A DNA stretch of 64,000 nt from Paenibacillus crassostreae. GTDB lineage: Bacteria; Bacillota; Bacilli; Paenibacillales; Paenibacillaceae. Under the pieces are notes generated by a model. The model was not told the DNA's origin. It did no database searches and saw only the letters and a program-made list of their open reading frames with translations. Below, piece by piece: positions 1 through 64,000 of the stretch. How positions within the stretch are numbered: the first letter of the stretch is position 1; the number at the start of each line of letters is the position of its first letter. Made by a program: the position numbers and the translations under genes. The stretch covers positions 2,852,001 through 2,916,000 of the forward strand of contig NZ_CP017770.1 of assembly GCF_001857945.1 (NCBI RefSeq), written 5' to 3'.

Positions 1-801
1 ATTGCTTTCCAAGATTATAAGCCAGCTAAAGGTTTTTCGGATCAGAAATGGGTTGGTCTAGAGCATTTCGGTTTCTTATTTCAAGATAAACATTTCTTAT
101 TAGTACTTCGGAATACATTAGCCATGAGCTTTATTAACCTTGTGTTAGGATTTTTTACAGCAATTATTCTAGCATTACTACTTAATGAGCTACGTAAGGT
201 GATGTTTAAAAGAGTTGTACAGACCATCAGTTATCTACCTCACTTTATATCATGGGTAGTTGCTGCCAGTATTATCACTACCGTGCTATCAGCAGACGGA
301 GGAGTTATTAACGAAATACTTATGTGGCTTGGTTTCATTGATGAGCCAATCCTGTGGCTTGGGAAAGGTGAATATTTCTGGGGAATACTCGGTGCTTCGG
401 AAGTCTGGAAGAACGTGGGCTGGAACACCATTATATACTTAACAGCAATAACATCAGTAGATCCATCCCTATATGAAGCAGCTGAGATCGATGGAGCTGG
501 ACGCTTCAAACGGATCTGGCATATTACACTACCAGGGATTAAACCCGTTATTGTTATTCTCATGATTATGAATATTGGTAATTTACTTGAATCTGGCTTT
601 GAACCGCAATATTTACTTGGTAACGGGATGAATATCGATTTCTCTGAGAACTTAGATATCTTCGTACTCAAATATGGTATTCAGATGGGTAACTTCTCAT
701 TATCTATAGCAGCTGGAATGTTCAAAACCGTCGTCAGCTTCATTCTATTATTCACTGCAAATGGCATCGCGAAAAAATTAGGCGAAGATAGACTGTTCTA
801 G
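1..801 (+). CDS. Sugar ABC transporter permease, LplB type (5' end outside window)
   Basis: The reading frame is open from the first base, so the gene is truncated by the window edge; about 266 C-terminal residues are visible. It is an inner-membrane permease of the binding-protein-dependent sugar transport family. The EAAEIDGAG loop near the C-terminus is the EAA motif that contacts the ATPase. The N-terminal visible part (IAFQDYKPAKGF) matches the start of LplB-type permeases, as in the paralogue at 52337-53305 of this window. A second permease follows 12 bp downstream, then xylanase, alpha-glucuronidase and xylosidase genes, so the substrate is inferred to be aldouronates or xylo-oligosaccharides. 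No ATPase is encoded nearby. Confidence 0.9.
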   Translation: MAFQDYKPAKGFSDQKWVGLEHFGFLFQDKHFLLVLRNTLAMSFINLVLGFFTAIILALLLNELRKVMFKRVVQTISYLPHFISWVVAASIITTVLSADGGVINEILMWLGFIDEPILWLGKGEYFWGILGASEVWKNVGWNTIIYLTAITSVDPSLYEAAEIDGAGRFKRIWHITLPGIKPVIVILMIMNIGNLLESGFEPQYLLGNGMNIDFSENLDIFVLKYGIQMGNFSLSIAAGMFKTVVSFILLFTANGIAKKLGEDRLF

Positions 802-813
802 GGAGGATTTATA

Positions 814-1740
814 ATGGCAAAAGCAAAGGAATTAAAGGCATACGCGCGTTTCAAATCCCCTGGAGACCGGGTATTTGACACCTTCAATATTATCATGATG
901 TTATTATTGGTCATAGTTACGTTATATCCTTTTATTAATACGCTGGCGGTATCTCTTAACCAAGCGAATGATTCACTTAAAGGTGGCATATATTTATGGC
1001 CACGAGAATGGACACTTGAGAATTACAAATATGTTCTTAAAGAATCATCGATTTACCAGGCAACCTTTATATCAGCGATGAGAACGATTATAGGTACGGT
1101 ACTTTCCGTTCTATGTTGCTCGATGGTAGCCTATACGATTAGCCGTCCGGAATATGTGTTACGGAAGTTTGTATCGCTTGCTTTTATTCTTACGATGTAT
1201 TTCAACGGTGGACTTATCCCTAACTTCTTACTTACACGTGAACTTGGATTGATTGGAACCTTCTCCGTGTATATTCTTCCGGGATTGATCGGGGTATTCA
1301 ACGTTATCGTTATCCGTTCCTTTATTGAAGGATTGCCTGAGGGTATTCTAGAATCAGCTCGAATTGACGGAGCTGGGGAATTCACAACGTTTCTACGTGT
1401 AGTTCTTCCATTGTGTCTGCCGGTTATTGCAACCGTATCACTCTTTACAGCTGTAGCTCAATGGAATTCATGGTTCGATGTATTCCTCTACAACTCATCA
1501 TATCCTGAATTAAGTACACTGCAATATGAGCTTATGAAGATATTACAGAACTCAGGTGCATCTATGAACTCTCAGGACTATTCATCAATGTTCTCAACAT
1601 CAAATGTAGCTAATCAAGTTACACCAACATCTATTCGTGCTACGATGACAATAGTTGCCAGTGTTCCGATCATTATGGTGTATCCATTCTTACAGAAGTA
1701 TTTTGTTCAAGGGATGACTATTGGTGGCGTGAAAGGCTAA
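814..1740 (+). CDS. Carbohydrate ABC transporter permease, YtcP/LplC type
   Basis: 308 residues, six predicted membrane segments, member of the MalG-like permease family. An EAA-type loop (ESARIDGAGE) lies at about residues 183-192, and the C-terminus has the usual YPFLQKYF...GVKG ending. It starts at ATG after GGGAGG, 12 bp behind the LplB-type permease, and is the second membrane half of the same importer. The gene for the intracellular xylanase follows within 30 bp, giving the order permease-permease-GH10-GH67-GH43. This matches the aldouronate-utilisation cluster of Paenibacillus sp. JDR-2. The substrate is inferred from context only. Confidence 0.92.
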   Translation: MAKAKELKAYARFKSPGDRVFDTFNIIMMLLLVIVTLYPFINTLAVSLNQANDSLKGGIYLWPREWTLENYKYVLKESSIYQATFISAMRTIIGTVLSVLCCSMVAYTISRPEYVLRKFVSLAFILTMYFNGGLIPNFLLTRELGLIGTFSVYILPGLIGVFNVIVIRSFIEGLPEGILESARIDGAGEFTTFLRVVLPLCLPVIATVSLFTAVAQWNSWFDVFLYNSSYPELSTLQYELMKILQNSGASMNSQDYSSMFSTSNVANQVTPTSIRATMTIVASVPIIMVYPFLQKYFVQGMTIGGVKG

Positions 1741-1768
1741 TATGTATCGACAGGAGGAGAGACTTTCT

Positions 1769-2782
1769 ATGACGACAGTAGGTAGGCGAAATGAACCGAA
1801 GTTAAAAGAGGTATTCGCACAAGACTTCCTGATTGGTGCAGCAGTGAACCCGAAAACGATTATAAGTCAGAAGGAACTACTTGCATACCACTTCAACAGT
1901 ATTACAGCAGAGAATGAAATGAAGTTTGAGAGTCTGCATCCTGCGGAAGAGACATATACATTCAATCAGGCAGATGAACTAGTGGCATTCGCTAAGAAGA
2001 ATGAGATGACAATGCGCGGTCATACGTTAGTCTGGCATAATCAAACAAGTGATTGGTTATTCGAAGGTAAGAATGGTCAGGCTGCTGACCGGGATACCGT
2101 GCTAGAACGGATCAAGTCACATATCGATACGGTTGTTGGTCGATATAAGAATGATATTTATGCTTGGGATGTTGTGAATGAAGTGATTGAGGATGAGGGC
2201 GAGGTACTTCTCCGTAAGTCGAAATGGCTAGATATTGTAGGTCCTGATTTCATTGCAAAGGCTTTTCAATATGCGCATGAAGCGGATCCGAAAGCATTGT
2301 TGTTCTATAACGATTACAATGAATCCAATCCGCTCAAGCGAGATAAGATTTATAAGTTGTTGAAATCATTGATTGATCAAGATGTACCGATTCATGGTGT
2401 TGGTCTTCAAGCACATTGGAATCTGTATGATCCATCGTTGGATGATATTCGTAGCGCTATTGAGAAGTATGCATCACTAGGTCTGAAATTACAGCTTACG
2501 GAGCTTGATGTATCTGTATTCCGTTTCGATGATAAGCGTATAGATCTGACAGTAGCACCGGAAGAGTTATTAGAGCTACAAGCAGAACGATATGAAGGAA
2601 TGTTCAAGATCCTGAAAGAATATCGTGATGAGATCACCTCGGTAACATTCTGGGGAGCAGCTGATGATTATACATGGTTGGATGATTTCCCAGTGAGAGG
2701 ACGTAAGAATTGGCCGTTCCTGTTCAATGAGTTGCATCAGCCAAAACCAGCATATAACAGACTTGTAGGACAACATAGTTAA
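1769..2782 (+). CDS. xynA2: Intracellular endo-1,4-beta-xylanase, GH10
   Basis: 337 residues when started at the ATG at 1769, which has AGGAGG 11 bp upstream; a GTATCGAC-containing in-frame extension back to 1742 has no usable ribosome site. No signal peptide is present, so the enzyme acts in the cytoplasm on imported aldouronates and xylo-oligosaccharides. GH10 landmarks are the HTLVWHNQ segment, the acid/base Glu in WDVVNEV (about residue 138) and the nucleophile Glu in LTELDVS (about residue 245). There is no carbohydrate-binding module. The symbol follows the JDR-2 aldouronate cluster, in which xynA2 lies beside aguA and xynB. Confidence 0.93.
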   Translation: MTTVGRRNEPKLKEVFAQDFLIGAAVNPKTIISQKELLAYHFNSITAENEMKFESLHPAEETYTFNQADELVAFAKKNEMTMRGHTLVWHNQTSDWLFEGKNGQAADRDTVLERIKSHIDTVVGRYKNDIYAWDVVNEVIEDEGEVLLRKSKWLDIVGPDFIAKAFQYAHEADPKALLFYNDYNESNPLKRDKIYKLLKSLIDQDVPIHGVGLQAHWNLYDPSLDDIRSAIEKYASLGLKLQLTELDVSVFRFDDKRIDLTVAPEELLELQAERYEGMFKILKEYRDEITSVTFWGAADDYTWLDDFPVRGRKNWPFLFNELHQPKPAYNRLVGQHS

Positions 2783-2837
2783 ATTGAAGCTTTAATTTAT
2801 TCATTGTAGTGAAGGACGGCGTAGCCGTATTGATCCG

Positions 2838-2864
2838 AAATGCCGGTCTTCGTGACCGGCATTT
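2838..2864 (+). other. Intra-operon stem-loop between xylanase and alpha-glucuronidase genes
   Basis: A perfect 11-bp stem, AAATGCCGGTC / GACCGGCATTT, closes a five-base loop. A smaller hairpin (ACGGC-GTA-GCCGT) lies just upstream at about 2816-2828. There is no T-run after the stem, so it does not look like a strong terminator. It may be an mRNA stability or processing element within the operon. Confidence 0.6.
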
Positions 2865-2903
2865 GCTATATAATGATTGCCTACCAAGGAGGAGAAAAAT
2901 AGT

Positions 2904-4994
2904 ATGGAAAGTACTTTGTACAAGGCGTGGTTACAGTATTCTGAGGTGAAGAATCCGGCTTCACGTGTGACGTATACCAAGCTTCTTGGGAATGTAGTTG
3001 TCGGAGTTGAAGCAACAGATGATGTTATGGATGCTGCGATTGAAGAATTAGCCCTAGCATCTGCTACGATGCTAGGGTTGACATCACAAGTGACAACCGA
3101 GCCAACGGGAGCATCGTATGTTCGAATTGGCACGGTAACCGATGCCATGGATTGGCTAGAATTGGCTGGAGATCATGAATCATCTGCGTCTATAAAGCAG
3201 GACTTAAAGGGGCTTTCAACGGAAGGATTTGTATTACGACAAATCGTAGAGAAGCAAGACAGCTATGTATTGTTAATCGGAGGTTCATCAAAGGGAGTCC
3301 TATACGGTGTGTTCCACTTATTGAGACTCATCGCAAAGGGTGTTGAGTTAGAGGGACTAGAGATCAGAGAAGAACCAACGAACCAGCTTCGAATGATCAA
3401 TCAATGGGATAATGCAGATGGCTCTATTGAGCGAGGATATGCAGGTACATCTATTTTTTATCATAACGGTGAAATTACAGAACATTTAGCAAGAATTAAA
3501 GATTACGCAAGGATGTTAGCATCCGTTGGTATTAACAGTATTGCTATCAATAATGTCAACGTACATGAAGTGGAGACACGTTTCATAACGCCTGAACTTT
3601 TACCTGATGTAGCAAGAGTAGCAGGAGTATTCCGTGAATACGGTATTTCACTATTCCTAAGTGTGAACTTTGCTGCACCTATGCAAGTGGGAGGACTTAC
3701 TACGGCCGATCCGCTTGATGAAGGAGTTCGCCTTTGGTGGCGTAATACAACGGATACCATTTATCGGAGTATTCCAGACTTTGGTGGATTCCTTGTGAAG
3801 GCTGATTCTGAGCACCGTCCTGGACCGTTCACTTATGACCGTGATCATGCAGATGGGGCAAATGTGCTTGCAGAAGCATTAGAGCCACATGGTGGAATTG
3901 TGATCTGGCGTTGCTTCGTATACAACTGTATGCAGGATTGGCGTGATCGTTCGACGGATCGAGCTCGTGCAGCATACGATCATTTTAAACCGTTGGATGG
4001 GAAGTTCAAGGATAATGTATTGCTACAAATCAAGAATGGGCCAATGGATTTCCAAGTACGGGAGCCAGCGTCCCCTCTATTCGGAACGATGAAGCAGACT
4101 AATCAGATGCTAGAGTTCCAGATTACACAAGAGTATACAGGACAACAGCGTCATGTATGTTATCTCGTGCCACAATGGAAGGAAGTTCTTGATTTCGATA
4201 CACATGCTAATGGTCAAGGTACGGAGGTCAAGCGAGTTGTAGACGGGTCTGTATTCAGTATGAAATATAGTGGAATCGCTGCGGTATCCAATATCGGTAA
4301 TGATGAGAACTGGACAGGTCATACCTTGGCTCAAGCGAATCTTTATGGTTATGGACGATTGATCTGGAACCCTGAATGTTCATCTGAAGACATCGCTGAA
4401 GAATGGGCTCGACTCACGTTCGGTAATGATGATCAGGTGGTAGGGATTGTATGTGGCATCCTGATGAAATCTTGGCCGATCTATGAGAGTTACACAGCGC
4501 CACTTAGTGTCGGTTGGATGGTCACCCCACATTACCATTATGGACCAGATATAGACGGTTACGAATATTCACGCTGGGGAACCTATCACTTTGCTGATCG
4601 AGATGGGATTGGGGTCGATCGCACCTTAGCGACTGGAACAGGATATGCGGCTCAGTATTTCCCAGAGAATGCAGCGATGTATGAGTCTATCGAATCATGT
4701 CCAGATGAACTGCTTCTATTCTTCCACCATCTGCCGTATAGCCATCAACTAGATTCAGGGAAGACAGTGATCCAACATATCTATGATACTCATTTCGCTG
4801 GCGCAGAAGAAGCGAAGCAGTTACAGAAGGCATGGTCTGAATTAGAGGGTAAAGTTGATGCGGAGCGTTACACGCAGGTATCTGAACGATTGGATGAACA
4901 AGCGGAGCATGCTCACCATTGGCGAGATGTCATTAATACGTATTTCTATCGTAAATCGGGTGTGTCCGATGCAGCAGGAAGAACGATTTATTAA
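2904..4994 (+). CDS. aguA: Alpha-glucuronidase, GH67
   Basis: 696 residues from the ATG at 2904; AAGGAGG lies 10 bp upstream, and the in-frame TTG at 2877 would place that ribosome site inside the protein. The enzyme releases (4-O-methyl)glucuronic acid from aldouronates. No signal peptide, so cytoplasmic. The general acid is probably the Glu in [10 protein letters not shown] (about residue 303). Asp in [10 protein letters not shown] (about 382) and Glu in QITQEY (28 residues later) have the same spacing as the Asp/Glu general-base pair of characterised GH67 enzymes. Length is typical for the family. It lies between the GH10 and GH43 genes and completes intracellular processing of glucuronoxylan fragments. 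Confidence 0.95.
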
Positions 4995-5027
4995 AGGCAT
5001 ATCGCCAGAATCAGGAGAGGACAAACC

Positions 5028-6632
5028 ATGAGCGTATTGCAAACTTATACGAACCCAGTCTTATCTGGGTTCTATCCAGATCCAAGTGTGATTCGTGTCA
5101 ATGATGATTATTATTTGGCAGTAAGTTCTTTTGAATATTACCCAGGTCTACCGATCTTTCATAGTCGAGATCTGATTCACTGGGAACAAATAGGCCATGC
5201 ACTTATACGCAAGAGTCAGCTTGATATGTCTAGCAGACAAAGTTCTCAAGGCATATACGCACCTACACTACGTTATCATGAAGGTGTCTTTTACCTGATT
5301 ACGACAGATGTCTATGGTATTGGAAACTTCTATATTACGGCAGAGAAACCTGAAGGTCCTTGGTCTGATCCTATCTTGATTCCCTATGGTAATATTGATC
5401 CATCTTTATTCTTCGATGATGACGGCAAGGTATATGTAACTGCACAGAATGGTACAGATGTTGAGTCGCATATTATCCAATATGAGATTGATATTAAGAC
5501 AGGCAAGGCGTTAAGTGAACCTGTTGTTGTTGCGCGAGGTGACGGTGGTGTATGGACTGAAGGACCTCATCTTTATCGAATGAAGGGTTTCTATTATCTG
5601 ACTTGTGCATGTGGGGGTACGGGCTCAGATCATCGTGCACTCGTATATCGATCTGTGAATCCTTACGGTCCATTTGAAATAATGCCACATCCGATGTTGA
5701 CTCATAATCAACTTCCGAATCACCCTATTCAGAATCTCGGACATGCTGAGCTTGTTGAAGACGCTGAGGGGAATTGGTGGACGATGTTCCTTGCGGTCCG
5801 TCCCGTAGATGGGCAATACAGTGTTCTGGGTCGAGAGACATTCCTTGCGCCAGTAACATGGAGTGAAGATGGTTGGCCGATGGTGGATAATAATGAAGGC
5901 ACTGTGCAATTTGAAATGACTGTGGTTCGGTCAGATCAGAATGCAGAAGGGAATCTTTTCGATGAGCAGCCATTGCATACATCTCAGGTAGGTGATGCAA
6001 TTGCGTCTACCTCAGGGTCTGGCTTAACAAGTTGGAGAGATGATTTTGATGAGGAGCAACTGAATCATCGGTGGGCATTCATTCGCACGCTTCAAGCAGA
6101 ACGAGTATCGCTAAGTGAATCACCGGGGCAACTTACACTTAAGGGTAATAGACATTCCCTCAAGGATGCGGAGCCCTCTCTATTCATCGGTGTACGGCAA
6201 CAACATCGTTGCATGTCGGTAACGACTGAACTTTGTTTCGCACCGGATGTGGATGGAGAGGAAGCTGGAATCGCTGTACGGTTGAACGAACAAGGACATC
6301 TAACGCTGGGTATTCGGATGGCTAATGGAACCCGTGTTCTAACAGCTGCTGCAGTGGATCGGGGGGAAGTCTCGATATTATCAGAGGTACCCGTGACTGG
6401 CGAACGGATTTGGTTGCGGATCACGGCTAATGAATGGGAGTATCAACTTAACTATTCTAATGACGGAACTACCTGGTGGAATACTATTGCTCATGCAGCG
6501 GCCCATATTGTATCTCCAGAACGAAATGGCGGATTTACAGGTGCTTTAGTTGGCTTATATGCTACGGGAAATGGTGTGGATAGTCAGACTTCAGCTTTCT
6601 ATGATTACTTCGACTATAAGATTTCAGAGTAA
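5028..6632 (+). CDS. xynB: Beta-xylosidase (arabinofuranosidase-like), GH43
   Basis: 534 residues, started at ATG after AGGAGAGG, 33 bp behind aguA. The N-terminal ~300 residues are a GH43 five-bladed propeller: general base Asp18 in FYPDPS, pKa-modulating Asp124 in NIDPSLFF, general acid Glu178 in WTEGPHLY. The C-terminal ~200 residues form the beta-sandwich typical of GH43 xylosidases of the XynB3 type. No signal peptide. Expected to release xylose from short xylo-oligosaccharides made by the GH10 and GH67 enzymes. Last gene of the operon, followed by a hairpin terminator. Confidence 0.94.
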   Translation: MSVLQTYTNPVLSGFYPDPSVIRVNDDYYLAVSSFEYYPGLPIFHSRDLIHWEQIGHALIRKSQLDMSSRQSSQGIYAPTLRYHEGVFYLITTDVYGIGNFYITAEKPEGPWSDPILIPYGNIDPSLFFDDDGKVYVTAQNGTDVESHIIQYEIDIKTGKALSEPVVVARGDGGVWTEGPHLYRMKGFYYLTCACGGTGSDHRALVYRSVNPYGPFEIMPHPMLTHNQLPNHPIQNLGHAELVEDAEGNWWTMFLAVRPVDGQYSVLGRETFLAPVTWSEDGWPMVDNNEGTVQFEMTVVRSDQNAEGNLFDEQPLHTSQVGDAIASTSGSGLTSWRDDFDEEQLNHRWAFIRTLQAERVSLSESPGQLTLKGNRHSLKDAEPSLFIGVRQQHRCMSVTTELCFAPDVDGEEAGIAVRLNEQGHLTLGIRMANGTRVLTAAAVDRGEVSILSEVPVTGERIWLRITANEWEYQLNYSNDGTTWWNTIAHAAAHIVSPERNGGFTGALVGLYATGNGVDSQTSAFYDYFDYKISE

Positions 6633-6642
6633 TATGTATAAA

Positions 6643-6677
6643 TAGATACCATCCTTGAAAAGGGAAGGTGTCTATTT
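6643..6677 (+). terminator. Rho-independent terminator of the aldouronate operon
   Basis: AGATACC...GGTGTCT stem with inner CCTT/AAGG pairs, followed by ATTTTTC, placed 11 bp after the GH43 stop codon. Confidence 0.65.
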
Positions 6678-6807
6678 TTCTATTGCTTCTACCCAAGAAG
6701 TTCTGAAATATTTACCTAATTTCGAGTATACTAGAGTATATATGGTAGGCAATTCGTGGAAACCTATATCCATAAGGTAAATAATTTAGAATAGAAGAGG
6801 TCAAAAC

Positions 6808-8256
6808 ATGAGCAATCAGGAATTTACAGACTATACATTGAGTGAAGAAATAGTACGAGCACTAGATAGCTTAGGATATCATCAACCAACAGAAGTACAA
6901 CGCGAAGTGATTCCGATGGCTTTAGACAGACAGGATCTTGTCGTGAAATCGCAAACGGGTAGCGGGAAGACGGCATCTTTTGGTATTCCGATTTGTGATA
7001 TGGTGGATTGGAAAGAGAATAAGCCGCAGGCGTTGATCTTAACCCCTACGCGTGAGTTAGCAGTGCAAGTAACAGAGGATATTACGAATATTGGACGCTT
7101 CAAACGAATTAAAGCAACGCCACTTTATGGTAAATCGCCTTATGCGAAACAAACGGCCGAGTTGAAACAGAAAAGTCATGTGGTGGTTGGGACACCTGGT
7201 CGTGTGTTAGATCATATTGAAAGAGGAACGTTTGTACTTGATCGTTTAGAATATCTTGTCATCGATGAGGCAGATGAAATGTTGAATATGGGATTCATTC
7301 AGCAGGTAGAGTCCATTATTGAGAAGCTACCGAAAGAACGAATGACCATGTTGTTCTCAGCAACGTTACCGAAGGATGTAGAGAAACTTTGTTATAAATA
7401 TATGAGCAATCCAGTTGTTGTAGAGATTAAAGCTACAGGGATTACGACGGAAACCATCGAGCATTCTTTATATGAAGTGCGAGAATCAGAGAAATTCAGC
7501 TTGCTCAAGGATATAACGGTTGTTGAGAATCCAGATAGTTGTATTATATTCTGCCGGACACAAGAGCATGTGAATCAAGTGAGTGAACAATTAACCAATG
7601 CTAACTATACTTCTGCCAAAATCCATGGAGGTATGCTCCAAGAGGATCGATTTGAAGTCATGAATGATTTCAGAAGAGGTCAATTCCGCTATCTGGTAGC
7701 TACGGATGTTGCTGCGAGAGGGATCGATATTGATAATATCACGCATGTCATTAACTATGATCTACCGATGGAGAAGGAAAGTTATGTACATCGTACAGGA
7801 AGAACGGGCCGTGCCGGTAAGAAGGGTAAAGCAATCTCATTCGTCACCCCTTATGAAGAGAAGTTCCTGACTGAAATAGAGGATTATATTGGGTTTGCTA
7901 TCAATAAGGTGAATCCTCCTTCCAAAGGTGATGTAACGTATAAAATGGCATCTTTTCAGGGGAAAATGGGAATCGAGCCAACTCCGAAACAAGCGAAAAA
8001 TGAACAATTAAATAAAGAAATTACGAAGCTATATTTCAATGGCGGTAAGAAAAAGAAGATCAGAGCGGTAGACTTCGTTGGTACCATTGCCAAAATTGAA
8101 GGCGTGACAGCCGATGATATAGGTATCATTACGATTCAAGATAATGTATCTTATGTTGAAATATTGAATGGTAAGGGCCCGTTAGTTCTTCAAGTGATGA
8201 AGGATACGACGATTAAAGGTAAACTGTTGAAGGTTCATATTGCGAATAAGAAGTAG
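6808..8256 (+). CDS. dbpA: DEAD-box ATP-dependent RNA helicase DbpA/YxiN
   Basis: 482 residues. Two RecA-like domains carry all classical motifs: Q-motif region [11 protein letters not shown], Walker [21 protein letters not shown], Walker B DEAD, SAT, then [10 protein letters not shown] and [10 protein letters not shown]. The last ~75 residues form the DbpA-type RNA-binding domain, which in DbpA/YxiN recognises hairpin 92 of 23S rRNA and targets the helicase to ribosome assembly. Start ATG with AGAGGT upstream. Monocistronic, ended by a very strong hairpin at 8271-8322. Confidence 0.94.
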
Positions 8257-8270
8257 AAGCATATTTAAGA

Positions 8271-8322
8271 AGGCACTATCCGAAACGTAGAATATTCTAC
8301 GTTTCGGATGGCGCCTTTTTTT
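8271..8322 (+). terminator. Strong terminator between convergent genes
   Basis: ATCCGAAACGTAGAAT is directly followed by its exact inverse (16 bp each arm), flanked by AAGGC/GCCTT and then TTTTTTT. It lies between the helicase gene and the convergent serine hydrolase gene. Confidence 0.9.
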
Positions 8323-8339
8323 AATAAATATATGAAAGT

Positions 8340-9497
8340 TTACAATTCCTCAATAGCTGCCAGGACGGCATTATTGATATAATCGGTGTACATATTTTTA
8401 AAAGGTTTTTGGAGGTCTCTCTCCACGGTAAAGTGAATGATGGCAATGTCATATACAGGGTCTACAGCAACGAATACGCCCGCCGCACCCCAATGGGAAT
8501 AGGCTTGTGGAGAGAATAAATCCCCACCGTCTTTCTTGGTACCATTAATGCCCCAACCGTATCCCCAATAGGCTTCTGGAAAAGTCTCATCCCGATATTC
8601 TGAAGCTACCCCCGGGATATGGTTCTTAGTCATTTCTATGACAGATATTGGACTTAACACTCGTTGCCCGTTATAGATTCCTTTATTCAAGAACATTTGT
8701 GCAAATATACATAAGTCCATGGCTGTTGAATAGATGCCACCTGCAGCTGAGACAGAATTGATACTTGATTCTGTCTCGATCCATTCAGCGCACGGATCGT
8801 TAGGGGAACGTTTGACGATGCGATACCTTTCTGCATGAGGTACGTTGAAGAAGGAATCTTTCATACCCAATGGCTCGAAAATGTACTTCTGCACAAATTG
8901 CGGGTAGGAGATGCCACTAACCCGACGGATGATCTCACCGAGTAGTTCATAGCCATATCCCCAATAGGACATGACTTCTCCTGGTTTCCTCCAGAGGGGA
9001 ACTTCGTAACCAAGGTTGAGCCGGGTATGAATATACTCGTCCTGATTCTCATCTCGTGGAGGAATGGATATAGAAGAATGATTCTGGTCAATATAGGTTG
9101 AGAGATCTTCATCACGAATCCCTGATGTATGAGTAAGTAGGTGATAGATGCGGATATCTTCTTTACCCTTACCTTTGAATTCTGGAATATAATCCATAAC
9201 GGGTCTATTCAGCCCGATTACACCTTGCTCGACGAGCATCATGATGCAAGTTGCGGTAAACACTTTTGTAATGGAACACAGAGGAAATAAAGCCAGTTCA
9301 TCGAGAACAGGCGATACTGGATTTGGTGTTAAATGCCCATAGGCTTGATGAGTAACGATTACGCCTCTTCTTGCCGCTACAATAACCTCTGCAGATGTGA
9401 TATGATCCACTACCATACTCTCAGCTAATTCGTTAACCAAAGATACTCTAGCTGTAGACATTCCAACTTCCTCGGGTAATCCAGGTTGTAGTTGCAT
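8340..9497 (-). CDS. Serine hydrolase of the beta-lactamase (class C / EstB) family
   Basis: 385 residues, start ATG with AAGGAGTGA upstream on the minus strand. The nucleophile motif SxxK is Ser75-Ile-Thr-Lys78 (LCSITKVFTA), and a C-terminal SHWGAAG matches the HxG region. The usual YxN motif reads Tyr-Trp-Gly (SYWGYGYELLG), so the Asn is replaced. No signal peptide is visible, which suggests a cytoplasmic esterase or peptidase-like enzyme rather than a secreted beta-lactamase. Substrate unknown. Monocistronic and convergent with the helicase gene. Confidence 0.85.
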   Translation of the reverse strand: MQLQPGLPEEVGMSTARVSLVNELAESMVVDHITSAEVIVAARRGVIVTHQAYGHLTPNPVSPVLDELALFPLCSITKVFTATCIMMLVEQGVIGLNRPVMDYIPEFKGKGKEDIRIYHLLTHTSGIRDEDLSTYIDQNHSSISIPPRDENQDEYIHTRLNLGYEVPLWRKPGEVMSYWGYGYELLGEIIRRVSGISYPQFVQKYIFEPLGMKDSFFNVPHAERYRIVKRSPNDPCAEWIETESSINSVSAAGGIYSTAMDLCIFAQMFLNKGIYNGQRVLSPISVIEMTKNHIPGVASEYRDETFPEAYWGYGWGINGTKKDGGDLFSPQAYSHWGAAGVFVAVDPVYDIAIIHFTVERDLQKPFKNMYTDYINNAVLAAIEEL

Positions 9498-9671
9498 CGA
9501 ATAGATTCACTCCTTCTAACATCCAATTTAACCCATTTACAATAGTATAATTTAAATATAATTAACAATCAATGAAGTTATTTATATAAATATTAATAAT
9601 ATTAGAAAACTATAATTTGATGAAAAATGGACATAAATAAGACGAGAATCTAGCTATCTATATGATGTTTA

Positions 9672-9700
9672 CTCTAGTACAATATTTAAATTAACTAGAG
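9672..9700. promoter_or_regulatory. Inverted repeat in the leader upstream of the symporter gene
   Basis: CTCTAGT and ACTAGAG are spaced by 15 bp in a very A+T-rich 250-bp intergenic region, about 50 bp before the symporter start. It may be a protein-binding site or a small RNA hairpin. No riboswitch or T-box signature was found here. Confidence 0.35.
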
Positions 9701-9748
9701 AACTTAGCGTATGACTAGGTCGAATATTAATAGGGGAGAGTGGGAGAT

Positions 9749-11095
9749 TTGCATATAAACAATATAAATCAATCATCAAGTAAGGATGATCGATTCTCTT
9801 CATCTGGATTTATATTTGCTGCTATTGGTAGTGCAGTGGGTCTGGGTAATATGTGGAAATTCCCATATATTACAGGACAATACGGTGGAGCTGCCTTTTT
9901 CATATTATTCATTGCTTGTTTGGTTATCGTTGGGTTACCTGTGCTCCTAGCAGAGCTAGCTATCGGTCGAGGTGGACGTGGTAGTGCTTCATCATCATAT
10001 TATAAACTTAGTGGTAGTAAGGTGTGGAGTGGATTAGGCATGATATCGGTTATTGCACCGTTTATTATCATGTCATTCTACGCTATAGTCGCAGGTTGGA
10101 CGTTACATTATGCCATGTTATCATTTAGTGGGAAATTGTTCTCGAATTCAGATTTTACCGGACAGTTCAATGGATTTATGTCTGGTTATTATCCAATTGT
10201 CTGGCAGATCGTCGTGTTATTGTTGGTTGCTTTTGTTGTTATGAAGGGAGTTTCAGGTGGGATTGAGAAATTTAATAAAGTATTAATCCCAGGGATGCTA
10301 GCCCTCTTAGTCATCATCATGGTACGAGCTTTAACACTCCCAGGTGCAGGTTCGGGGGTATCCTTTTTTCTTAGTCCTGACTTCTCGAAATTGAATGAGG
10401 AATCGGCACTAGTTGCCTTGGGTCATGCGTTCTTCTCGTTATCCCTTGGTATGGGAACGATGATTACCTACGGCTCTTACGTAAAGAAGAGTCAATCTCT
10501 TGGAGCGGGTACCCTTGCTATTGCAGGCGGTGATTTACTTTATGCACTTATAGCTGGGCTGATTATTTTCCCTACGACCTTTGCCTTTGGCATAGATCCA
10601 GGTCAGGGGCCTGGGCTTGTGTTTATTGCATTACCAGCTGCATTCTCGGCTATGCCGTTTGGGGCTTTCTTTGGAGGTCTGTTCTTTCTCCTATTAGCGA
10701 TCGCAGCTTTAACGTCTACAGTATCCTTGTTAGAAGTTCCCGTTGCATTTACGATGGATCGCTTTGGATGGAGTAGAAAGTCATCTGTATGGATTATTAT
10801 ACTAGGTTGTTTCATTCTGGGTGTTCCCGCAGCCTTGTCATTAGGAGTATTACCCGAACTAACGATTGGTGGTAAGGTAGTGTTTGATTGGATGGATTTC
10901 TTCGCGTCAAATATATTATTACCGCTGGGTGGATTAATAGTTACTGTATTTGCAGGATATTTCTATAAGGGTGTTGCAGATGAAGCTGGACTCACGGCAG
11001 GGTGGTTTCGTATATGGTTATTCTTGTTACGATTCGTAGCTCCAATATTAGTTGTATTTGTGTTCCTGCATACATCTGGACTGATTAAATTTTAA
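9749..11095 (+). CDS. Sodium-dependent transporter of the neurotransmitter:sodium symporter (SNF) family
   Basis: About 448 residues. The TTG at 9749 is preferred because GGGGAG sits 10 bp upstream; an in-frame GTG at 9740 would leave no spacing. The first membrane segment carries the family signature GSAVGLGNMWKFPY, where Na+ and substrate bind in LeuT homologues. About 11-12 hydrophobic segments follow. Members import amino acids with Na+; the substrate cannot be read from sequence. Monocistronic with its own terminator. Confidence 0.9.
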   Translation: MHINNINQSSSKDDRFSSSGFIFAAIGSAVGLGNMWKFPYITGQYGGAAFFILFIACLVIVGLPVLLAELAIGRGGRGSASSSYYKLSGSKVWSGLGMISVIAPFIIMSFYAIVAGWTLHYAMLSFSGKLFSNSDFTGQFNGFMSGYYPIVWQIVVLLLVAFVVMKGVSGGIEKFNKVLIPGMLALLVIIMVRALTLPGAGSGVSFFLSPDFSKLNEESALVALGHAFFSLSLGMGTMITYGSYVKKSQSLGAGTLAIAGGDLLYALIAGLIIFPTTFAFGIDPGQGPGLVFIALPAAFSAMPFGAFFGGLFFLLLAIAALTSTVSLLEVPVAFTMDRFGWSRKSSVWIIILGCFILGVPAALSLGVLPELTIGGKVVFDWMDFFASNILLPLGGLIVTVFAGYFYKGVADEAGLTAGWFRIWLFLLRFVAPILVVFVFLHTSGLIKF

Positions 11096-11126
11096 GAGTA
11101 TATGAACAAATAGGAATAAATACTTT

Positions 11127-11178
11127 GAGGTGACCAAAATTTTCTCTACAATGAGAAGAGATCAAGGTCACTTTTTTT
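11127..11178 (+). terminator. Terminator of the symporter gene
   Basis: GGTGACC and TTCTC pair with GAGAA and GGTCACT across a short loop, followed by TTTTTTT, 30 bp after the stop codon. Confidence 0.8.
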
Positions 11179-11234
11179 AAAATATAATAAGGTAAAAGAA
11201 TTGAGGCTCAACCTCGAAATCAGTGCTTGATTAA

Positions 11235-11470
11235 TTAGTTTAGCCGATTACGATTACGTGTGAAGTAATGACGGCGTTGATAAGCTTTGATACGATTATG
11301 ACGACCTTCTACGGTTGAATTCGTCCATCGACAACGATGGTAATTGATGATCTCATTTTGCCAATCACGCATCGTTTTCAATCCGCTCTTAACAGCTTCG
11401 TGGTCGATCTTATCGCCCTGTTCACACCAACGGACGATGACCGATGTTCTTAATAATTTCAGCAGAGATG
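11235..11470 (-). pseudogene. ISL3-family transposase remnant (C-terminal fragment)
   Basis: The minus strand reads about 76 codons without a start, ending in TAA at 11235. It contains the WTNSTVEGRHNRIK segment followed by RRHYFTRNRNR, which matches the C-terminal catalytic-Glu region of ISL3-type DDE transposases (a pattern of the type TN..EG.NN.IK). A full transposase would be about 400 residues, so most of the gene is gone. The upstream end of the frame runs into the ~78-bp repeat at 11458-11535. Together these suggest past IS activity at the edge of the acquired block. Confidence 0.75.
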
Positions 11471-11535
11471 GCTACCTTAAAGTGATACGATGTATCGCTA
11501 TCATCGGAATGTTGACAGAATGAAAGTTTTTGTTA
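11458..11535. repeat. Copy A of a ~78-bp imperfect direct repeat
   Basis: Pairs with 13901-13979. The 60-bp core differs at about five positions. It includes an 8-bp stem around GAT (AGTGATAC-GAT-GTATCGCT), where the T/G pair still allows wobble pairing in RNA. Both copies have the same orientation and bracket the FMN-reductase / LLM / HxlR block. Confidence 0.85.
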
Positions 11536-11640
11536 ATTTTATTGTTTGATAGGACTTACAACATTACAGGATTAGCGATCTTTTTCAATTTTCAACCTTG
11601 GATTATTTCGTCAAGCACTGGTTTTGGTTTTGAATCAAAC

Positions 11641-11678
11641 AAAAATCCCTACTTTATATTGAAAATAGGGATTTTTCT
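11641..11678. terminator. Bidirectional terminator-like hairpin
   Basis: AAAAATCCCTA ... TAGGGATTTTT with a 17-bp loop. It probably serves the minus-strand operon that ends at 11747. The surrounding ~650-bp non-coding stretch (11096-11746) otherwise holds the symporter terminator, the transposase remnant and repeat copy A. Confidence 0.75.
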
Positions 11679-11746
11679 TCGTGTTCAATTATAAGATTTT
11701 AAATTAAAGGGCTACGCTACATTTAAGTGTAAAATGTCTGATCAGT

Positions 11747-12313
11747 TTAAAAATCGTATTCATTCTCTTTGTCTGTACGAATTTTTGCATAGCTTTCTGT
11801 TAATACAACCGTATCTTCAACTAATCGTGCAATACGGAAGGAGATATCATCATTAACTATTTCTTTACGATGGAAATCCATTTCTTCTATAAAGACATAA
11901 GTTTGAACGATTTGCGCCTTCATATATGATAGAATTGGCTTCAATTGTTGTTCAGCTATTAAGAAATGTTTCGATGAACCAGCTGTAATAACCATGCTGA
12001 CAATTTTATCTCGTAAGGCATTCACAGGCAGTAAATCAAATAAATTTTTAAGCGTTGCCGGAATAGATGCTTGGAATATAGGTGTACCAATCACAATCGC
12101 ATCTGCTTCCATTATAGCTTTTGTAATAAGTCTAGTATCACCCTCATACTCTAGATAATTTCGACCATCACTAAATTGAATATCAAAGTCAGCTAAATCT
12201 AAAAGTGTCCAGTCTACTTCCGAGTATTTATCCAGCAGTTCTTTTTCAACATAATTCATGGCCGTTCTCGTTTTAGAACCAACTATTGATCCTGAGATTC
12301 CAACTATTTTCAT
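11747..12313 (-). CDS. NADPH-dependent FMN reductase
   Basis: 188 residues, flavodoxin-like fold. The N-terminus GISGSIVGSKT is the FMN phosphate-binding loop, and TPIFQASIPATLKNLFD is the flavin-reductase segment. Start ATG with AGGAGG 7 bp upstream, only 14 bp after the LLM oxidoreductase stop codon, so the two are cotranscribed. It could supply reduced flavin to the monooxygenase or act directly as a quinone or azo reductase. The block is more A+T-rich than its flanks and lies between two direct repeats, which points to acquisition. The exact substrate is not determinable. Confidence 0.85.
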   Translation of the reverse strand: MKIVGISGSIVGSKTRTAMNYVEKELLDKYSEVDWTLLDLADFDIQFSDGRNYLEYEGDTRLITKAIMEADAIVIGTPIFQASIPATLKNLFDLLPVNALRDKIVSMVITAGSSKHFLIAEQQLKPILSYMKAQIVQTYVFIEEMDFHRKEIVNDDISFRIARLVEDTVVLTESYAKIRTDKENEYDF

Positions 12314-12327
12314 AATGTTACCTCCTA

Positions 12328-13383
12328 TTATTTTGCTGTATATTTTTTTAGCGCAGGTAAAATATCATTTCCGATAAACTCTATATTTTTCATTAATTTA
12401 TCAAATGGTATTCCACCAAAATCCATTTGAGCGATATAACGTTGGTGCCCAAATAGTTCATACTGATAGAGTATCTTTTCAATAATTTGTTGCGGACTAC
12501 CTACATTCAAGACATCACGATTATCTGCGCCTTGAGCAAATCCACGTTTTGAATAGCCGTGACCATTGATTAACTCCATTCCTAAATTGATATGTGGGTA
12601 TACTTCTTTTTGAGCTTGTTGTGTTGTCTCAGCTACATAGAAGAATCCAGCTACGGCAACAGGTAACGTTGATGGATCATGTCCGTGTTCTTGGGCTGTT
12701 TGTCTATAAGCGTCAACTGAGTATTTAAAGTTAATTGCTGGACCACCTAACATCGCAATTTGCATTGGTACACCAGCAATACCTGCTTTAATAGCACTCG
12801 CAGCATGACCACCAACTGCTCTCCATATTGGTAGTGATCCATTTAGCGGTCTTGGTATTATTTTTGCATTCTTTAATGAAGCACGGAATTTTCCACTCCA
12901 GTTAATAATTTCTTTTTCATTTATTTTTAATAACAAATCAAATTTTTCTTCATATAATTCTTCATAATCTTTTAAATCATATCCAAGCAAATCAAATAAA
13001 CCTACACGTGATGCACGACCAGCAATAATTTCTGCACGGCCATTTGAAATCAAGTCGAGTGTTGCAAAATCCTCATACACTCGAACAGGATCTAAAGTAC
13101 TGATGATTGTCGAAGCACTTGAAAGCTTAATTCTCTCTGTTGCTTGAGCAATTGCTGCTAAAATAACAGAATGTGCTTGAGTTGTAAAATATTCTTGATG
13201 ACTTTCACCAACACTAAAGAAATGAATTCCTGCTTGCTCTGCTAATTTTGCTAATTCAATAATCTCCTGAATACGTTGTTGCGCAGAAATTCTTTCCCCA
13301 GTATGAGGATTGGGAAGATGATCTCCTAGTGTATATAATCCAAATTCGATTCCGTCTTCTTTTTTAATTCGATATTGTTCCAT
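12328..13383 (-). CDS. LLM-class flavin-dependent oxidoreductase (luciferase-like monooxygenase)
   Basis: 351 residues. The bacterial-luciferase fold is indicated by an N-terminal FGLYTLGDHLPNP strand, HFFSVGESHQEYF, and the segment ATLDLISNGRAEIIAGRASR, which is the conserved core of the family. Members oxidise substrates with reduced FMN and O2. An FMN reductase gene follows at 14 bp, so a two-component monooxygenase is plausible. The gene is divergent from a HxlR-type regulator across 122 bp that hold palindromic operator candidates. Substrate unknown. A+T-rich codon use resembles its two neighbours, not the flanking regions. Confidence 0.88.
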   Translation of the reverse strand: MEQYRIKKEDGIEFGLYTLGDHLPNPHTGERISAQQRIQEIIELAKLAEQAGIHFFSVGESHQEYFTTQAHSVILAAIAQATERIKLSSASTIISTLDPVRVYEDFATLDLISNGRAEIIAGRASRVGLFDLLGYDLKDYEELYEEKFDLLLKINEKEIINWSGKFRASLKNAKIIPRPLNGSLPIWRAVGGHAASAIKAGIAGVPMQIAMLGGPAINFKYSVDAYRQTAQEHGHDPSTLPVAVAGFFYVAETTQQAQKEVYPHINLGMELINGHGYSKRGFAQGADNRDVLNVGSPQQIIEKILYQYELFGHQRYIAQMDFGGIPFDKLMKNIEFIGNDILPALKKYTAK

Positions 13384-13437
13384 GTTAATTGCCTCACTTT
13401 CTTGTTTTCTTTGTTAGTGTTAGTATGAACCTAATGA

Positions 13438-13467
13438 TACTTTTAAAACAGTACGCACTTTAAAGTG
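13438..13467. promoter_or_regulatory. Candidate HxlR operators in the divergent promoter region
   Basis: Two inverted repeats lie side by side: TACT-N8-AGTA at 13438-13453 and the perfect palindrome CACTTTAAAGTG at 13456-13467. They sit midway between the LLM and HxlR start codons. Binding by the HxlR protein is inferred from position and symmetry. Confidence 0.5.
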
Positions 13468-13505
13468 TTATAGTGTCGTTTAGGATACTGTAAGGAGATG
13501 ACGTT

Positions 13506-13844
13506 TTGGAAAAACAAGCAATGGCATGCAAAGTTGATGAAGCGTTAGAAATTATTGTGGGAAAATGGAAACCGATTATATTACTTCTGTTATTCGAACA
13601 TAAAGTAATGCGTTTTAATGAACTAAAACGTGCAATTCCTGGCATCACACAGAAAATGCTAACAACGCAATTGCGTGAGTTAGAAGAAGAAGATATCGTA
13701 CATCGAGAAATTTACCCACAGGTTCCACCAAAAGTAGAATATTCCATTACGGAGTACGGAAAATCTATTGAATCTGTTTTAGAAGTGATGCATGATTGGA
13801 GTGTTTTGCATTTAGAACATAAAAAGAAACTACAAAATGAATAA
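13506..13844 (+). CDS. HxlR-family (DUF24) transcriptional regulator
   Basis: 112 residues, started at TTG with AAGGAG 9 bp upstream. It is a winged-helix MarR-like DNA-binding protein (LGKWKPIILLLL-type first helix, RFNELKRAIPGITQKMLTTQ recognition region). Cys8 in AMACKVDEALEIIVGKWK is at the position of the redox-sensing Cys of YodB/CatR/HypR, which respond to quinones, diamide or hypochlorite. It is divergent from the LLM/FMN-reductase pair and presumably represses it until an electrophile modifies Cys8. Ends in a bidirectional terminator. Confidence 0.9.
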   Translation: MEKQAMACKVDEALEIIVGKWKPIILLLLFEHKVMRFNELKRAIPGITQKMLTTQLRELEEEDIVHREIYPQVPPKVEYSITEYGKSIESVLEVMHDWSVLHLEHKKKLQNE

Positions 13845-13848
13845 ACTT

Positions 13849-13878
13849 AAAAAAGCTAGTCTATTTGCTAGCTTTTTT
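13849..13878. terminator. Bidirectional terminator after the HxlR gene
   Basis: AAAAAAGCTAG-TCTATTTG-CTAGCTTTTTT, a near-perfect stem with A- and T-tracts on both sides. Confidence 0.88.
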
Positions 13879-13900
13879 CATTTGTTGGTAGGACCCCTAA

Positions 13901-13979
13901 TTCAGCAGAGATGGGTACCCTAAAGCGATACGATGTATCGCTAACATCGAAATGTTGACAGAATGAAAGGTTGTTGTTA
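13901..13979. repeat. Copy B of the ~78-bp imperfect direct repeat
   Basis: Matches 11458-11535. It contains a perfect AGCGATAC-GAT-GTATCGCT hairpin. The 3' part carries TTGACA (13955-13960), which serves as the -35 box of the next gene. Confidence 0.85.
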
Positions 13980-14001
13980 CTATTATCTCAAAATAAAGAT
14001 T
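13955..14001 (+). promoter_or_regulatory. Sigma-A promoter with MhqR-like operator upstream of the dioxygenase gene
   Basis: TTGACA (13955) and TACTAT (13978) are separated by exactly 17 bp. Immediately after the -10 comes TATCTCAAAATAAAGATT (13984-14001), which matches 14 of 18 positions of the perfect palindrome before the nitroreductase gene at 24342. The half sites TATCT/AGAT resemble the operator described for Bacillus subtilis MhqR, recalled from memory. Confidence 0.6.
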
Positions 14002-14052
14002 ACTTGATTAAAGATATAATCAGATGTTGATAATATTGAAAAGGGGACTATT

Positions 14053-14994
14053 ATGATGATAAATAAAATGATGGGTATTCATCACATCACTGCGATTGTG
14101 GGGCATCCACAGGAAAATGTTGATTTTTATGCAGGTGTTTTAGGATTACGTTTAGTGAAAAAGACAATTAATTTCGATGATCCAGGAACCTATCACCTTT
14201 ATTTCGGTGATCAGGGAGGGAAACCTGGAACAATCATAACCTTTTTCCCCTGGGCGGGTGCGCGACAAGGTAGAATAGGTGATGGGCAGGTCGGTGTAAC
14301 CTCTTATGTTGTTCCTGTGGGGGCCATGAAATTTTGGGAAGATCGACTGAAGGAATATCAGGTTTCTACCACTAGGTTGGAACGTTTCGGTGAGCAATAT
14401 TTAATATTCGATGATCCTCATGGTCTTCATTTAGAAATCGTGGAACGAGAAGAAGGAGCCAAGAATGAGTGGACTTTTGGAAAAGTGACAGCTGATGTTG
14501 CTATCAAAGGATTTGGTGGGGCAACGTTATTATCTACTCAACCAGACAAAACAGCTGAATTACTAGAAAAGGTTATGGGACTTGAACTCGTTGGACAAGA
14601 AGGAGATCTAATTCGCTTTCGCTCAACAAGTGATATTGGAAATGTAATTGATCTGAAATTAACGTCCAGTGGACGGGGTCAAATGGGTGTCGGTATGGTC
14701 CATCATATAGCATGGCGTGCCAAGGATGATGAGGATCAATTGGCTTGGAGAGAACATATCGCTAGTCAGGGATATGGGGTAACACCTGTGAAGGATAGAA
14801 ATTATTTCAACGCCATATATTTCAAGGAGCAAGGAGATATATTATTCGAAATTGCTACGGACCCACCAGGTTTTGTACATGATGAGTCGCTAGAAACAAT
14901 GGGTGAACAATTGATGCTACCCTCACAATATGAAGAATATCGCGCAAGACTTGAACAAGAGTTGATTCCGATTGAAGTTCGGGTAATAGATTAA
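14053..14994 (+). CDS. mhqO: Ring-cleaving dioxygenase of the VOC family, MhqO-like
   Basis: 313 residues, two tandem VOC (glyoxalase-fold) halves. Fe(II) ligands are probably His in GIHHITAIVGH, His in GMVHHIAWR and Glu in DILFEIATDPPGF. B. subtilis MhqO/MhqE/MhqA, of similar length, are thiol-dependent or hydroquinone-directed dioxygenases in the MhqR regulon. Start ATG with AAGGGG upstream; a second ATG follows at once. First gene of a three-gene operon with a flavin reductase (20 bp) and a methyltransferase (15 bp). Controlled by the promoter/operator at 13955-14001. Confidence 0.85.
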   Translation: MMINKMMGIHHITAIVGHPQENVDFYAGVLGLRLVKKTINFDDPGTYHLYFGDQGGKPGTIITFFPWAGARQGRIGDGQVGVTSYVVPVGAMKFWEDRLKEYQVSTTRLERFGEQYLIFDDPHGLHLEIVEREEGAKNEWTFGKVTADVAIKGFGGATLLSTQPDKTAELLEKVMGLELVGQEGDLIRFRSTSDIGNVIDLKLTSSGRGQMGVGMVHHIAWRAKDDEDQLAWREHIASQGYGVTPVKDRNYFNAIYFKEQGDILFEIATDPPGFVHDESLETMGEQLMLPSQYEEYRARLEQELIPIEVRVID

Positions 14995-15014
14995 CAAAAT
15001 AAGGAGTGATCATA

Positions 15015-15623
15015 TTGCTAGCGATTGATCCATCTATAATTTCAGAAAGAGATAATTATAAATTGTTGATAGGCAGCATTATTCCACGACCTATCGCATT
15101 TGTTACAACCTTGGCTAAAGATGGAACGTTAAATGGAGCACCTTTTAGCTATTTCAATATTGTATCCTCTAATCCGCCACTGATCTCACTATCAATCCAG
15201 CGCACTGGCGGGCAGCGAAAAGATACGACACGCAATATTATGGATTTGCAACAATTCGTAATCCATATCGTTGACGAAGATAATGTCGAGAAGATCAATC
15301 AGACAGCCGCTAGCCTGCCACCAGATGAAAGTGAAATTACATTGGCGGGGCTTACACCGGTAACTAGTGAAAAGGTTGAAGTACCTGGTATTCAAGAAGC
15401 GAAGGTACGATTCGAGTGTGTTCTGGAGCATATCTTAGAATTGGGAGGGACGAACTCCCCCGGTTGTGATCTAATCGTTGGTAGAGTTGTTCAATATCAT
15501 ATCGCAGATGAGATAACGGAGAATGGACGAATTGATCCTCATGGATTAAAGGCAGTAAGTCGCTTGGCAGGAAATAGCTACGCCAAAATTGGTGAAATCT
15601 TTGATATTGAACGCCCGAAGTAA
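15015..15623 (+). CDS. Flavin reductase-like flavoprotein
   Basis: About 202 residues from TTG 15015, with AAGGAG 8 bp upstream; the GTG at 15006 overlaps that ribosome site and is unlikely. Split-barrel FMN-binding fold of the DIM6/NTAB flavin-reductase family, recognised by IIPRPIAFVTTLAKDG near the N-terminus and NGAPFSYFNIVSSNPPLI. It binds FMN and probably reduces flavin or quinone-type substrates with NAD(P)H. It sits inside the MhqO-like operon, which fits a role in quinone or aromatic electrophile detoxification. Confidence 0.85.
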   Translation: MLAIDPSIISERDNYKLLIGSIIPRPIAFVTTLAKDGTLNGAPFSYFNIVSSNPPLISLSIQRTGGQRKDTTRNIMDLQQFVIHIVDEDNVEKINQTAASLPPDESEITLAGLTPVTSEKVEVPGIQEAKVRFECVLEHILELGGTNSPGCDLIVGRVVQYHIADEITENGRIDPHGLKAVSRLAGNSYAKIGEIFDIERPK

Positions 15624-15638
15624 GGAGGGAACCCATTC

Positions 15639-16193
15639 ATGGCAGTCACTCTCTATGGAATAGGATCGGGTATACTGGCAGTGGCTGTTCTGATAGCGGT
15701 CATATCGATTGTATTGACTAGCTGGAAGAATGGGATTTCACCTATGCCTTCATCCGCCTATGTTAGACGAGCTGTTATAGCTAAGATCAATGAAGTAACA
15801 GAACCGGGACTACTTGTAGAAGCAGGTTCAGGTTGGGGAACGCTTGCATTTGATGTATCCAAGAATACGAAGGGTTGGCAGATTGTTGGGATTGAGAATT
15901 CATCTATTCCTTTATGGGTATCTAGACTCTTAGTAAGATTTAGCCAACAGAAGAATGTTACTTTTGTTCGTGGCGATCTGTACAATTATCCGTACACGAA
16001 TGCTAATGTAGTACTTTGTTATTTATACCCTGGGGCGATGAAGAGCTTGAGTAATATTCTCTATGAACAGCTAACTCCAGAGTCGATGGTTATCAGTATA
16101 TGTTTTGCATTACCTGACTGGCAACCTGACGAGATTATTACATGTAGAGATATGTATCGAACCAAGATTTATGTATACCGAAATAGTGTATGA
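15639..16193 (+). CDS. Membrane-anchored class I SAM-dependent methyltransferase
   Basis: 184 residues with an N-terminal membrane segment (about residues 5-27) followed by a compact Rossmann domain. Motif I is VEAGSGWGTLAF, the acidic motif II follows in IVGIENS, and the region DLYNYPYTNANVVLCYLYP is the post-motif IV part. Start ATG with AAGGAGGG upstream, 15 bp behind the flavin reductase. The target is unknown; a role in O-methylation of hydroquinone products is possible but is only inferred from the operon. Resembles the small FAM173-like methyltransferases. Confidence 0.72.
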   Translation: MAVTLYGIGSGILAVAVLIAVISIVLTSWKNGISPMPSSAYVRRAVIAKINEVTEPGLLVEAGSGWGTLAFDVSKNTKGWQIVGIENSSIPLWVSRLLVRFSQQKNVTFVRGDLYNYPYTNANVVLCYLYPGAMKSLSNILYEQLTPESMVISICFALPDWQPDEIITCRDMYRTKIYVYRNSV

Positions 16194-16225
16194 CAGTAGA
16201 AAAAGAGGATATCGTTGAATATTTC

Positions 16226-16258
16226 CATCTGGGTCTAAAGATTCAGATGTTTTTTTTT
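16226..16258 (+). terminator. Terminator of the MhqO-like operon
   Basis: CATCTGGGTCT-AA-AGATTCAGATG (two wobble pairs) followed by nine T. Confidence 0.88.
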
Positions 16259-16382
16259 GTGTATAAGAAGGAAGAACGCTAGAAGTTAACGAATTAGTTG
16301 AGGATAGTGCAAGGTTCGACAATTTACGCATCATGATTTTATGATTGCTTATTAAATGGAGACAGATGGAGGAAATCGATTT

Positions 16383-19300
16383 ATGGCTAGACTTAAATGC
16401 ATAGGCATCAAGATATTTATCGTTCTATTCCTATTGATAAGTATAGCGCCATATACGACTGTATCTGCTACGAATAGAGAGGAAATACCACGGAAGAATA
16501 TCCTAATCATTAACTCGTATCATAAGGGGTATGCATGGACAGATGATGTGACGAATGCTATTTCAGACACGATGAAGACATCTGAGTTGACAACAGTCCT
16601 CTATACGGAATATATGGACTGGAAGCGTGATCCTAGTGAGTCAACTCATGAGCATTTTTATGAAAGAATAAAGGATAAATATAACGGTGTCTCTATTGAT
16701 ATGATTATCGCTAATGATGATGTGGCATTGGATTTCGCAATCCGCCATCGAGAAGAATTACTCGATGATGCACCTATTGTATTTAGCGGAGTCAATCAGA
16801 CTGGAGTAGATGAAATTATCCAGAATCGTGATAATATCACAGGTATCATTGAAGCGATCGATCCAACGGGTACGATTAATATGGCCCTGGAGATTGATCC
16901 ATCCATTAAGAATGTATTTGTATTGTTTGATAATTCGGAGAGCGGCATTTCTACGGGGCGACTTGTCTTAGATAAGCTCTATAACATGGGGATTCCAATT
17001 TCTGTTTATCCACTTAATAATCTTAGCTATAACCAATTGATGAATAAAGTTGATAAGCTTGATTCAGACAGTATTCTATTGGTAACGACCTATTATAGTG
17101 ATGCTACCGGTACAACGATGGAGTATGAGCAATTTTACGGCGAATTGAGTGCTAATAGTGCAGTTCCCATGTATAGCATTTATGATTACACTTTAAATCA
17201 TGGTGCTATCGGTGGGGATATGCTCAGTGGTTATCTTTTAGGTAAGAGTACCGCAGATTTGGCAATTCAAATCCTTCAAGGAGACAATCCTAATGAGATT
17301 CCTTTTATAACCGAGAATACAAGTCGAAATGTTGTTGATTATGAACAACTTCAGCGCTTTAACATCCCATTAAGCAAGCTGCCGGATGGTAGCGAAGTGA
17401 TAAATAAGCCGTTTTCCTTTTATGAAGAGTATAAGGTTCTTGTGATCAGTACCATTAGTGTATTTGTGGTTCTAGTTTTACTGATAGGCAGTCTGATATT
17501 TTATATTAAGCAAGTTAAAAAAGTAAAGAAAAAACTGATAGAAAGCAATGAGCGATTTGCCCTTGCTGCCAATGGGTCGGATGCTGTTATTTGGGATGTA
17601 GATATGGCAACGGATGAGTATTACTTCCCAGATATATGGTATGAAATATTAGGTTATGAGAAGGGCGAGCTTAATGAGGCTCGTGGGGGATGGATGCGGA
17701 TCATTCATCCAGATGATATTCTGGGGGAAGTCATGCAGAGAAAGGAACATTTAGAGGGAAGCTCTCAGTATTATTATAATGAATATCGGATGTTGAACAA
17801 GTCAGGGAATTATACGTGGTTTCAAGCAAGAGGTAAAGTGATGCGGGATCGCAATGGTGTTAACACACGTTTTGCAGGTTCCATGACAGATATAACAGAT
17901 CGGAAAGAAGTTGAGCTGGAGCTACAAAAGAGTTATGAGGAGCTAGAAGCAACCTACGAGGAACTCACGGCGTTACAGGATGAACTCACACAGCAATATG
18001 ATAAGCTAGTTGAAAATCAGGGAATCCTCTCACGGAGTGAAGAAAGGTATCGCCTGATCACAGAAGCTACGAATGATGGAATCTGCGATATTGACTATCT
18101 TACGAATGAATACTTTTATTCTCAGCGATGGCGTGAATTGTTGATGGAAGAGGGTAGGATTTCTGAATCTTTGATGGTTACCGATCGGATTCACCCAGAT
18201 GATCTAAGAATGTATTTGAAGTCGTTAGAAGAACATAAGCTATGTAAAAGTGAATTTTATCAGTGTGAGATTCGTATGATGCAAGCTAATGGTGTGTACA
18301 AGTGGTTTCTCGTTAGAGGGAGAGTTCTCTTCGATGCAAATGGAGAAATCTATCGAATGGCAGGCTCTATTACAGACATTGAATTATTGAAACAATCGCA
18401 ACGAAAATTACATGAACTTGCGTATCATGATGCATTAACAGAGTTGCCAAATCGAGTATCATTAAAAAACGAATTTGGAAGATTTGTTGAGCAGGGTGTA
18501 GATATAAAGGCAGCTGTATTATTTATGGATATTGATCATTTCAAGAATATCAATGACTCCATGGGGCATACGTATGGGGATCAATTATTGGTAAAGGTTA
18601 GCGAAAGATTGAATAGCTTGTCAGATGGGAATCAGGCGTTCTTCCGTTTTGGTGGTGATGAATTCGTCATACTACTAACTCATATTGAAGGAGATGATGA
18701 AGTCATTACATTTACGGAGATCTTAATTCAATCCATTAAGGAACCTTTTGTGCTGTCTGAGAGCCAAGTACATATTTCAGCAAGTATAGGGATTGCTAAA
18801 TATCCAGAGGACGGGTTAAATATTGAGGATCTCCTGATGAATGCAGATGTGGCTATGTATAAGGCAAAGTCGAATCATTTAGGGGAATATGTCTTTTATA
18901 ATCAAAAGATGCAGGATTCCTTTAATGAAAGAATGGTGATTGAGAGTCATCTAAGAGATGCTATTACGAACCAAGAATTCTCCCTTCAATATCAACCTCA
19001 AGTTAATCTGCATAATGGAGAGACGTATGGATTCGAAGCTTTAATTCGTTGGAATAATCCTGAACTTGGTTTTGTATCGCCATTGACCTTTATTAAGGTG
19101 GCTGAAGATTGTCAGCTGATCATCCCTATCGGCGAATGGGCGCTTAGGACGGCATGTGTATTTATTAAAAATATTCACGATCAAGGATATGAAGGATACC
19201 GTGTATCTGTCAATATTTCTGTTGTGCAATTGATGCAGGATGCTTTCACAAGCATGGTGTTAACGGTACTAGAAGAGACTGGTCTTAGCCCCGAGTATCT

Positions 19301-19706
19301 GGAGTTGGAGATCACCGAATCCATTATCATGGAATCTTTAGAGAGAAATATTTCCAAATTACAATTATTAAGAGAGAAAGGAATCGCGATCGCTTTAGAC
19401 GATTTTGGAACAGGGTATTCTTCCTTAAGTTATTTGCGCCAATTACCCATTACAACCTTGAAAATTGATAAATCATTTATAGATAGTTTTCTAGGTCGAA
19501 ATGGTGATATATCGATTACAAGTTCTATTATTTCAGTTGGACATGATATGGGATTAGAGGTTGTAGCAGAAGGTGTTGAATTAGAGGAACAATTGTCCTT
19601 GTTGAAAGAATTGAAGTGTGATAAGGTTCAGGGGTATTTCATTAGTAAACCTATTCCTTCCAATGAAGTTGTTAATTGGATTGAGAGTCAGGTTATGGGT
19701 GATTAG
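16383..19706 (+). CDS. Membrane sensor with ABC-substrate-binding-like, PAS, PAS, GGDEF and EAL domains
   Basis: 1107 residues from ATG 16383, 9 bp after GGAGG; an upstream ATG (16356) lacks a ribosome site. Order: signal peptide/membrane segment (1-30), extracytoplasmic ABC_sub_bind-like domain (about 35-330), membrane helix (about 355-378), PAS (about 395-510), short coiled coil, PAS (about 555-670), GGDEF (core RFGGDEFVIL at about 755) and EAL (FEALIRW about 885, ELEITES, ALDDFGTGYSSL, KIDKSF, VAEGVE). Both catalytic signatures are intact, so it may make and/or break c-di-GMP. The extracellular module suggests sensing of a small ligand. Monocistronic. A c-di-GMP riboswitch occurs at 38.5 kb. 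Confidence 0.9.
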   Translation: MARLKCIGIKIFIVLFLLISIAPYTTVSATNREEIPRKNILIINSYHKGYAWTDDVTNAISDTMKTSELTTVLYTEYMDWKRDPSESTHEHFYERIKDKYNGVSIDMIIANDDVALDFAIRHREELLDDAPIVFSGVNQTGVDEIIQNRDNITGIIEAIDPTGTINMALEIDPSIKNVFVLFDNSESGISTGRLVLDKLYNMGIPISVYPLNNLSYNQLMNKVDKLDSDSILLVTTYYSDATGTTMEYEQFYGELSANSAVPMYSIYDYTLNHGAIGGDMLSGYLLGKSTADLAIQILQGDNPNEIPFITENTSRNVVDYEQLQRFNIPLSKLPDGSEVINKPFSFYEEYKVLVISTISVFVVLVLLIGSLIFYIKQVKKVKKKLIESNERFALAANGSDAVIWDVDMATDEYYFPDIWYEILGYEKGELNEARGGWMRIIHPDDILGEVMQRKEHLEGSSQYYYNEYRMLNKSGNYTWFQARGKVMRDRNGVNTRFAGSMTDITDRKEVELELQKSYEELEATYEELTALQDELTQQYDKLVENQGILSRSEERYRLITEATNDGICDIDYLTNEYFYSQRWRELLMEEGRISESLMVTDRIHPDDLRMYLKSLEEHKLCKSEFYQCEIRMMQANGVYKWFLVRGRVLFDANGEIYRMAGSITDIELLKQSQRKLHELAYHDALTELPNRVSLKNEFGRFVEQGVDIKAAVLFMDIDHFKNINDSMGHTYGDQLLVKVSERLNSLSDGNQAFFRFGGDEFVILLTHIEGDDEVITFTEILIQSIKEPFVLSESQVHISASIGIAKYPEDGLNIEDLLMNADVAMYKAKSNHLGEYVFYNQKMQDSFNERMVIESHLRDAITNQEFSLQYQPQVNLHNGETYGFEALIRWNNPELGFVSPLTFIKVAEDCQLIIPIGEWALRTACVFIKNIHDQGYEGYRVSVNISVVQLMQDAFTSMVLTVLEETGLSPEYLELEITESIIMESLERNISKLQLLREKGIAIALDDFGTGYSSLSYLRQLPITTLKIDKSFIDSFLGRNGDISITSSIISVGHDMGLEVVAEGVELEEQLSLLKELKCDKVQGYFISKPIPSNEVVNWIESQVMGD

Positions 19707-19761
19707 GTCGAATATAAAATTGCTCTACAGGGTTAAGTGGTAGTTGTACATAATTATCAAT

Positions 19762-19785
19762 GAGCGTCCAATGGGCGCTCTTTTT
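19762..19785 (+). terminator. Terminator of the GGDEF-EAL gene
   Basis: GAGCGTCC / GGGCGCTC stem followed by TTTTT. Confidence 0.75.
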
Positions 19786-19952
19786 GTAATGGTTAGAGTT
19801 AGGGCTATAAATTTTACATACAAAGCGATCACAATTGACTTATTACTACTAGATCATCCATTATACTGATATAGGTGGAACGAATGCGTAAAACAATGAT
19901 GACTGAGCTATATAATAGCTGATTGAAATGAAGAAAGCTGAGGTGGATGGGC

Positions 19953-21059
19953 ATGGAGGTTGTTGTAATTATATTGTGTAGCCTAATTGTGATTATGGCT
20001 TTAGTTTACTGTGTTATGAAATATTACCCTACATTTGGTGGGAATTCCTCTGTACGAATACGTCATAAAGTAAGTCAGCCTGCTAATTACTCTAAAGGTA
20101 AGTTCGTCAATCAAATTCCGAATACGGTGGATCGAAGCTTCAAAGGGACAATTTCTATCCTAAGAGATTTTATCAAGGGAAATCCTCAAGGCAAACCTCG
20201 TGAGCCATTACCGGTAGAGTCTTTACAACATATAAGAAAGAAAGGGTTACAAGAGGCTCAGATTACATGGTTTGGACATTCGGCATTGTTAGTGGAAGTG
20301 AAGGGACTGACATTGCTGTTAGACCCGATGTTAGGAAGGGCACCATCACCATTTCCACTCTTTGGCGGTAAACGATATAGTAAAAAACTACCTATTGAGA
20401 TCGAAGAATTACCACAAATAGATGCAATTCTGCTATCACATGATCATTATGATCATCTCGATTATGGTTCGATTATGCAATTGAAAGGCAAAGTGAAACA
20501 CTTCTTTGTCCCACTTGGTGTAGGTGCTCATTTAGAAAGATGGGGCGTAAGCACGGAGAAGATTACAGAGCTTAATTGGTGGGATAAGGTGAGCTTTGAG
20601 GGACTCACGTTGGTGAGTACACCTGCAAGGCATTTCTCAGGAAGAAGATTGATGGATAGCGATACCACGTTGTGGTGTTCCTGGGTAATCGATGGGCAAT
20701 CGACAAGGATCTTTTTCAGTGGTGATTCAGGTTATGGTCCGCATTTCAAGGAAATCGGAGATTTATATGGTCCCTTTGATATTACATTGATGGAATGTGG
20801 TCAATATGATGAACGCTGGTCCGGGATTCATATGATGCCCGAACAAACGGTTCAGGCACAGGTTGATGTTAAAGGAAAGCTCATGATTCCCATCCATTGG
20901 GGGGCATTCAGCTTGGCATTACATGACTGGACTGATCCCATAGAACGTGCATTGAAAGCTGCTCAAGAGCGGAATGTTGCCATCGCAACACCGAGAATTG
21001 GGGAAACGGTATGGATTGGATCATCGAGCTATCCGAAGTCTGTTTGGTGGAAAGACTAG
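19953..21059 (+). CDS. Metallo-beta-lactamase-fold hydrolase (UlaG/NAPE-PLD-like), membrane anchored
   Basis: About 368 residues; ATG 19953 has AGGTGG at 6-bp spacing, whereas ATG 19947 would have none. A hydrophobic N-terminal helix (residues 1-22) anchors the enzyme. The catalytic metal motif HxHxDH is present as SHDHYDHLDY, with further ligands in ARHFSGRR, FFSGDSGYG and IPIHWGAF. This layout is that of the NAPE-PLD / UlaG branch (lipid phosphodiesterase or lactonase). Substrate not assignable. The gene is convergent with the methyltransferase gene 12 bp downstream. Confidence 0.85.
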   Translation: MEVVVIILCSLIVIMALVYCVMKYYPTFGGNSSVRIRHKVSQPANYSKGKFVNQIPNTVDRSFKGTISILRDFIKGNPQGKPREPLPVESLQHIRKKGLQEAQITWFGHSALLVEVKGLTLLLDPMLGRAPSPFPLFGGKRYSKKLPIEIEELPQIDAILLSHDHYDHLDYGSIMQLKGKVKHFFVPLGVGAHLERWGVSTEKITELNWWDKVSFEGLTLVSTPARHFSGRRLMDSDTTLWCSWVIDGQSTRIFFSGDSGYGPHFKEIGDLYGPFDITLMECGQYDERWSGIHMMPEQTVQAQVDVKGKLMIPIHWGAFSLALHDWTDPIERALKAAQERNVAIATPRIGETVWIGSSSYPKSVWWKD

Positions 21060-21070
21060 GAAGAGACATG

Positions 21071-22024
21071 TTATGAACAAACGATGACTTGTCTAGCGAA
21101 CGATCTTTTGTTAGCGGTACAACGATCCGTAATAACAAACCCAGCCTCTGTTATCATGTCATCGATTGTTTCAATTGTGATCACAATGACTTTATTTGCG
21201 ATTCGACGAGCATGCCGGAGGAGCGATAACTGTTCCTCTGGCGTTGTTGTCGAGAATAGATTATAAGGCATATCGAGAATAGCTACATCGTAAGATTCAT
21301 TGATATCGGAGATATCCCCGAAGGTAACTTCGCTAGTGTACCCGAAGTGAGCAATGTTCTGCCTAGCTCCTTGGACAATTTGTGGGTTGATATCACGCCC
21401 AACAATGTTGATCCCCATGGAGAGTGCCTCTACCAATACAGTTCCAATACCACAGCAGGGATCTATCGCTTGAACGCCAATCGGATTAGGAACAGCAATG
21501 TTAGCGACAGCTCTAGCTAGACGTGTTCCGAGTGCAATGGAATAATTACGAGGCTTCTTCATATGGAGCAACCATACGGCATCATTAGTACGATACTTTC
21601 CGAAATACCAGCGTCCACCTAAGGTGACGAACCCGAACACATGATCAGGGTTATGTACATCCGCTTCAGCATCGATATGTAGTCCCAAGTCTCTCTCCAT
21701 AAGACGTCTATCTTCATAAGGTATTTTATCCTCTTCTGAGAGGTCGTTGATTTTCACGAAAATAACTTTGAATGTCTCCTCATGTAATACGATGTCTTCT
21801 ACTTGCTTCAGAATATCTGCCATGTTCGCTCCTTCATACATGACCTCAATCTGTTCCTTGATAAAGGGACTGCGATTGGGGTCTATATTTAGATCGCTTT
21901 TCATAATGAAAGAGTCGGTTTCTTGTCCGAATAGGGAACGCATTTCTAATCCCCACAAAGAGTGTTCATCTTGGCTAGCTGCAAATGTATATATAAATGT
22001 TGGTGTCATTTTATCTGTGTTCAA
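21071..22024 (-). CDS. Putative RNA (guanine-N2-type) methyltransferase, TRM11/UPF0020-like
   Basis: 317 residues, start TTG at 22024 with AAGGA upstream; the next ATG (22009) has no ribosome site. The C-terminal half is a Rossmann methyltransferase: motif I DPCCGIGTVLVEALSMG, motif II VGRDIN, motif IV LDMPYNL in place of the usual DPPY/NPPY. The N-terminal half is a poorly conserved RNA-binding region. Family members methylate tRNA or rRNA guanines. Convergent with the MBL-fold gene. The start region is the least certain part. Confidence 0.75.
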   Translation of the reverse strand: MNTDKMTPTFIYTFAASQDEHSLWGLEMRSLFGQETDSFIMKSDLNIDPNRSPFIKEQIEVMYEGANMADILKQVEDIVLHEETFKVIFVKINDLSEEDKIPYEDRRLMERDLGLHIDAEADVHNPDHVFGFVTLGGRWYFGKYRTNDAVWLLHMKKPRNYSIALGTRLARAVANIAVPNPIGVQAIDPCCGIGTVLVEALSMGINIVGRDINPQIVQGARQNIAHFGYTSEVTFGDISDINESYDVAILDMPYNLFSTTTPEEQLSLLRHARRIANKVIVITIETIDDMITEAGFVITDRCTANKRSFARQVIVCS

Positions 22025-22189
22025 TAACTTCCCATCCTTTTCATTAACGTATCATATCTTCAACCATATCTGTAAAAGCTAATAAAAGCAAAAAAAAGTA
22101 CGAAATGTGTAGGTGTGGCGTGATAAGATGAGAGGAAGTATTAGGATAATTTTGAAATACAATAGACGATAAGAATGGAGTGCCAACAT

Positions 22190-22513
22190 ATGAGTCAAAT
22201 GGATGTAACAAGAGCTGCACAGTTAATTGAGAAATGGATATCTGTCTATGATATGGACAATGCGAAGGCTTGGGAGCGGGACGAGTATCCCTTTATCAAG
22301 GATACATCTAAAGCCATGAAGATTGCGGTTCAAGTGTTACGAGGGAAATCGGCGTTGAAAGGCGCATCTCTGCACGCGGCTGCATCTCAATTATTGGAGT
22401 ATGTTGATGAATACGGAATGGACAGCCCTGCGGAATGGGAGAAGGAGAATATCCCCTTTGTCAAAGAGGTTCTAGAGGCGATTAACTTTACGGTTGCTGT
22501 GCTGAAGAAGTAG
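22190..22513 (+). CDS. Small hypothetical protein with an internal duplication
   Basis: 107 residues from ATG 22190, 9 bp after GGAG. The protein consists of two copies of a ~45-residue unit. Unit 1 has AAQLIEKWISVYDMD...AWERDEYPFIKDTSKAM and unit 2 has AASQLLEYVDEYGMD...AEWEKENIPFVKEVLEA. Each unit looks like two alpha-helices joined by a turn with Trp-Glu. Acidic, no membrane segment, no recognised family. Monocistronic, upstream of a terminator shared with the convergent amylase gene. Confidence 0.7.
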   Translation: MSQMDVTRAAQLIEKWISVYDMDNAKAWERDEYPFIKDTSKAMKIAVQVLRGKSALKGASLHAAASQLLEYVDEYGMDSPAEWEKENIPFVKEVLEAINFTVAVLKK

Positions 22514-22597
22514 AACGGGATGGACAATCACCAAATAGATTCTAAATGTGAGGTATGGATTCCAGTTCAAAGAAAGGCTTGACTTCATATCGTTGCT

Positions 22598-22632
22598 AAG
22601 ACACTAGAGATTGTATGGTCTAGTGTCTTTGT
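22598..22632. terminator. Bidirectional terminator between the small protein and alpha-amylase genes
   Basis: AAGACACTAGA-GATTGTATGG-TCTAGTGTCTT, a perfect 11-bp stem, followed by TTGTTATT. Confidence 0.75.
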
Positions 22633-22640
22633 TATTAATG

Positions 22641-24107
22641 TTATCCGTGACTTTCCTTCGGACCTGCCCATACGGAGACACTACCACCCATGACTGGGAA
22701 GGTTGCGAAGCCATCTTGTGCAATGGTGATTTCGTCTTTTCTATTCTGGGTATAATCGATCCATTTTGCTCCTGCATGATGTTCTCCTACATACATCCGC
22801 TTTTCACCTTGATCGCTGTTAGATATGACAACGGCACATCCTGAACCGGCTATTTCGGGTATGCCTCTACGAACCCAACCAATGGTGTTGGGGTGATCGA
22901 AATAATCTTGCTGTTCACCGTAAGCCTTATGGTAACGTGTATAAAGCAATGGGTCGATGGCCATGCGTTTCCCCTGAAGTGGTTCCTTTCCACCAATCCC
23001 ATAATAGTCACCGTAGAAGACGACAGGAAAACCATCCTTTCTTAGTAATATAAGAGCATACGCACTTTGCTTGAACCAATCTTGGACCCAGGATTCTAGG
23101 GATTCATGGGGTTGAGAGTCATGGTTATCAACAAAAGTTACAGCGTTCATGGGATGGGAATGGACAAGTGTATCGTCAAAAATAGTAGCGAGATTATATG
23201 ACTTCCCACCATGCGATGCAGCTTGCAATTTGTAGTGAAGGGATACGTCGAATAGATCCATCGTATAGTCAATCGTATTCAGAAATTGTTGACATTCTGA
23301 TAGATTGGAGTTCCAAAATTCACCGACGATATAGAAGTCCTCTCCATGTTCATGGACCATGGCCTTTGCGAATTCTTTAATGAAGTCATGGTTGATATGT
23401 TTGATAGCATCTAACCGGTAACCATTACAAGATAATGTTGAAGTGAGCCACTTACCCCATGAGATCATTTCTTCTCTCACTTGAGGGTGATTGTAGTCAA
23501 TATCCGCGAACATTAAGTAATCATAATTACCAAATTCATGGGCAACATGTTCATTCCAATGTTTGTTCTCACCGATGATGCGGAATACACCACTTCGATT
23601 GTTACGGGCATCATAGTCTGTACCGTTGAAATGATCATAGTTCCATTTGAATGAAGAATATTGATTGCCACGCCCTGGAAATGTGAATTTAGTCCATCCT
23701 TCAATATCGAAAGGCTTCGATATATCTTGTGTGCGATTGTTGCCAGCTACCTCGATGACTTGAAAGGTCTCCTTTTCATCCGCACCCGCTTTATGATTCA
23801 TGACGAGATCTACATAAACCAGAAGACCCTGTTCGTGGCAAGATACAATAGCATTAATGAGTTCCTGCTTCGTACCATATTTGGTTCGGATTGCCCCCTT
23901 TTGATCGAATTCTCCCAGATCATAGAGATCATAAACGCCATAACCGGTATCGTTGCTGGATAGGGCTTTGGTAACCGGTGGAATCCAGATTGTGGTTATG
24001 CCAGCAGCCTTTAACTCCGGCGTAATATCTCTTAGGCGGTTCCAATGGGATCCATCTGCTTCGATATGCCATTCGAAGAACTGCATCATCGTTTGATTGC
24101 GTTTCAT
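22641..24107 (-). CDS. Cytoplasmic alpha-amylase, GH13
   Basis: 488 residues from the ATG at 24107, 10 bp after AAGGAG; upstream in-frame Met codons lack a ribosome site. It starts directly with QTMMQFFEWH, without a signal peptide, like the cytoplasmic AmyA of enteric bacteria and the liquefying amylase family (GH13_5). Catalytic residues: nucleophile Asp in GYRLDAIKH, acid/base Glu in YIVGEFWNSN, transition-state Asp in FVDNHDSQ. It should hydrolyse internal or imported maltodextrins or glycogen-like glucan. No signs of an operon. Confidence 0.93.
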   Translation of the reverse strand: MKRNQTMMQFFEWHIEADGSHWNRLRDITPELKAAGITTIWIPPVTKALSSNDTGYGVYDLYDLGEFDQKGAIRTKYGTKQELINAIVSCHEQGLLVYVDLVMNHKAGADEKETFQVIEVAGNNRTQDISKPFDIEGWTKFTFPGRGNQYSSFKWNYDHFNGTDYDARNNRSGVFRIIGENKHWNEHVAHEFGNYDYLMFADIDYNHPQVREEMISWGKWLTSTLSCNGYRLDAIKHINHDFIKEFAKAMVHEHGEDFYIVGEFWNSNLSECQQFLNTIDYTMDLFDVSLHYKLQAASHGGKSYNLATIFDDTLVHSHPMNAVTFVDNHDSQPHESLESWVQDWFKQSAYALILLRKDGFPVVFYGDYYGIGGKEPLQGKRMAIDPLLYTRYHKAYGEQQDYFDHPNTIGWVRRGIPEIAGSGCAVVISNSDQGEKRMYVGEHHAGAKWIDYTQNRKDEITIAQDGFATFPVMGGSVSVWAGPKESHG

Positions 24108-24259
24108 GATTTGAAATCTCCTTCTAAAAAGTGACATGGGCAAAAGACGTTACTTATGATTAAGTACAATTAGTATCAATAGGATAGAGGTTACCCCAAT
24201 GGTCATGGTATTTATTCGATCGAATGAAATGAAGTGCATTGATGTAGTGAGAAAACAGG

Positions 24260-24300
24260 TTGACGAATCCACTATTTTAGAGTATCTTTAATTAAAGATA
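24260..24300 (+). promoter_or_regulatory. Promoter with perfect MhqR-like operator upstream of the nitroreductase gene
   Basis: TTGACG (24260-24265) and TATCTT (24283-24288) are spaced by 17 bp. The -10 box is the left half of the perfect 18-bp palindrome TATCTTTAATTAAAGATA (24283-24300), so a bound repressor would block polymerase. The same half sites occur before the MhqO-like gene. Confidence 0.68.
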
Positions 24301-24341
24301 ATTCTAATGAAGGCTTTTTATGAAATTAGGAGGAACAAACA

Positions 24342-24971
24342 ATGAGTGATTTCACTTCAATCGTAAAAGATCGTAGATCTGCCAATAAATTTATCGCAGG
24401 TGTGGAGATACCCGATAAAGAGTTGGAAGAAATATTCTCCCTTGTAAAATACGCACCCTCCGCATTTAATCTGCAACAGGCCCATTATGTTGTGGTGAAA
24501 GACCCAGAGATCATGGAAAGTATATATTTAGCAGCTAATAAGCAATTTAAAATAAAAACAGCCTCTGCTGTCATTCTAGTCCTAGGGAAGAAGGATGCCT
24601 ATAAGGACGCAGGAAGAATCAATGAGGGGCTACTTAACTTAGGTATTATGAGTAAACAGGAATATGATGCGACATCAGAAGAAGTGGCTTCGTTCTATGA
24701 AGGTAAAGGGGAAACGTTTATTCAAGAAGACGCTATTCGGGGTGCAAGCATATCTGCAATGCTGTTCATGCTAGCTGCGAAGGAAAGAGGTTGGGATACA
24801 TGCCCGATGACGGCCTACGATCCCAAGGAGATTCGTTCATTATTGAATATTCCAGACACGTATGTATCAGCGTTGATGATCACGATTGGTAAAGAAGATA
24901 CAAGTAGTCAAAGACCACGTGGATATCGTAAACCAGTAGGTGAGTTTGTTAGTTATAACAAATTTTCATAA
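24342..24971 (+). CDS. mhqN: Nitroreductase family NAD(P)H-dependent oxidoreductase, MhqN-like
   Basis: 209 residues, start ATG after AGGAGG. Nitroreductase/FMN-binding fold: DRRSANKF (Arg-Arg-Ser FMN phosphate contact), YAPSAFNLQQAH, and the C-terminal GWDTCPMTAYDP and ITIGKED segments. Length and sequence resemble B. subtilis MhqN (about 206 residues), an MhqR-regulon nitroreductase, but YodC-type relatives are equally related. An MhqR-like operator overlaps the -10 box. Likely reduces quinones or nitroaromatics with FMN. Confidence 0.85.
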   Translation: MSDFTSIVKDRRSANKFIAGVEIPDKELEEIFSLVKYAPSAFNLQQAHYVVVKDPEIMESIYLAANKQFKIKTASAVILVLGKKDAYKDAGRINEGLLNLGIMSKQEYDATSEEVASFYEGKGETFIQEDAIRGASISAMLFMLAAKERGWDTCPMTAYDPKEIRSLLNIPDTYVSALMITIGKEDTSSQRPRGYRKPVGEFVSYNKFS

Positions 24972-24997
24972 GAGTCTCATGATTCGCTCGAAACTAT

Positions 24998-25028
24998 GAA
25001 TACCGCCCTATATGAAGGACGGTATTTG
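24998..25028. terminator. Bidirectional terminator between the nitroreductase and gbsR genes
   Basis: AATACCGCCC ... GGACGGTATT stem with an eight-base loop, flanked by TTTG; it lies between converging genes. Confidence 0.65.
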
Positions 25029-25059
25029 TGGTTTCTTTGTTATTCGGGTCGATAAATCG

Positions 25060-25620
25060 TTATTCTTCTACTTTTGGAATCCAGTCATATATTTTCCCAG
25101 TTTCTAAAGCATCTATAAAGTGACCTAACCATCTGTAATAATGAACAGCGTGATTCATTTTTTCGATATCCATGTCGACATGGGCAACTACAGCATCTTG
25201 ATCGCTGTATTCTTCACGTAACTTCTTGATTTCAGCTAACGATTTGTGTAAAGAATTAATATTCATTTCCATTGATTTACGCCATTTGATTGAGAAGTAA
25301 TCTGTAAAGTTCTGGTGCCAGTCTCTCTCTACCTCATATAGATCCTTTCGAGATCCTTTGCCCCATACCTTATTAATCATTTTGAGATCTACTAATGTAC
25401 GCATGCCTGTACTCATACTAGTTTTGCTCATGCCCATTTCTTGTCCCATCTGATCTAGTGTAACTGGACCATCATGAAAGTACATATTGCCGTACAAATG
25501 ACCAATGGACATGGTGACCCCATAAAGATCCATATTCGTTCCTATAGAATCTACAACGCGTTGGCGTGATTTCTCGATCACTTTTATTTGTTCTTCATTT
25601 AATCCATCATATGTTGTCAT
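25060..25620 (-). CDS. gbsR: GbsR-family choline-responsive transcriptional repressor
   Basis: 186 residues from ATG 25620 with GGGAGA upstream; a longer in-frame start at 25680 has no ribosome site. MarR-like winged helix with the GbsR-type core GPVTLDQMGQEMGMSKTSMS and the aromatic YYRWLGHFIDAL helix. B. subtilis GbsR represses gbsAB and opuB and is released by choline. Here it is divergent from an OpuA-type transporter, so it probably controls import of choline or glycine betaine. Confidence 0.88.
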   Translation of the reverse strand: MTTYDGLNEEQIKVIEKSRQRVVDSIGTNMDLYGVTMSIGHLYGNMYFHDGPVTLDQMGQEMGMSKTSMSTGMRTLVDLKMINKVWGKGSRKDLYEVERDWHQNFTDYFSIKWRKSMEMNINSLHKSLAEIKKLREEYSDQDAVVAHVDMDIEKMNHAVHYYRWLGHFIDALETGKIYDWIPKVEE

Positions 25621-25759
25621 GTTGTACTCTCCCTTAGAATAACGCCTGCTTAAAGCGGAAACAATATCTACAGCATTCATTGTAGAAAAAAGATGTTGAA
25701 AAGTAAAGAATGAAGCTATGAAGGATTTGTAAGCTAGACAGAGAATACGGTTGGTAAAG

Positions 25760-25792
25760 TTCGTATAGTAATAACTGTACGTACGTTACGAA
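25760..25792. promoter_or_regulatory. Candidate GbsR operator region
   Basis: TTCGTA and TACGAA form an inverted repeat with a 21-bp spacer that contains the palindrome GTACGTAC. It lies between gbsR and opuAA, about 90 bp before the opuAA start. Assignment to GbsR is by position. Confidence 0.4.
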
Positions 25793-25881
25793 GTGTTTTG
25801 CGTTTTGACCCTATATTTCTTGGGGTTTACACTATAAAAGTGCCAAAATTTGTTTCAATGATTAAGAAAGGGGGAGTCATA

Positions 25882-27081
25882 ATGGCAATAATAGAGGTCA
25901 AAGGATTGACTAAGGTGTTCGGAAATGATCCGAGAAGAGCTTTCTCCTTAATGGATCAAGGCTGGTCTAAAGAGCGTATTGCAAAGGAAACCAAATTAAC
26001 TGTAGGTGTGAATCGGGTCAATTTTTCCATAGAACCTGGTGAAATTTTCGTTATTATGGGTCTGTCGGGTAGCGGGAAATCAACGGTAGTTAGATTGTTG
26101 AATCGTCTGATTGAGCCGACAGCGGGACAAGTACTTATCCATGGTAAGGACATTGTCCGAATGAGTAAAGAAGAATTGCGGGGAATAAGACGTAAGTCAA
26201 TAAGTATGATTTTTCAGAAATTTGCATTATTCCCGCATCGCACCATATTAGAGAATGTGGAATATGGACTAGAGGTACAAGGTGTTGGAAAAGAAGAACG
26301 ACGTACGAAAGCCAAAGAGTCATTAGCTCTAGTTGGATTGGGTGGTCTAGAGGATAAACGTCCAGATGAGTTAAGCGGTGGGATGCAACAGCGAGTTGGT
26401 CTTGCACGTGGCTTAGCTAACGACCCGGAGATCTTATTGATGGATGAAGCTTTCAGTGCATTGGATCCCTTGATACGTAAAGATATGCAGGATGAGTTAT
26501 TAGAGCTACAAGCCAATATGAAGAAGACCATTATTTTTATTACACATGATTTAGATGAGGCATTACGTATTGGGGATCGAATTGCATTGATGAAAGATGG
26601 GGCAATCGTGCAGATTGGATCACCAGAGGAAATCTTAATGAGTCCAGCTAATGATTATGTGGAGAGATTCGTGGAGAATGTAGATTTATCCAAAGTACTT
26701 ACAGCAGCACATGTGATGATTCGCGCAGAAACGATTGCAATGGACCGCGGGCCAAGAGTTGCGTTACAGCTTATGCGTGAGCGAAGTATCTCCAATCTCT
26801 ATGTTGTAGATAAGACCCGTCAGTTGCTTGGAGTTGTGACAGCGGAGGATGCAGTGACAGCTGTTAGGATGGGACAATCATTAGAGAGTATTATTATTCG
26901 TGATACACCGATTGTATCCCCTGATGTACTGCTAGTAGAGTTATTTGACGTTGTGAGTAGCACCAAAATCCCTGTAGCCGTAATTGATGACCGCAAAAGA
27001 TTAGTGGGTATCGTGATCAGAGGAGCTGTCCTTGCAGCATTGAGTGGGAACAATGAAACGGAAGAAGGTGGTCCTCAATGA
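25882..27081 (+). CDS. opuAA: Glycine betaine/choline ABC transporter ATPase OpuAA
   Basis: 399 residues from ATG 25882, after AAGGGGGA. ATPase domain (about 1-270): Walker A GLSGSGKST, signature LSGGMQQRVGLARG, Walker B ILLMDEAFSALDP, switch His in FITHDLDEA. The characteristic QuAT/OpuA N-terminal insert (SLMDQGWSKERIAKET) is present. Two C-terminal CBS domains (about 275-390) are those that sense ionic strength in OpuA. Stop codon overlaps the start of the permease gene (ATGA). Confidence 0.94.
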   Translation: MAIIEVKGLTKVFGNDPRRAFSLMDQGWSKERIAKETKLTVGVNRVNFSIEPGEIFVIMGLSGSGKSTVVRLLNRLIEPTAGQVLIHGKDIVRMSKEELRGIRRKSISMIFQKFALFPHRTILENVEYGLEVQGVGKEERRTKAKESLALVGLGGLEDKRPDELSGGMQQRVGLARGLANDPEILLMDEAFSALDPLIRKDMQDELLELQANMKKTIIFITHDLDEALRIGDRIALMKDGAIVQIGSPEEILMSPANDYVERFVENVDLSKVLTAAHVMIRAETIAMDRGPRVALQLMRERSISNLYVVDKTRQLLGVVTAEDAVTAVRMGQSLESIIIRDTPIVSPDVLLVELFDVVSSTKIPVAVIDDRKRLVGIVIRGAVLAALSGNNETEEGGPQ

Positions 27082-27914
27082 ATGTACCCAAAATTCCTAT
27101 TGGTGAATGGGTAGAAGGACTAGAAAGCTGGCTAGAGACTAACTTCGAACCATTTTTTGATTTCGTCAAGCTTGTTGTGGGTAGTGTAGTTAATGGTTTA
27201 GCGGATGGATTTAATTTCTTACCTCCACTTGTAATGATTGTGTTATTTACCCTTCTAGCGTTCTGGATTGGCAGAATGAAAATGGGTGTGTTCACACTAA
27301 TCGGTTTACTTCTTGTTCTTAATCTAGGTTACTGGGAACATACGATGGATACGCTTGCTCTGGTATTAACGGCTTCATTTATTTCGATTGTATTGGGTGT
27401 ACCGATTGGTATCCTCTGTGCAGGAAATAAGAAAGTCCAGAATGTGATTACACCTGTACTAGATTTCATGCAGACGATGCCTGCATTTGTATATCTATTA
27501 CCTGCCGTTGCGTTCTTCTCACTAGGTGTTGTACCTGGTGTTGTAGCTTCGGTTATATTCTCTATCCCACCTACGATTCGATTAACGAATTTAGGGATCC
27601 GTCAGGTTCCTGAAGATTTAGTAGAGGCAGCAGATGCCTTTGGTTCTACACCGATGCAGAAATTAATTAAAGTTCAACTGCCTATTGCGGTTCCAACGAT
27701 TATGGCCGGAATTAACCAGACGATTATGTTATCGCTATCAATGGTAGTTATTGCCTCCATGATTGGTGCGCAAGGCGTTGGTGCTGATGTATATAGAGCA
27801 GTGACACAAGCGAAAACAGGAGTTGGAACGGAAGCGGGTCTAGCAGTGGTTGTACTAGCCATTATGTTAGATCGAATGACACAAAAATTAGCTAAGAGAA
27901 AAAAGAAGGAGTGA
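27078..27914 (+). CDS. opuAB: Glycine betaine/choline ABC transporter permease OpuAB
   Basis: 278 residues, about seven membrane segments, translationally coupled to opuAA by a 4-bp overlap. The EAA loop is EDLVEAADAFGSTPMQKL. The permease domain is fused only to a short N-terminal extension, so the binding protein is separate (next gene). Confidence 0.93.
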   Translation: MNVPKIPIGEWVEGLESWLETNFEPFFDFVKLVVGSVVNGLADGFNFLPPLVMIVLFTLLAFWIGRMKMGVFTLIGLLLVLNLGYWEHTMDTLALVLTASFISIVLGVPIGILCAGNKKVQNVITPVLDFMQTMPAFVYLLPAVAFFSLGVVPGVVASVIFSIPPTIRLTNLGIRQVPEDLVEAADAFGSTPMQKLIKVQLPIAVPTIMAGINQTIMLSLSMVVIASMIGAQGVGADVYRAVTQAKTGVGTEAGLAVVVLAIMLDRMTQKLAKRKKKE

Positions 27915-27921
27915 TTGTAAT

Positions 27922-28845
27922 ATGATGAAGAAGAAAATAAATATATTATTAATGGCATTTATAGCGATAACTTTGGTACTTGCAGGTTGTTCTACGAATG
28001 GTAATGGAAATGAACCAGCAGGCAACAATGGGAACGCAACAGAAGCTAATAAGGATAAAGAACTCACACTAGCATATGTAGCTTGGGATTCTGAAATTGC
28101 CAGTACGAATGTAGTTAAGGAAGTATTGGAAAGTAAATTGAATTACAAAGTTGAAATGCTACAGGTAGATGCTGGGCCTATGTACATAGGTATTGCAGAT
28201 GGAAGTGCAGATGCGATGGTAGCTGCATGGTTACCAAGTACTCATGGTGAGAACTACTATGAACCGAATAAAGACAAATTCGAGGATCTTGGAGTGAATC
28301 TAGACGGAACCAAGAATGGATTGGTCGTACCTAGTTATATGGATATAACATCAATTGAGGATCTAGCGAAAGCGGATGTAGGGGAAACATTGGACCACAC
28401 CATTACAGGAATTGAACCAGGAGCGGGTATTATGACGCAAGCGGAGACAGCTATCGTAGATTATGGATTAAAAGATTGGAATTTATTAGAGAGTTCTTCG
28501 GCCGCAATGGTTAAGGTACTTCAAGATGCTTACGCTAATCAAGAACCTATTGTTGTGACGGGATGGACTCCTCATTGGATGTTCGCTGATATGGATCTGA
28601 AATACTTAGATGACTCTAAAGGTATATTTGGTGGAAGTGAGCAGATTCATACACTTGTACGTTTAGGTCTGAAAGAAGATCAACCTGCTGCTTATCAATT
28701 CCTAGATCAATTTGAATGGACACCAGCTGATATGGAGATGGTTATGATTGATATTGCTGGAGGAATGACGGAGCAAGAAGCTGCACAGAAATGGATTGCT
28801 GCGAATGAAGCAAAAGTGAATGAATGGATTGCTGGAATCGAATAA
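27922..28845 (+). CDS. opuAC: Glycine betaine/choline-binding lipoprotein OpuAC
   Basis: 307 residues. Lipoprotein signal peptide with lipobox LVLAGC at about residue 23, followed by an Asn/Gly-rich linker. The mature part has the OpuAC-type fold: TLAYVAWDSE near the N-terminus, DAMVAAWLPSTH, GIEPGAGIM and GWTPHWMF with aromatic residues likely to cage the quaternary ammonium. Start ATG with AAGGAGTGA, 7 bp after opuAB. Completes an osmoprotectant importer, likely regulated by GbsR. Confidence 0.93.
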   Translation: MMKKKINILLMAFIAITLVLAGCSTNGNGNEPAGNNGNATEANKDKELTLAYVAWDSEIASTNVVKEVLESKLNYKVEMLQVDAGPMYIGIADGSADAMVAAWLPSTHGENYYEPNKDKFEDLGVNLDGTKNGLVVPSYMDITSIEDLAKADVGETLDHTITGIEPGAGIMTQAETAIVDYGLKDWNLLESSSAAMVKVLQDAYANQEPIVVTGWTPHWMFADMDLKYLDDSKGIFGGSEQIHTLVRLGLKEDQPAAYQFLDQFEWTPADMEMVMIDIAGGMTEQEAAQKWIAANEAKVNEWIAGIE

Positions 28846-28860
28846 TGAATTCAGTTAGTT

Positions 28861-28938
28861 GGAATCAATTTCATAATCAGCTATGCAACTTAATAGTTTC
28901 ATCTGAATAGATATGCGTAATTATGAAATTGATTCTCC
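28861..28938. repeat. Inverted repeat downstream of opuAC
   Basis: GGAATCAATTTCATAA at 28861-28876 faces TTATGAAATTGATTCTCC at 28921-28938, which is its complement apart from one inserted base. The 44-bp interior has no gene. Similar arms recur at 62323-62362. Confidence 0.55.
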
Positions 28939-28954
28939 TAGGTATATAATAATC

Positions 28955-29003
28955 AAAGAGCCGTTAATACATGGGAGGATCCCTTGTGTTAGTGGCTCTT
29001 TAC
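28955..29003 (+). terminator. Terminator of the opuA operon
   Basis: Long stem AAAGAGCC-TTAATACA-GGGA paired with TCCC-TGTGTTA-GGCTCTTT, followed by ACTTT. Confidence 0.7.
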
Positions 29004-29095
29004 TTTGAAATATATGAATGAATGTTGAACCTGGTGCTCACTACTATTACAATGAAAGATGAGACTAAAGTGTGGTTGCGGAAAGGGAGCATGCT

Positions 29096-29773
29096 ATGAA
29101 TAAATGGCTGAAGACAATTGTTATACTGCTCGGCTCGGCCATCTTGACACGCTTTATTCCAATGAGCTATTTGTTCCGAACGATGGATACGATGATTCAT
29201 GAATTTGCTCATGCGGTAGTAACATTGTTAACATCTGGACGTGTACTATCCATTGAATTGAATGCTGATCATAGTGGTGTGACTTATTCTACAATAACCT
29301 CTACATGGAGTGCTGTTCTTACGGGGCTGGCTGGTTATATTATTGCTTCATTTATCGCGCTATTGCTGTTCCATTGGATGAATAAGCGACGTCAGAAGTG
29401 GGGATTGGTGATGCTAACGATCATTGCACTACTAATGATTGTATTCTTTGTACATCAGGGATACGGTGTGATCTGGTTGGTTGGGTTCATTATCCTAAAT
29501 ATGATCATGTTGTACTTACCTTCTATGCTGCGGAATATTTACTATGGATTGTTGGCATTCCTAACATTAGAAGAATCTGTACTAGGACCGTTGTTTCTTG
29601 TGATTAATTCTCTACTAGGTAAGAGTGCAGGAGATGCTACCAACCTAGCGAAGTGGACACCCGTTCCAGCGGTATTCTGGGCATTGTTATTTTTAGCTAT
29701 TTCACTTGTTTGCGCACGAATTTCGCTAGGATTATTCTTTCGTAGCTGGAAAAGGTCACAGACTTCCCGATAG
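29096..29773 (+). CDS. M50-family membrane metalloprotease-like protein
   Basis: 225 residues from ATG 29096, about 8 bp after AAGGGAG. Five to six membrane segments. The zinc motif HExxH is present as HEFAH at about residue 35, in the first cytoplasm-facing region, as in the PF13398-type M50 group. Third zinc ligand not clearly identified. Members are short, of unknown substrate; some act as site-2-like proteases. Monocistronic. Confidence 0.78.
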   Translation: MNKWLKTIVILLGSAILTRFIPMSYLFRTMDTMIHEFAHAVVTLLTSGRVLSIELNADHSGVTYSTITSTWSAVLTGLAGYIIASFIALLLFHWMNKRRQKWGLVMLTIIALLMIVFFVHQGYGVIWLVGFIILNMIMLYLPSMLRNIYYGLLAFLTLEESVLGPLFLVINSLLGKSAGDATNLAKWTPVPAVFWALLFLAISLVCARISLGLFFRSWKRSQTSR

Positions 29774-29797
29774 AAGATGAGTCGTTATAAATACCCG

Positions 29798-29847
29798 AAA
29801 GCCCTACTTCCTCATTATATGTGAGAGAGTAGGGCTTTGTTTTTTTC
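29798..29847. terminator. Bidirectional terminator between the M50 gene and the sugar permease operon
   Basis: GAAAGCCCTACT ... AGTAGGGCTTT with a ~19-bp loop, then TGTTTTTTT. It serves both converging transcripts. Confidence 0.85.
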
Positions 29848-29872
29848 AATAAATATTGTTCAGGTTATGTGA

Positions 29873-30706
29873 CTAACCTTTTACAGCCCCAGACACAACA
29901 CCTTTTACAATGTACTTCTGTAAGAAGATAAACACAATGATCGAAGGCAACACAGCCATCACCATAGCTGTCATCGCATATTGCCAGTCAGATGTATATT
30001 GCCCAACGAAGGTATAAGCAGCAAGTGTCAGTGTCTTCGTTGAAGGTGAACCATTGACCATGAGCAATGGGAGCAAGAAATCGTTCCAGATCCACATCAC
30101 ATCGATAATGACAATGGTAGCTGTGACAGGCTTAAGGAGTGGGAAAATGACAGAGAAGAACAATCGAAACCCTGAGGCTCCATCTATAGTTGCACTTTCG
30201 TCAATTTCTCTAGGAATTCCTTTCACGAAACCGTGATAAATAAATAGAGCTAGTGGAGCACCAAATCCCCAATAGAGTATGCCAAGCCCCCAGGTACTAT
30301 TGGAAAGATGTAATTGTTTAGCCACCTGTAACACGGTGAGCATAATGGATTGAAAAGGGATGAGTATTGGAATAATACATAACATGTAAATGAAATTACT
30401 CATTCTTGATTTTGTTCTAGCTAGCTTATAGGAACCGATGGAAGCAACAAGTATAATACCTGCTAGTCCTACCACTGTAATAATCAAGTTATTCGTGAAT
30501 AGTCGTGGATAATTGATGTACTTCCATACGTACGTATAGTTCTCAAGAGTAAACGATTTTGGAAGTGCAATAACGTCAGTCATGACCTCAGAGAAGCTCT
30601 TGAACGAGTTGATAATCGTTAGAAATAAAGGATACAAGAACAATAGAGATACGATAACCATTACAATCTCTAAGATTAATCGTTTAGGTGTATGTTTGCT
30701 TCTCAT
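29873..30706 (-). CDS. Carbohydrate ABC transporter permease, MalG type
   Basis: 277 residues, six membrane segments. The EAA loop is DESATIDGASGFRLF. The start codon overlaps the stop of the preceding permease by 1 bp (TAATG), so the two are translationally coupled. Together with the MalF-type permease and the binding lipoprotein at 35349-36662 it forms a sugar importer. No ATPase or glycosidase gene lies nearby, so substrate is unknown. Confidence 0.92.
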   Translation of the reverse strand: MRSKHTPKRLILEIVMVIVSLLFLYPLFLTIINSFKSFSEVMTDVIALPKSFTLENYTYVWKYINYPRLFTNNLIITVVGLAGIILVASIGSYKLARTKSRMSNFIYMLCIIPILIPFQSIMLTVLQVAKQLHLSNSTWGLGILYWGFGAPLALFIYHGFVKGIPREIDESATIDGASGFRLFFSVIFPLLKPVTATIVIIDVMWIWNDFLLPLLMVNGSPSTKTLTLAAYTFVGQYTSDWQYAMTAMVMAVLPSIIVFIFLQKYIVKGVVSGAVKG

Positions 30707-31593
30707 TATGCTTCAACCTCCTTACTCTTAAAGAATGCCAGTTGAATGACAGTAATAATCAGCACGGCTACAAAGAGAATCAATGCCTTAGCTGTTCCGT
30801 AACCATAGAGGTTATTCTGGAAGGTGTCGCGATAAATGTCATAAGCGATACTATACGTTGTCCCTCCAGGACCGCCCCCTGTTAAGGAGAGAATTACGTC
30901 GAAGACCTTGATTGAATTCGTCAATGCCATAAAGACAGAGATTGTAATGGAAGGAGCTAATAATGGAAGTGTGATACTAAAGAACTTTCTGATCGGTCCA
31001 GCCCCATCGACGGTAGCGGCCTCCTTCAAATCCTCTGGTACAGATTGTAGCCCAGCGATATATATCACCAAGTAAAATCCGATAGATTGCCATATTGAAA
31101 CTGCAAGTATAGATACAAAGGCAAGTCCTGGTTCTCCAAGCCAACTGAGATCAAAGATCGCCCATCCCGTACTATCTCCAAGGGATTCGAATCCTTGCAT
31201 AAAAATGAATTTCCAAATAAAACCGACAATGACTAAACTTAAGATATAAGGGATAAAAAATGCTGTTCGTAACCAAGTAGTACTTCTAAGCTTCATATCC
31301 AGAACGAGAGCCAGTAGAATAGCGAGTACATTGACAATAACAATGTAGAGAATCGCATATTTAATAGTAAACAAAGCTGCATTCGTAAAGTTGGTGTCAC
31401 CACTGAATATTTGTTTGAAATTGTCTAATCCAATAAACGTTGGGTTTTTAGAAATACCGTTCCACTTCATCAACGAGTATCGAATAGTCATTGCAAATGG
31501 AATATAGAAAATAGTTATAATACATAAAAGAACAGGAATAGTAAAAGCTCCGAACTCCAGTTTCTCTGTCCACTTTCTTCCAAGTTTCTTCAT
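30706..31593 (-). CDS. Carbohydrate ABC transporter permease, MalF type
   Basis: 295 residues from ATG 31593, preceded by AGAGGTG; a longer start at 31635 lacks a ribosome site. Six membrane segments and the EAA loop EDLKEAATVDGAGPIRKF. First gene of a two-gene minus-strand operon, divergent from the YesM/YesN-type two-component genes. A motif shared with the promoter of the binding-protein gene lies at 31713-31728. Confidence 0.92.
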   Translation of the reverse strand: MKKLGRKWTEKLEFGAFTIPVLLCIITIFYIPFAMTIRYSLMKWNGISKNPTFIGLDNFKQIFSGDTNFTNAALFTIKYAILYIVIVNVLAILLALVLDMKLRSTTWLRTAFFIPYILSLVIVGFIWKFIFMQGFESLGDSTGWAIFDLSWLGEPGLAFVSILAVSIWQSIGFYLVIYIAGLQSVPEDLKEAATVDGAGPIRKFFSITLPLLAPSITISVFMALTNSIKVFDVILSLTGGGPGGTTYSIAYDIYRDTFQNNLYGYGTAKALILFVAVLIITVIQLAFFKSKEVEA

Positions 31594-31712
31594 AACGCAC
31601 CTCTTTCCCTTCTCTTTGGTCTGAACTATAATCAATACACAATCAGATCTTTTAGGATATATTCATTATAAGATCGGGGTTGGACTTCAAGAATAGAGAT
31701 ATGAAAACAGTT

Positions 31713-31728
31713 AGGGGTAAAAAAGTGA
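31713..31728 (-). promoter_or_regulatory. Shared motif TCACTTTTTTACCCC upstream of the permease operon
   Basis: Read in the direction of the permease operon, the sequence is TCACTTTTTTACCCCT, 120 bp before the MalF start. The nearly identical TTACTTTTTTACCCT occurs in the same orientation before the binding-protein gene (35238-35252). The following ~23 bp are also alike at 13 positions. It is a candidate site for the AraC-type response regulator encoded between them. Confidence 0.55.
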
Positions 31729-31761
31729 ACTGTATTAGATGGGAAGGTGTATTGGTTTATT

Positions 31762-33585
31762 ATGAGAAAAATTTTGAAAATCCATACTAAATTCACTAAC
31801 AGAATCTCAAAAAGATTAGTGAATAAGCTTATTTTGCTATTTACGTCGATTATTATACTTATAGTCACATCTCTAACCTTGATCTCTTATCAAATGATTC
31901 GGAAGGAGTCTGTGAATAATAGTATCGCGAGTACTAACAATACATTGCTGTTGGTGAATCAGAAGCTGGAGGAATATTTAGAAGGTATCGAACAGCTGTC
32001 ATTACCTCAGATTCAATATGATGAAATCATGAATGCTATCCAGAATGAAGCAGATGATTACTCGTCGCGAATGTTCTTGGAGGATTATTTGCGAAATTTA
32101 TTTTTCTCACGGGTGGATATGGAAGCGATTTATTTATATTTGGTGGATGAACATAAATATTATTATATCTCGAGAGAAGCCTATAATATTAGTATAAGAG
32201 TCATCGAAGATCCAGATATTATAAATCAGTCTTGGTACAAGCAGTTGATGACGGACAAGCAGAATCAGTTGTTTCAATCCTTCGTTATACCAGACGAAAC
32301 AGAGGAAATATACCAAGGCAATACGGATTCTACGTTCATGGCATATCACCGTGTATTAAGATCCATTGCATCACGGGAACCTCAAGCGGTAATCTCATTT
32401 AGCCTTAACTCATCTACTATGGAGAACATCGTGAAGGATATTCCATTTACCCAAGGAGAACATCTATTGTTGTTAGATACCAACAATAGACCTTTTTATT
32501 TAGATGACCTTGGATTTTATGAAGTAACACAGAATGAGGAGTTTATAAATACCACCGCGAATGGTGAAGGAGAACGTATAACTTGGACTGTGGGTGGGAA
32601 TCGTTATCTTGTTGTATATAATGTTGGAGAGCAAATAGGTTGGAAGCTGATTAAACCAATACCACTCCGAATGCTATATGAAGCTGCGACTACAACACGT
32701 AACGTGAGTTACTTTATTGGTTTCTTGTTTTTAATCGTAGCCATTATTCTAGTTACATGGACTGCAAATGCTATCACTAAGCCCTTGAAGAAGCTATCTA
32801 GACAAATGGAGCTATTCAGTTCGGGTACATTCGATGCAGTAGCACAAGTACGTGGCCAAGATGAAATTGCTTATTTAAATCGACACTTTAATGACATGGT
32901 TAAGCGAACGAATGAGTTGATTAATGAACGCTATAAGATGAAATTAGTGGAGAAAAATGCACTTCTGAGAGCGTTAGAAGCGCAGATTAACCCACATTTT
33001 CTTTATAATGCATTGCAAGCAATCTCAACGAAGGCATTAAAGAGTGACCATCTTGATATTGTTGAAATGGTTGATGCATTAGCGCTAACATTGAGATACT
33101 GCATCAGTGGTAAAGATATCGTTATAGCAACAGAAGAGCTTAGACATATCGAGAATTATTTATTGATACAGAAGGCAAGGTTCGGAGATAGGATACAAGT
33201 GAAGTTTGAATGGGATGAGGATCTGAGAAATTTGCAAATTCCTAAACTATCGGTGCAATCCTTAGTTGAGAATTCCGTTAAACATGCCGTGGAGAAAGTG
33301 TCCAATCAAATTTTAATTATCATTCAAGCAAACGTGACTAGTACTCATACGGTTATTAGCGTGAAGGATAATGGACCAGGAATGTCAGTTGAACGATTAC
33401 AGGAAGTTCTGAGATCCTTCAGTGCAGATGGAGAAGATTGGGGCGAGGAGAATATTGGTCTCAAAAATTTATATTCTCGTCTAAAACTTTTATACGGTGA
33501 AGAAGCTGATCTTGAGATAAGGACAGATTCATTAGGAACTGAAATGCACATGTTAATCCCGCTAGGAGGCAACAACAATGTATAA
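31762..33585 (+). CDS. YesM-type sensor histidine kinase
   Basis: About 607 residues; ATG 31762 chosen, with GGAAGG 14 bp upstream, although GTG 31747 is also in frame. Membrane segments at about 20-42 and 313-335 flank an extracytoplasmic sensing domain. HAMP follows (TANAITKPLKKLSRQM), then the HisKA_7TM-type phosphoacceptor His in EAQINPHFLYNALQ (about residue 411) and an HATPase domain (SVKDNGPGMS, GLKNLYSRL). It overlaps the response regulator gene by 8 bp. Presumably senses the sugar carried by the neighbouring ABC system. Confidence 0.92.
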   Translation: MRKILKIHTKFTNRISKRLVNKLILLFTSIIILIVTSLTLISYQMIRKESVNNSIASTNNTLLLVNQKLEEYLEGIEQLSLPQIQYDEIMNAIQNEADDYSSRMFLEDYLRNLFFSRVDMEAIYLYLVDEHKYYYISREAYNISIRVIEDPDIINQSWYKQLMTDKQNQLFQSFVIPDETEEIYQGNTDSTFMAYHRVLRSIASREPQAVISFSLNSSTMENIVKDIPFTQGEHLLLLDTNNRPFYLDDLGFYEVTQNEEFINTTANGEGERITWTVGGNRYLVVYNVGEQIGWKLIKPIPLRMLYEAATTTRNVSYFIGFLFLIVAIILVTWTANAITKPLKKLSRQMELFSSGTFDAVAQVRGQDEIAYLNRHFNDMVKRTNELINERYKMKLVEKNALLRALEAQINPHFLYNALQAISTKALKSDHLDIVEMVDALALTLRYCISGKDIVIATEELRHIENYLLIQKARFGDRIQVKFEWDEDLRNLQIPKLSVQSLVENSVKHAVEKVSNQILIIIQANVTSTHTVISVKDNGPGMSVERLQEVLRSFSADGEDWGEENIGLKNLYSRLKLLYGEEADLEIRTDSLGTEMHMLIPLGGNNNV

Positions 33586-35215
33586 CATTCTAATTATTGA
33601 TGATGAAGAACCTGTACGTGAAGCCATTCGTATTCTCGGAGATTGGGATGGATTGGGAATTAATCAAATTATGGAGGCTACGGATGGGGAGACTGCTCTA
33701 GAGATACTGAACGATTGTAAGATTGACATTGCCATTGTGGATATGAAGATGCCTGAGATGGATGGAGTGGAGTTTCTCCAAGTGGTCGAGCAGCAACATC
33801 CTGAATTATTAACGATAGTGATTAGTGGTTACAATAATTTTGAATATGCACGTCAAGCCATTCGATCTAAGGTGACCGATTATTTACTGAAGCCAGTAAA
33901 TCGTGCGGATTTGAGTCAGGCGCTATATAAAGCAGTAGGTCAACTAGAAGCTAAGAGGGAACAAAAGAGCGAGTTCATTGCAAATAATATTAAACTAAAT
34001 ATGTCTTTGCCGAAGTTGAAGGAAAAAATATACCAGTCGCTTATTGATAAAAGCTATAAAAAGTATGCGAATGAGACACTTCTGCCCTTAATAGGGGTGG
34101 TTAATCCAGATCATAAATTTGGTGTTGCTGTAATACGTATTCTAAACTTAGAAAGCATAAGAATAAGTCGATTTAAAAGCGATACTAACTTACTCCATTT
34201 CGCCGTGGATAATATTATTAGTGAATTGACAGGCAATGATCTTCAGACTTTTAGCTTCTCCAATCCTAAGGAAGAACGCGAGATGATTGCTATATGTACG
34301 AAGGATAGTGGGAGTTTGGAGGAATTGTCTTTTCAATTCACATATCTAATGAAGCAAATAGCTTCAAATCTAAAGGATCTATTTGGGATAAAGATCTTGG
34401 TTGGTATGGGTAAACCTTGTGGAAATATATTGGATATAGCAGGCTCTTATGAATCGGGGCAAGCTGCAATTCGCACTATTAATTTATTGGATCCTAACGA
34501 AGTGGTTATAACTAATTGGGGTCATATAACAGAGACGAGGGACATTCAATCCATCATGGTGAGGATGCCATTTATCTGTAATGCCTTAGAAGCTGGAAAT
34601 CTGAATCAGGCTCGGAGTTTTATTGAAGAATTTATACAGAAGGTGAAGGGTCTGGGTCATTTTAACCTAGGGGATACTGATCGGATGATCCACGAATTTG
34701 TAATTTTACTCAATGATAAAGCAATAGAGTTAGGTGTTTCTTCAGAAAAGCTACCTCGTGGTGGAGTATTCGACTTGAGGAAGGTGGGAATAGTAGCAGA
34801 CATAGCGGACTTTGAACAGTTTTCATCGTTGCTAATTGAAATTCTCGAATACTATAATGCCGTCATTCGCAAATCTACGTCCACTCATTCGATATTCGAT
34901 CCCAAGGATATTAAAGACTATATCGACGGTCATTATTTCGAAGATTTCAAAGTATCCTCGTTTACAGAGAAGTATTTTTTGAGTAGAGAATATATTATGA
35001 AGCTATTTAAGCAACAATATGGATACGGCATTCATGAATATGTGCAGAAAGTTAGGATGGATAAGGCCAAAGAGCTTCTCCTAGAATCAAACCTAAAGAT
35101 TCTGGAGATTTCAGAGATGCTAGGTTACAAAGATAAGAACTACTTCAGTAAGGCTTTTCGTAATTATTATTCAATATCACCAACCGAATACCGGATGCAA
35201 ATATGGCAAGGATAA
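33578..35215 (+). CDS. YesN-type response regulator with AraC DNA-binding domain
   Basis: 545 residues. Receiver domain (1-120) with acidic pair in LIIDDEEPVR, phosphoacceptor Asp55 in IVDMKMPEMDG, Ser/Thr in VISGYNNFEYA and Lys in LLKPVNR. A ~290-residue middle region is typical of YesN proteins. The C-terminal ~100 residues contain two HTH motifs of the AraC family (SREYIMKLFKQQYG; LEISEMLGYKDKNYFSKAF). Cotranscribed with the kinase and upstream of the binding lipoprotein gene; likely activates both transport operons. Confidence 0.93.
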   Translation: MYNILIIDDEEPVREAIRILGDWDGLGINQIMEATDGETALEILNDCKIDIAIVDMKMPEMDGVEFLQVVEQQHPELLTIVISGYNNFEYARQAIRSKVTDYLLKPVNRADLSQALYKAVGQLEAKREQKSEFIANNIKLNMSLPKLKEKIYQSLIDKSYKKYANETLLPLIGVVNPDHKFGVAVIRILNLESIRISRFKSDTNLLHFAVDNIISELTGNDLQTFSFSNPKEEREMIAICTKDSGSLEELSFQFTYLMKQIASNLKDLFGIKILVGMGKPCGNILDIAGSYESGQAAIRTINLLDPNEVVITNWGHITETRDIQSIMVRMPFICNALEAGNLNQARSFIEEFIQKVKGLGHFNLGDTDRMIHEFVILLNDKAIELGVSSEKLPRGGVFDLRKVGIVADIADFEQFSSLLIEILEYYNAVIRKSTSTHSIFDPKDIKDYIDGHYFEDFKVSSFTEKYFLSREYIMKLFKQQYGYGIHEYVQKVRMDKAKELLLESNLKILEISEMLGYKDKNYFSKAFRNYYSISPTEYRMQIWQG

Positions 35216-35237
35216 TAGTGAACTTCAGAATATCAAA

Positions 35238-35252
35238 TTACTTTTTTACCCT
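35238..35252 (+). promoter_or_regulatory. Shared motif TTACTTTTTTACCCT upstream of the binding-protein gene
   Basis: Lies 97 bp before the lipoprotein start, in the 134-bp gap behind the response regulator. It matches the motif at 31713-31728 at 13 of 14 core positions and in the same orientation relative to transcription. Confidence 0.55.
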
Positions 35253-35348
35253 GATCATTTCACTTATCTACATTACTTATCCCATCCTTTTTCTTTAGAA
35301 TAGATCTCGAGAGCACAATAGCAAATAAAAGAAGACGGGGGCGTATCT

Positions 35349-36662
35349 ATGATGAAACGATGGTTAGCATTAACGGTTAGTCTTGTGTTAATGGTAGGTC
35401 TGCTAGCAGCATGTGGCGGAAATGGCAACAATAAGACGAATACCGATTCACCTAACAATGCAGGAGAAGGGGCTTCATCGGAACCAGTTGAAATTAACAT
35501 GTTCACCGCTTCTCCAGAATATACGGAAGCATTCAATGCCTATATTGAAGAGTACAAAAAGGTAAAGCCTAACGTAACGATTAATCTAGAAATTATGCAA
35601 GCCGACTACAATACTGTACTTAAATCAAGAATTGCTGCAGGTAGTACACCGGATGTATTTCAAACGACAGCTGGTGGAGATATTGATACCTTTGCAGATT
35701 ATAGTGCTGACTTGACCAACGAGCCTCTTGCTGCAGCAATGACAGATGCTGTACGCAAGAATATGACATCATTAGATGGTAAAGTACTCGGATTTCCTAT
35801 CAAAGGTAATTTATTCACACTCATTTACAATAAAACATTGTTAAATGATGCAGGAATTACAGAAGTTCCTAAGACAATAGCTGAACTTGAAGATGCCATT
35901 ATTAAACTTGAAGCTAAAGGGATTACACCATTTGCAAATGCATACAAAGAATGGTGGGTATGGAAACATGTATTCCAGCATTTCGTAAATGCTGCTGCTG
36001 AGGATGCAGGTATCACTTCTCAAGAATTGGTGAACAAATTTATTGCAGGTGAAACAACATTTAACGAGTATCCTGTTCTATACGATAGCTTCTTTAAATT
36101 TGTTGATCTAACTGTGGAACACGGGACAGATAAGCCACTTGAACGCGACAGCAATGCTCAAATCAGTGACTTTGCTACAGGTGAAGCTGCATTTTTGACA
36201 GGTAAAGGTGCATGGGATGAAGAAGCCATTAAGAAGATTAGCCCAGACGCTGAATTCGGTATTATGGGGTATCCAGTAAGTGAGAAGGCTGAACAATCAT
36301 TGATTATTACAGGATCTGATCAGGCGCTACGTATTTACAAAGATTCAGAAGTAGCAGATGAAACAATAGAATTCTTTAATTGGCTCTATACTTCAGATTA
36401 TGGTGTATCATGGTTCTCGGAAGTTGCTAAGGTAATTCCTCCGATCAAAGATGCTCCGCTTCCAGAACTTGATATGCCTAAGCAAATGGATGAGATTCTT
36501 CAGACGAATAAATCAGGTGATTTAGCAATAAACTATTCCCTAGACACATTCCATCAGAAGTTCGGAGAATTGATGCAAGCCTATATCGGTAAAAGCTCAA
36601 CGAAAGATCAAACTGTAGATGAAATTCAAAAAGCTTGGATCCAATTCGGTTCAGCTCAATAA
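35349..36662 (+). CDS. Sugar-binding lipoprotein of an ABC transporter
   Basis: 437 residues. Lipoprotein signal with lipobox LLAACGG at about residue 22, then an Asn/Thr-rich linker. Extracellular solute-binding protein family 1 (MalE-like): VEINMFTASPEY, LIYNKTLLNDAGI, and FLTGKGAWDEE. The weak GGGGG ribosome site precedes ATG 35349. Partners are the permeases at 29873-31593. The substrate cannot be read from sequence. Confidence 0.92.
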   Translation: MMKRWLALTVSLVLMVGLLAACGGNGNNKTNTDSPNNAGEGASSEPVEINMFTASPEYTEAFNAYIEEYKKVKPNVTINLEIMQADYNTVLKSRIAAGSTPDVFQTTAGGDIDTFADYSADLTNEPLAAAMTDAVRKNMTSLDGKVLGFPIKGNLFTLIYNKTLLNDAGITEVPKTIAELEDAIIKLEAKGITPFANAYKEWWVWKHVFQHFVNAAAEDAGITSQELVNKFIAGETTFNEYPVLYDSFFKFVDLTVEHGTDKPLERDSNAQISDFATGEAAFLTGKGAWDEEAIKKISPDAEFGIMGYPVSEKAEQSLIITGSDQALRIYKDSEVADETIEFFNWLYTSDYGVSWFSEVAKVIPPIKDAPLPELDMPKQMDEILQTNKSGDLAINYSLDTFHQKFGELMQAYIGKSSTKDQTVDEIQKAWIQFGSAQ

Positions 36663-36685
36663 TAGAATAGAACATATTCATTGCA

Positions 36686-36726
36686 GAAACGGAACCACCC
36701 TAGATAGGATGGTTCCGTTTCTTTTT
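36686..36726 (+). terminator. Terminator of the sugar-binding lipoprotein gene
   Basis: GAAACGGAACCA ... TGGTTCCGTTTC, a perfect 12-bp stem, followed by TTTTT. Confidence 0.92.
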
Positions 36727-36781
36727 AATGATATGATCACTAATATGAATATTGAAATACATAAAGGAGATTGAAAAATAT

Positions 36782-37696
36782 ATGTCAATTGTACAAAGTG
36801 TAGTAGAACTTATAGGACAGACACCGATCGTCCGATTGTATCGTGTGGTTCCCGAAGGAGCGGCAGAAGTATATGTGAAGTTGGAAATGTTCAATCCTTC
36901 AGGAAGTGTTAAAGATCGAGCGGCATTTAACCTGATTGACACAGCGGAGAAAAGTGGAAAACTCTCTCCTGGAGGTACTATTATTGAACCTACCAGTGGG
37001 AATACAGGGATTGGATTAGCTATGATAGCTGCTGCCAAAGGATATAGAGCTATTCTTGTTATGCCCGATAATATGTCCAAGGAACGAATCAATATTCTAA
37101 AAGCTTACGGTGCAGAGGTTGTTCTAACACCTAGTAGTGAAAGAATGCCTGGTGCGATCGCCAAAGCATTGGAACTTAGGGAAGCTATTCCTGGGGGATT
37201 CATTCCACAACAATTCGAGAATGCTGCTAATCCAGATATTCATCGTGTCACGACAGCCCCAGAGATATTGGATCAAATGAATAATCAATTGGATGCATTT
37301 GTAGCTACTGCAGGCACAGGGGGTACCATTACAGGTACAGGTGAAACGTTGCGCCAGCATCTGCCACACATTTATATCGCTGTGGTAGAACCTCAAGGAT
37401 CTCCCGTTCTATCGGGTGGACAACCGGGTTCGCATAAATTAGTAGGAACGAGTCCAGGTTTTGTACCGGCCATCCTAAATACAAGTGTATATAATGAGAT
37501 TATTCAGATTTCAGATGTCGATGCGATTGGGATGATGAAGGATCTAGCTAGACTAGAGGGGATTCTTGTAGGGCCTTCCTCGGGTGCATCTGTGTTCGCG
37601 GCGATCCAAGTAGCAAAGAAATTAGGAACAGGCAAACGAGTTGTATGTATAGCTCCTGATACAGGAGAACGTTACCTAAGCATGGAATTATTCTAA
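36782..37696 (+). CDS. cysK: Cysteine synthase (O-acetylserine sulfhydrylase), PLP-dependent
   Basis: 304 residues from ATG 36782, 11 bp after AAGGAGA. PLP-binding Lys in PSGSVKDRAAFN, phosphate-binding/substrate loop PTSGNTGIGLAM, and the glycine loop TAGTGGTITGTGE. It makes cysteine from O-acetylserine and sulfide. CysK and CysM cannot be separated with confidence by eye. Monocistronic with a bidirectional terminator. Confidence 0.9.
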   Translation: MSIVQSVVELIGQTPIVRLYRVVPEGAAEVYVKLEMFNPSGSVKDRAAFNLIDTAEKSGKLSPGGTIIEPTSGNTGIGLAMIAAAKGYRAILVMPDNMSKERINILKAYGAEVVLTPSSERMPGAIAKALELREAIPGGFIPQQFENAANPDIHRVTTAPEILDQMNNQLDAFVATAGTGGTITGTGETLRQHLPHIYIAVVEPQGSPVLSGGQPGSHKLVGTSPGFVPAILNTSVYNEIIQISDVDAIGMMKDLARLEGILVGPSSGASVFAAIQVAKKLGTGKRVVCIAPDTGERYLSMELF

Positions 37697-37719
37697 AGGT
37701 TGGAATATAAGAGAAATGA

Positions 37720-37768
37720 AAAAAAATCGATAGGGACAATATGATGTATTGTTCTTATCGATTTTTTG
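37720..37768. terminator. Bidirectional terminator between cysK and the YolD-like gene
   Basis: AAAAAATCGATA-GACAAT paired with ATTGTTC-TATCGATTTTTT, with A- and T-tracts on both sides. Confidence 0.9.
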
Positions 37769-37775
37769 ATTTTTA

Positions 37776-38027
37776 TTAATCTCTAGGATAGTCCACTTTC
37801 ATAATGTCTAGAAAGGGTACTCTTATTACTTCTATATCATTCTGGATATGCACTAGTCGAGTTCGTGAATCCAAGGTCATGATGACACCTCTTACCTGTT
37901 CTTCTCGTCCCCAAACGGTTAGCATAATTTCACTGTCCTCGTATGTTGCTTCGACCAATTGATTTCCTAGCTCTTCCAATTCAAACTCATCCCGCGTAGG
38001 CCTTTTTGCAACTTTTGCCTTAGCCAT
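37776..38027 (-). CDS. YolD-like family protein
   Basis: 83 residues from ATG 38027 after GGGAGG. The central part (EATYEDSEIMLTVWGREEQV) and the C-terminal IPFLDIMKVD-like segment (VPFLDIMKVDYP) match the YolD-like family (PF08863). Such proteins usually sit next to a Y-family DNA polymerase (UvrX/YqjW); no such gene is here. Function not established. Confidence 0.8.
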   Translation of the reverse strand: MAKAKVAKRPTRDEFELEELGNQLVEATYEDSEIMLTVWGREEQVRGVIMTLDSRTRLVHIQNDIEVIRVPFLDIMKVDYPRD

Positions 38028-38293
38028 ATACATCCCTCCCTTACACAACAAACAAAGCCCTGTCTCAAGTATAACGTCAATTGCTACCCAAGTCATTGGC
38101 AATAGCATCAAGAGGTATGAATGCTGGTTATACCATTACTAATATACTAGAAGACCTAAATGGCACAAGGTGAAATTTAAGCGGGTAGACAAGGGGAGTA
38201 CTAAGGATGTATAGGTGTTAACAGCAGAAGGATGTAAATACATCATTGGGAGAGTATTGCTGTGATAAAATAGTTCTTCAGGGGCTTAAATGA

Positions 38294-38325
38294 GATCTTA
38301 TATAATTTTAAGGTCCTATTTTTTT
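38294..38325 (+). terminator. Orphan terminator-like hairpin
   Basis: GATCTTA-TATAATTT-TAAGGTC followed by CCTATTTTTTT. No coding frame of useful size ends before it on the plus strand. It may close a small RNA or be a decayed gene end. The rest of 38030-38470 shows no gene. Confidence 0.35.
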
Positions 38326-38475
38326 GTACGTAAATTAGGTGTTTTGATCAATAAATTATATAATTCGACAAAAAAATAGTCGTGTTACATGAAAAAATGA
38401 TGGATATATTTACAAATTAGTAGTAGAATGAGTCTCATTGTTGTTTATTGTCGAATAAAATTATCGATTTCATAT

Positions 38476-38558
38476 CTTAATAGGGCAAAACTACTGAAAA
38501 GTAGTGACGCAAAGCTATAGGGACTAATTCCTAAGGGGAAGTCAGCCAGTTGCAGCAA
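38476..38558 (+). ncRNA. c-di-GMP-I (GEMM) riboswitch aptamer
   Basis: The sequence carries the hallmark blocks in order: AGGGCAAAACTACTGAAAAG (P1b hairpin with GAAA tetraloop receptor context), GTGACGCAAAGCTATAGGG (conserved GACGCAAAGC), a variable P2/P3 hairpin (CTAATTCCTAAGGGGAAG), then CAGCCAGTTGC. This matches the GEMM-I consensus. It lies 150 bp before a chemotaxis receptor gene and is followed by an intrinsic terminator. Confidence 0.9.
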
Positions 38559-38561
38559 AAT

Positions 38562-38607
38562 GGATGATCTACAGCTGCTTTGTCAGTTTTTGTGGAACAT
38601 CCTTTTT
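38562..38607 (+). terminator. Riboswitch expression-platform terminator
   Basis: GGATGATCTAC pairs with GTGGAACATCC (11 bp with one A/A mismatch and one wobble), loop AGCTGCTTTGTCAGTTTTT, then TTTTTT. The 3' arm can alternatively fold into TGGAACA ... TGTTCCA (about 38592-38613), which would compete with it. Confidence 0.7.
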
Positions 38608-38733
38608 TGTTCCATGCCTAATCCAATGCGGACTAATGGATAAGAGAGTGATCGAGATTTTATTGTAAATGTAAAAGGCTAGTAGGAATTACATAATGAA
38701 GAGCACCATACTATGAAGACAAAGAGGAGATAT

Positions 38734-40503
38734 ATGATGAAGATGCCACAAATATTTAAAGGGATTATTAATAATAAAAGTATTGTCGTCAAAAACATGT
38801 TATGGACAAGTTTATTTATTATTTCGTCTGGAATTATATTAATTGCAGCAAGCTATTATATCCAAGGACAGGTTCTAACGAACCAATTGGAGTCGGATTC
38901 AAGGAAAATTATGGAAGCCTGGGAGAAAAAGGTTACAATGGAAGAGGCGTCCGAAGCGAAGGCGAATAAAGATCGTCAATCTCCGATCCAGAGAAAAATG
39001 GCAGAAGTATTTGCGGAATTGCCTGTTCAACATCCTAACGTAGCTCAAGGGTATTTATTTGGTCCTGAACTAACAAATGGTAATGAAACATCAATCATCG
39101 CTTTTTCAGATGAGACCATGGACATGCTTGCACAAGATGGACTAGAACTCGGAGCAATGTACCCGCAACCTGAAATTCATGCAGATGGTGTTAGAGAAAT
39201 GCTAGAGACCAAAGAAATGGCGTTTACCAAACCGTATGACGATGATTACGGTACATGGGTAACCGTTCTAACTCCATACCAGGATGCCGAAGGTACTATC
39301 TATGCCTATATGGGTATAGATGTCGATGCTAGCTTAATTAAGCACGGAAAGCAAGAATTGTTGAAATATACGTCGCTAGCTTTGCTGGTGACCCTACTTG
39401 TAATGATAACACTACAATATTTCATTACGAAGCGAACCTTCGCACCGGTGCAACATTTGATCAAGGCGTTGGAGAAATTAAGTAATGGAGATTTCAATGT
39501 ACAACTTGCAACAAGCAAGGATGAATTGGGTCAAGTAGCGGAGAAATTTAATACGACTGCAGTGAATATTAATCGCTTGGTTACGACGATTAAATCAATA
39601 TCTATACAATCGGCAGACCAATCCAAAGAATTATTCGCTACGTTGGAAGATAATCAACATATTTCAATGGAGATTACCACGAATATTGAAGAGATATCTG
39701 ATCAAGCGTCTCAACAAAGTAAGTCAATCATAGAGAGTGTAACTTCACTTGAAGAAATATCATCAGGGGTTAATACGATTGCAGGAAGTACCAATCAGTT
39801 GTCTGATACGTCAATGGATATGAGAGATCATTCCGAACAAGGTAGCGAGAATGTTGAACGGGTTATGAAGCAAATGGATGCTATTCATAAATCGGTACTC
39901 AACTCAGTGAGTTCGATGGAACAGCTGCAGAAACGTTCGGGACAGATTGGAGATATTGTTCAGGTGATTACTCAGATTGCTACGCAAACACAATTGCTAT
40001 CTCTAAATGCTAGTATCGAGGCAGCTAGAGCTGGAGAAGAGGGTAGAGGATTCGCGGTTGTTGCGAATGAGGTTAAGAAGCTATCTGAAGAATCAAAAAA
40101 ATCAGCAGAACAAATAACGGAGTTAATCCGATACATCCAAATGGAGACTCAAGTCGCAGTCGATGCGATCAATGAAGGCGAACATAATGTTGAAGTCGGA
40201 ATCGAGATTGTTCAAGAAACAGGTAAGTTATTTGCAACGATACAATCGGCTACAGAATCGGTTACAAGTCAAATTCAGGAAGTATCAGCTGCAACAGAAG
40301 AAATGGTAGCGGAGACGGAACAAATTACAGCTTCTATTAAACAGCTTGCGGTCATGGCAGAGAGAAATGCCGAAGTCTCGGAAGAGATCAAATCAAGTAC
40401 CCATGAACAACGTGAATCTTCTAATAAAATTGTGAACACGGCAGAGCATTTGAGTCAAATCTCGACTAAGCTTGAAGAATTAGTTATTCAATTGAAAGTT
40501 TAG
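38734..40503 (+). CDS. Methyl-accepting chemotaxis protein
   Basis: About 589 residues; ATG 38734 or 38737 follow AGAGGAG, while ATG 38713 precedes it. Membrane helices at about 22-45 and 220-242 bracket a ~175-residue extracytoplasmic sensor. HAMP follows ([18 protein letters not shown]), then a cytoplasmic signalling coiled coil with hairpin tip [20 protein letters not shown] and [13 protein letters not shown]. The gene is downstream of a c-di-GMP riboswitch, so receptor production is tied to the motility/biofilm second messenger. Only 70 bp separate it from the NRPS-like gene. Confidence 0.93.
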
Positions 40504-40573
40504 TATAGACATATCGCATTTGAAGATTGTTTGGGGGTTACCGAACTTATAGAGAGATAATAAGGAGCTGAAG

Positions 40574-43500
40574 ATGTTGAAAGCCATACTAAATAGTGAA
40601 ACTAAGAAAGATTACTGGGTAAGAGAGCTTCAGACTCCTTTGTCAGCATTAGACATGTATACAGATTTTCCCAAGCATTTGACTTCCAGAGAGGTTCAGA
40701 AAACGACATTAAAACTTGAAATAAACTCTGATGAAACGATTAAACTTAAGCATCTAGGTGATATGAGCGTGTGGATGCTTAGTTGTTACTTTGTATTTCT
40801 GTACAGAATGACGGGGGAAAGAGATTTAATTGTTGGAGTAAATGATGCAATAGGGAATGTAATACCACTTCGAGTGATATGGGAAGGCGATATTTCATTT
40901 CAGCAGCTATGTAACCAAATTACGGAGAAATTAAACACTGCCTATGAGGTTAGTGCCCCATTATCCGAAATTGAACAATTGACAGGGCAATCATCCATTA
41001 TGAGGACTATCTATGGTGAAGATGATACGGTCAAGGATAGCGATCTAAATTGGATTGTTCGTGAAAATGCCGGCGTATGGATTACTCATATCACCTATCA
41101 TAAGAACTTATTCAAAGAAAGCACTATTCTTAAATTTTCACGGCACTTCGAGTACATTGTAAAAGCAACGTTAGCCAATAACACGGTTTCCATCGGAAGT
41201 ATTCCGATCTTAACTGAAGAAGATATGAACGCATATGCTGAGCTCAATAGTACAAACAAAGAATGGTCTGAGATGTTAACGATCCCAGCAATGTTTGCGT
41301 CAGCAGTGGAGAAATATTCTAATCATGTTGCGCTTTCCTCGGATGAGGGGAGTCTAACCTACAGTCAATTGGATCGTTTATCGAATCAAGTGGCTCACAT
41401 GTTGGTGCAAAAGGGTGTTACTAAAGGTGAATTTGTTGCTATCTTCATGGAGAGAAGCATGGATGCCATTGTAAGTATGTTGGGTGTACTAAAGGCTGGA
41501 GGGGCGTATATTCCTCTTGATCCGGAGCATCCAGATGATCGGAATTCATACATTATTACAGACACTCAGTCCCACATCGTTATAACCAAAGAGAATTTTA
41601 CATCGAAATTACAAGAACTGTTAAGTGATAATCATTCGGAAGTGTCTATTTTTTGTCTGGACAAGCAGTTAGATGTGTATCCCGATAGCTCCGTAGATGT
41701 CATTCATGATCCTGAAGATATGGCTTATGTTATCTATACATCCGGTTCTACAGGCAAGCCTAAAGGAGCTATGATCGCACATGCTGGCGTTGTGAACCTT
41801 GCCTTGGGAACCAAGGAAGATCTCCAGTTTAATGAAGATGATATTATGTTGCAGTATTCTACATTCAGCTTCGATGCATCGGTTTATGACATGTACAGTT
41901 CACTGTGTAGCGGAGCTAGGTTGCATATCTTGAATAATGAACAGCGCTTCTCGATAGAATCATTTACCGCAGCTATTGAAGAAGTGAAAGCAACGCGTCT
42001 CTGTCTCTTACCAACCGTATTCTTCAATCAATTGTCTGCTCATCTAAGTAAGGAAGATGCATTGAAGTACAGCGTGATCAAGAGTCTCGTTGTGGGTGGT
42101 GAGGCGTTATCTGGTGAGTCCGTTCGAGTATTACAGAAGAAGCTGGATAAGAATATTATGATTCAAAACGTGTATGGTCCAACGGAGGTCACAGCATTAA
42201 CAACGGGCCATATCATTGATTATATCGTCGCAGAAGATGTATCTAGCATTCCTATTGGTAAACCTCTCACAAACTATGAGGTACTGATTGTGAACGAGAA
42301 TAATCAACCTTGTCCACTGAATGTGATGGGTGAAATGTTGATTAGTTCTGTGGGTATTGCTAAAGGGTATTTGAACTTACAGGAAAAGACGAATGAAGTA
42401 TTCATCTCGGATCCTATTTATCCGAATTCAGGCAAGCGATATTACCGTTCTGGGGATATGGTTATGCTACAAGAAAACGGAATTCAATACGTGAGTAGAA
42501 AAGATTTTCAGGTTAAGATTCGAGGCTATCGAATTGAGATCGGTGAAATTGAAGAAAATCTAATTAAACACGAGAACATCAAAGAAACAGCAATCATTGC
42601 TAAGGCAGAAGCAGATGGAACAAAGTATCTGGTTGCCTTCTATACAACGAAGAATGGGGAAGCGATAGCTAAAAGTGAGCTTGTCCAGTATTTGAATAAA
42701 AAGGTGCCATCTTATATGGTGCCAAGTCATTTCTACTACCTAGCGGAAATGCCTGTATCGCCTACGGCTAAGATCGACCGTAAACAACTTGCACGTTATG
42801 AAGTAGAGGTAACCGTAGAGGAGAACGCCGATTATGTAGCTCCCCGTAATGAATTAGAGCAGACGATCTCCGAAGCGTGGGAGAAGGCGATAAATCGTAC
42901 TCATATTGGTATACATGATGATTTCTTTGAAGTTGGAGGGCATTCTCTGAAGATTTTAGAGATTCTTGTTATTCTAAAACCACAGTACCCACAATTAAAA
43001 ATTAATGATTTCTTCGCATTTCCTACCATCGCAAAATTGGCAGAGAGAGTGGTTGACCTACAGAACACGATTGTCATCCAGAACAATATTGCTGACAGTA
43101 CGGACATGCAAAATCTAGAGGAATTTCCGAAATCGTTCGGAACGCATTCTTCTAGTGACGTAAAGGTATACAGTAATAAACATGTCCTATTAACAGGTGC
43201 TACGGGATATTTGGGTTCACATCTTCTATATGAACTAATTCAGAGATCTGAAGCAACCGTGTACTGTTTAGTGCGTTCTTCAGGTAATGATGATCCTTAC
43301 CAACGTCTTGTAGGAATTATGAAGAATTACTTTGGGGACAGCATCGGTTCGAAGCTTGAAGGTAGAGTTATTGCTATTCAGGGGGATTTGGAGAAAGAAA
43401 ACCTAGGATTGATTGATGAGGTCGCGGCATTATTACAGGATAAGATTGATTCGATCATCCATTGTGCAGCTGAAGTGAAGCATTTTGGCGATGCTGAGTA

Positions 43501-44290
43501 TTTCGCTAGAGTTAATGTAGAGAGCACGAATCGATTGCTTTCATTCGCTAGAGGGAAAGAACATGTTCGCTTTCACTTTGTGTCTACTCTAGGAATACCA
43601 GAAGATTTAGCATTAAGTGACCAATGGAATACGTTTGCTGAGCAGGATGCTTACGATTATTCCGTGAGTATTGAGAATGTATATACCAATAGTAAGCTGG
43701 AAGCGGAGAAATTAGTCGTTAGAACTTGCGAAGAGGAAGGCGTTGCGGCAACGGTATATCGTGTCGGGAACCTGTCCTGTCATTCTGAGACGGGCGCATT
43801 TCAGAATAACATAAACAATAATGCATTTTATCGAATGCTCAAAGCGATGTTACTTTTGAAAAAAGCTCCTCAGGTCCGTTGGCAAGTTGACTTGACACCG
43901 ATTAACTATGCGGGACAAGCGATTACCGCGTTAGCTCTAAGTGACGATACCGTAGGTAAGATGTTTCATATTTGTAATCCTGTGCAGATTCCGTATGAAG
44001 AGATGATTGAATCCTTCCACAAATACGGATATGATATAACCCTTTTGGACTGGGAACAGTACGAATCATGGCTGTTCGACAGTAGTCAGCCGAAGGAACA
44101 GACTGGATTGGAGTTGGCTATGGCCCAGCTTGAAGGAGATGGGGCTAAGAACTCCATTTATAGATTTGCTTGTCCTCAAACAACCGACTATTTACAGAAA
44201 TTAAATGTAGCGTGTCAAGTACCGGATGAGGGTTTCTTCCAGCGTCTTATTGAACATGCCATTGCGGTTGACTATTTCGATAAACCTTAA
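40574..44290 (+). CDS. Single-module NRPS-like protein with terminal thioester reductase (partial C, A, PCP, R)
   Basis: 1238 residues, ATG 12 bp after AAGGAG start. Residues 1-230 resemble only the C-terminal lobe of a condensation domain, without HHxxxDG. Adenylation domain about 240-730: A3 YTSGSTGKPKGAM (about 387), A4 STFSFDASVYDMY, A5 NVYGPTEVT, A8 VKIRGYRIEIGEIEE. Carrier domain with phosphopantetheine Ser in EVGGHSLKI (about 791). Thioester-reductase domain from about 870: NADP loop VLLTGATGYLG, catalytic Tyr/Lys in YTNSKLEAEK (about 1037/1041). It should activate an acid and release it as aldehyde or alcohol. No terminator separates it from the MCP gene, so both may be under the riboswitch. 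Confidence 0.88.
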   Translation: MLKAILNSETKKDYWVRELQTPLSALDMYTDFPKHLTSREVQKTTLKLEINSDETIKLKHLGDMSVWMLSCYFVFLYRMTGERDLIVGVNDAIGNVIPLRVIWEGDISFQQLCNQITEKLNTAYEVSAPLSEIEQLTGQSSIMRTIYGEDDTVKDSDLNWIVRENAGVWITHITYHKNLFKESTILKFSRHFEYIVKATLANNTVSIGSIPILTEEDMNAYAELNSTNKEWSEMLTIPAMFASAVEKYSNHVALSSDEGSLTYSQLDRLSNQVAHMLVQKGVTKGEFVAIFMERSMDAIVSMLGVLKAGGAYIPLDPEHPDDRNSYIITDTQSHIVITKENFTSKLQELLSDNHSEVSIFCLDKQLDVYPDSSVDVIHDPEDMAYVIYTSGSTGKPKGAMIAHAGVVNLALGTKEDLQFNEDDIMLQYSTFSFDASVYDMYSSLCSGARLHILNNEQRFSIESFTAAIEEVKATRLCLLPTVFFNQLSAHLSKEDALKYSVIKSLVVGGEALSGESVRVLQKKLDKNIMIQNVYGPTEVTALTTGHIIDYIVAEDVSSIPIGKPLTNYEVLIVNENNQPCPLNVMGEMLISSVGIAKGYLNLQEKTNEVFISDPIYPNSGKRYYRSGDMVMLQENGIQYVSRKDFQVKIRGYRIEIGEIEENLIKHENIKETAIIAKAEADGTKYLVAFYTTKNGEAIAKSELVQYLNKKVPSYMVPSHFYYLAEMPVSPTAKIDRKQLARYEVEVTVEENADYVAPRNELEQTISEAWEKAINRTHIGIHDDFFEVGGHSLKILEILVILKPQYPQLKINDFFAFPTIAKLAERVVDLQNTIVIQNNIADSTDMQNLEEFPKSFGTHSSSDVKVYSNKHVLLTGATGYLGSHLLYELIQRSEATVYCLVRSSGNDDPYQRLVGIMKNYFGDSIGSKLEGRVIAIQGDLEKENLGLIDEVAALLQDKIDSIIHCAAEVKHFGDAEYFARVNVESTNRLLSFARGKEHVRFHFVSTLGIPEDLALSDQWNTFAEQDAYDYSVSIENVYTNSKLEAEKLVVRTCEEEGVAATVYRVGNLSCHSETGAFQNNINNNAFYRMLKAMLLLKKAPQVRWQVDLTPINYAGQAITALALSDDTVGKMFHICNPVQIPYEEMIESFHKYGYDITLLDWEQYESWLFDSSQPKEQTGLELAMAQLEGDGAKNSIYRFACPQTTDYLQKLNVACQVPDEGFFQRLIEHAIAVDYFDKP

Positions 44291-44356
44291 AGCAATGAAT
44301 GTTGCGGTACGGGGCACAACTAAATTAGATTATTGTTTACAAAAACGATGATTACA

Positions 44357-44394
44357 CAGAAGAAGGGCTTCCGAATACGGAAGCCCTTCTTCTG
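44357..44394. terminator. Long perfect hairpin between convergent genes
   Basis: CAGAAGAAGGGCTTCCG and its exact complement around an AATA loop (17-bp arms). T-run is absent, but it separates the NRPS-like gene and lipL. Confidence 0.75.
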
Positions 44395-44405
44395 TGCGTG
44401 TGTAT

Positions 44406-45248
44406 TTATATATCTATATCATAGCGATGCCGTAATGTGGATGCCATTTCTAGAATATCAGCTGTCGTAGGCAAATAGACGTCTTCTACGTTCGATGAAC
44501 AATTTAGTGAGATCTGTTGTTCTCGAATGACACGTTTCACAGCTTCGGTAAAATTGGTGATTGGCTCTTTACCCATAGCCGTTAGTTCAACTAGACTTGC
44601 CGTACTGCCGTCCGTTACTATTGGATATTGAGAAGAGTCGGCATCAAAGGCTGCACGCTCATAGAAGCCTTGTACAAGTTGTGCTCGATCTTGCCCTGTA
44701 CCATCAACAATGACAAATGCCTGTACGATATAGGCATGAGCTTGCCTACGTTGGGCAATACCGCAGAATTTGCGCCCTGCGATACTTAAATCGAAGTCAC
44801 CGGGGCAATAAGCGCCTTGAATTTCTCCTTTATCTACTTGAGAACCTGTATGTAGTAGCGCAGTCTGAATCAGACGATACATCCGTTCAAAATCACGATG
44901 GAAATGCATATCTCCTTGACCTTGCTTAGGTATAATTAGTGAGATGTTAACGACACCAAGGTCGAGTGGAACAGCGGCACCACCGGAATTCCTGACACCC
45001 ACTTGGTATCCTTGAGATGCTACCCACTGTCTTCCTTGATTAGCATGGGGTAAGCGACTATCTCGAAGCCCCATAATAAAAGAATGGGGGTGACGCCATA
45101 GGTGACAGATTGCTGGTCCTCCGTTACCTGTATGCTTGCAGAGGATTTCGTCCAATGCAAATGAATAAAGCGGATCAGGATCCGTTAGCTCATTCATTCG
45201 ATCTAGAATAAGCATATGATCAAGTTCTGAATGGTTCGGTTCGTTCAC
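44406..45248 (-). CDS. lipL: Octanoyl-[GcvH]:protein N-octanoyltransferase
   Basis: 280 residues, GTG start with AAAGGGGAC upstream. Lipoate-ligase-like fold: RNSGGAAVPLDLGVVNISL, and the catalytic Cys148 in GAYCPGDFDLSIAGRKFCG. B. subtilis LipL (YwfL) carries its catalytic Cys150 in the same YCPGD context and has about 281 residues. It moves octanoyl groups from GcvH to E2 subunits. LipM and LplA are less likely because of the YCPGDFDLS motif. Monocistronic. Confidence 0.9.
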   Translation of the reverse strand: MNEPNHSELDHMLILDRMNELTDPDPLYSFALDEILCKHTGNGGPAICHLWRHPHSFIMGLRDSRLPHANQGRQWVASQGYQVGVRNSGGAAVPLDLGVVNISLIIPKQGQGDMHFHRDFERMYRLIQTALLHTGSQVDKGEIQGAYCPGDFDLSIAGRKFCGIAQRRQAHAYIVQAFVIVDGTGQDRAQLVQGFYERAAFDADSSQYPIVTDGSTASLVELTAMGKEPITNFTEAVKRVIREQQISLNCSSNVEDVYLPTTADILEMASTLRHRYDIDI

Positions 45249-45438
45249 ATCAATAGTCCCCTTTTGGATAGCAATAGATTGATCTTAAGTTGCCTTTATT
45301 CTACCATGTCAGTAATCACAGATGTTAAAGGAAAGATTAAGATTGTAACCCTGTTATTAATCTCACTTGTCTTCTGATATATTTGATATTAAGAAGACAA
45401 GTAAAAACCTGATATTCAGGAGACAGGATGGTATATTC

Positions 45439-46440
45439 GTGAAAAAAGTTGGGCTGGTCATGAGGAAGATACAATTTGCGGAGTCTCAAGGGCCGCGTGT
45501 TTTTGCGGATCGATTGAAGCAAATAGGTATGGAATTAGGTGTGGATATTGTATTCATCTCCCCTGAACGTCATGTGAGTAGTCATGACTGGATTCCGGGG
45601 TATGAACATGAGAAGGGCGACCTAGTCAATTATGATATTGTGCTAGATCAGATCCATGCGCAGCAAATTGATCATGTCATATACACCGTTTCAGGATTTA
45701 CATATTTGAAAATGTTCATTAAGAATAGCGTACTGTTTCCACATAGTTTTCCAGACCCGGCATTAACAGGATATGAGATGATGAAGCCTTTTTATCAAAT
45801 GGTGGATAAGGCTGTGGTTCAGACTGAATTCTTGAAACGGGAATTCGCCCGTCATTATGGTGTAACAGATGTAGATGTCATTCCGATTGGATTCAGCGAG
45901 AAATTAGCAGAACAACATTTCGATCCCGCTCAAATCATCGATAATCGTATCCTTTGGATTGGCAGAGATGAAGAGAACAGACGGCCCGATCTTGTCTTGG
46001 AGTATGCACGTCAGAATCCAGATAAGGATGTTGTGATGGTATTTGGTGGTGAACGGTATAGAGAAAGTATGAAGAAATATAACATACCGCATAACGTGAA
46101 TCTTCAATTTGCATTATCGCAAAGTGATATATTCACGCTTATGAATTCATCCAAGGTATACTGGAGTTGTTCGAAATTCGACACCTTTGCCATGCCTCTA
46201 ACCGAAGCATTGGCCATGGGGAAAATTGTCGTTAAGCCTGAACATCCTTGTTATGATCACATTAGCTCGAAGCATGCTTTTTCCGGGAATGAGCAGAATT
46301 GGTTCGAGCTTGTTAATATGGCAGCTGCTTCACCCCATAAATTCTCGAACGACAATCGGGACTATGCCTTCGAGAAATTCTCCAGTCATGTGATGAAAGA
46401 GGGATATCGTAAATTTTTCGATACATGGCTAAGCCATTAA
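45439..46440 (+). CDS. Glycosyltransferase (GT4-like)
   Basis: About 333 residues from GTG 45439; an in-frame TTG at 45367 would give 357 residues. It has a two-domain Rossmann layout. The N-terminal part (KKVGLVMRKIQFAESQGP, RVFADRLKQIGMEL) and the C-terminal NRILWIGRDEENRRPDLVL, DTFAMPLTEALAMGKIVVKPE segments resemble GT4 enzymes: DE(N)RRPD donor-sugar contacts and an E-x7-E-like EALAMG. Acceptor unknown. Its stop codon overlaps that of the converging AraC-type gene by 3 bp (46437-46440). Confidence 0.75.
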   Translation: MKKVGLVMRKIQFAESQGPRVFADRLKQIGMELGVDIVFISPERHVSSHDWIPGYEHEKGDLVNYDIVLDQIHAQQIDHVIYTVSGFTYLKMFIKNSVLFPHSFPDPALTGYEMMKPFYQMVDKAVVQTEFLKREFARHYGVTDVDVIPIGFSEKLAEQHFDPAQIIDNRILWIGRDEENRRPDLVLEYARQNPDKDVVMVFGGERYRESMKKYNIPHNVNLQFALSQSDIFTLMNSSKVYWSCSKFDTFAMPLTEALAMGKIVVKPEHPCYDHISSKHAFSGNEQNWFELVNMAAASPHKFSNDNRDYAFEKFSSHVMKEGYRKFFDTWLSH

Positions 46441-48767
46441 TCCCTCAGTTTCTTAATGTCCCGATATTGACCTGGCGTCATTCCTTCTAATTTGCGGAAA
46501 GAACGGATGAAATTCTGGGAGTTATTATATCTTAACTTGGTGGCTATATCCTTTATAGGCATATCCGTTGTTTCCAGCCATTTCTTCGCCATATTGAACC
46601 GATACATGGAGAGATACTCGCTGAAGGAATGGTTGGTTTCTTTACGGAAAACGCTGCTTAAATAATTGGCATTATAATGAAGTCGTGATGCACACTCCTC
46701 TAAGGTTAGATCCTGATCATAGTCATGTTGGACTATATCGATTATTTTCTCAGATATGTTATGGTATTGTGCATCTTGTCGATCTATGAAGATCTTGATC
46801 ATAGGATAGATAACCATACTCCAATACCAATCCTCAATCTCAGCCACGATATGTAGATCAATCAATTCCTCGAATAAAGAGCCATTAGCATGATAAATCT
46901 GGTTCAAGCTGATCCCTGATTCCTGCATGACAATTAATAGATTATTTAACAGACGTGTCAGAGGAACCTGATATTCCTGTGGCGATAATTCTAGTGAGAA
47001 GATACTTCTAAAAAACTGTTTAAGCAATTCCTTAGCTTTATCTGTCTCAGCTAGTTTGATGGCATCGATTAAGTCGTTCTCCGTATGAGTAGGGTAGTTT
47101 ATATTCAAATAGTGCTTGCCGGAGTTGACGTTCTCATATTGTATGATGATTCCTTTACCCAGTTTGATTCTATGCTTCAAGGCTTCCAATCCTTCTTTGT
47201 ATGCCAAGGACATTTTGTGAAATGAATGGAAAGGAAGACTTAATCCAATGCTGACCTTCAACCCGAGATAACTATTGATTTCTTGCTGAAGTTGCTCGGT
47301 TAATGCATAGAGAGTGCGATGAAATACTTCGGGATTATCATCGGTGCTTCCAATCATAGTAACGATTGTATGATCTATAATGACAGGTGCCAGTCGCTGC
47401 GAAGTAGGAATGACTTCCTCGATCATATTATGCACAGCAAAGAGTAGCAGGTTCAGATCGCGTTTCTCATAACGAGTATCTTCACCAAAGTCGACAGACA
47501 GCGTCACTACAGCCATCGTGCTCCACTCATGAAGCTGAGTATGATAATCGAATTGCTCCAATTCTTCTAATAACTCTCGTTTTCTAATATTCCCTTGAAA
47601 AGCTCTGATTAAGAAAAAAGTACGGACTTGCTGGAGTTGCTGTCGAACTTCTTGTTCTAATTGAGATTTAGACTGAAATAGATGGTGAATCTGTTCTCCA
47701 ATAACTTGGAATTCATTCGTATGTTTGGCACGGATATCAGTGACACGTTGTCCCATTTGGTTAAGTAGGCGTTCAATGGGTGAATACATACGTCGTGAAC
47801 CAAGCCAAGCCAGTAATATTGAAAGAATCAACATTAATGCACATACGTACAATGTAAAGGTACCGATCTTATCAGATTGTTTCGTAAGACTATCGATAGA
47901 TGTGATCGAAAGGTATAACCATCCGTTAAAGTCAGAATGTAGGTATGTAATGGAGTGAGCTTGACCATGAATTTTCGTGGATCGTTGTCCTGAGCTATCA
48001 GCACTGGTTAAATCATCTATACCCTGAATCCCACTATCACTTAAAGGATTCCCAATCAGAGAGTGGTCAGGATGAAGTAAGATGATGTTCTGCTCATTGG
48101 CGATGATAATACTATCGGATGGTTCAGAATCGGATATGATGAAATCTTGTAAGCGACATGCAGGAATGTTCGCAATGGCTAACCCATACTTTTCTAGATC
48201 CGTTGTCGGTAATTTCTTGATAAGACTGATACTATAATCGCAGTTGGTTATGCTCGTATTCTCTTCACTATAGAACCATTTGGATGGATTAAGTGCCCAC
48301 GATGTGTTCGAAGACATATCCATTAATCCAATCAATTCATTATGATATTCATACTGGTCTAAACGGTATAGACCTGAATTTTTGATCATCCAATTCTGAC
48401 GTTCGTTCAACAAGATCACATCTTCTAATTTGGTATCAAAGGACTGCATATTTCGAATTTCATTCCTTAAATCATTATACAAAATGAAATCGTTTACATT
48501 TATTTGTTTGGTTAATGTTTTTTTCAACATGGATGAGTTAACGACTTGATTCAAAGTATGGTTGACAGTTGTTAACTTATGCTCTACATTGGAATTGATT
48601 TGTGAGATGAGTTCCATTTTTCCTTTATTTACACTTTTTTGTATTTCAGTTGAAGAGGTGAAATATGAGAAGGAACCAATAAATATCACGGGAAGAGTAC
48701 TTAACACAAAGGTGAATATAGTTAGTTTACTTAGGAAACTTAAAGACTTCACACGTTTCAACACCAT
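46437..48767 (-). CDS. Membrane AraC-family regulator (YesS/YtdP-like) with extracytoplasmic sensor
   Basis: About 776 residues from ATG 48767; GTG 48773 is also possible. Membrane helices at about 16-38 and 290-315 bracket a dCache-like sensor, followed by a linker and a C-terminal two-HTH AraC domain (LTLEECASRLHYNANYLSS; PIKDIATKLRYNNSQNFIRSF). This one-component layout matches B. subtilis YesS, the activator of rhamnogalacturonan genes. It is divergent from two binding lipoproteins, two permeases and a GH105 hydrolase, which fits that role. Confidence 0.9.
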   Translation of the reverse strand: MVLKRVKSLSFLSKLTIFTFVLSTLPVIFIGSFSYFTSSTEIQKSVNKGKMELISQINSNVEHKLTTVNHTLNQVVNSSMLKKTLTKQINVNDFILYNDLRNEIRNMQSFDTKLEDVILLNERQNWMIKNSGLYRLDQYEYHNELIGLMDMSSNTSWALNPSKWFYSEENTSITNCDYSISLIKKLPTTDLEKYGLAIANIPACRLQDFIISDSEPSDSIIIANEQNIILLHPDHSLIGNPLSDSGIQGIDDLTSADSSGQRSTKIHGQAHSITYLHSDFNGWLYLSITSIDSLTKQSDKIGTFTLYVCALMLILSILLAWLGSRRMYSPIERLLNQMGQRVTDIRAKHTNEFQVIGEQIHHLFQSKSQLEQEVRQQLQQVRTFFLIRAFQGNIRKRELLEELEQFDYHTQLHEWSTMAVVTLSVDFGEDTRYEKRDLNLLLFAVHNMIEEVIPTSQRLAPVIIDHTIVTMIGSTDDNPEVFHRTLYALTEQLQQEINSYLGLKVSIGLSLPFHSFHKMSLAYKEGLEALKHRIKLGKGIIIQYENVNSGKHYLNINYPTHTENDLIDAIKLAETDKAKELLKQFFRSIFSLELSPQEYQVPLTRLLNNLLIVMQESGISLNQIYHANGSLFEELIDLHIVAEIEDWYWSMVIYPMIKIFIDRQDAQYHNISEKIIDIVQHDYDQDLTLEECASRLHYNANYLSSVFRKETNHSFSEYLSMYRFNMAKKWLETTDMPIKDIATKLRYNNSQNFIRSFRKLEGMTPGQYRDIKKLRD

Positions 48768-48826
48768 CAACACCCATCATGAAAAATAGACACAAGTTAA
48801 TTTTAAAGAGTAGGCAAGGGAAGGAC

Positions 48827-48854
48827 AATAATCATCTATCCTCAGAATAATCAT
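48827..48854. promoter_or_regulatory. Direct repeat AATAATCAT, 19-bp spacing, in the divergent promoter
   Basis: AATAATCAT at 48827-48835 and again at 48846-48854 (about two helical turns apart), in the 155-bp region between the AraC-type gene and the first binding-protein gene. AraC proteins often bind such direct repeats. The second copy reads AATAATCATTATC and also matches 12 of 15 positions of a Fur 7-1-7 box. Confidence 0.45.
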
Positions 48855-48922
48855 TATCTTAGATTAAGGAACGGTTTACCTAATTATGACCAAATAATGT
48901 AACTTCATCAAGGGGGATAAAA

Positions 48923-50431
48923 ATGTTTATTACATATTGGAGTAAAAGATCTATTTATATTTTTTCCTTGCTGATGTTCTCGATTATCTTGATTAGTGCT
49001 TGTTCGAATGAAGATGGTTCCAGCCAGACTTCATCGAAGGAGGATGGACGATCTAGCATTTCGATCATGGCACCTCTTCATTTCCCGCATCCACCAACGA
49101 ATGATATTATTCAGAGGATCGAGGAACTGACAGATACAAAACTGGAGATTGGATGGGTACCTGAGGGTATATATACAGATAAAATGAACACCGCCTTAAC
49201 GACGAATTCTCTGAAAAAGGTGACCTTTGTCAAGTTTACAGATTATACGTTAGTTAAGAATGAGATCAGGTCTAAAGCCTTTTGGGAGATCGGTCCTTAT
49301 TTAAAGGAGTTCCCTCACCTCCAAAATCTGAACTCAGTGTATTTGGAGCAATCAGCGGTAGATCAGAAGATCTACGGATTATATACGGAACGCCCCTCAT
49401 CAAGGCAGGGAATAATCATTCGTGAAGACTGGCTTGATAACCTTCAACTCAATAAACCTAAAACTATCGAAGAGTTATATGAGGTTATGAGGCAATTTAC
49501 ATATAATGACCCGGATCAGAATGGAAGTCATGATACGATTGGCTTAGTAGATCGTAATGATTTAGTATATGGTGTGTTCAAGACACTTAGTTCATATTTC
49601 GGTACACCAAACAATTGGAAAATGGAGAACAATCAATTTATTCCTGAATTTGAAACGGCAGAGTACATGAACACGATGAATTTTATGAAGAGATTATATA
49701 ATGAGAAGATCCTGAACCAAGACTTTGCCCTTACTAGTAAGGAAGTGCAAAGAGATAAGATTATTCGTGGGACTGCGGGTGTTTATATCGGAAGTATGAC
49801 TGATGTTCAGAGATTATCTAATGAGGTCAAGGACATCAATCCTGAGGCAAGGCTGGGGCTGATTAATCGTATTGAAGGACCTTATGGGTATAAAGTATGG
49901 TCAATACCTAATTATAATGGTCTTTATGTCTTCTCCAAGAAGGCTATCAAAACAGAAGAAGAATTGAAGACAATTCTAGGTTTCTTCGATCGAACGATGG
50001 ATCATGATGTTGTTAATCTTATGATGTATGGATTCGAGGGAAAGCATTATGAAATGAAGGATAACTTAGTCATTCTTCCTGAAGAAACTTCGCAACTTAG
50101 GGTAAATGAAGTGAATCCCCTATACACATTGATTATTGCAGGGCTTAGTAATCCTAACATTATGGAGGTAGGCGAGAAGGAATCTATGACAGCCCTTGCA
50201 GATCAGCTGAGTAAAGATAATGAACTGTTCTTAGTAGATGACCCAACGATTCATTTAAGTTCACAAACGTATGATGAGAAGAATTTGGAACTATCAATCA
50301 TCATTGCAGATGCTACATACAATTATATCCTTGGTAATTTAACTGTTGAGGGATTTAAGCAAGAGATCAAAAGATGGAAGCGTAATGGCGGGGAAATGAT
50401 TATACAGGAGTATAATGCGACGTTGGAATAG
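48923..50431 (+). CDS. Sugar-binding lipoprotein, LplA type (copy 1)
   Basis: 502 residues. Lipoprotein signal with lipobox LISACS at about residue 27. LplA/YtcQ-type extracellular binding protein, with a calcium-loop-like NDPDQNGSHDTIGL segment and SSYFGTPNNW. Start ATG after AAGGGGG. It is paralogous to the next gene (same segments in order: RPSSRQGIIIREDW, DRNDLVYGVFKT). A terminator follows, so it is expressed apart from the transport operon, possibly as a sensor partner or alternative receptor. Confidence 0.9.
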   Translation: MFITYWSKRSIYIFSLLMFSIILISACSNEDGSSQTSSKEDGRSSISIMAPLHFPHPPTNDIIQRIEELTDTKLEIGWVPEGIYTDKMNTALTTNSLKKVTFVKFTDYTLVKNEIRSKAFWEIGPYLKEFPHLQNLNSVYLEQSAVDQKIYGLYTERPSSRQGIIIREDWLDNLQLNKPKTIEELYEVMRQFTYNDPDQNGSHDTIGLVDRNDLVYGVFKTLSSYFGTPNNWKMENNQFIPEFETAEYMNTMNFMKRLYNEKILNQDFALTSKEVQRDKIIRGTAGVYIGSMTDVQRLSNEVKDINPEARLGLINRIEGPYGYKVWSIPNYNGLYVFSKKAIKTEEELKTILGFFDRTMDHDVVNLMMYGFEGKHYEMKDNLVILPEETSQLRVNEVNPLYTLIIAGLSNPNIMEVGEKESMTALADQLSKDNELFLVDDPTIHLSSQTYDEKNLELSIIIADATYNYILGNLTVEGFKQEIKRWKRNGGEMIIQEYNATLE

Positions 50432-50460
50432 ATACAGAATTGAATGATAGGTTAAATGTG

Positions 50461-50493
50461 ATCCACTGCGGCTGAAACGCAGTGGATTTTTTT
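50461..50493 (+). terminator. Terminator after binding-protein copy 1
   Basis: ATCCACTGCG-GCTGAAA-CGCAGTGGAT followed by TTTTTT. Confidence 0.92.
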
Positions 50494-50516
50494 GAAGTTT
50501 AAGAAAAAATGTGTAT

Positions 50517-50534
50517 TGATTATCGCGATAATCA
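50517..50534. promoter_or_regulatory. Perfect 18-bp palindrome TGATTATCGCGATAATCA
   Basis: Lies about 120 bp before the second binding-protein gene and contains the ATAATCA half also seen in the direct repeat at 48827-48854. A candidate regulator-binding site, possibly for the AraC-type protein. Confidence 0.5.
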
Positions 50535-50652
50535 TTTGAACAGGTGCTGGATGGATTAACCATTTATGAGGTAATGATTGTATTCGTAATCAACAAGCGT
50601 GTGTAAAGTGGGAAATGTAAACAATATAAGTTAAATGGAGGTCATAAAGGTT

Positions 50653-52215
50653 ATGAAGAAAAAATCTTTTTCCATGTTGCTTACTGCATTGCTAACATTC
50701 AGTGTAGTGCTGTCTGCTTGTTCAGGTGGTAACAACAATAATGGAACAACCGCTCCGGCAGCTTCCAGTAACGAGGGGACGAACACAGTAGTAGCTGAGA
50801 AAGAAGCAGAACCAGCTGCACCAACAGAGATTAAAATTATGCTACCTTTGAACACATCGGAGTCACCACCAGACACAATAAAAAATGAAATTGAGAAATT
50901 GACCAACACGAAGTTAACTTACCAGTTCTTCCCAGCAGATACGTATGAAGAAAAGTTAAATGCATCATTCGCTACGGGTTCATTGCCGCAAGTGACGTAT
51001 TTGAAGAATCAGACCACCTTCATTCAGATGAAGGAAGCGATCAAGGATGGGCAGTTCTGGGAAATTGGTCCTTACTTAGAGGAGTTCCCGAATTTGAACA
51101 AAATGAAACCAGAAATATTGAATAATACCAAAGTAGAGGGCATGCTTTACAGCCTTTATATCGGTAGACCACTTGCACGCCAAGGAATGATTTATCGCAA
51201 AGACTGGGCGGATAAACTTGGATTAAGCGCACCAGCCAATACAGATGAATTGTTTGAAATGGCGAAAGCGTTCACAGAACAAGATCCAGATGGAAATGGA
51301 CAGAAAGATACTACGGGGATTTCAGATCGAAATGAATTGACATACGGTGCTTTCAAAACAGTCTCTTCATGGTTCGGAACACCAAATGCATGGGCTGAGA
51401 AGGATGGCCAACTTGCACCAGAATTTACATTCCAGCAGTATATCGATACGATGGATTTCTTCAAAAAGGCACGTGAGGCTGGCTACATGAACCAAGATTT
51501 TGCAGCAACGAGTAAAACGGATGCCGTGAATATGTTTACAAGTGGTAAAGCGGGTCTCTATATCGGAGGATCGATGCAAGATATTGATTCTTTGAACAAA
51601 GATTTAATAAAGAATTTCCCAGATGCTGTTCTAGATACGCATAGTATGGTTGCTGGTCCGGATGGAAATTTCGCACAATGGATGATTCCGGGGTATAACA
51701 ATGTAGTCTTATTCCCGAAATCTGCTGTAAAAGATGAAGCCGAACTTAAGAAAATATTAGCTTTCTTTGATCAAATGATGACACCCGAAATCTCTAACTT
51801 AATGTATTGGGGAATTGAAGGTACACACTATACAGTTGAAGACGGTAAAGCTAAACCAGCAGAAGATAAAGAACTGATTGAACGTGAAGTAAAAGGTTAT
51901 AAGGATAGCGTGATTGGGGAAGCTGAGACCAATGGTATGTATGAAAGCTATAACATTCTACCGGGTAGAATTCATGCAGAACAATTGCTCCTTGAGAACG
52001 TTAAGGTAGGTGTAGCAGACCCAACGGCTGCATTAGAATCAGCTACCTTTACGGAACAGGGCGTTGAGCTTCAACAAATTATTACAGATGCGACTTACAA
52101 ATATATTTATGATCAGATCGATAAGGCTGGCTTCGAGAAAGAGGTTGAAAGCTGGAAGAGTCGTGGTGGGTCTAAAATTATTGAAGAGTTCAACGCTTCA
52201 TATAAAGCACAATAG
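50653..52215 (+). CDS. Sugar-binding lipoprotein, LplA type (copy 2)
   Basis: 520 residues from ATG 50653, with GGAGG 11 bp upstream; ATG 50635 precedes that ribosome site. Lipobox VLSACSGG at about residue 22. Calcium-loop-like DPDGNGQKDTTGI and VSSWFGTPNAW. Paralogue of the copy at 48923-50431. It is the likely main receptor of the two permeases that follow. A strong hairpin in the 121-bp gap to the permease gene may set a higher expression of this gene. Confidence 0.92.
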   Translation: MKKKSFSMLLTALLTFSVVLSACSGGNNNNGTTAPAASSNEGTNTVVAEKEAEPAAPTEIKIMLPLNTSESPPDTIKNEIEKLTNTKLTYQFFPADTYEEKLNASFATGSLPQVTYLKNQTTFIQMKEAIKDGQFWEIGPYLEEFPNLNKMKPEILNNTKVEGMLYSLYIGRPLARQGMIYRKDWADKLGLSAPANTDELFEMAKAFTEQDPDGNGQKDTTGISDRNELTYGAFKTVSSWFGTPNAWAEKDGQLAPEFTFQQYIDTMDFFKKAREAGYMNQDFAATSKTDAVNMFTSGKAGLYIGGSMQDIDSLNKDLIKNFPDAVLDTHSMVAGPDGNFAQWMIPGYNNVVLFPKSAVKDEAELKKILAFFDQMMTPEISNLMYWGIEGTHYTVEDGKAKPAEDKELIEREVKGYKDSVIGEAETNGMYESYNILPGRIHAEQLLLENVKVGVADPTAALESATFTEQGVELQQIITDATYKYIYDQIDKAGFEKEVESWKSRGGSKIIEEFNASYKAQ

Positions 52216-52244
52216 ACTAGATTGATTGTAGATTGAAATGGAAA

Positions 52245-52270
52245 AGGCTGTTGATGGGAGTCAACAGCCT
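52245..52270 (+). other. Intercistronic stem-loop between binding protein and permease genes
   Basis: AGGCTGTTGA-TGGGAG-TCAACAGCCT, perfect 10-bp stem, no T-run. It is 30 bp after the binding-protein stop codon. Such hairpins protect the upstream message from 3' exonucleases and give excess binding protein over permease. Confidence 0.7.
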
Positions 52271-52336
52271 CTTCCTATAACAGTAGTTCTGTTGGCGAAA
52301 TCGTATTTGGATTATAAAGGAGAAAGGAAGAGAATC

Positions 52337-53305
52337 ATGCAGGAAGTAGCCGTCCAGCCCAGTGCAGCTCCTCAACCGCAACGCAAGCGTGGGAAAAATA
52401 GCAGTGAGCTTAAAAAGCGACTGTGGAGAAATAAATGGCTTTACGTCATGGTTACACCGGGAATTTTGTATTTTATCATATTCAAATACTTACCTATGTA
52501 TGGGCTAATTATTTCATTTCAGGATTACAAACCTTACCAAGGAATATCCGGTAGTGATTGGGTAGGAATGGAGCATTTCAATCGCTTATTTACAGAGCCA
52601 GATTTCTTAAATATTCTAATGAACACACTGATACTATTCGGACTGAATATCGTCATATATTTTCCGATCCCGATCATACTCGCTTTAATGTTAAATGAAC
52701 TTAGAGGCACATTTTTCAAGAGATTCTTTCAAACATTGGTCTATTTACCCCATTTCATGTCATGGGTTATCGTCGTCTCCATTTCTTTCGTTATGGTAAC
52801 GATGGATGGAGGGATTATCAATGAATTACTTGTCTTTTTCGGATTTGAAAAGGTGAACTTCTTACTTAACCCAAGCTGGTTCAGACCTATGTACATTATT
52901 CAGGTCATTTGGAGAGAAGCAGGATGGGGTACCATTATTTATCTGGCCTCTATTGCAGCTATTGATCCCGGTCTCTATGAAGCAGCACGTATGGATGGTG
53001 CGGGTAGGTTGAAACAAATCTGGCACATTACACTTCCTTCTATTAGAGGCGTTATTATCACATTGTTTATTCTGAAAATTGGTTCCGTACTCGATCTTGG
53101 ATTTGAACATGTCTACCTACTGCTCAATTCCATGAACCGAGAAGTTGCGGAAATTATTGATACGTATGTCTATACCGCAGGTTTAAGGCAGGGACAATTC
53201 AGTTATAGTACAGCGATCGGATTCTTTAAATCTATTATTGGATTAATTATGGTCATGTCAGTGAATAAATTATCCAAGAAAATGGGCGAAGAAGGCGTTT
53301 ATTGA
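52337..53305 (+). CDS. Sugar ABC transporter permease, LplB type
   Basis: 322 residues from ATG 52337, behind AAGGAGAAAGGAAGAG; the longer frame from 52238 overlaps the hairpin and lacks a ribosome site. Six membrane segments, EAA loop DPGLYEAARMDGAGRLK. Similar over its length to the partial permease at the start of this window. First permease of the inferred rhamnogalacturonan-fragment importer. Confidence 0.92.
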   Translation: MQEVAVQPSAAPQPQRKRGKNSSELKKRLWRNKWLYVMVTPGILYFIIFKYLPMYGLIISFQDYKPYQGISGSDWVGMEHFNRLFTEPDFLNILMNTLILFGLNIVIYFPIPIILALMLNELRGTFFKRFFQTLVYLPHFMSWVIVVSISFVMVTMDGGIINELLVFFGFEKVNFLLNPSWFRPMYIIQVIWREAGWGTIIYLASIAAIDPGLYEAARMDGAGRLKQIWHITLPSIRGVIITLFILKIGSVLDLGFEHVYLLLNSMNREVAEIIDTYVYTAGLRQGQFSYSTAIGFFKSIIGLIMVMSVNKLSKKMGEEGVY

Positions 53306-53326
53306 TATGCCGTGGGAGGAATTGAG

Positions 53327-54202
53327 ATGGTAGAAGATAAATCAATCGGTGGCAGAGTCTTTGCTGCCATTAACTTTACATTACTTGCACTTATTGCATT
53401 GATTACTGTTCTTCCATTTATGCATGTTGTTGCAGGCTCATTCACAACAAGTGCAGAAATGGCTGCTAATAAATTTGTACTCATTCCGAAAGTATGGAGT
53501 CTGGATGCTTATAAATTTATTTTCTCTACGAATACGATTTTTAAAGCAATGGGTGTTTCGATTGGAGTTACAGCTATAGGTACAGTATTCAGTATGTTTG
53601 TGACTTCTCTTATGGCTTATGGTCTTTCCAGAAGAGATTTGGATGGTCGTACATTAATTAACTTCCTAGTAGTATTCACGATGTTATTCCATGGTGGCAT
53701 GATTCCAACATTCTTGGTCGTGAAGGAATTAGGTTTAATTGATAGTTATGCTTCGTTAATTCTTCCGTCAGCTATCAGTGCATTTAATATGATCATCCTC
53801 AAGAACTTCTTTCAGAATATACCTGAGGGGCTTGAGGAATCAGCTAAAATTGATGGATGTACCGACTTCGGGATATTGTTTCGAATTGTATTGCCTCTAT
53901 CCTTACCGGCTATTGCAACAATCTCCTTATTCTATGCGGTAACGTATTGGAATACTTACATGAGTGCCATCCTGTATCTGGATGATAGTGCTAAATGGCC
54001 GATCCAGGTGTTATTGAGACAAATTGTCGTCCTCGCTAGCGGTATGGATTATAGTTCAACCTTAGATGCTGCCGTTCCACCACCAGATCAAACGATTAAG
54101 ATGGCGGTTATCGTCGTGGCGACTATACCTATTTTGCTAGTGTATCCGTTCTTACAGAAACACTTTGCGAAAGGTGCAATGTTAGGATCAATGAAGGGAT
54201 AA
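53327..54202 (+). CDS. Carbohydrate ABC transporter permease, LplC/YtcP type
   Basis: 291 residues from ATG 53327 after GGGAGG. Six membrane segments, EAA loop EESAKIDGCTDFGILF, C-terminal YPFLQKHFAKGAMLG. Paired with the LplB-type permease 21 bp upstream. The ATPase is not encoded here. Confidence 0.92.
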   Translation: MVEDKSIGGRVFAAINFTLLALIALITVLPFMHVVAGSFTTSAEMAANKFVLIPKVWSLDAYKFIFSTNTIFKAMGVSIGVTAIGTVFSMFVTSLMAYGLSRRDLDGRTLINFLVVFTMLFHGGMIPTFLVVKELGLIDSYASLILPSAISAFNMIILKNFFQNIPEGLEESAKIDGCTDFGILFRIVLPLSLPAIATISLFYAVTYWNTYMSAILYLDDSAKWPIQVLLRQIVVLASGMDYSSTLDAAVPPPDQTIKMAVIVVATIPILLVYPFLQKHFAKGAMLGSMKG

Positions 54203-54250
54203 GGAAAAGGCAAGCAGGATTATTCTCATGATGATGGAAGGAGATTTGAA

Positions 54251-55357
54251 ATGACGGATATGAGGTTGCCGGGAACACCGATGAAATGGGCAAAAGTGGC
54301 TTGTGATTCTTTAATGAACACGTTCAATGCGGGGGAACTTCCCCCAGCACATCGTTGGCATTATCATCAAGGGGTATTTCTATGCGGTATGGAACTATTA
54401 TGGGAAAACGTTGGAGATGATCGTTATGTAGAATATATTCAACAATATGTCGATGATCTAGTAGATGAATATGGTAACTTCTATTTTGCTCGGGATGAAT
54501 TGGATGCTATTCAAGCAGGTCTTCTCCTATTTAATCTTTATGAACGAACAGGCAATCTAAAATATAGTGTTGCGGCTACGAAATTAAGGAACTTGATGCT
54601 CACTCTTAATTTAACTTCAGAAGGTGGATTCTGGCACAAGGATAAGTATCCTAATCAAATGTGGTTAGATGGGCTTTACATGGCTGGGGTATTCTCCTTG
54701 AAGTATGCCAACGCATTCAATGAACCTAAATTACGGGAAACGGTATTACATCAGGAGCGGTTAATGCGTAAACACATGAGGGACGATCAGACTGGGTTGT
54801 TATATCATGCATGGGATGAAAGACGCCGTATGCCATGGGCTAATCCTGAGACGGGATGTTCACCTGAATTCTGGGGGAGATCCTTAGGTTGGTATGGCCT
54901 GGCGTTGTCACAATTTCTAGATCTGTTTCCAGAGAGTGATCCAGGATATTCAGAATTATCGTTGGAATTGGGAAAATTCGTACAGGCATTAGTTCGTTAT
55001 CAGGACAAGGAAAGTGGATTGTGGTATCAAGTTGTTGATAAAGGGGATCAACCAGATAATTGGTTAGAGACTTCGGGTACATGTTTATTCGTCTATACCA
55101 TCGCCAAAGCAGTCAAACACGGCATTGTAGGCAAGGATTGTCTTGAGGCAGCTAAGAAAGGTTACGAAGGCTTAATTAATGTTCTGGAATGGGATGATCA
55201 GGGCGGATTGGTTCTACCGGATATTTGTATCGGAACTTCAGCAGGAGATTATGAGAATTATGTCACTCGACCTACAAGTAAAAATGATCTACATGGGGTA
55301 GGGGCATTCGTTATGGCATGTGTGGAGATGGATAGTTTAATCGTGAGTAATCCGTAA
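54251..55357 (+). CDS. Unsaturated rhamnogalacturonyl hydrolase, GH105
   Basis: 368 residues, alpha/alpha-barrel of the GH105 (YteR/YesR) family. The catalytic Asp is residue 140 in NQMWLDGLYMAG, equivalent to Asp143 of B. subtilis YteR, which hydrates the C4=C5 bond of unsaturated rhamnogalacturonan disaccharides. Trp and Arg in PEFWGRSLGWYG and the WLETSGTCLF segment are typical of the pocket. No signal peptide, so it acts on imported disaccharides. Last gene of the transporter operon; ribosome site GGAAGGAG. Confidence 0.9.
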   Translation: MTDMRLPGTPMKWAKVACDSLMNTFNAGELPPAHRWHYHQGVFLCGMELLWENVGDDRYVEYIQQYVDDLVDEYGNFYFARDELDAIQAGLLLFNLYERTGNLKYSVAATKLRNLMLTLNLTSEGGFWHKDKYPNQMWLDGLYMAGVFSLKYANAFNEPKLRETVLHQERLMRKHMRDDQTGLLYHAWDERRRMPWANPETGCSPEFWGRSLGWYGLALSQFLDLFPESDPGYSELSLELGKFVQALVRYQDKESGLWYQVVDKGDQPDNWLETSGTCLFVYTIAKAVKHGIVGKDCLEAAKKGYEGLINVLEWDDQGGLVLPDICIGTSAGDYENYVTRPTSKNDLHGVGAFVMACVEMDSLIVSNP

Positions 55358-55373
55358 TAGTAATCAAATCGAT

Positions 55374-55422
55374 GTGGGCTGTCCCAAAAGTCATAAATAT
55401 GGCTAGGGACGCCCATTTTTTT
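55374..55422 (+). terminator. Terminator of the GH105 operon
   Basis: TGGGCTGTCCC paired with GGGACGCCCA (one bulge) followed by eight T. Confidence 0.85.
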
Positions 55423-55552
55423 TGTGTGGTTAATGAGATATCTAACTGTCTAAAATACAAAAAATAAGATATCATCTTTTTAGAGTCAATGGATGTTCTA
55501 TCAAACGATAGTGTTGGACCATCCATCAGTTGAGACATAAAGGATGATAAAT

Positions 55553-56500
55553 ATGACAGTCAAAAGTTTTCTGAGTCTAGTTGAGATTAGAACGAAACTC
55601 GCAAGTATGATTCCCTTTTTTCTAGGAAGTATCTATGTCGTGTTTCGTTTTCAACAATTCCAAGTAGCAAATTTCTTATTAATGTTCATATCTTTGATTA
55701 CATTTGATATGTTTACCACCGTGATGAATAACTATTATGATTTCAAAAAAGCACAGAAAAAAGAAGGTTACGGCTATCAGGAGCATAACGCGATTGTGAA
55801 GTTCGGCTTGAGAGAGTCTACAGTTGTAGCGCTGATTATAACCCTTTTTATAACTGCTGTAGGTGCGGGAATGTGGCTAGTAGCTAATACGGGAATAATA
55901 GTCTTCATGGTTGGTGGATTATCTTTTTGTGTAGGTATATTATATTCGTTCGGTCCGATCCCGATTTCTAGAATGCCATTAGGTGAGGTGTTCTCGGGGT
56001 TGTTTATGGGGTTTGTGATCATCTTTGTGTCCACATTCATTCATGTGGGGGATCAGTTGGTCGTGTTAACCTTGGATCAACAATTGCTAGATGTCCATAT
56101 TGATATAGTTGAAATATTGCTGATCTTCTTGATCTCAATTCCAGCTATTCTAGGAATCTCCAATATCATGCTAGCTAATAATATATGTGATATTAACGAC
56201 GATATTGAGAATAAAAGATATACACTTCCTGTATACATTGGTAAAGACTATGCTCTGATTCTATTTCGGTGGATCTACTATGCCTCTTTTCTAGATCTGA
56301 TCGTATTGCTCTTCTTGAAGGTTAATCCAGTGATTGTCCTGCTTATTCTCTTGACGTTGATCCCATTGAAGAAAAATATTTCCATATTTATGAACAAACA
56401 GACGAAGCAGCATACCTTCGGTTTGGCTGTTCAGAATTTCATGATGACCACAACGGCTCGAATTATCGCTTTAAGTGTAGCGGCTCTGATGGGAATTTAA
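55553..56500 (+). CDS. UbiA-family prenyltransferase, MenA-like
   Basis: 315 residues from ATG 55553, 9 bp after AAGGA. Eight or nine membrane segments. Two prenyl-diphosphate/Mg motifs are present: NNYYDFKKAQ (NxxxD type) and NDDIENKRYTLPV. MenA attaches the isoprenoid to 1,4-dihydroxy-2-naphthoate in menaquinone synthesis; this is the closest function by motif, but other UbiA enzymes are possible. Monocistronic, with a bidirectional terminator. Confidence 0.8.
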   Translation: MTVKSFLSLVEIRTKLASMIPFFLGSIYVVFRFQQFQVANFLLMFISLITFDMFTTVMNNYYDFKKAQKKEGYGYQEHNAIVKFGLRESTVVALIITLFITAVGAGMWLVANTGIIVFMVGGLSFCVGILYSFGPIPISRMPLGEVFSGLFMGFVIIFVSTFIHVGDQLVVLTLDQQLLDVHIDIVEILLIFLISIPAILGISNIMLANNICDINDDIENKRYTLPVYIGKDYALILFRWIYYASFLDLIVLLFLKVNPVIVLLILLTLIPLKKNISIFMNKQTKQHTFGLAVQNFMMTTTARIIALSVAALMGI

Positions 56501-56511
56501 TACAACCAATC

Positions 56512-56566
56512 AAAGAAGGTGATGTAGCTAGCCATGAATAATGGTTTGTGACATCGCCTTCTTTAT
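56512..56566. terminator. Bidirectional terminator between menA-like and ald genes
   Basis: AAAGAAGGTGATGT ... ACATCGCCTTCTTT (one wobble pair). Confidence 0.85.
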
Positions 56567-56588
56567 TCTGAGTAAGAAGTAGATTGAA

Positions 56589-57716
56589 TTAATCGCTGAA
56601 TTGAGTAAATGCCTTGCTTGCAGGGACATATTCATATCCTAAGTCTCTTGCCACAGCTTCATAAGTAATGAATCCGTTGATAACATTAGCTCCACTTTCA
56701 ATCTCAACATGAGTGTGGATGAGTTCTTCAATAGGATGGTTCGCAAGTAATAATGCAAATGGTATCGTTGCGTTCGTTAATGCAACCGTTGAAGTTTGTG
56801 GTACAGCACCTGGCATATTGGCGACTGCATAGTGTATTACGCCATGCTTCACATAGGTTGGATTATCATGTGTTGTGATATGATCAATAGTCTCCACAAT
56901 TCCGCCTTGATCGATGGCGACATCGACGATGACAGACCCAGATTTCATCATTTTCACATGGTTTTCAGTAACTAACCGAGGTGCCTTTGCGCCAGGAATT
57001 AGGACCGCACCAATCAATAGGTCTGCTTCTGCCACAGATTTGGTGATGTTAGATGTGTTAGATACCAATGTCGTAATCTGATTGCCGAATATGTCATCTA
57101 ACTGACGTAATCTGGCCAGGCTCAAGTCGATTATGGTGACATCTGCTCCTAACCCAACAGCTAACTTGGCTGCATTAGTTCCAACTACGCCTCCACCAAT
57201 AATGGCCACCTTTCCACGGGCAACTCCGGGTACACCAGATAAAAGAATGCCTTTGCCTCCATGAGGTCGCTCTAGTAACTGTGCTCCAATCTGAACGGCC
57301 ATACGTCCTGCCACTTCACTCATAGGAGTAAGTAAGGGGAGCTGGCCATGGGTATTGACAGTCTCATAGGCAATAGCGGTCACACCAGAATCTATCAAAG
57401 CTTGAGCAAGTGATGGTTCATTTGCTAGATGAAGATATGTGAATAGAAGTAGCCCTTTTCGGAAGTGATCATACTCACTTTGGAGAGGTTCTTTAACCTT
57501 CATAATCATATCTGATCGGTTCCACAATTCAATAGGCTGGTCTACGATAATAGCTCCAGCAGCGGAGTATTCGTGATTAGGAAACCCACTTTCAATACCT
57601 GCATGTGCTTCAATATATACAGTATGTCCATGTTGAATAAATTCGGTCACTCCTGCAGGTGTAATAGCGACCCGGTTTTCATTATTTTTAATTTCTTTTG
57701 GGATTCCAATTTTCAC
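56589..57716 (-). CDS. ald: Alanine dehydrogenase
   Basis: 375 residues, GTG start with GAGGTGAT upstream. The N-terminus [19 protein letters not shown] and the catalytic region MIMKVKEPL (substrate Lys) with TYLHLANEP (catalytic His) are characteristic. The NAD-binding [10 protein letters not shown] motif is in the C-terminal Rossmann domain. It converts L-alanine to pyruvate and ammonia with NAD+, used by sporeformers for alanine catabolism during sporulation. Monocistronic. Confidence 0.95.
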
Positions 57717-57920
57717 AATTGATCACCTCATTGGTTTTATGATGTTATTATACAAAGAAATAAAGAAGATGAACCATAAAATTGCTAAATACTGTTTTTG
57801 TAGTCACTTTTAAGGGTATATATAAGAAAAGAAGATGAATGAATTATTGTAACTATATAATGGGGTATATTGATAATTTGGTAACCTGTAGTAGCCTATA
57901 ATGGAACAGGAGTGAGTTCA

Positions 57921-58160
57921 ATGGATATGAGAACGGTACACAAATTAATAGAGAATAGACGTATAGAATTAAATACATTAGCAAGTATCTATGGGATTCG
58001 TGACGAGCGAGTGCTGGAGAAGTCGGCACAGCTAGATCGTATTTTAAACGTCTACGTCCGTAAAAAATGCTCTGAAGAGGTGTCGCAACAAATTCTGATT
58101 AAGCGGGATGGACTGCGTAATAACGATCAAGAGTACAGAAGAGAATTGCTATTATACTAA
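57921..58160 (+). CDS. Spo0E-like aspartyl-phosphate phosphatase
   Basis: 79 residues from ATG 57921, 9 bp after AGGAG; GTG 57912 overlaps the ribosome site. The Spo0E signature SxxLD is present as KSAQLDRILNVYV. Such small helical proteins dephosphorylate Spo0A-P and delay sporulation. Which member (Spo0E, YisI, YnzD) cannot be told. It stands alone. Confidence 0.85.
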   Translation: MDMRTVHKLIENRRIELNTLASIYGIRDERVLEKSAQLDRILNVYVRKKCSEEVSQQILIKRDGLRNNDQEYRRELLLY

Positions 58161-58252
58161 GTAGATTATACCTCACTGAGTTTGAAAATGAGTAATTAGA
58201 AAGTACAACAGTATCGCCTCCATTGTATAGAAACGATACCGTTATTATGTGT

Positions 58253-58384
58253 TTATTTAGTTTTGCTATGCTGATTATTAGGGAGCTGTCTATCAGGTGT
58301 TCCTTTTCCCTGATGTTCTTTATTACGTTTATCTTTCGCTTGTGTATCATGTATCTTCTCTACAAATTCATGTGTACTATCCAT
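58253..58384 (-). CDS. Small hydrophilic protein, DUF4023-like
   Basis: 43 residues. ATG at 58384 is preceded by AAGGAGGGTGATCTCAA, a near-perfect ribosome site at 8 bp. The protein begins MDSTHEFVEKIHDTQAKD and ends with QGKGTPDRQLPNNQH. From memory it resembles the DUF4023 family of small Bacillales proteins; function unknown. Highly charged, no membrane segment. A weak hairpin (GTATCG/CGATAC, about 58212-58240) lies behind it. Confidence 0.72.
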   Translation of the reverse strand: MDSTHEFVEKIHDTQAKDKRNKEHQGKGTPDRQLPNNQHSKTK

Positions 58385-58429
58385 TTGAGATCACCCTCCT
58401 TGTTGTTCCTACACATAGTCTTCCCCTTG

Positions 58430-59323
58430 CTACAGAATGCTACGCATGAAAAGAATAACATCACTCCAGTATCCAGTGTCTAGATTACTTATTTGAACTC
58501 CAGGCTCTCCCCAAGTATGAATAAACTTTCCATCTCCAATATAGATTCCCACATGTCCAGGAATGGCGTCACTCTTGAATCGACCTTCAACGGTAAAGAA
58601 TATTAAATCGCCTGGGTTTAGGTTGTTGCGACTAACCTCCATACCTTCATTACCTTGGCTTCTGGCGAGTCTTGGTAAGTCTCGATTGAATTTACTGAAT
58701 ACATGCTGAGTAAAGGATGAACAATCAAATGTTTTGGATTGCGCATAGGGTTGAGCTCCGAATTCGTAAGGTACGCCTAGATATTTTTTGGCATAAGAAA
58801 TCAATTTATCAGTATCGACTGTTGTGCTGGTAGCACGTAATGACTTCATTTGAATCTGATTACTTGGAGGTGTTCCAGCATCTTGAAGTGATGAGATTTC
58901 TATTCTATGTTCAGGTTGATTCCAATACACAGAGGTTTGAAGTAAGTGTGAGAGGGAACGTAGTGTCATATAAGACTTGCCATTCCGGCGGGTGGGTGCT
59001 TCTTGTAATGTTGTGGATGATCCTAAAGCGAGAGCTTGCAGTTGTCCAGGATATACTTCATACATGGGATCGGTGTATCCAAATTGGACGGAGTTCTCGG
59101 AATCATGCATACGCAGACCTAATGATTGAACAACTGATTCTAGAGGGACCCAAGTTGTACCTGATGAGGGGTCCGTATACACGTTTTGATCTGAGAATAC
59201 GGTTGGTTTTCCTTCCGAGGCAGTCTTATTATTTGACGTGTTATTGCAGGATATACACATGCTGATCATTACACTGGTGATGATGAGCTTGAACATAAGT
59301 TGGACGGTTGTTCGTTTAAACAT
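58430..59323 (-). CDS. NlpC/P60-type peptidoglycan hydrolase lipoprotein with stalk-protein-like domain
   Basis: 297 residues. Lipoprotein signal with the modified Cys in ISMCISCNNTS (about residue 26). Residues ~45-145 look like a copper-amine-oxidase-N/stalk domain (VYTDPSSGTTWVPLESVVQSLGL). The C-terminal NlpC/P60 domain has the catalytic Cys in FDCSSFTQH, His in GHVGIYIG and the third residue His in FIHTW. It probably cleaves peptide cross-links of the cell wall. Start ATG after GGGAGTG. Confidence 0.88.
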   Translation of the reverse strand: MFKRTTVQLMFKLIITSVMISMCISCNNTSNNKTASEGKPTVFSDQNVYTDPSSGTTWVPLESVVQSLGLRMHDSENSVQFGYTDPMYEVYPGQLQALALGSSTTLQEAPTRRNGKSYMTLRSLSHLLQTSVYWNQPEHRIEISSLQDAGTPPSNQIQMKSLRATSTTVDTDKLISYAKKYLGVPYEFGAQPYAQSKTFDCSSFTQHVFSKFNRDLPRLARSQGNEGMEVSRNNLNPGDLIFFTVEGRFKSDAIPGHVGIYIGDGKFIHTWGEPGVQISNLDTGYWSDVILFMRSIL

Positions 59324-59467
59324 TGAGACACACTCCCATACGAATTTTATGACGCCATAGAAGGATGTATCGGTCTATCTTCTGGGGCAGCATACCGTAT
59401 AATGTGTGCATTTAGATTAATATTATGAATGTTGATGTGATTTATGGAGTTCTTGTTGAATTTTGAA

Positions 59468-59532
59468 TTGACAATTCCCAGTAAGAAAGTATAATTAAAT
59501 TTAACATTTAAATGATAATGAATATCATTATT
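59468..59532 (+). promoter_or_regulatory. Fur-regulated promoter of the yclNOPQ-type operon
   Basis: TTGACA (59468-59473) and TATAAT (59490-59495) are 16 bp apart. The Fur box GATAATGAATATCATTATT (59514-59532) matches 16 of 19 positions of the canonical 19-bp Fur box and lies over the transcription start. Confidence 0.85.
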
Positions 59533-59588
59533 GATTGTAATTAAGAAATAACCCCCCCTTTTTTGTGTGGGAAGAGTAAGGAACGATT

Positions 59589-60542
59589 ATGAAAAAGAGA
59601 TATTTACTAATTATACTAATCATTTTTTCATTCATTTCACTTTTTATTGGTGTAAAGGATATTTCTCCATTGGATCTATTCCACCTCTCAGACAGTCAAA
59701 TGCAAACCTTAACAGTCAGCCGCTTACCACGTTTAATCAGTATCATTATCGCTGGTATGAGTATGAGTATTGTAGGGTTAATTATGCAACAGTTAACACG
59801 TAATAAATTTGTATCTCCAACAACAGCAGGAACGATGGATTCTGCAAGATTTGGTATTCTCGTTGCCATGATGTTATTCACAAACGCGTCTTCTCTTCTA
59901 AAAATATCGATAGCCTTTATCTTTGCGCTGATCGGTACTTTCATCTTTATGAAAATACTTGATAAGGTGAAATACAAGGATGCGATTTTCATTCCGCTTG
60001 TAGGACTTATGTTCGGGAATGTGGTCGGATCGATTACAACCTTCTTCGCTTATAAGAATGATCTCATTCAGAATATGTCGTCATGGTTACAAGGCGATTT
60101 CTCTATGATTCTAAAAGGCCGATATGAGATGCTATATTTAAGTATTCCACTTCTCATCATCGCCTACATATTTGCTAATCGATTCACGATTGCAGGAATG
60201 GGGGAGGATTTCGCTAGGAACTTAGGATTGAACTATAAGCAAGTTGTGAATCTTGGACTTATCATAGTAGCAGCGGTGTCTTCTGTTGTCATCCTAACGG
60301 TCGGAATGATTCCGTTCCTAGGGCTGATTGTGCCGAATATCGTTGCCATCTATCAAGGGGATCATTTGAAGAAAAGTCTTATGTTCACGGCTTTATTAGG
60401 ACCAATATTCTTATTGTTCTGTGACATACTAGGAAGATTGATTATATATCCTTATGAAATACCTATTGGAATGACGGTGGGTGTCATCGGGAGTGCAATC
60501 TTTATTTACTTACTTATGAGAAGAAAGGCATATGCATCATGA
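59589..60542 (+). CDS. yclN: Iron-siderophore ABC permease, YclN-like
   Basis: 317 residues, about nine membrane segments, FecCD family. Conserved MSMSIVGLIMQQLTRN and GMIPFLGLIVPNIV segments. Start ATG 59589 behind AAGGAA. First gene of a four-gene Fur-controlled operon. B. subtilis YclNOPQ imports petrobactin; the gene order and lengths are the same here. Confidence 0.9.
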   Translation: MKKRYLLIILIIFSFISLFIGVKDISPLDLFHLSDSQMQTLTVSRLPRLISIIIAGMSMSIVGLIMQQLTRNKFVSPTTAGTMDSARFGILVAMMLFTNASSLLKISIAFIFALIGTFIFMKILDKVKYKDAIFIPLVGLMFGNVVGSITTFFAYKNDLIQNMSSWLQGDFSMILKGRYEMLYLSIPLLIIAYIFANRFTIAGMGEDFARNLGLNYKQVVNLGLIIVAAVSSVVILTVGMIPFLGLIVPNIVAIYQGDHLKKSLMFTALLGPIFLLFCDILGRLIIYPYEIPIGMTVGVIGSAIFIYLLMRRKAYAS

Positions 60543-61483
60543 AGGCAAAACTTAGTATTTTATTACTTATTGTTGTGGCACTTATTACCTTATTCCTCTT
60601 GTATGAAACAGGTGGTCACTGGGATTACGTCATTCCACGTAGAGCCAAGAAAATTCTAGCTATGATTCTCACGGGAAGTGCTATTGCCTTTGCAACCATT
60701 ATATTTCAGACCATTACGAACAATCGGATTTTAACACCTAGTATTCTAGGCTTAGATTCACTCTATATGCTATTTCAGACCTTTATTATCTTCGTATTTG
60801 GATCAACTACACTGACATCGACAGACCGGAATATTAATTTCATCATTTCAGTAGTACTAATGATTGGCTTCTCAGGTGTTTTCTACAAGTTACTTTTTCG
60901 CAAAGAAGGACAGAGCAATATTTACTTTCTCCTGTTGATTGGTATGGTACTAGGAACATTCTTTGGTAGTATATCAACATTTATGGAAGTGCTCATTGAT
61001 CCGAATGAATTCCTAATGCTACAAGATAAAATGTTTGCTAGCTTCAACAATGTGAATACTGACTTACTGATCATATCGATTGTTGCGATTATAGGAGTGA
61101 CCTTCTATTTCATGAAATTCACGAAATACCTAGATGTGATTTCTTTAGGAAGAGATCATGCGATTAATTTAGGAGTGAATTATGATTACGTCGTTAAGAG
61201 ATTATTAGTTGTTGTTGCGATTCTGATGTCTATTGCTACAGCGTTAGTAGGACCCATTACCTTCTTAGGGCTCCTAGTTGTAAATGTAGCTCATCAATTT
61301 CTGAAGACATATAAGCATAAGTATTTGATCTTTGGTTCAATTCTTATCAGTATTATTGCGTTAATTGGAGGACAGTTTATTGTCGAGAAGGTATTTACTT
61401 TCTCCACCACACTCAGTGTCATTATCAATTTTGTTGGAGGAGTATATTTCATATATCTTCTGTTAAAGGAGAATAAATCGTGA
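60539..61483 (+). CDS. yclO: Iron-siderophore ABC permease, YclO-like
   Basis: 314 residues, FecCD-type permease with about nine membrane segments. Carries TGSAIAFATIIFQTITNN and the VGPITFLGLLVVNVAHQ segment. ATGA overlap with yclN couples translation. Partner permease of the petrobactin-type importer. Confidence 0.9.
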   Translation: MKAKLSILLLIVVALITLFLLYETGGHWDYVIPRRAKKILAMILTGSAIAFATIIFQTITNNRILTPSILGLDSLYMLFQTFIIFVFGSTTLTSTDRNINFIISVVLMIGFSGVFYKLLFRKEGQSNIYFLLLIGMVLGTFFGSISTFMEVLIDPNEFLMLQDKMFASFNNVNTDLLIISIVAIIGVTFYFMKFTKYLDVISLGRDHAINLGVNYDYVVKRLLVVVAILMSIATALVGPITFLGLLVVNVAHQFLKTYKHKYLIFGSILISIIALIGGQFIVEKVFTFSTTLSVIINFVGGVYFIYLLLKENKS

Positions 61484-62238
61484 TAGAGGTAAAGAATGTT
61501 TCTAAACTATATGATGGTAGCCCTGTCGTAGACCAAGTATCCGTTCAGATTCCCAAAGGGTCCATAACCTCCTTTATCGGACCCAACGGAGCAGGAAAAA
61601 GTACTCTGCTCTCGATGATCAGTCGCTTGATTACGAAGGATCAAGGGGATGTCCTAATTGATGGACAGGATATCAGCAAGATTAAGAGTAATGATCTAGC
61701 TAAGAAAATATCCATTCTGAAGCAATCTAATCATATTAATATTCGGTTGACGATTAAGGAATTGGTGAGCTTCGGTAGGTTTCCTTATTCGCAAGGGAAG
61801 CTCACGAAAGAAGATTGGGAATTCGTGAATGAAGCTATTCGCTACATGGAACTCGAAGATATTCAGGATAAGTACCTGGATCAACTCAGCGGTGGCCAGA
61901 GTCAAAGGGCATATATAGCAATGGTTATTGCACAGAACACCGATTATATTTTACTCGATGAACCTCTTAATAATCTGGATATGAAGCATTCCGTGCAGAT
62001 TATGAAAGTGCTAAGAAGAATGGTGAATGAGTTAGGCAAAACAGTCATTATCGTCATCCACGATATCAATTTCGCCTCTGTATATTCAGATTATATCGTA
62101 GCTTTGAAGGATGGGAAGATTGTCAGAGAAGGCTCAACACACAACATTATTGATGCTCAAGTACTCTTGGATGTATATGGAATGGATATACATATTGAAG
62201 AAATCAATGATAACAAAATTTGTGTATATTTTGCCTAA
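61480..62238 (+). CDS. yclP: Iron-siderophore ABC ATPase, YclP-like
   Basis: 252 residues, GTG start overlapping the yclO stop by 4 bp. Walker A GPNGAGKST, signature LSGGQSQRAYIAM, Walker B YILLDEPLNNLD, switch His VIHDINFA. Energises the siderophore importer. Confidence 0.93.
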   Translation: MIEVKNVSKLYDGSPVVDQVSVQIPKGSITSFIGPNGAGKSTLLSMISRLITKDQGDVLIDGQDISKIKSNDLAKKISILKQSNHINIRLTIKELVSFGRFPYSQGKLTKEDWEFVNEAIRYMELEDIQDKYLDQLSGGQSQRAYIAMVIAQNTDYILLDEPLNNLDMKHSVQIMKVLRRMVNELGKTVIIVIHDINFASVYSDYIVALKDGKIVREGSTHNIIDAQVLLDVYGMDIHIEEINDNKICVYFA

Positions 62239-62320
62239 TGTAGGCCCTCAATTCAGAAATTATGATGCGTGAACACCATATGAAAGGCGCCAGTATGGTA
62301 TTCCCATCAATGATTTTATA

Positions 62321-62362
62321 GTGAATCATTTTCATAATCGTTTGTATTTATGAAATTGATTC
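62321..62362. promoter_or_regulatory. Inverted repeat and Fur-like box before yclQ
   Basis: GAATCATTTTCATAA (62323-62337) and TTATGAAATTGATTC (62348-62362) form a near-perfect inverted repeat with a 10-bp spacer. The left arm read on the minus strand (TTATGAAAATGATTC) matches Fur hexamers, 14 of 19 positions overall. It lies over the -35 of a possible separate yclQ promoter (TTGTAT-N18-CATAAT). Confidence 0.5.
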
Positions 62363-62394
62363 TAGCATAATTATATTATATAGGAGTGATTCAA

Positions 62395-63402
62395 TTGAAG
62401 AAGAGTGTGCTAGTAATCATGATGACTGTCATGCTGGCTATAGTGGTAGCCGCATGTGGTTCTAATAATAACAAAGAAGCTAACACTGCAACGAATCAGA
62501 CGGAAACAGCAACAAATACAACGAATGCAGCAGCACCAGAAGTGGCAGCAGAGAGTAAAGAAATCACTATCAAGCATCAATTGGGCGAAACTGTCGTTAC
62601 AACAAACCCAGAGAAGGTTGTTGTCTTTGACTTTGGTATTCTAGATTCACTTGATAAGTTAGCTGTTGAAGTTACAGGTGTACCACAAGCGAATATTCCT
62701 CCATACCTTTCTAAATATGAAGATACTAAATATACCAACGTGGGAAGTTTGAAAGAGCCAGATTTCGAAGCAATCAATGCACTTAGCCCTGATCTAATCA
62801 TTATTTCTGGAAGACAGCAGGATGCTTATGAAGAGTTGAATAAAATTGCTCCAACAATTTTCTTAGGCGTAGACAACACAAGATTAGTAGACTCTTTCAA
62901 AGAGAATATGAATACATTAGGTCAAGTGTTTAATAAACAAGCAGAAATTGATGAAGAATTAGTAAATGTTGATGCTGCAATCAAAGAGATTCAAGATAAA
63001 GCAACAGCAAGTGGCAAGAATTCATTGATTGTGCTTGCCAATGAAGGCAAACTTAGTGCTTATGGGCCTGGTTCAAGATTTGGTATTATTCATGATGTAC
63101 TAGGATTTACACCAGTGGATGAGAATATCGAGTCATCGACTCACGGACAGACGATAACTTCCGAGTTTATTGCAGAGAAGAATCCGGATTACCTATTCGT
63201 AGTAGATAGAGGTAGTGTCGTTGTAGAAGGTGCGGAATCAGCTTCTGCAAAAGATACTGTGGAGAATGAATTGGTACAGAATACCAAGGCATTTAAAGAA
63301 GGACATATCGTCTATCTAGATCCGAATTACTGGTATCTATCCGGTGGTGGTCTAGTATCTATGGTTGAAATGATCAATTCGATCGGTGCAGCTATTCAAT
63401 AA
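62395..63402 (+). CDS. yclQ: Petrobactin-type siderophore-binding lipoprotein, YclQ-like
   Basis: 335 residues from TTG 62395, 8 bp after AGGAG; the GTG 62386 overlaps the ribosome site. Lipobox VVAACGSN at about residue 20, then an Asn/Thr-rich linker. FepB/FhuD-like class III binding fold: VVVFDFGILDSLDKL, EPDFEAINALSPDLIIISGR, and the long helix between lobes. In B. subtilis YclQ binds petrobactin and its precursor 3,4-dihydroxybenzoate complexes. The 157-bp gap before it holds an own promoter candidate. Confidence 0.92.
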   Translation: MKKSVLVIMMTVMLAIVVAACGSNNNKEANTATNQTETATNTTNAAAPEVAAESKEITIKHQLGETVVTTNPEKVVVFDFGILDSLDKLAVEVTGVPQANIPPYLSKYEDTKYTNVGSLKEPDFEAINALSPDLIIISGRQQDAYEELNKIAPTIFLGVDNTRLVDSFKENMNTLGQVFNKQAEIDEELVNVDAAIKEIQDKATASGKNSLIVLANEGKLSAYGPGSRFGIIHDVLGFTPVDENIESSTHGQTITSEFIAEKNPDYLFVVDRGSVVVEGAESASAKDTVENELVQNTKAFKEGHIVYLDPNYWYLSGGGLVSMVEMINSIGAAIQ

Positions 63403-63433
63403 GAATATTAGTTTATTAATCTAGATTGAAGCA

Positions 63434-63482
63434 GAACCGGCCATGCCGTCCTTATATGAAGGATAGCGTGGCCGGTTTTTTA
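63434..63482 (+). terminator. Terminator of the yclNOPQ-type operon
   Basis: AACCGGCCATGC ... GCGTGGCCGGTT with inner GTCCTT/AAGGA pairs and a TTTTTT tail. Downstream (63556-63580) a GTCCTTATAAGGAC palindrome and a small CGCC-GAA-GGCG hairpin precede the converging gene. Confidence 0.9.
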
Positions 63483-63576
63483 TTAAAATATAAGAAAGTA
63501 TAAGTTTTACGCTATACATTATATCTTATATTTCTCGCTTAAACACTTACCGTCCTTATAAGGACGCCGAAGGCGT

Positions 63577-64000
63577 TTATACTTGCAGATTTCTGTATAG
63601 AGAAGCTAACTTTGCTGCCGTTCGGCTCCATGTAAAATGTTGTAGGACATCGCTACGACCGTTCGCACCCAACCGTTCTCTGAGGGATTTGTCTGTGGCT
63701 AGCTTCAATAAATAACTAGCAAATTGCTGTGGATGGTGGTATTGATCAACCAGGTAGCCATTATGACCGTGTTGTACGATTTCTTGAATACCGCCATTTC
63801 TTGAGGCTATGACAGGAATTCCAGAAGCCATGGCTTCAACGTTCACTAGGCCAAAAGCTTCATGCTTCTGTGATGGACAGACGAAACAATCGGCTAACCG
63901 GTATATCTTATGAATGGTGCTATGTGGTTTTTTTCCTATAAAAGTAATGGGTACACCCATTCTATAAGCCTGTAGCTTAAGACGTTTCATATAGGCTGAA
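63577..64000 (-). CDS. Glycosyltransferase family 4 (N-terminal part outside window)
   Basis: The minus-strand frame is open to the window edge, so only about 141 C-terminal residues are visible; the in-frame Met at 63990 is probably internal. GT4 C-terminal donor-sugar domain: CFVCPSQKHEAFGLVNVEAM (E-x7-E type), ASGIPVIASRNGGIQEIV and GHNGYLVD. It resembles spore-coat or cell-surface GT4 enzymes, but the acceptor is unknown. Confidence 0.85.
   Translation of the reverse strand, partial: SAYMKRLKLQAYRMGVPITFIGKKPHSTIHKIYRLADCFVCPSQKHEAFGLVNVEAMASGIPVIASRNGGIQEIVQHGHNGYLVDQYHHPQQFASYLLKLATDKSLRERLGANGRSDVLQHFTWSRTAAKLASLYRNLQV

Follow-up and report, generated by a model that had tools for sequence, protein, structure and literature searches.

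The window analysed here, a 64-kb stretch of Paenibacillus crassostreae DNA, carries a riboswitch leader, a gene for a methyl-accepting chemotaxis protein (MCP), a gene for an NRPS-like enzyme and a strong terminator-like hairpin (Table 1). An earlier note on this DNA had placed a c-di-GMP aptamer with a terminator ahead of the MCP gene, and both elements were recovered. The RF01051 covariance model matched over its full length at 72 bits against a gathering score of 35 (E = 3.7e-12), the sole Rfam match above gathering score within the 64 kb, and a model built from 13 operon-family aptamers, the window's own included, scored it at 90.8 bits. The aptamer has a G at what we take to be the position of Vc2 G20. 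The stem that follows is trailed by six T, as in an RF01051 expression platform; it was not listed by a stock terminator scan, which considers loops of 3–8 only. A terminator hairpin was likewise found 3' of the aptamer in all 25 leaders checked. Promoter-like sites such as the upstream candidate in Table 1 were no commoner than in shuffled sequences (22 found, 20.0 expected). In several relatives, inspection by eye showed a TAGTAAAAT-like −10 ahead of the aptamer.

Table 1. Features of the riboswitch–MCP–NRPS locus (window coordinates; aa, residues of the encoded protein)
Feature	Position	Strand	Basis
Candidate promoter TGGATA-17-TAGAAT, 9 of 12	38401..38429	+	promoter scan; low confidence
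Class-I c-di-GMP riboswitch aptamer (RF01051)	38474..38557	+	Rfam covariance-model match
Intrinsic terminator of expression platform	stem 38562-38602, T-run 38603-38608	+	-15.1 kcal/mol
Methyl-accepting chemotaxis protein, 596 aa	38713..40503	+	ORF, HAMP + MCPsignal
Intergenic gap, 70 bp, with AAGGAG ribosome-site-like sequence	40504..40573	+	sequence and site scan
NRPS-like enzyme, 1238 aa	40574..44290	+	ORF and domain matches
NRPS-like domains	aa: half condensation 1-235, A 242-740, PCP 764-826 (Ser791), thioester reductase 870-1230		
Strong terminator-like hairpin ending the unit, 19 pairs, 11 G-C	44355..44396	+	terminator scan

The first gene product was identified as a methyl-accepting chemotaxis protein by MCPsignal (154.6 bits) and HAMP (34.7 bits) matches, both above cut-off. 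Two hydrophobic segments, seen by eye, accompany a single Cache/PAS-like extracytoplasmic sensor (about residues 51–213), which is followed by HAMP and the signalling domain. A ribosome-site-like AGAGGAG suggests that translation in fact begins at ATG 38734 or 38737. The fold model (pLDDT 92) has a PAS-like Cache sensor with Cache/PAS-type structure matches; the scores against a WalK model (VIA Z 14.3, 4.8 Å over 214) and KinD 4jgo (Z 13.2, 4.6 Å over 168) partly reflect a common arrangement, as the model has long helices. A Pfam PDC sensor model matched 22 of 69 members, and the window MCP is not one of them.

For the NRPS-like protein, AMP-binding, AMP-binding_C, PP-binding and NAD_binding_4 were matched above cut-off in Pfam, and the thioester reductase model TIGR01746 reached 210.7 bits, slightly below its cut-off of 213.35. 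The active-site residues PCP Ser791, A-domain Lys733 and reductase Thr1005 and Lys1041 are kept in 92 of 92 orthologs, and reductase Tyr1037 in 91; nine of 11 A3 positions are invariant as well. The protein thus has the domain set of an A-T-R (ATRed-type) NRPS, namely A, PCP and reductase, with their active residues in place, and its conserved active site supports the proposal of the earlier note that it would form an aldehyde or alcohol. Its substrate is probably a hydrophobic amino acid, released as an amino aldehyde that perhaps goes on to a pyrazine. The residues before the A domain resemble the C-terminal half of a condensation domain. A full domain (PF00668) was rejected, with profile positions 378–452 of 456 alone covered, and no His-His pair was found when these ~235 residues were read for the condensation catalytic histidine motif, which sits in the N-terminal half of NRPS condensation domains. 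Membership of the L-aminoadipate reductase Lys2 family was also rejected (TIGR03443, 396.4 bits against a cut-off of 1030). The genome itself has three PPTase-family and 11 GGDEF matches.

The homolog search that had been proposed for this gene order found it widely kept: in 86 of the 92 ortholog loci read, from several families of the order, the NRPS gene directly follows an intact MCP gene of one subfamily in the same orientation. An unrelated 1196-residue NRPS (L046; 31–35% identity, ending at a contig edge) was dropped from these counts, and a contig search among the genomes with the NRPS protein gave no confirmed relative. Of 100 genomes from the genus, 13 have the NRPS gene and the same 13 have the MCP gene, and chance adjacency should be rare, because the P. 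crassostreae genome has just 16 MCP-signal matches above cut-off. Flanking genes vary (e.g. L035, L038 and L043), and the closest relative, L034, has some in common with the window. A second MCP of the subfamily lies away from the NRPS gene in three of seven distant-clade genomes, and in three genomes (G401, G408 and G412) the NRPS gene is retained but this MCP is missing, though other MCPs are present.

The 70-bp gap between the genes is real and, as first reported, free of terminators: on the plus strand the site scan placed neither a terminator-like nor a promoter-like site in it. By itself this is weak evidence of cotranscription, and its length would also suit a riboswitch that controls the MCP alone, with the NRPS gene served by its own promoter. 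Two more distant loci, L174 and L196, do have terminator-like sites inside the gap, which fits that alternative. It is made very unlikely by the closer clade, where gaps run from −1 to 96 bp with a terminator-like site in 0 of 36, by L042–L045, where they shrink to −1, 2, 2 and 2 bp, and by L114, where the MCP is absent and the aptamer (65.6 bits) and terminator stand directly ahead of the NRPS gene. It is conservation, then, that makes the case for shared control of receptor and enzyme, which the sequence comparisons support; this part of the original proposal stood.

Aptamers were found in 32 of 93 loci, all upstream of the MCP–NRPS unit: 29 of 39 closer-clade loci have one and 51 of the 54 more distant loci do not. 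Sigma-D promoters have a consensus of approximately TAAA-N15-GCCGATAT, and sites of this kind precede the unit in all 10 aptamer-less closer-clade loci, in five of 27 aptamer-bearing loci scanned and in none of 49 more distant ones (0 of 46 scanned among the 51 that lack an aptamer), at a rate in shuffled sequences of 0.003–0.009 per locus. The 450 nt ahead of the window MCP gene contain none, and this MCP therefore does not class as a sigma-D regulon member. In a tree from which L131 was excluded, the sigma-D-only loci form two clades, nested in a larger group where loci with an aptamer and loci with both elements are found too; the match in L122, which may be due to chance, was counted but given no weight, and was labelled aptamer-only in the tree. 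A low-threshold Rfam scan of seven aptamer-less loci for a hidden aptamer returned three irrelevant, chance-level matches. Either element, aptamer or sigma-D-like promoter, thus seems to link the operon to the motile state with its low c-di-GMP. Class-I aptamers also lie ahead of all nine AusA-like NRPS genes examined.

The window sequence alone leaves the polarity of the switch undecided, which leaves room for an ON switch, whereby c-di-GMP would promote read-through and the receptor and enzyme would be made in sessile or biofilm cells. Several observations speak against this reading. The terminator begins at 38562, outside the aptamer, which ends at 38557, and therefore ligand binding would have no direct means of breaking it. 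In relatives, a strand of aptamer P3 and the 5' arm of the terminator could form an antiterminator, which fits an OFF switch within chance-level limits: the same pairing in the window is no better than in shuffles (fraction 0.42), and fractions of at most 0.02 were reached in just nine of 25 leaders, among which several are near copies. Across 22 aligned leaders, 85.7% of cells pair against 20.8–47.4% when slid, with no two-sided change, and redealing the letters among sequences gave 86.0%. A second candidate, between the aptamer 3' strand and the terminator loop, was also at chance level in the window (0.36), and reached 0.03 or less in three of nine AusA-like leaders, two of them near copies; neither candidate thus gains support in the window. 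The sigma-D-like promoters of aptamer-less relatives point to expression in motile cells, and Clostridium difficile class-I switches are OFF switches, all but one according to the discussion of PMC6200980. By this analogy the window riboswitch is most likely an OFF switch, and an ON switch is rather unlikely. An aptamer alone does not prove a working switch, because Bc1 of Bacillus thuringiensis is described in PMC11218506 as binding c-di-GMP while the genes downstream are unresponsive.

Whether the receptor senses the product of its neighbour was approached through co-variation. The A-domain code co-varies with the sensor (partial r 0.131, reached in 0 of 500 permutations, with relatedness uncontrolled) much as with the MCP signalling domain (0.142), and so lends product sensing no specific support; correlations between MCP and NRPS domain distances were 0.84–0.92 for all pairs and do not discriminate. 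A self-signal system, in which the enzyme emits an amino-aldehyde-derived compound, the partner MCP receives it and motile, low-c-di-GMP cells follow their own trail, with the motility link rewired between riboswitch and sigma-D, is put forward tentatively. The two genes might instead be co-regulated neighbours of the motile state, the MCP sensing something unrelated to the enzyme, such as a nutrient amino acid or an organic acid, and the product acting elsewhere, e.g. as an antimicrobial or a volatile. The existence of unlinked MCP paralogs, the unspecific co-variation and the amino-acid and organic-acid receptors among solved sensors of similar fold all suit such an arrangement; shared control alone, however, would not need an adjacency retained in 86 of 92 loci of several families, and regulons of such genes are usually scattered. 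We regard it as unlikely.

The reading that we favour, and hold to be reasonably probable, is a single transcription unit of aptamer, terminator, MCP and NRPS genes with an OFF switch, an amino-aldehyde-forming enzyme and a pathway-linked receptor. The parts, their order and the conservation of the unit can be read from the sequence, and we infer the c-di-GMP mechanism from them. At high c-di-GMP the aptamer would fold, the terminator would form and transcription would stop ahead of both genes; at low c-di-GMP, as in motile cells, both would be made. The enzyme would load a hydrophobic amino acid onto its carrier domain and the reductase would free the amino aldehyde; dimerisation of this product may give a pyrazine, or its reduction an amino alcohol. 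The MCP has a single Cache-type sensor and would feed the chemotaxis system, its ligand being most plausibly tied to the pathway as product, derivative or amino acid. In some relatives a sigma-D-like promoter would replace the aptamer as the motility link.

Such a compact, widely conserved pair places an orphan chemoreceptor beside an obvious candidate ligand source, which allows the two orphans, receptor and enzyme, to be tested one against the other. Moreover, c-di-GMP riboswitches ahead of two reductase-ended NRPS families would couple the production of small molecules directly to the state of the second messenger, and the operon offers a natural case in which an RNA switch seems to provide the motility link in some species and a flagellar-type promoter does so in others. 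The parts are known and the arrangement is new: searches by title and abstract opening in a partial literature found neither a riboswitch–MCP–NRPS operon nor a publication on a Paenibacillus thioester reductase with pyrazine, and the excerpts of PMC6878767 and PMC3012674 do not describe such an operon.

Among known systems, the extracytoplasmic Cache/PAS sensors KinD, WalK, DctB and Tlp3 have their fold in common with the MCP sensor, for which a sequence search against solved structures found no meaningful match. AusA has two modules, and its dipeptide aldehyde product becomes a pyrazinone. Its model, NF047350, is the best NCBIfam model for both the one-module window protein (629.1 bits) and the AusA-like L150 (1411.2 bits), which lies behind a class-I aptamer; both fall far below the 2500-bit cut-off, and AusA membership was rejected for the window protein. 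ATRed of Xenorhabdus indica appears in the excerpt of PMC7586950 as a minimal A-T-R NRPS that yields a phenylalanine-derived pyrazine via an amino aldehyde. The window enzyme, likened to it by description and not by sequence, also has single adenylation, carrier and reductase domains and a predicted amino-aldehyde release, but adds an N-terminal half condensation domain, has a putative substrate and is co-encoded with an MCP and a c-di-GMP riboswitch. As with the C. difficile class-I riboswitches, e.g. that before flgB, which the excerpt of PMC6200980 describes as acting by transcription termination, the window RNA belongs to the same family and combines a terminator with a motility-related target; unlike them, its target is a receptor–NRPS operon and its OFF polarity is putative.

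The leader of the unit was identified with Rfam, whose single match above gathering score in the whole window was the class-I c-di-GMP aptamer. The earlier note had claimed an aptamer with a terminator before the MCP gene, and a terminator-free gap of 70 bp between the MCP and NRPS-like genes. Both are borne out: aptamer and terminator are listed in the table, and a site scan of the plus strand found no terminator-like or promoter-like site in the gap.

Coordinates of the predicted c-di-GMP-responsive unit
Feature	Position	Strand	Remark
Class-I c-di-GMP aptamer	38474-38557	+	Rfam, 72 bits (gathering 35)
Terminator of leader	38562-38602, T-run to 38608	+	3' of aptamer
MCP gene	38713-40503	+	likely start 38734 or 38737, from ribosome-site-like sequence
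NRPS-like gene	40574-44290	+	1238 aa
Strong terminator-like hairpin	44355-44396		3' of NRPS-like gene

The NRPS ortholog loci fall into a closer and a distant clade. Across 36 closer-clade relatives the MCP–NRPS gap was -1 to 96 bp, with a terminator-like site in none of them (0/36), and at one locus (L042) the MCP stop overlaps the NRPS start; such a site was present in the gap of two distant loci. Locus L114 is a natural test of MCP and NRPS forming one unit: the MCP gene is missing there, and an aptamer (65.6 bits) and terminator stand directly before the NRPS gene, in a genome that holds other MCPs.

NRPS protein orthologs (at least 1534 bits; next match 609 bits) were found in 13 of 100 genus genomes, and MCP orthologs (E up to 1e-130) occupied exactly the same 13. 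At family level an NRPS ortholog (E up to 1e-230) was present in 135 of 394 genomes, the window's own included, and an order-wide sample contributed 24 further orthologs from other families. The 92 ortholog loci compared with the window came from 72 of the 134 other family genomes, one more genome of the family (G255) and 19 of the 24 order-wide genomes; every closer-clade member found was included, and the distant loci are a subset hand-picked for spread. An intact MCP of the subfamily lay on the same strand directly upstream of the NRPS gene at 86 of the 92 loci, counting as adjacent L178 and L197 (a short ORF overlaps the gap) and L190 (a stop breaks the NRPS gene). The exceptions were L114, where the MCP is gone, L131 and L205, in whose assemblies neither gene is intact, and L179–L181, which are without such an MCP. 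The best MCP match adjoined the NRPS gene in seven of seven distant-clade genomes tested (383–426 bits versus 174–240 for other MCPs). The linkage is strong; since three of these seven genomes carry a second full-length relative (391, 384 and 323 bits), none adjoining an NRPS gene, the receptor family also occurs outside the NRPS neighbourhood. An apparent CRISPR array and cas-like genes, guessed from ORF starts, adjoin one unlinked MCP relative (L209:6544-13754). Flanking genes for a cysteine synthase, a lipoyl-ligase-like protein and a glycosyltransferase are common to the window and its closest relative (L034); the flanks of L035, L038 and L043 did not share the window's neighbour genes. 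PreQ1 riboswitches occur on the opposite strand at three ortholog loci (L043:1830-1873, L044:1667-1710 and L045:1642-1685).

For detection of aptamers in the window and the 92 loci, a covariance model was built from 13 aptamers of the unit's own family. It found 32 aptamers, each on the same strand as the unit and 5' of it; 29 of the 39 closer-clade loci (counting the window) had one, as did 3 of the 54 distant loci. A terminator followed in 25 of 25 leaders examined. In six of these leaders (L115, L116 and L118–L121) an insertion of ~85–125 nt, with hairpin-like repeats of its own, separates the aptamer from the terminator. Pairing of the aptamer strand GCUAUAGG with the terminator 5' arm is possible in many relatives; tested against shuffled arms, the fraction was ≤0.02 in 9 of 25 leaders and 0.42 in the window. 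Among 22 aligned leaders this pairing occupied 85.7% of cells, versus 20.8–47.4% when slid. No two-sided changes were seen across these 22 leaders and letters dealt anew gave 86.0%, so the pattern is one of conserved complementarity, not covariation. It fits an OFF switch in relatives and favours neither polarity in the window. The class-I c-di-GMP switches of C. difficile are, all but one, OFF switches according to PMC6200980, and by analogy the predicted riboswitch of the unit would be one too.

The window's genome carries a second class-I aptamer (L033:2843-2928, G000:C1:3545842; 79.6 bits), with genes for a response regulator, a FapA-type protein and an HD-domain protein behind it. Positions 16356-19706 of the window, ~19 kb upstream, encode a possible c-di-GMP enzyme of 1116 aa, in which ABC_sub_bind, PAS, GGDEF and EAL domains are combined. 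In three aptamers A replaces G at one position (L038:10017-10101, L185:7464-7548 and L203:2660-2746), which we take to be Vc2 position 20, where A is presumably also found in GEMM-I RNAs of the cGAMP type; these three may bind a different ligand.

Nine AusA-like two-module NRPS genes (L150–L158; 2280–2319 aa) were among the matches listed, and L150, the one scored, gave 1411.2 bits with the AusA model. All nine listed loci have a class-I aptamer 49–244 nt upstream of the ORF start and a terminator-like hairpin 3' of it. No aptamer was found in the stretches retrieved for seven further NRPS loci of reductase or hybrid type, two of which (3.6-kaa ORFs) may miss the gene start, or in that of L046, an NRPS of another kind whose stretch is cut by a contig end. 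With aptamers before both the unit and the AusA-like genes, class-I c-di-GMP switches recurrently target reductase-ended NRPS genes in this group. Most of the L150–L158 aptamers combine GGUAAA with GACACAAAG, apparently a paired change in the aptamer core.

The 450 nt upstream of the MCP were also scanned for T[AT]AA-N14-16-[GA]CCGAT, which we take to be a sigma-D-like promoter consensus; the pattern was picked after inspection of some of these leaders, so the counts are descriptive. It was present at 10 of 10 closer-clade loci without an aptamer, at 5 of 27 with an aptamer and intact MCP (four belong to a single clade, and the remaining one, L122, is doubtful) and at none of 49 distant loci, letter-shuffled upstream sequences giving 0.003–0.009 sites per locus. 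Most distant loci have neither element. A quick NRPS tree placed the sigma-D-only loci at two places within a 19-row clade, alongside loci that have the aptamer alone and loci that have both elements. The most economical account makes the aptamer an early feature of the closer clade that was replaced on two occasions, perhaps by way of loci carrying both; the inner forks of the 19-row clade have support of 80–85, and the starred branches alone require only one change. In Bacillus, sigma-D is the sigma factor of flagellar and chemotaxis genes, and both wirings thus point to the motile state.

Domain and family model searches of the 1238-residue enzyme agreed with the A-PCP-reductase order first proposed for it. 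For residues 1–235 the match to the condensation profile is limited to its final 75 positions, a family matched by 53 of 54 members, and their fold resembles part of condensation domains (2jgp, TM 0.74 by query length and 0.36 by target length); because both matches are partial, this region is read as a putative C-terminal half of a condensation domain. Conservation was assessed in 92 sequences, made up of the window's own and those of every locus but L190, which has no intact ORF. Nine of 11 A3 positions, PCP Ser791, A-domain Lys733 and reductase Thr1005 and Lys1041 were invariant, and reductase Tyr1037 was retained in 91 of 92. The window's A-domain code, extracted by motif at positions that we assume from GrsA, is DAYLVGVALK; 25 of 38 closer relatives have DAYIVG[AL]V[VA]K, and 31 of 53 distant ones have DAWITAVV[CA]K. 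The Asp of the code, presumably the residue binding the substrate amino group, was retained in 91 of 92 sequences (Gly in L114), so the predicted substrate is likely an alpha-amino acid with a hydrophobic side chain, the code not singling out which. The window's genome gave 16 MCP-signal matches over cut-off, 3 PPTase-family matches and 11 GGDEF matches, making chemotaxis, carrier loading and c-di-GMP plausible there.

The MCP contains HAMP and MCPsignal domains, and its sensor was modelled as one Cache/PAS-like domain (pLDDT 92). The top-ranked chains were a WalK model (Z 14.3, 4.8 Å over 214 residues) and KinD (Z 13.2, 4.6 Å over 168); these Z values are less telling as the model contains long helices. 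Eleven sensor residues were invariant in 69 aligned members and in 86/86 of a larger set, several of which may only define the Cache fold. A partial-correlation test of co-variation between A-domain code and sensor did not single out the sensor, and MCP recognition of a pathway compound is a guess from gene linkage alone. Most likely, motile cells would use the NRPS-like enzyme to make a small molecule derived from an amino aldehyde, and the MCP would read a compound of the same pathway. Such a product is suggested by two precedents, a minimal A-T-R NRPS of Xenorhabdus whose proposed amino aldehyde product would form a pyrazine on dimerisation, as described in PMC7586950, and a myxobacterial pyrazinone described in PMC10979478 as raising cell aggregation.
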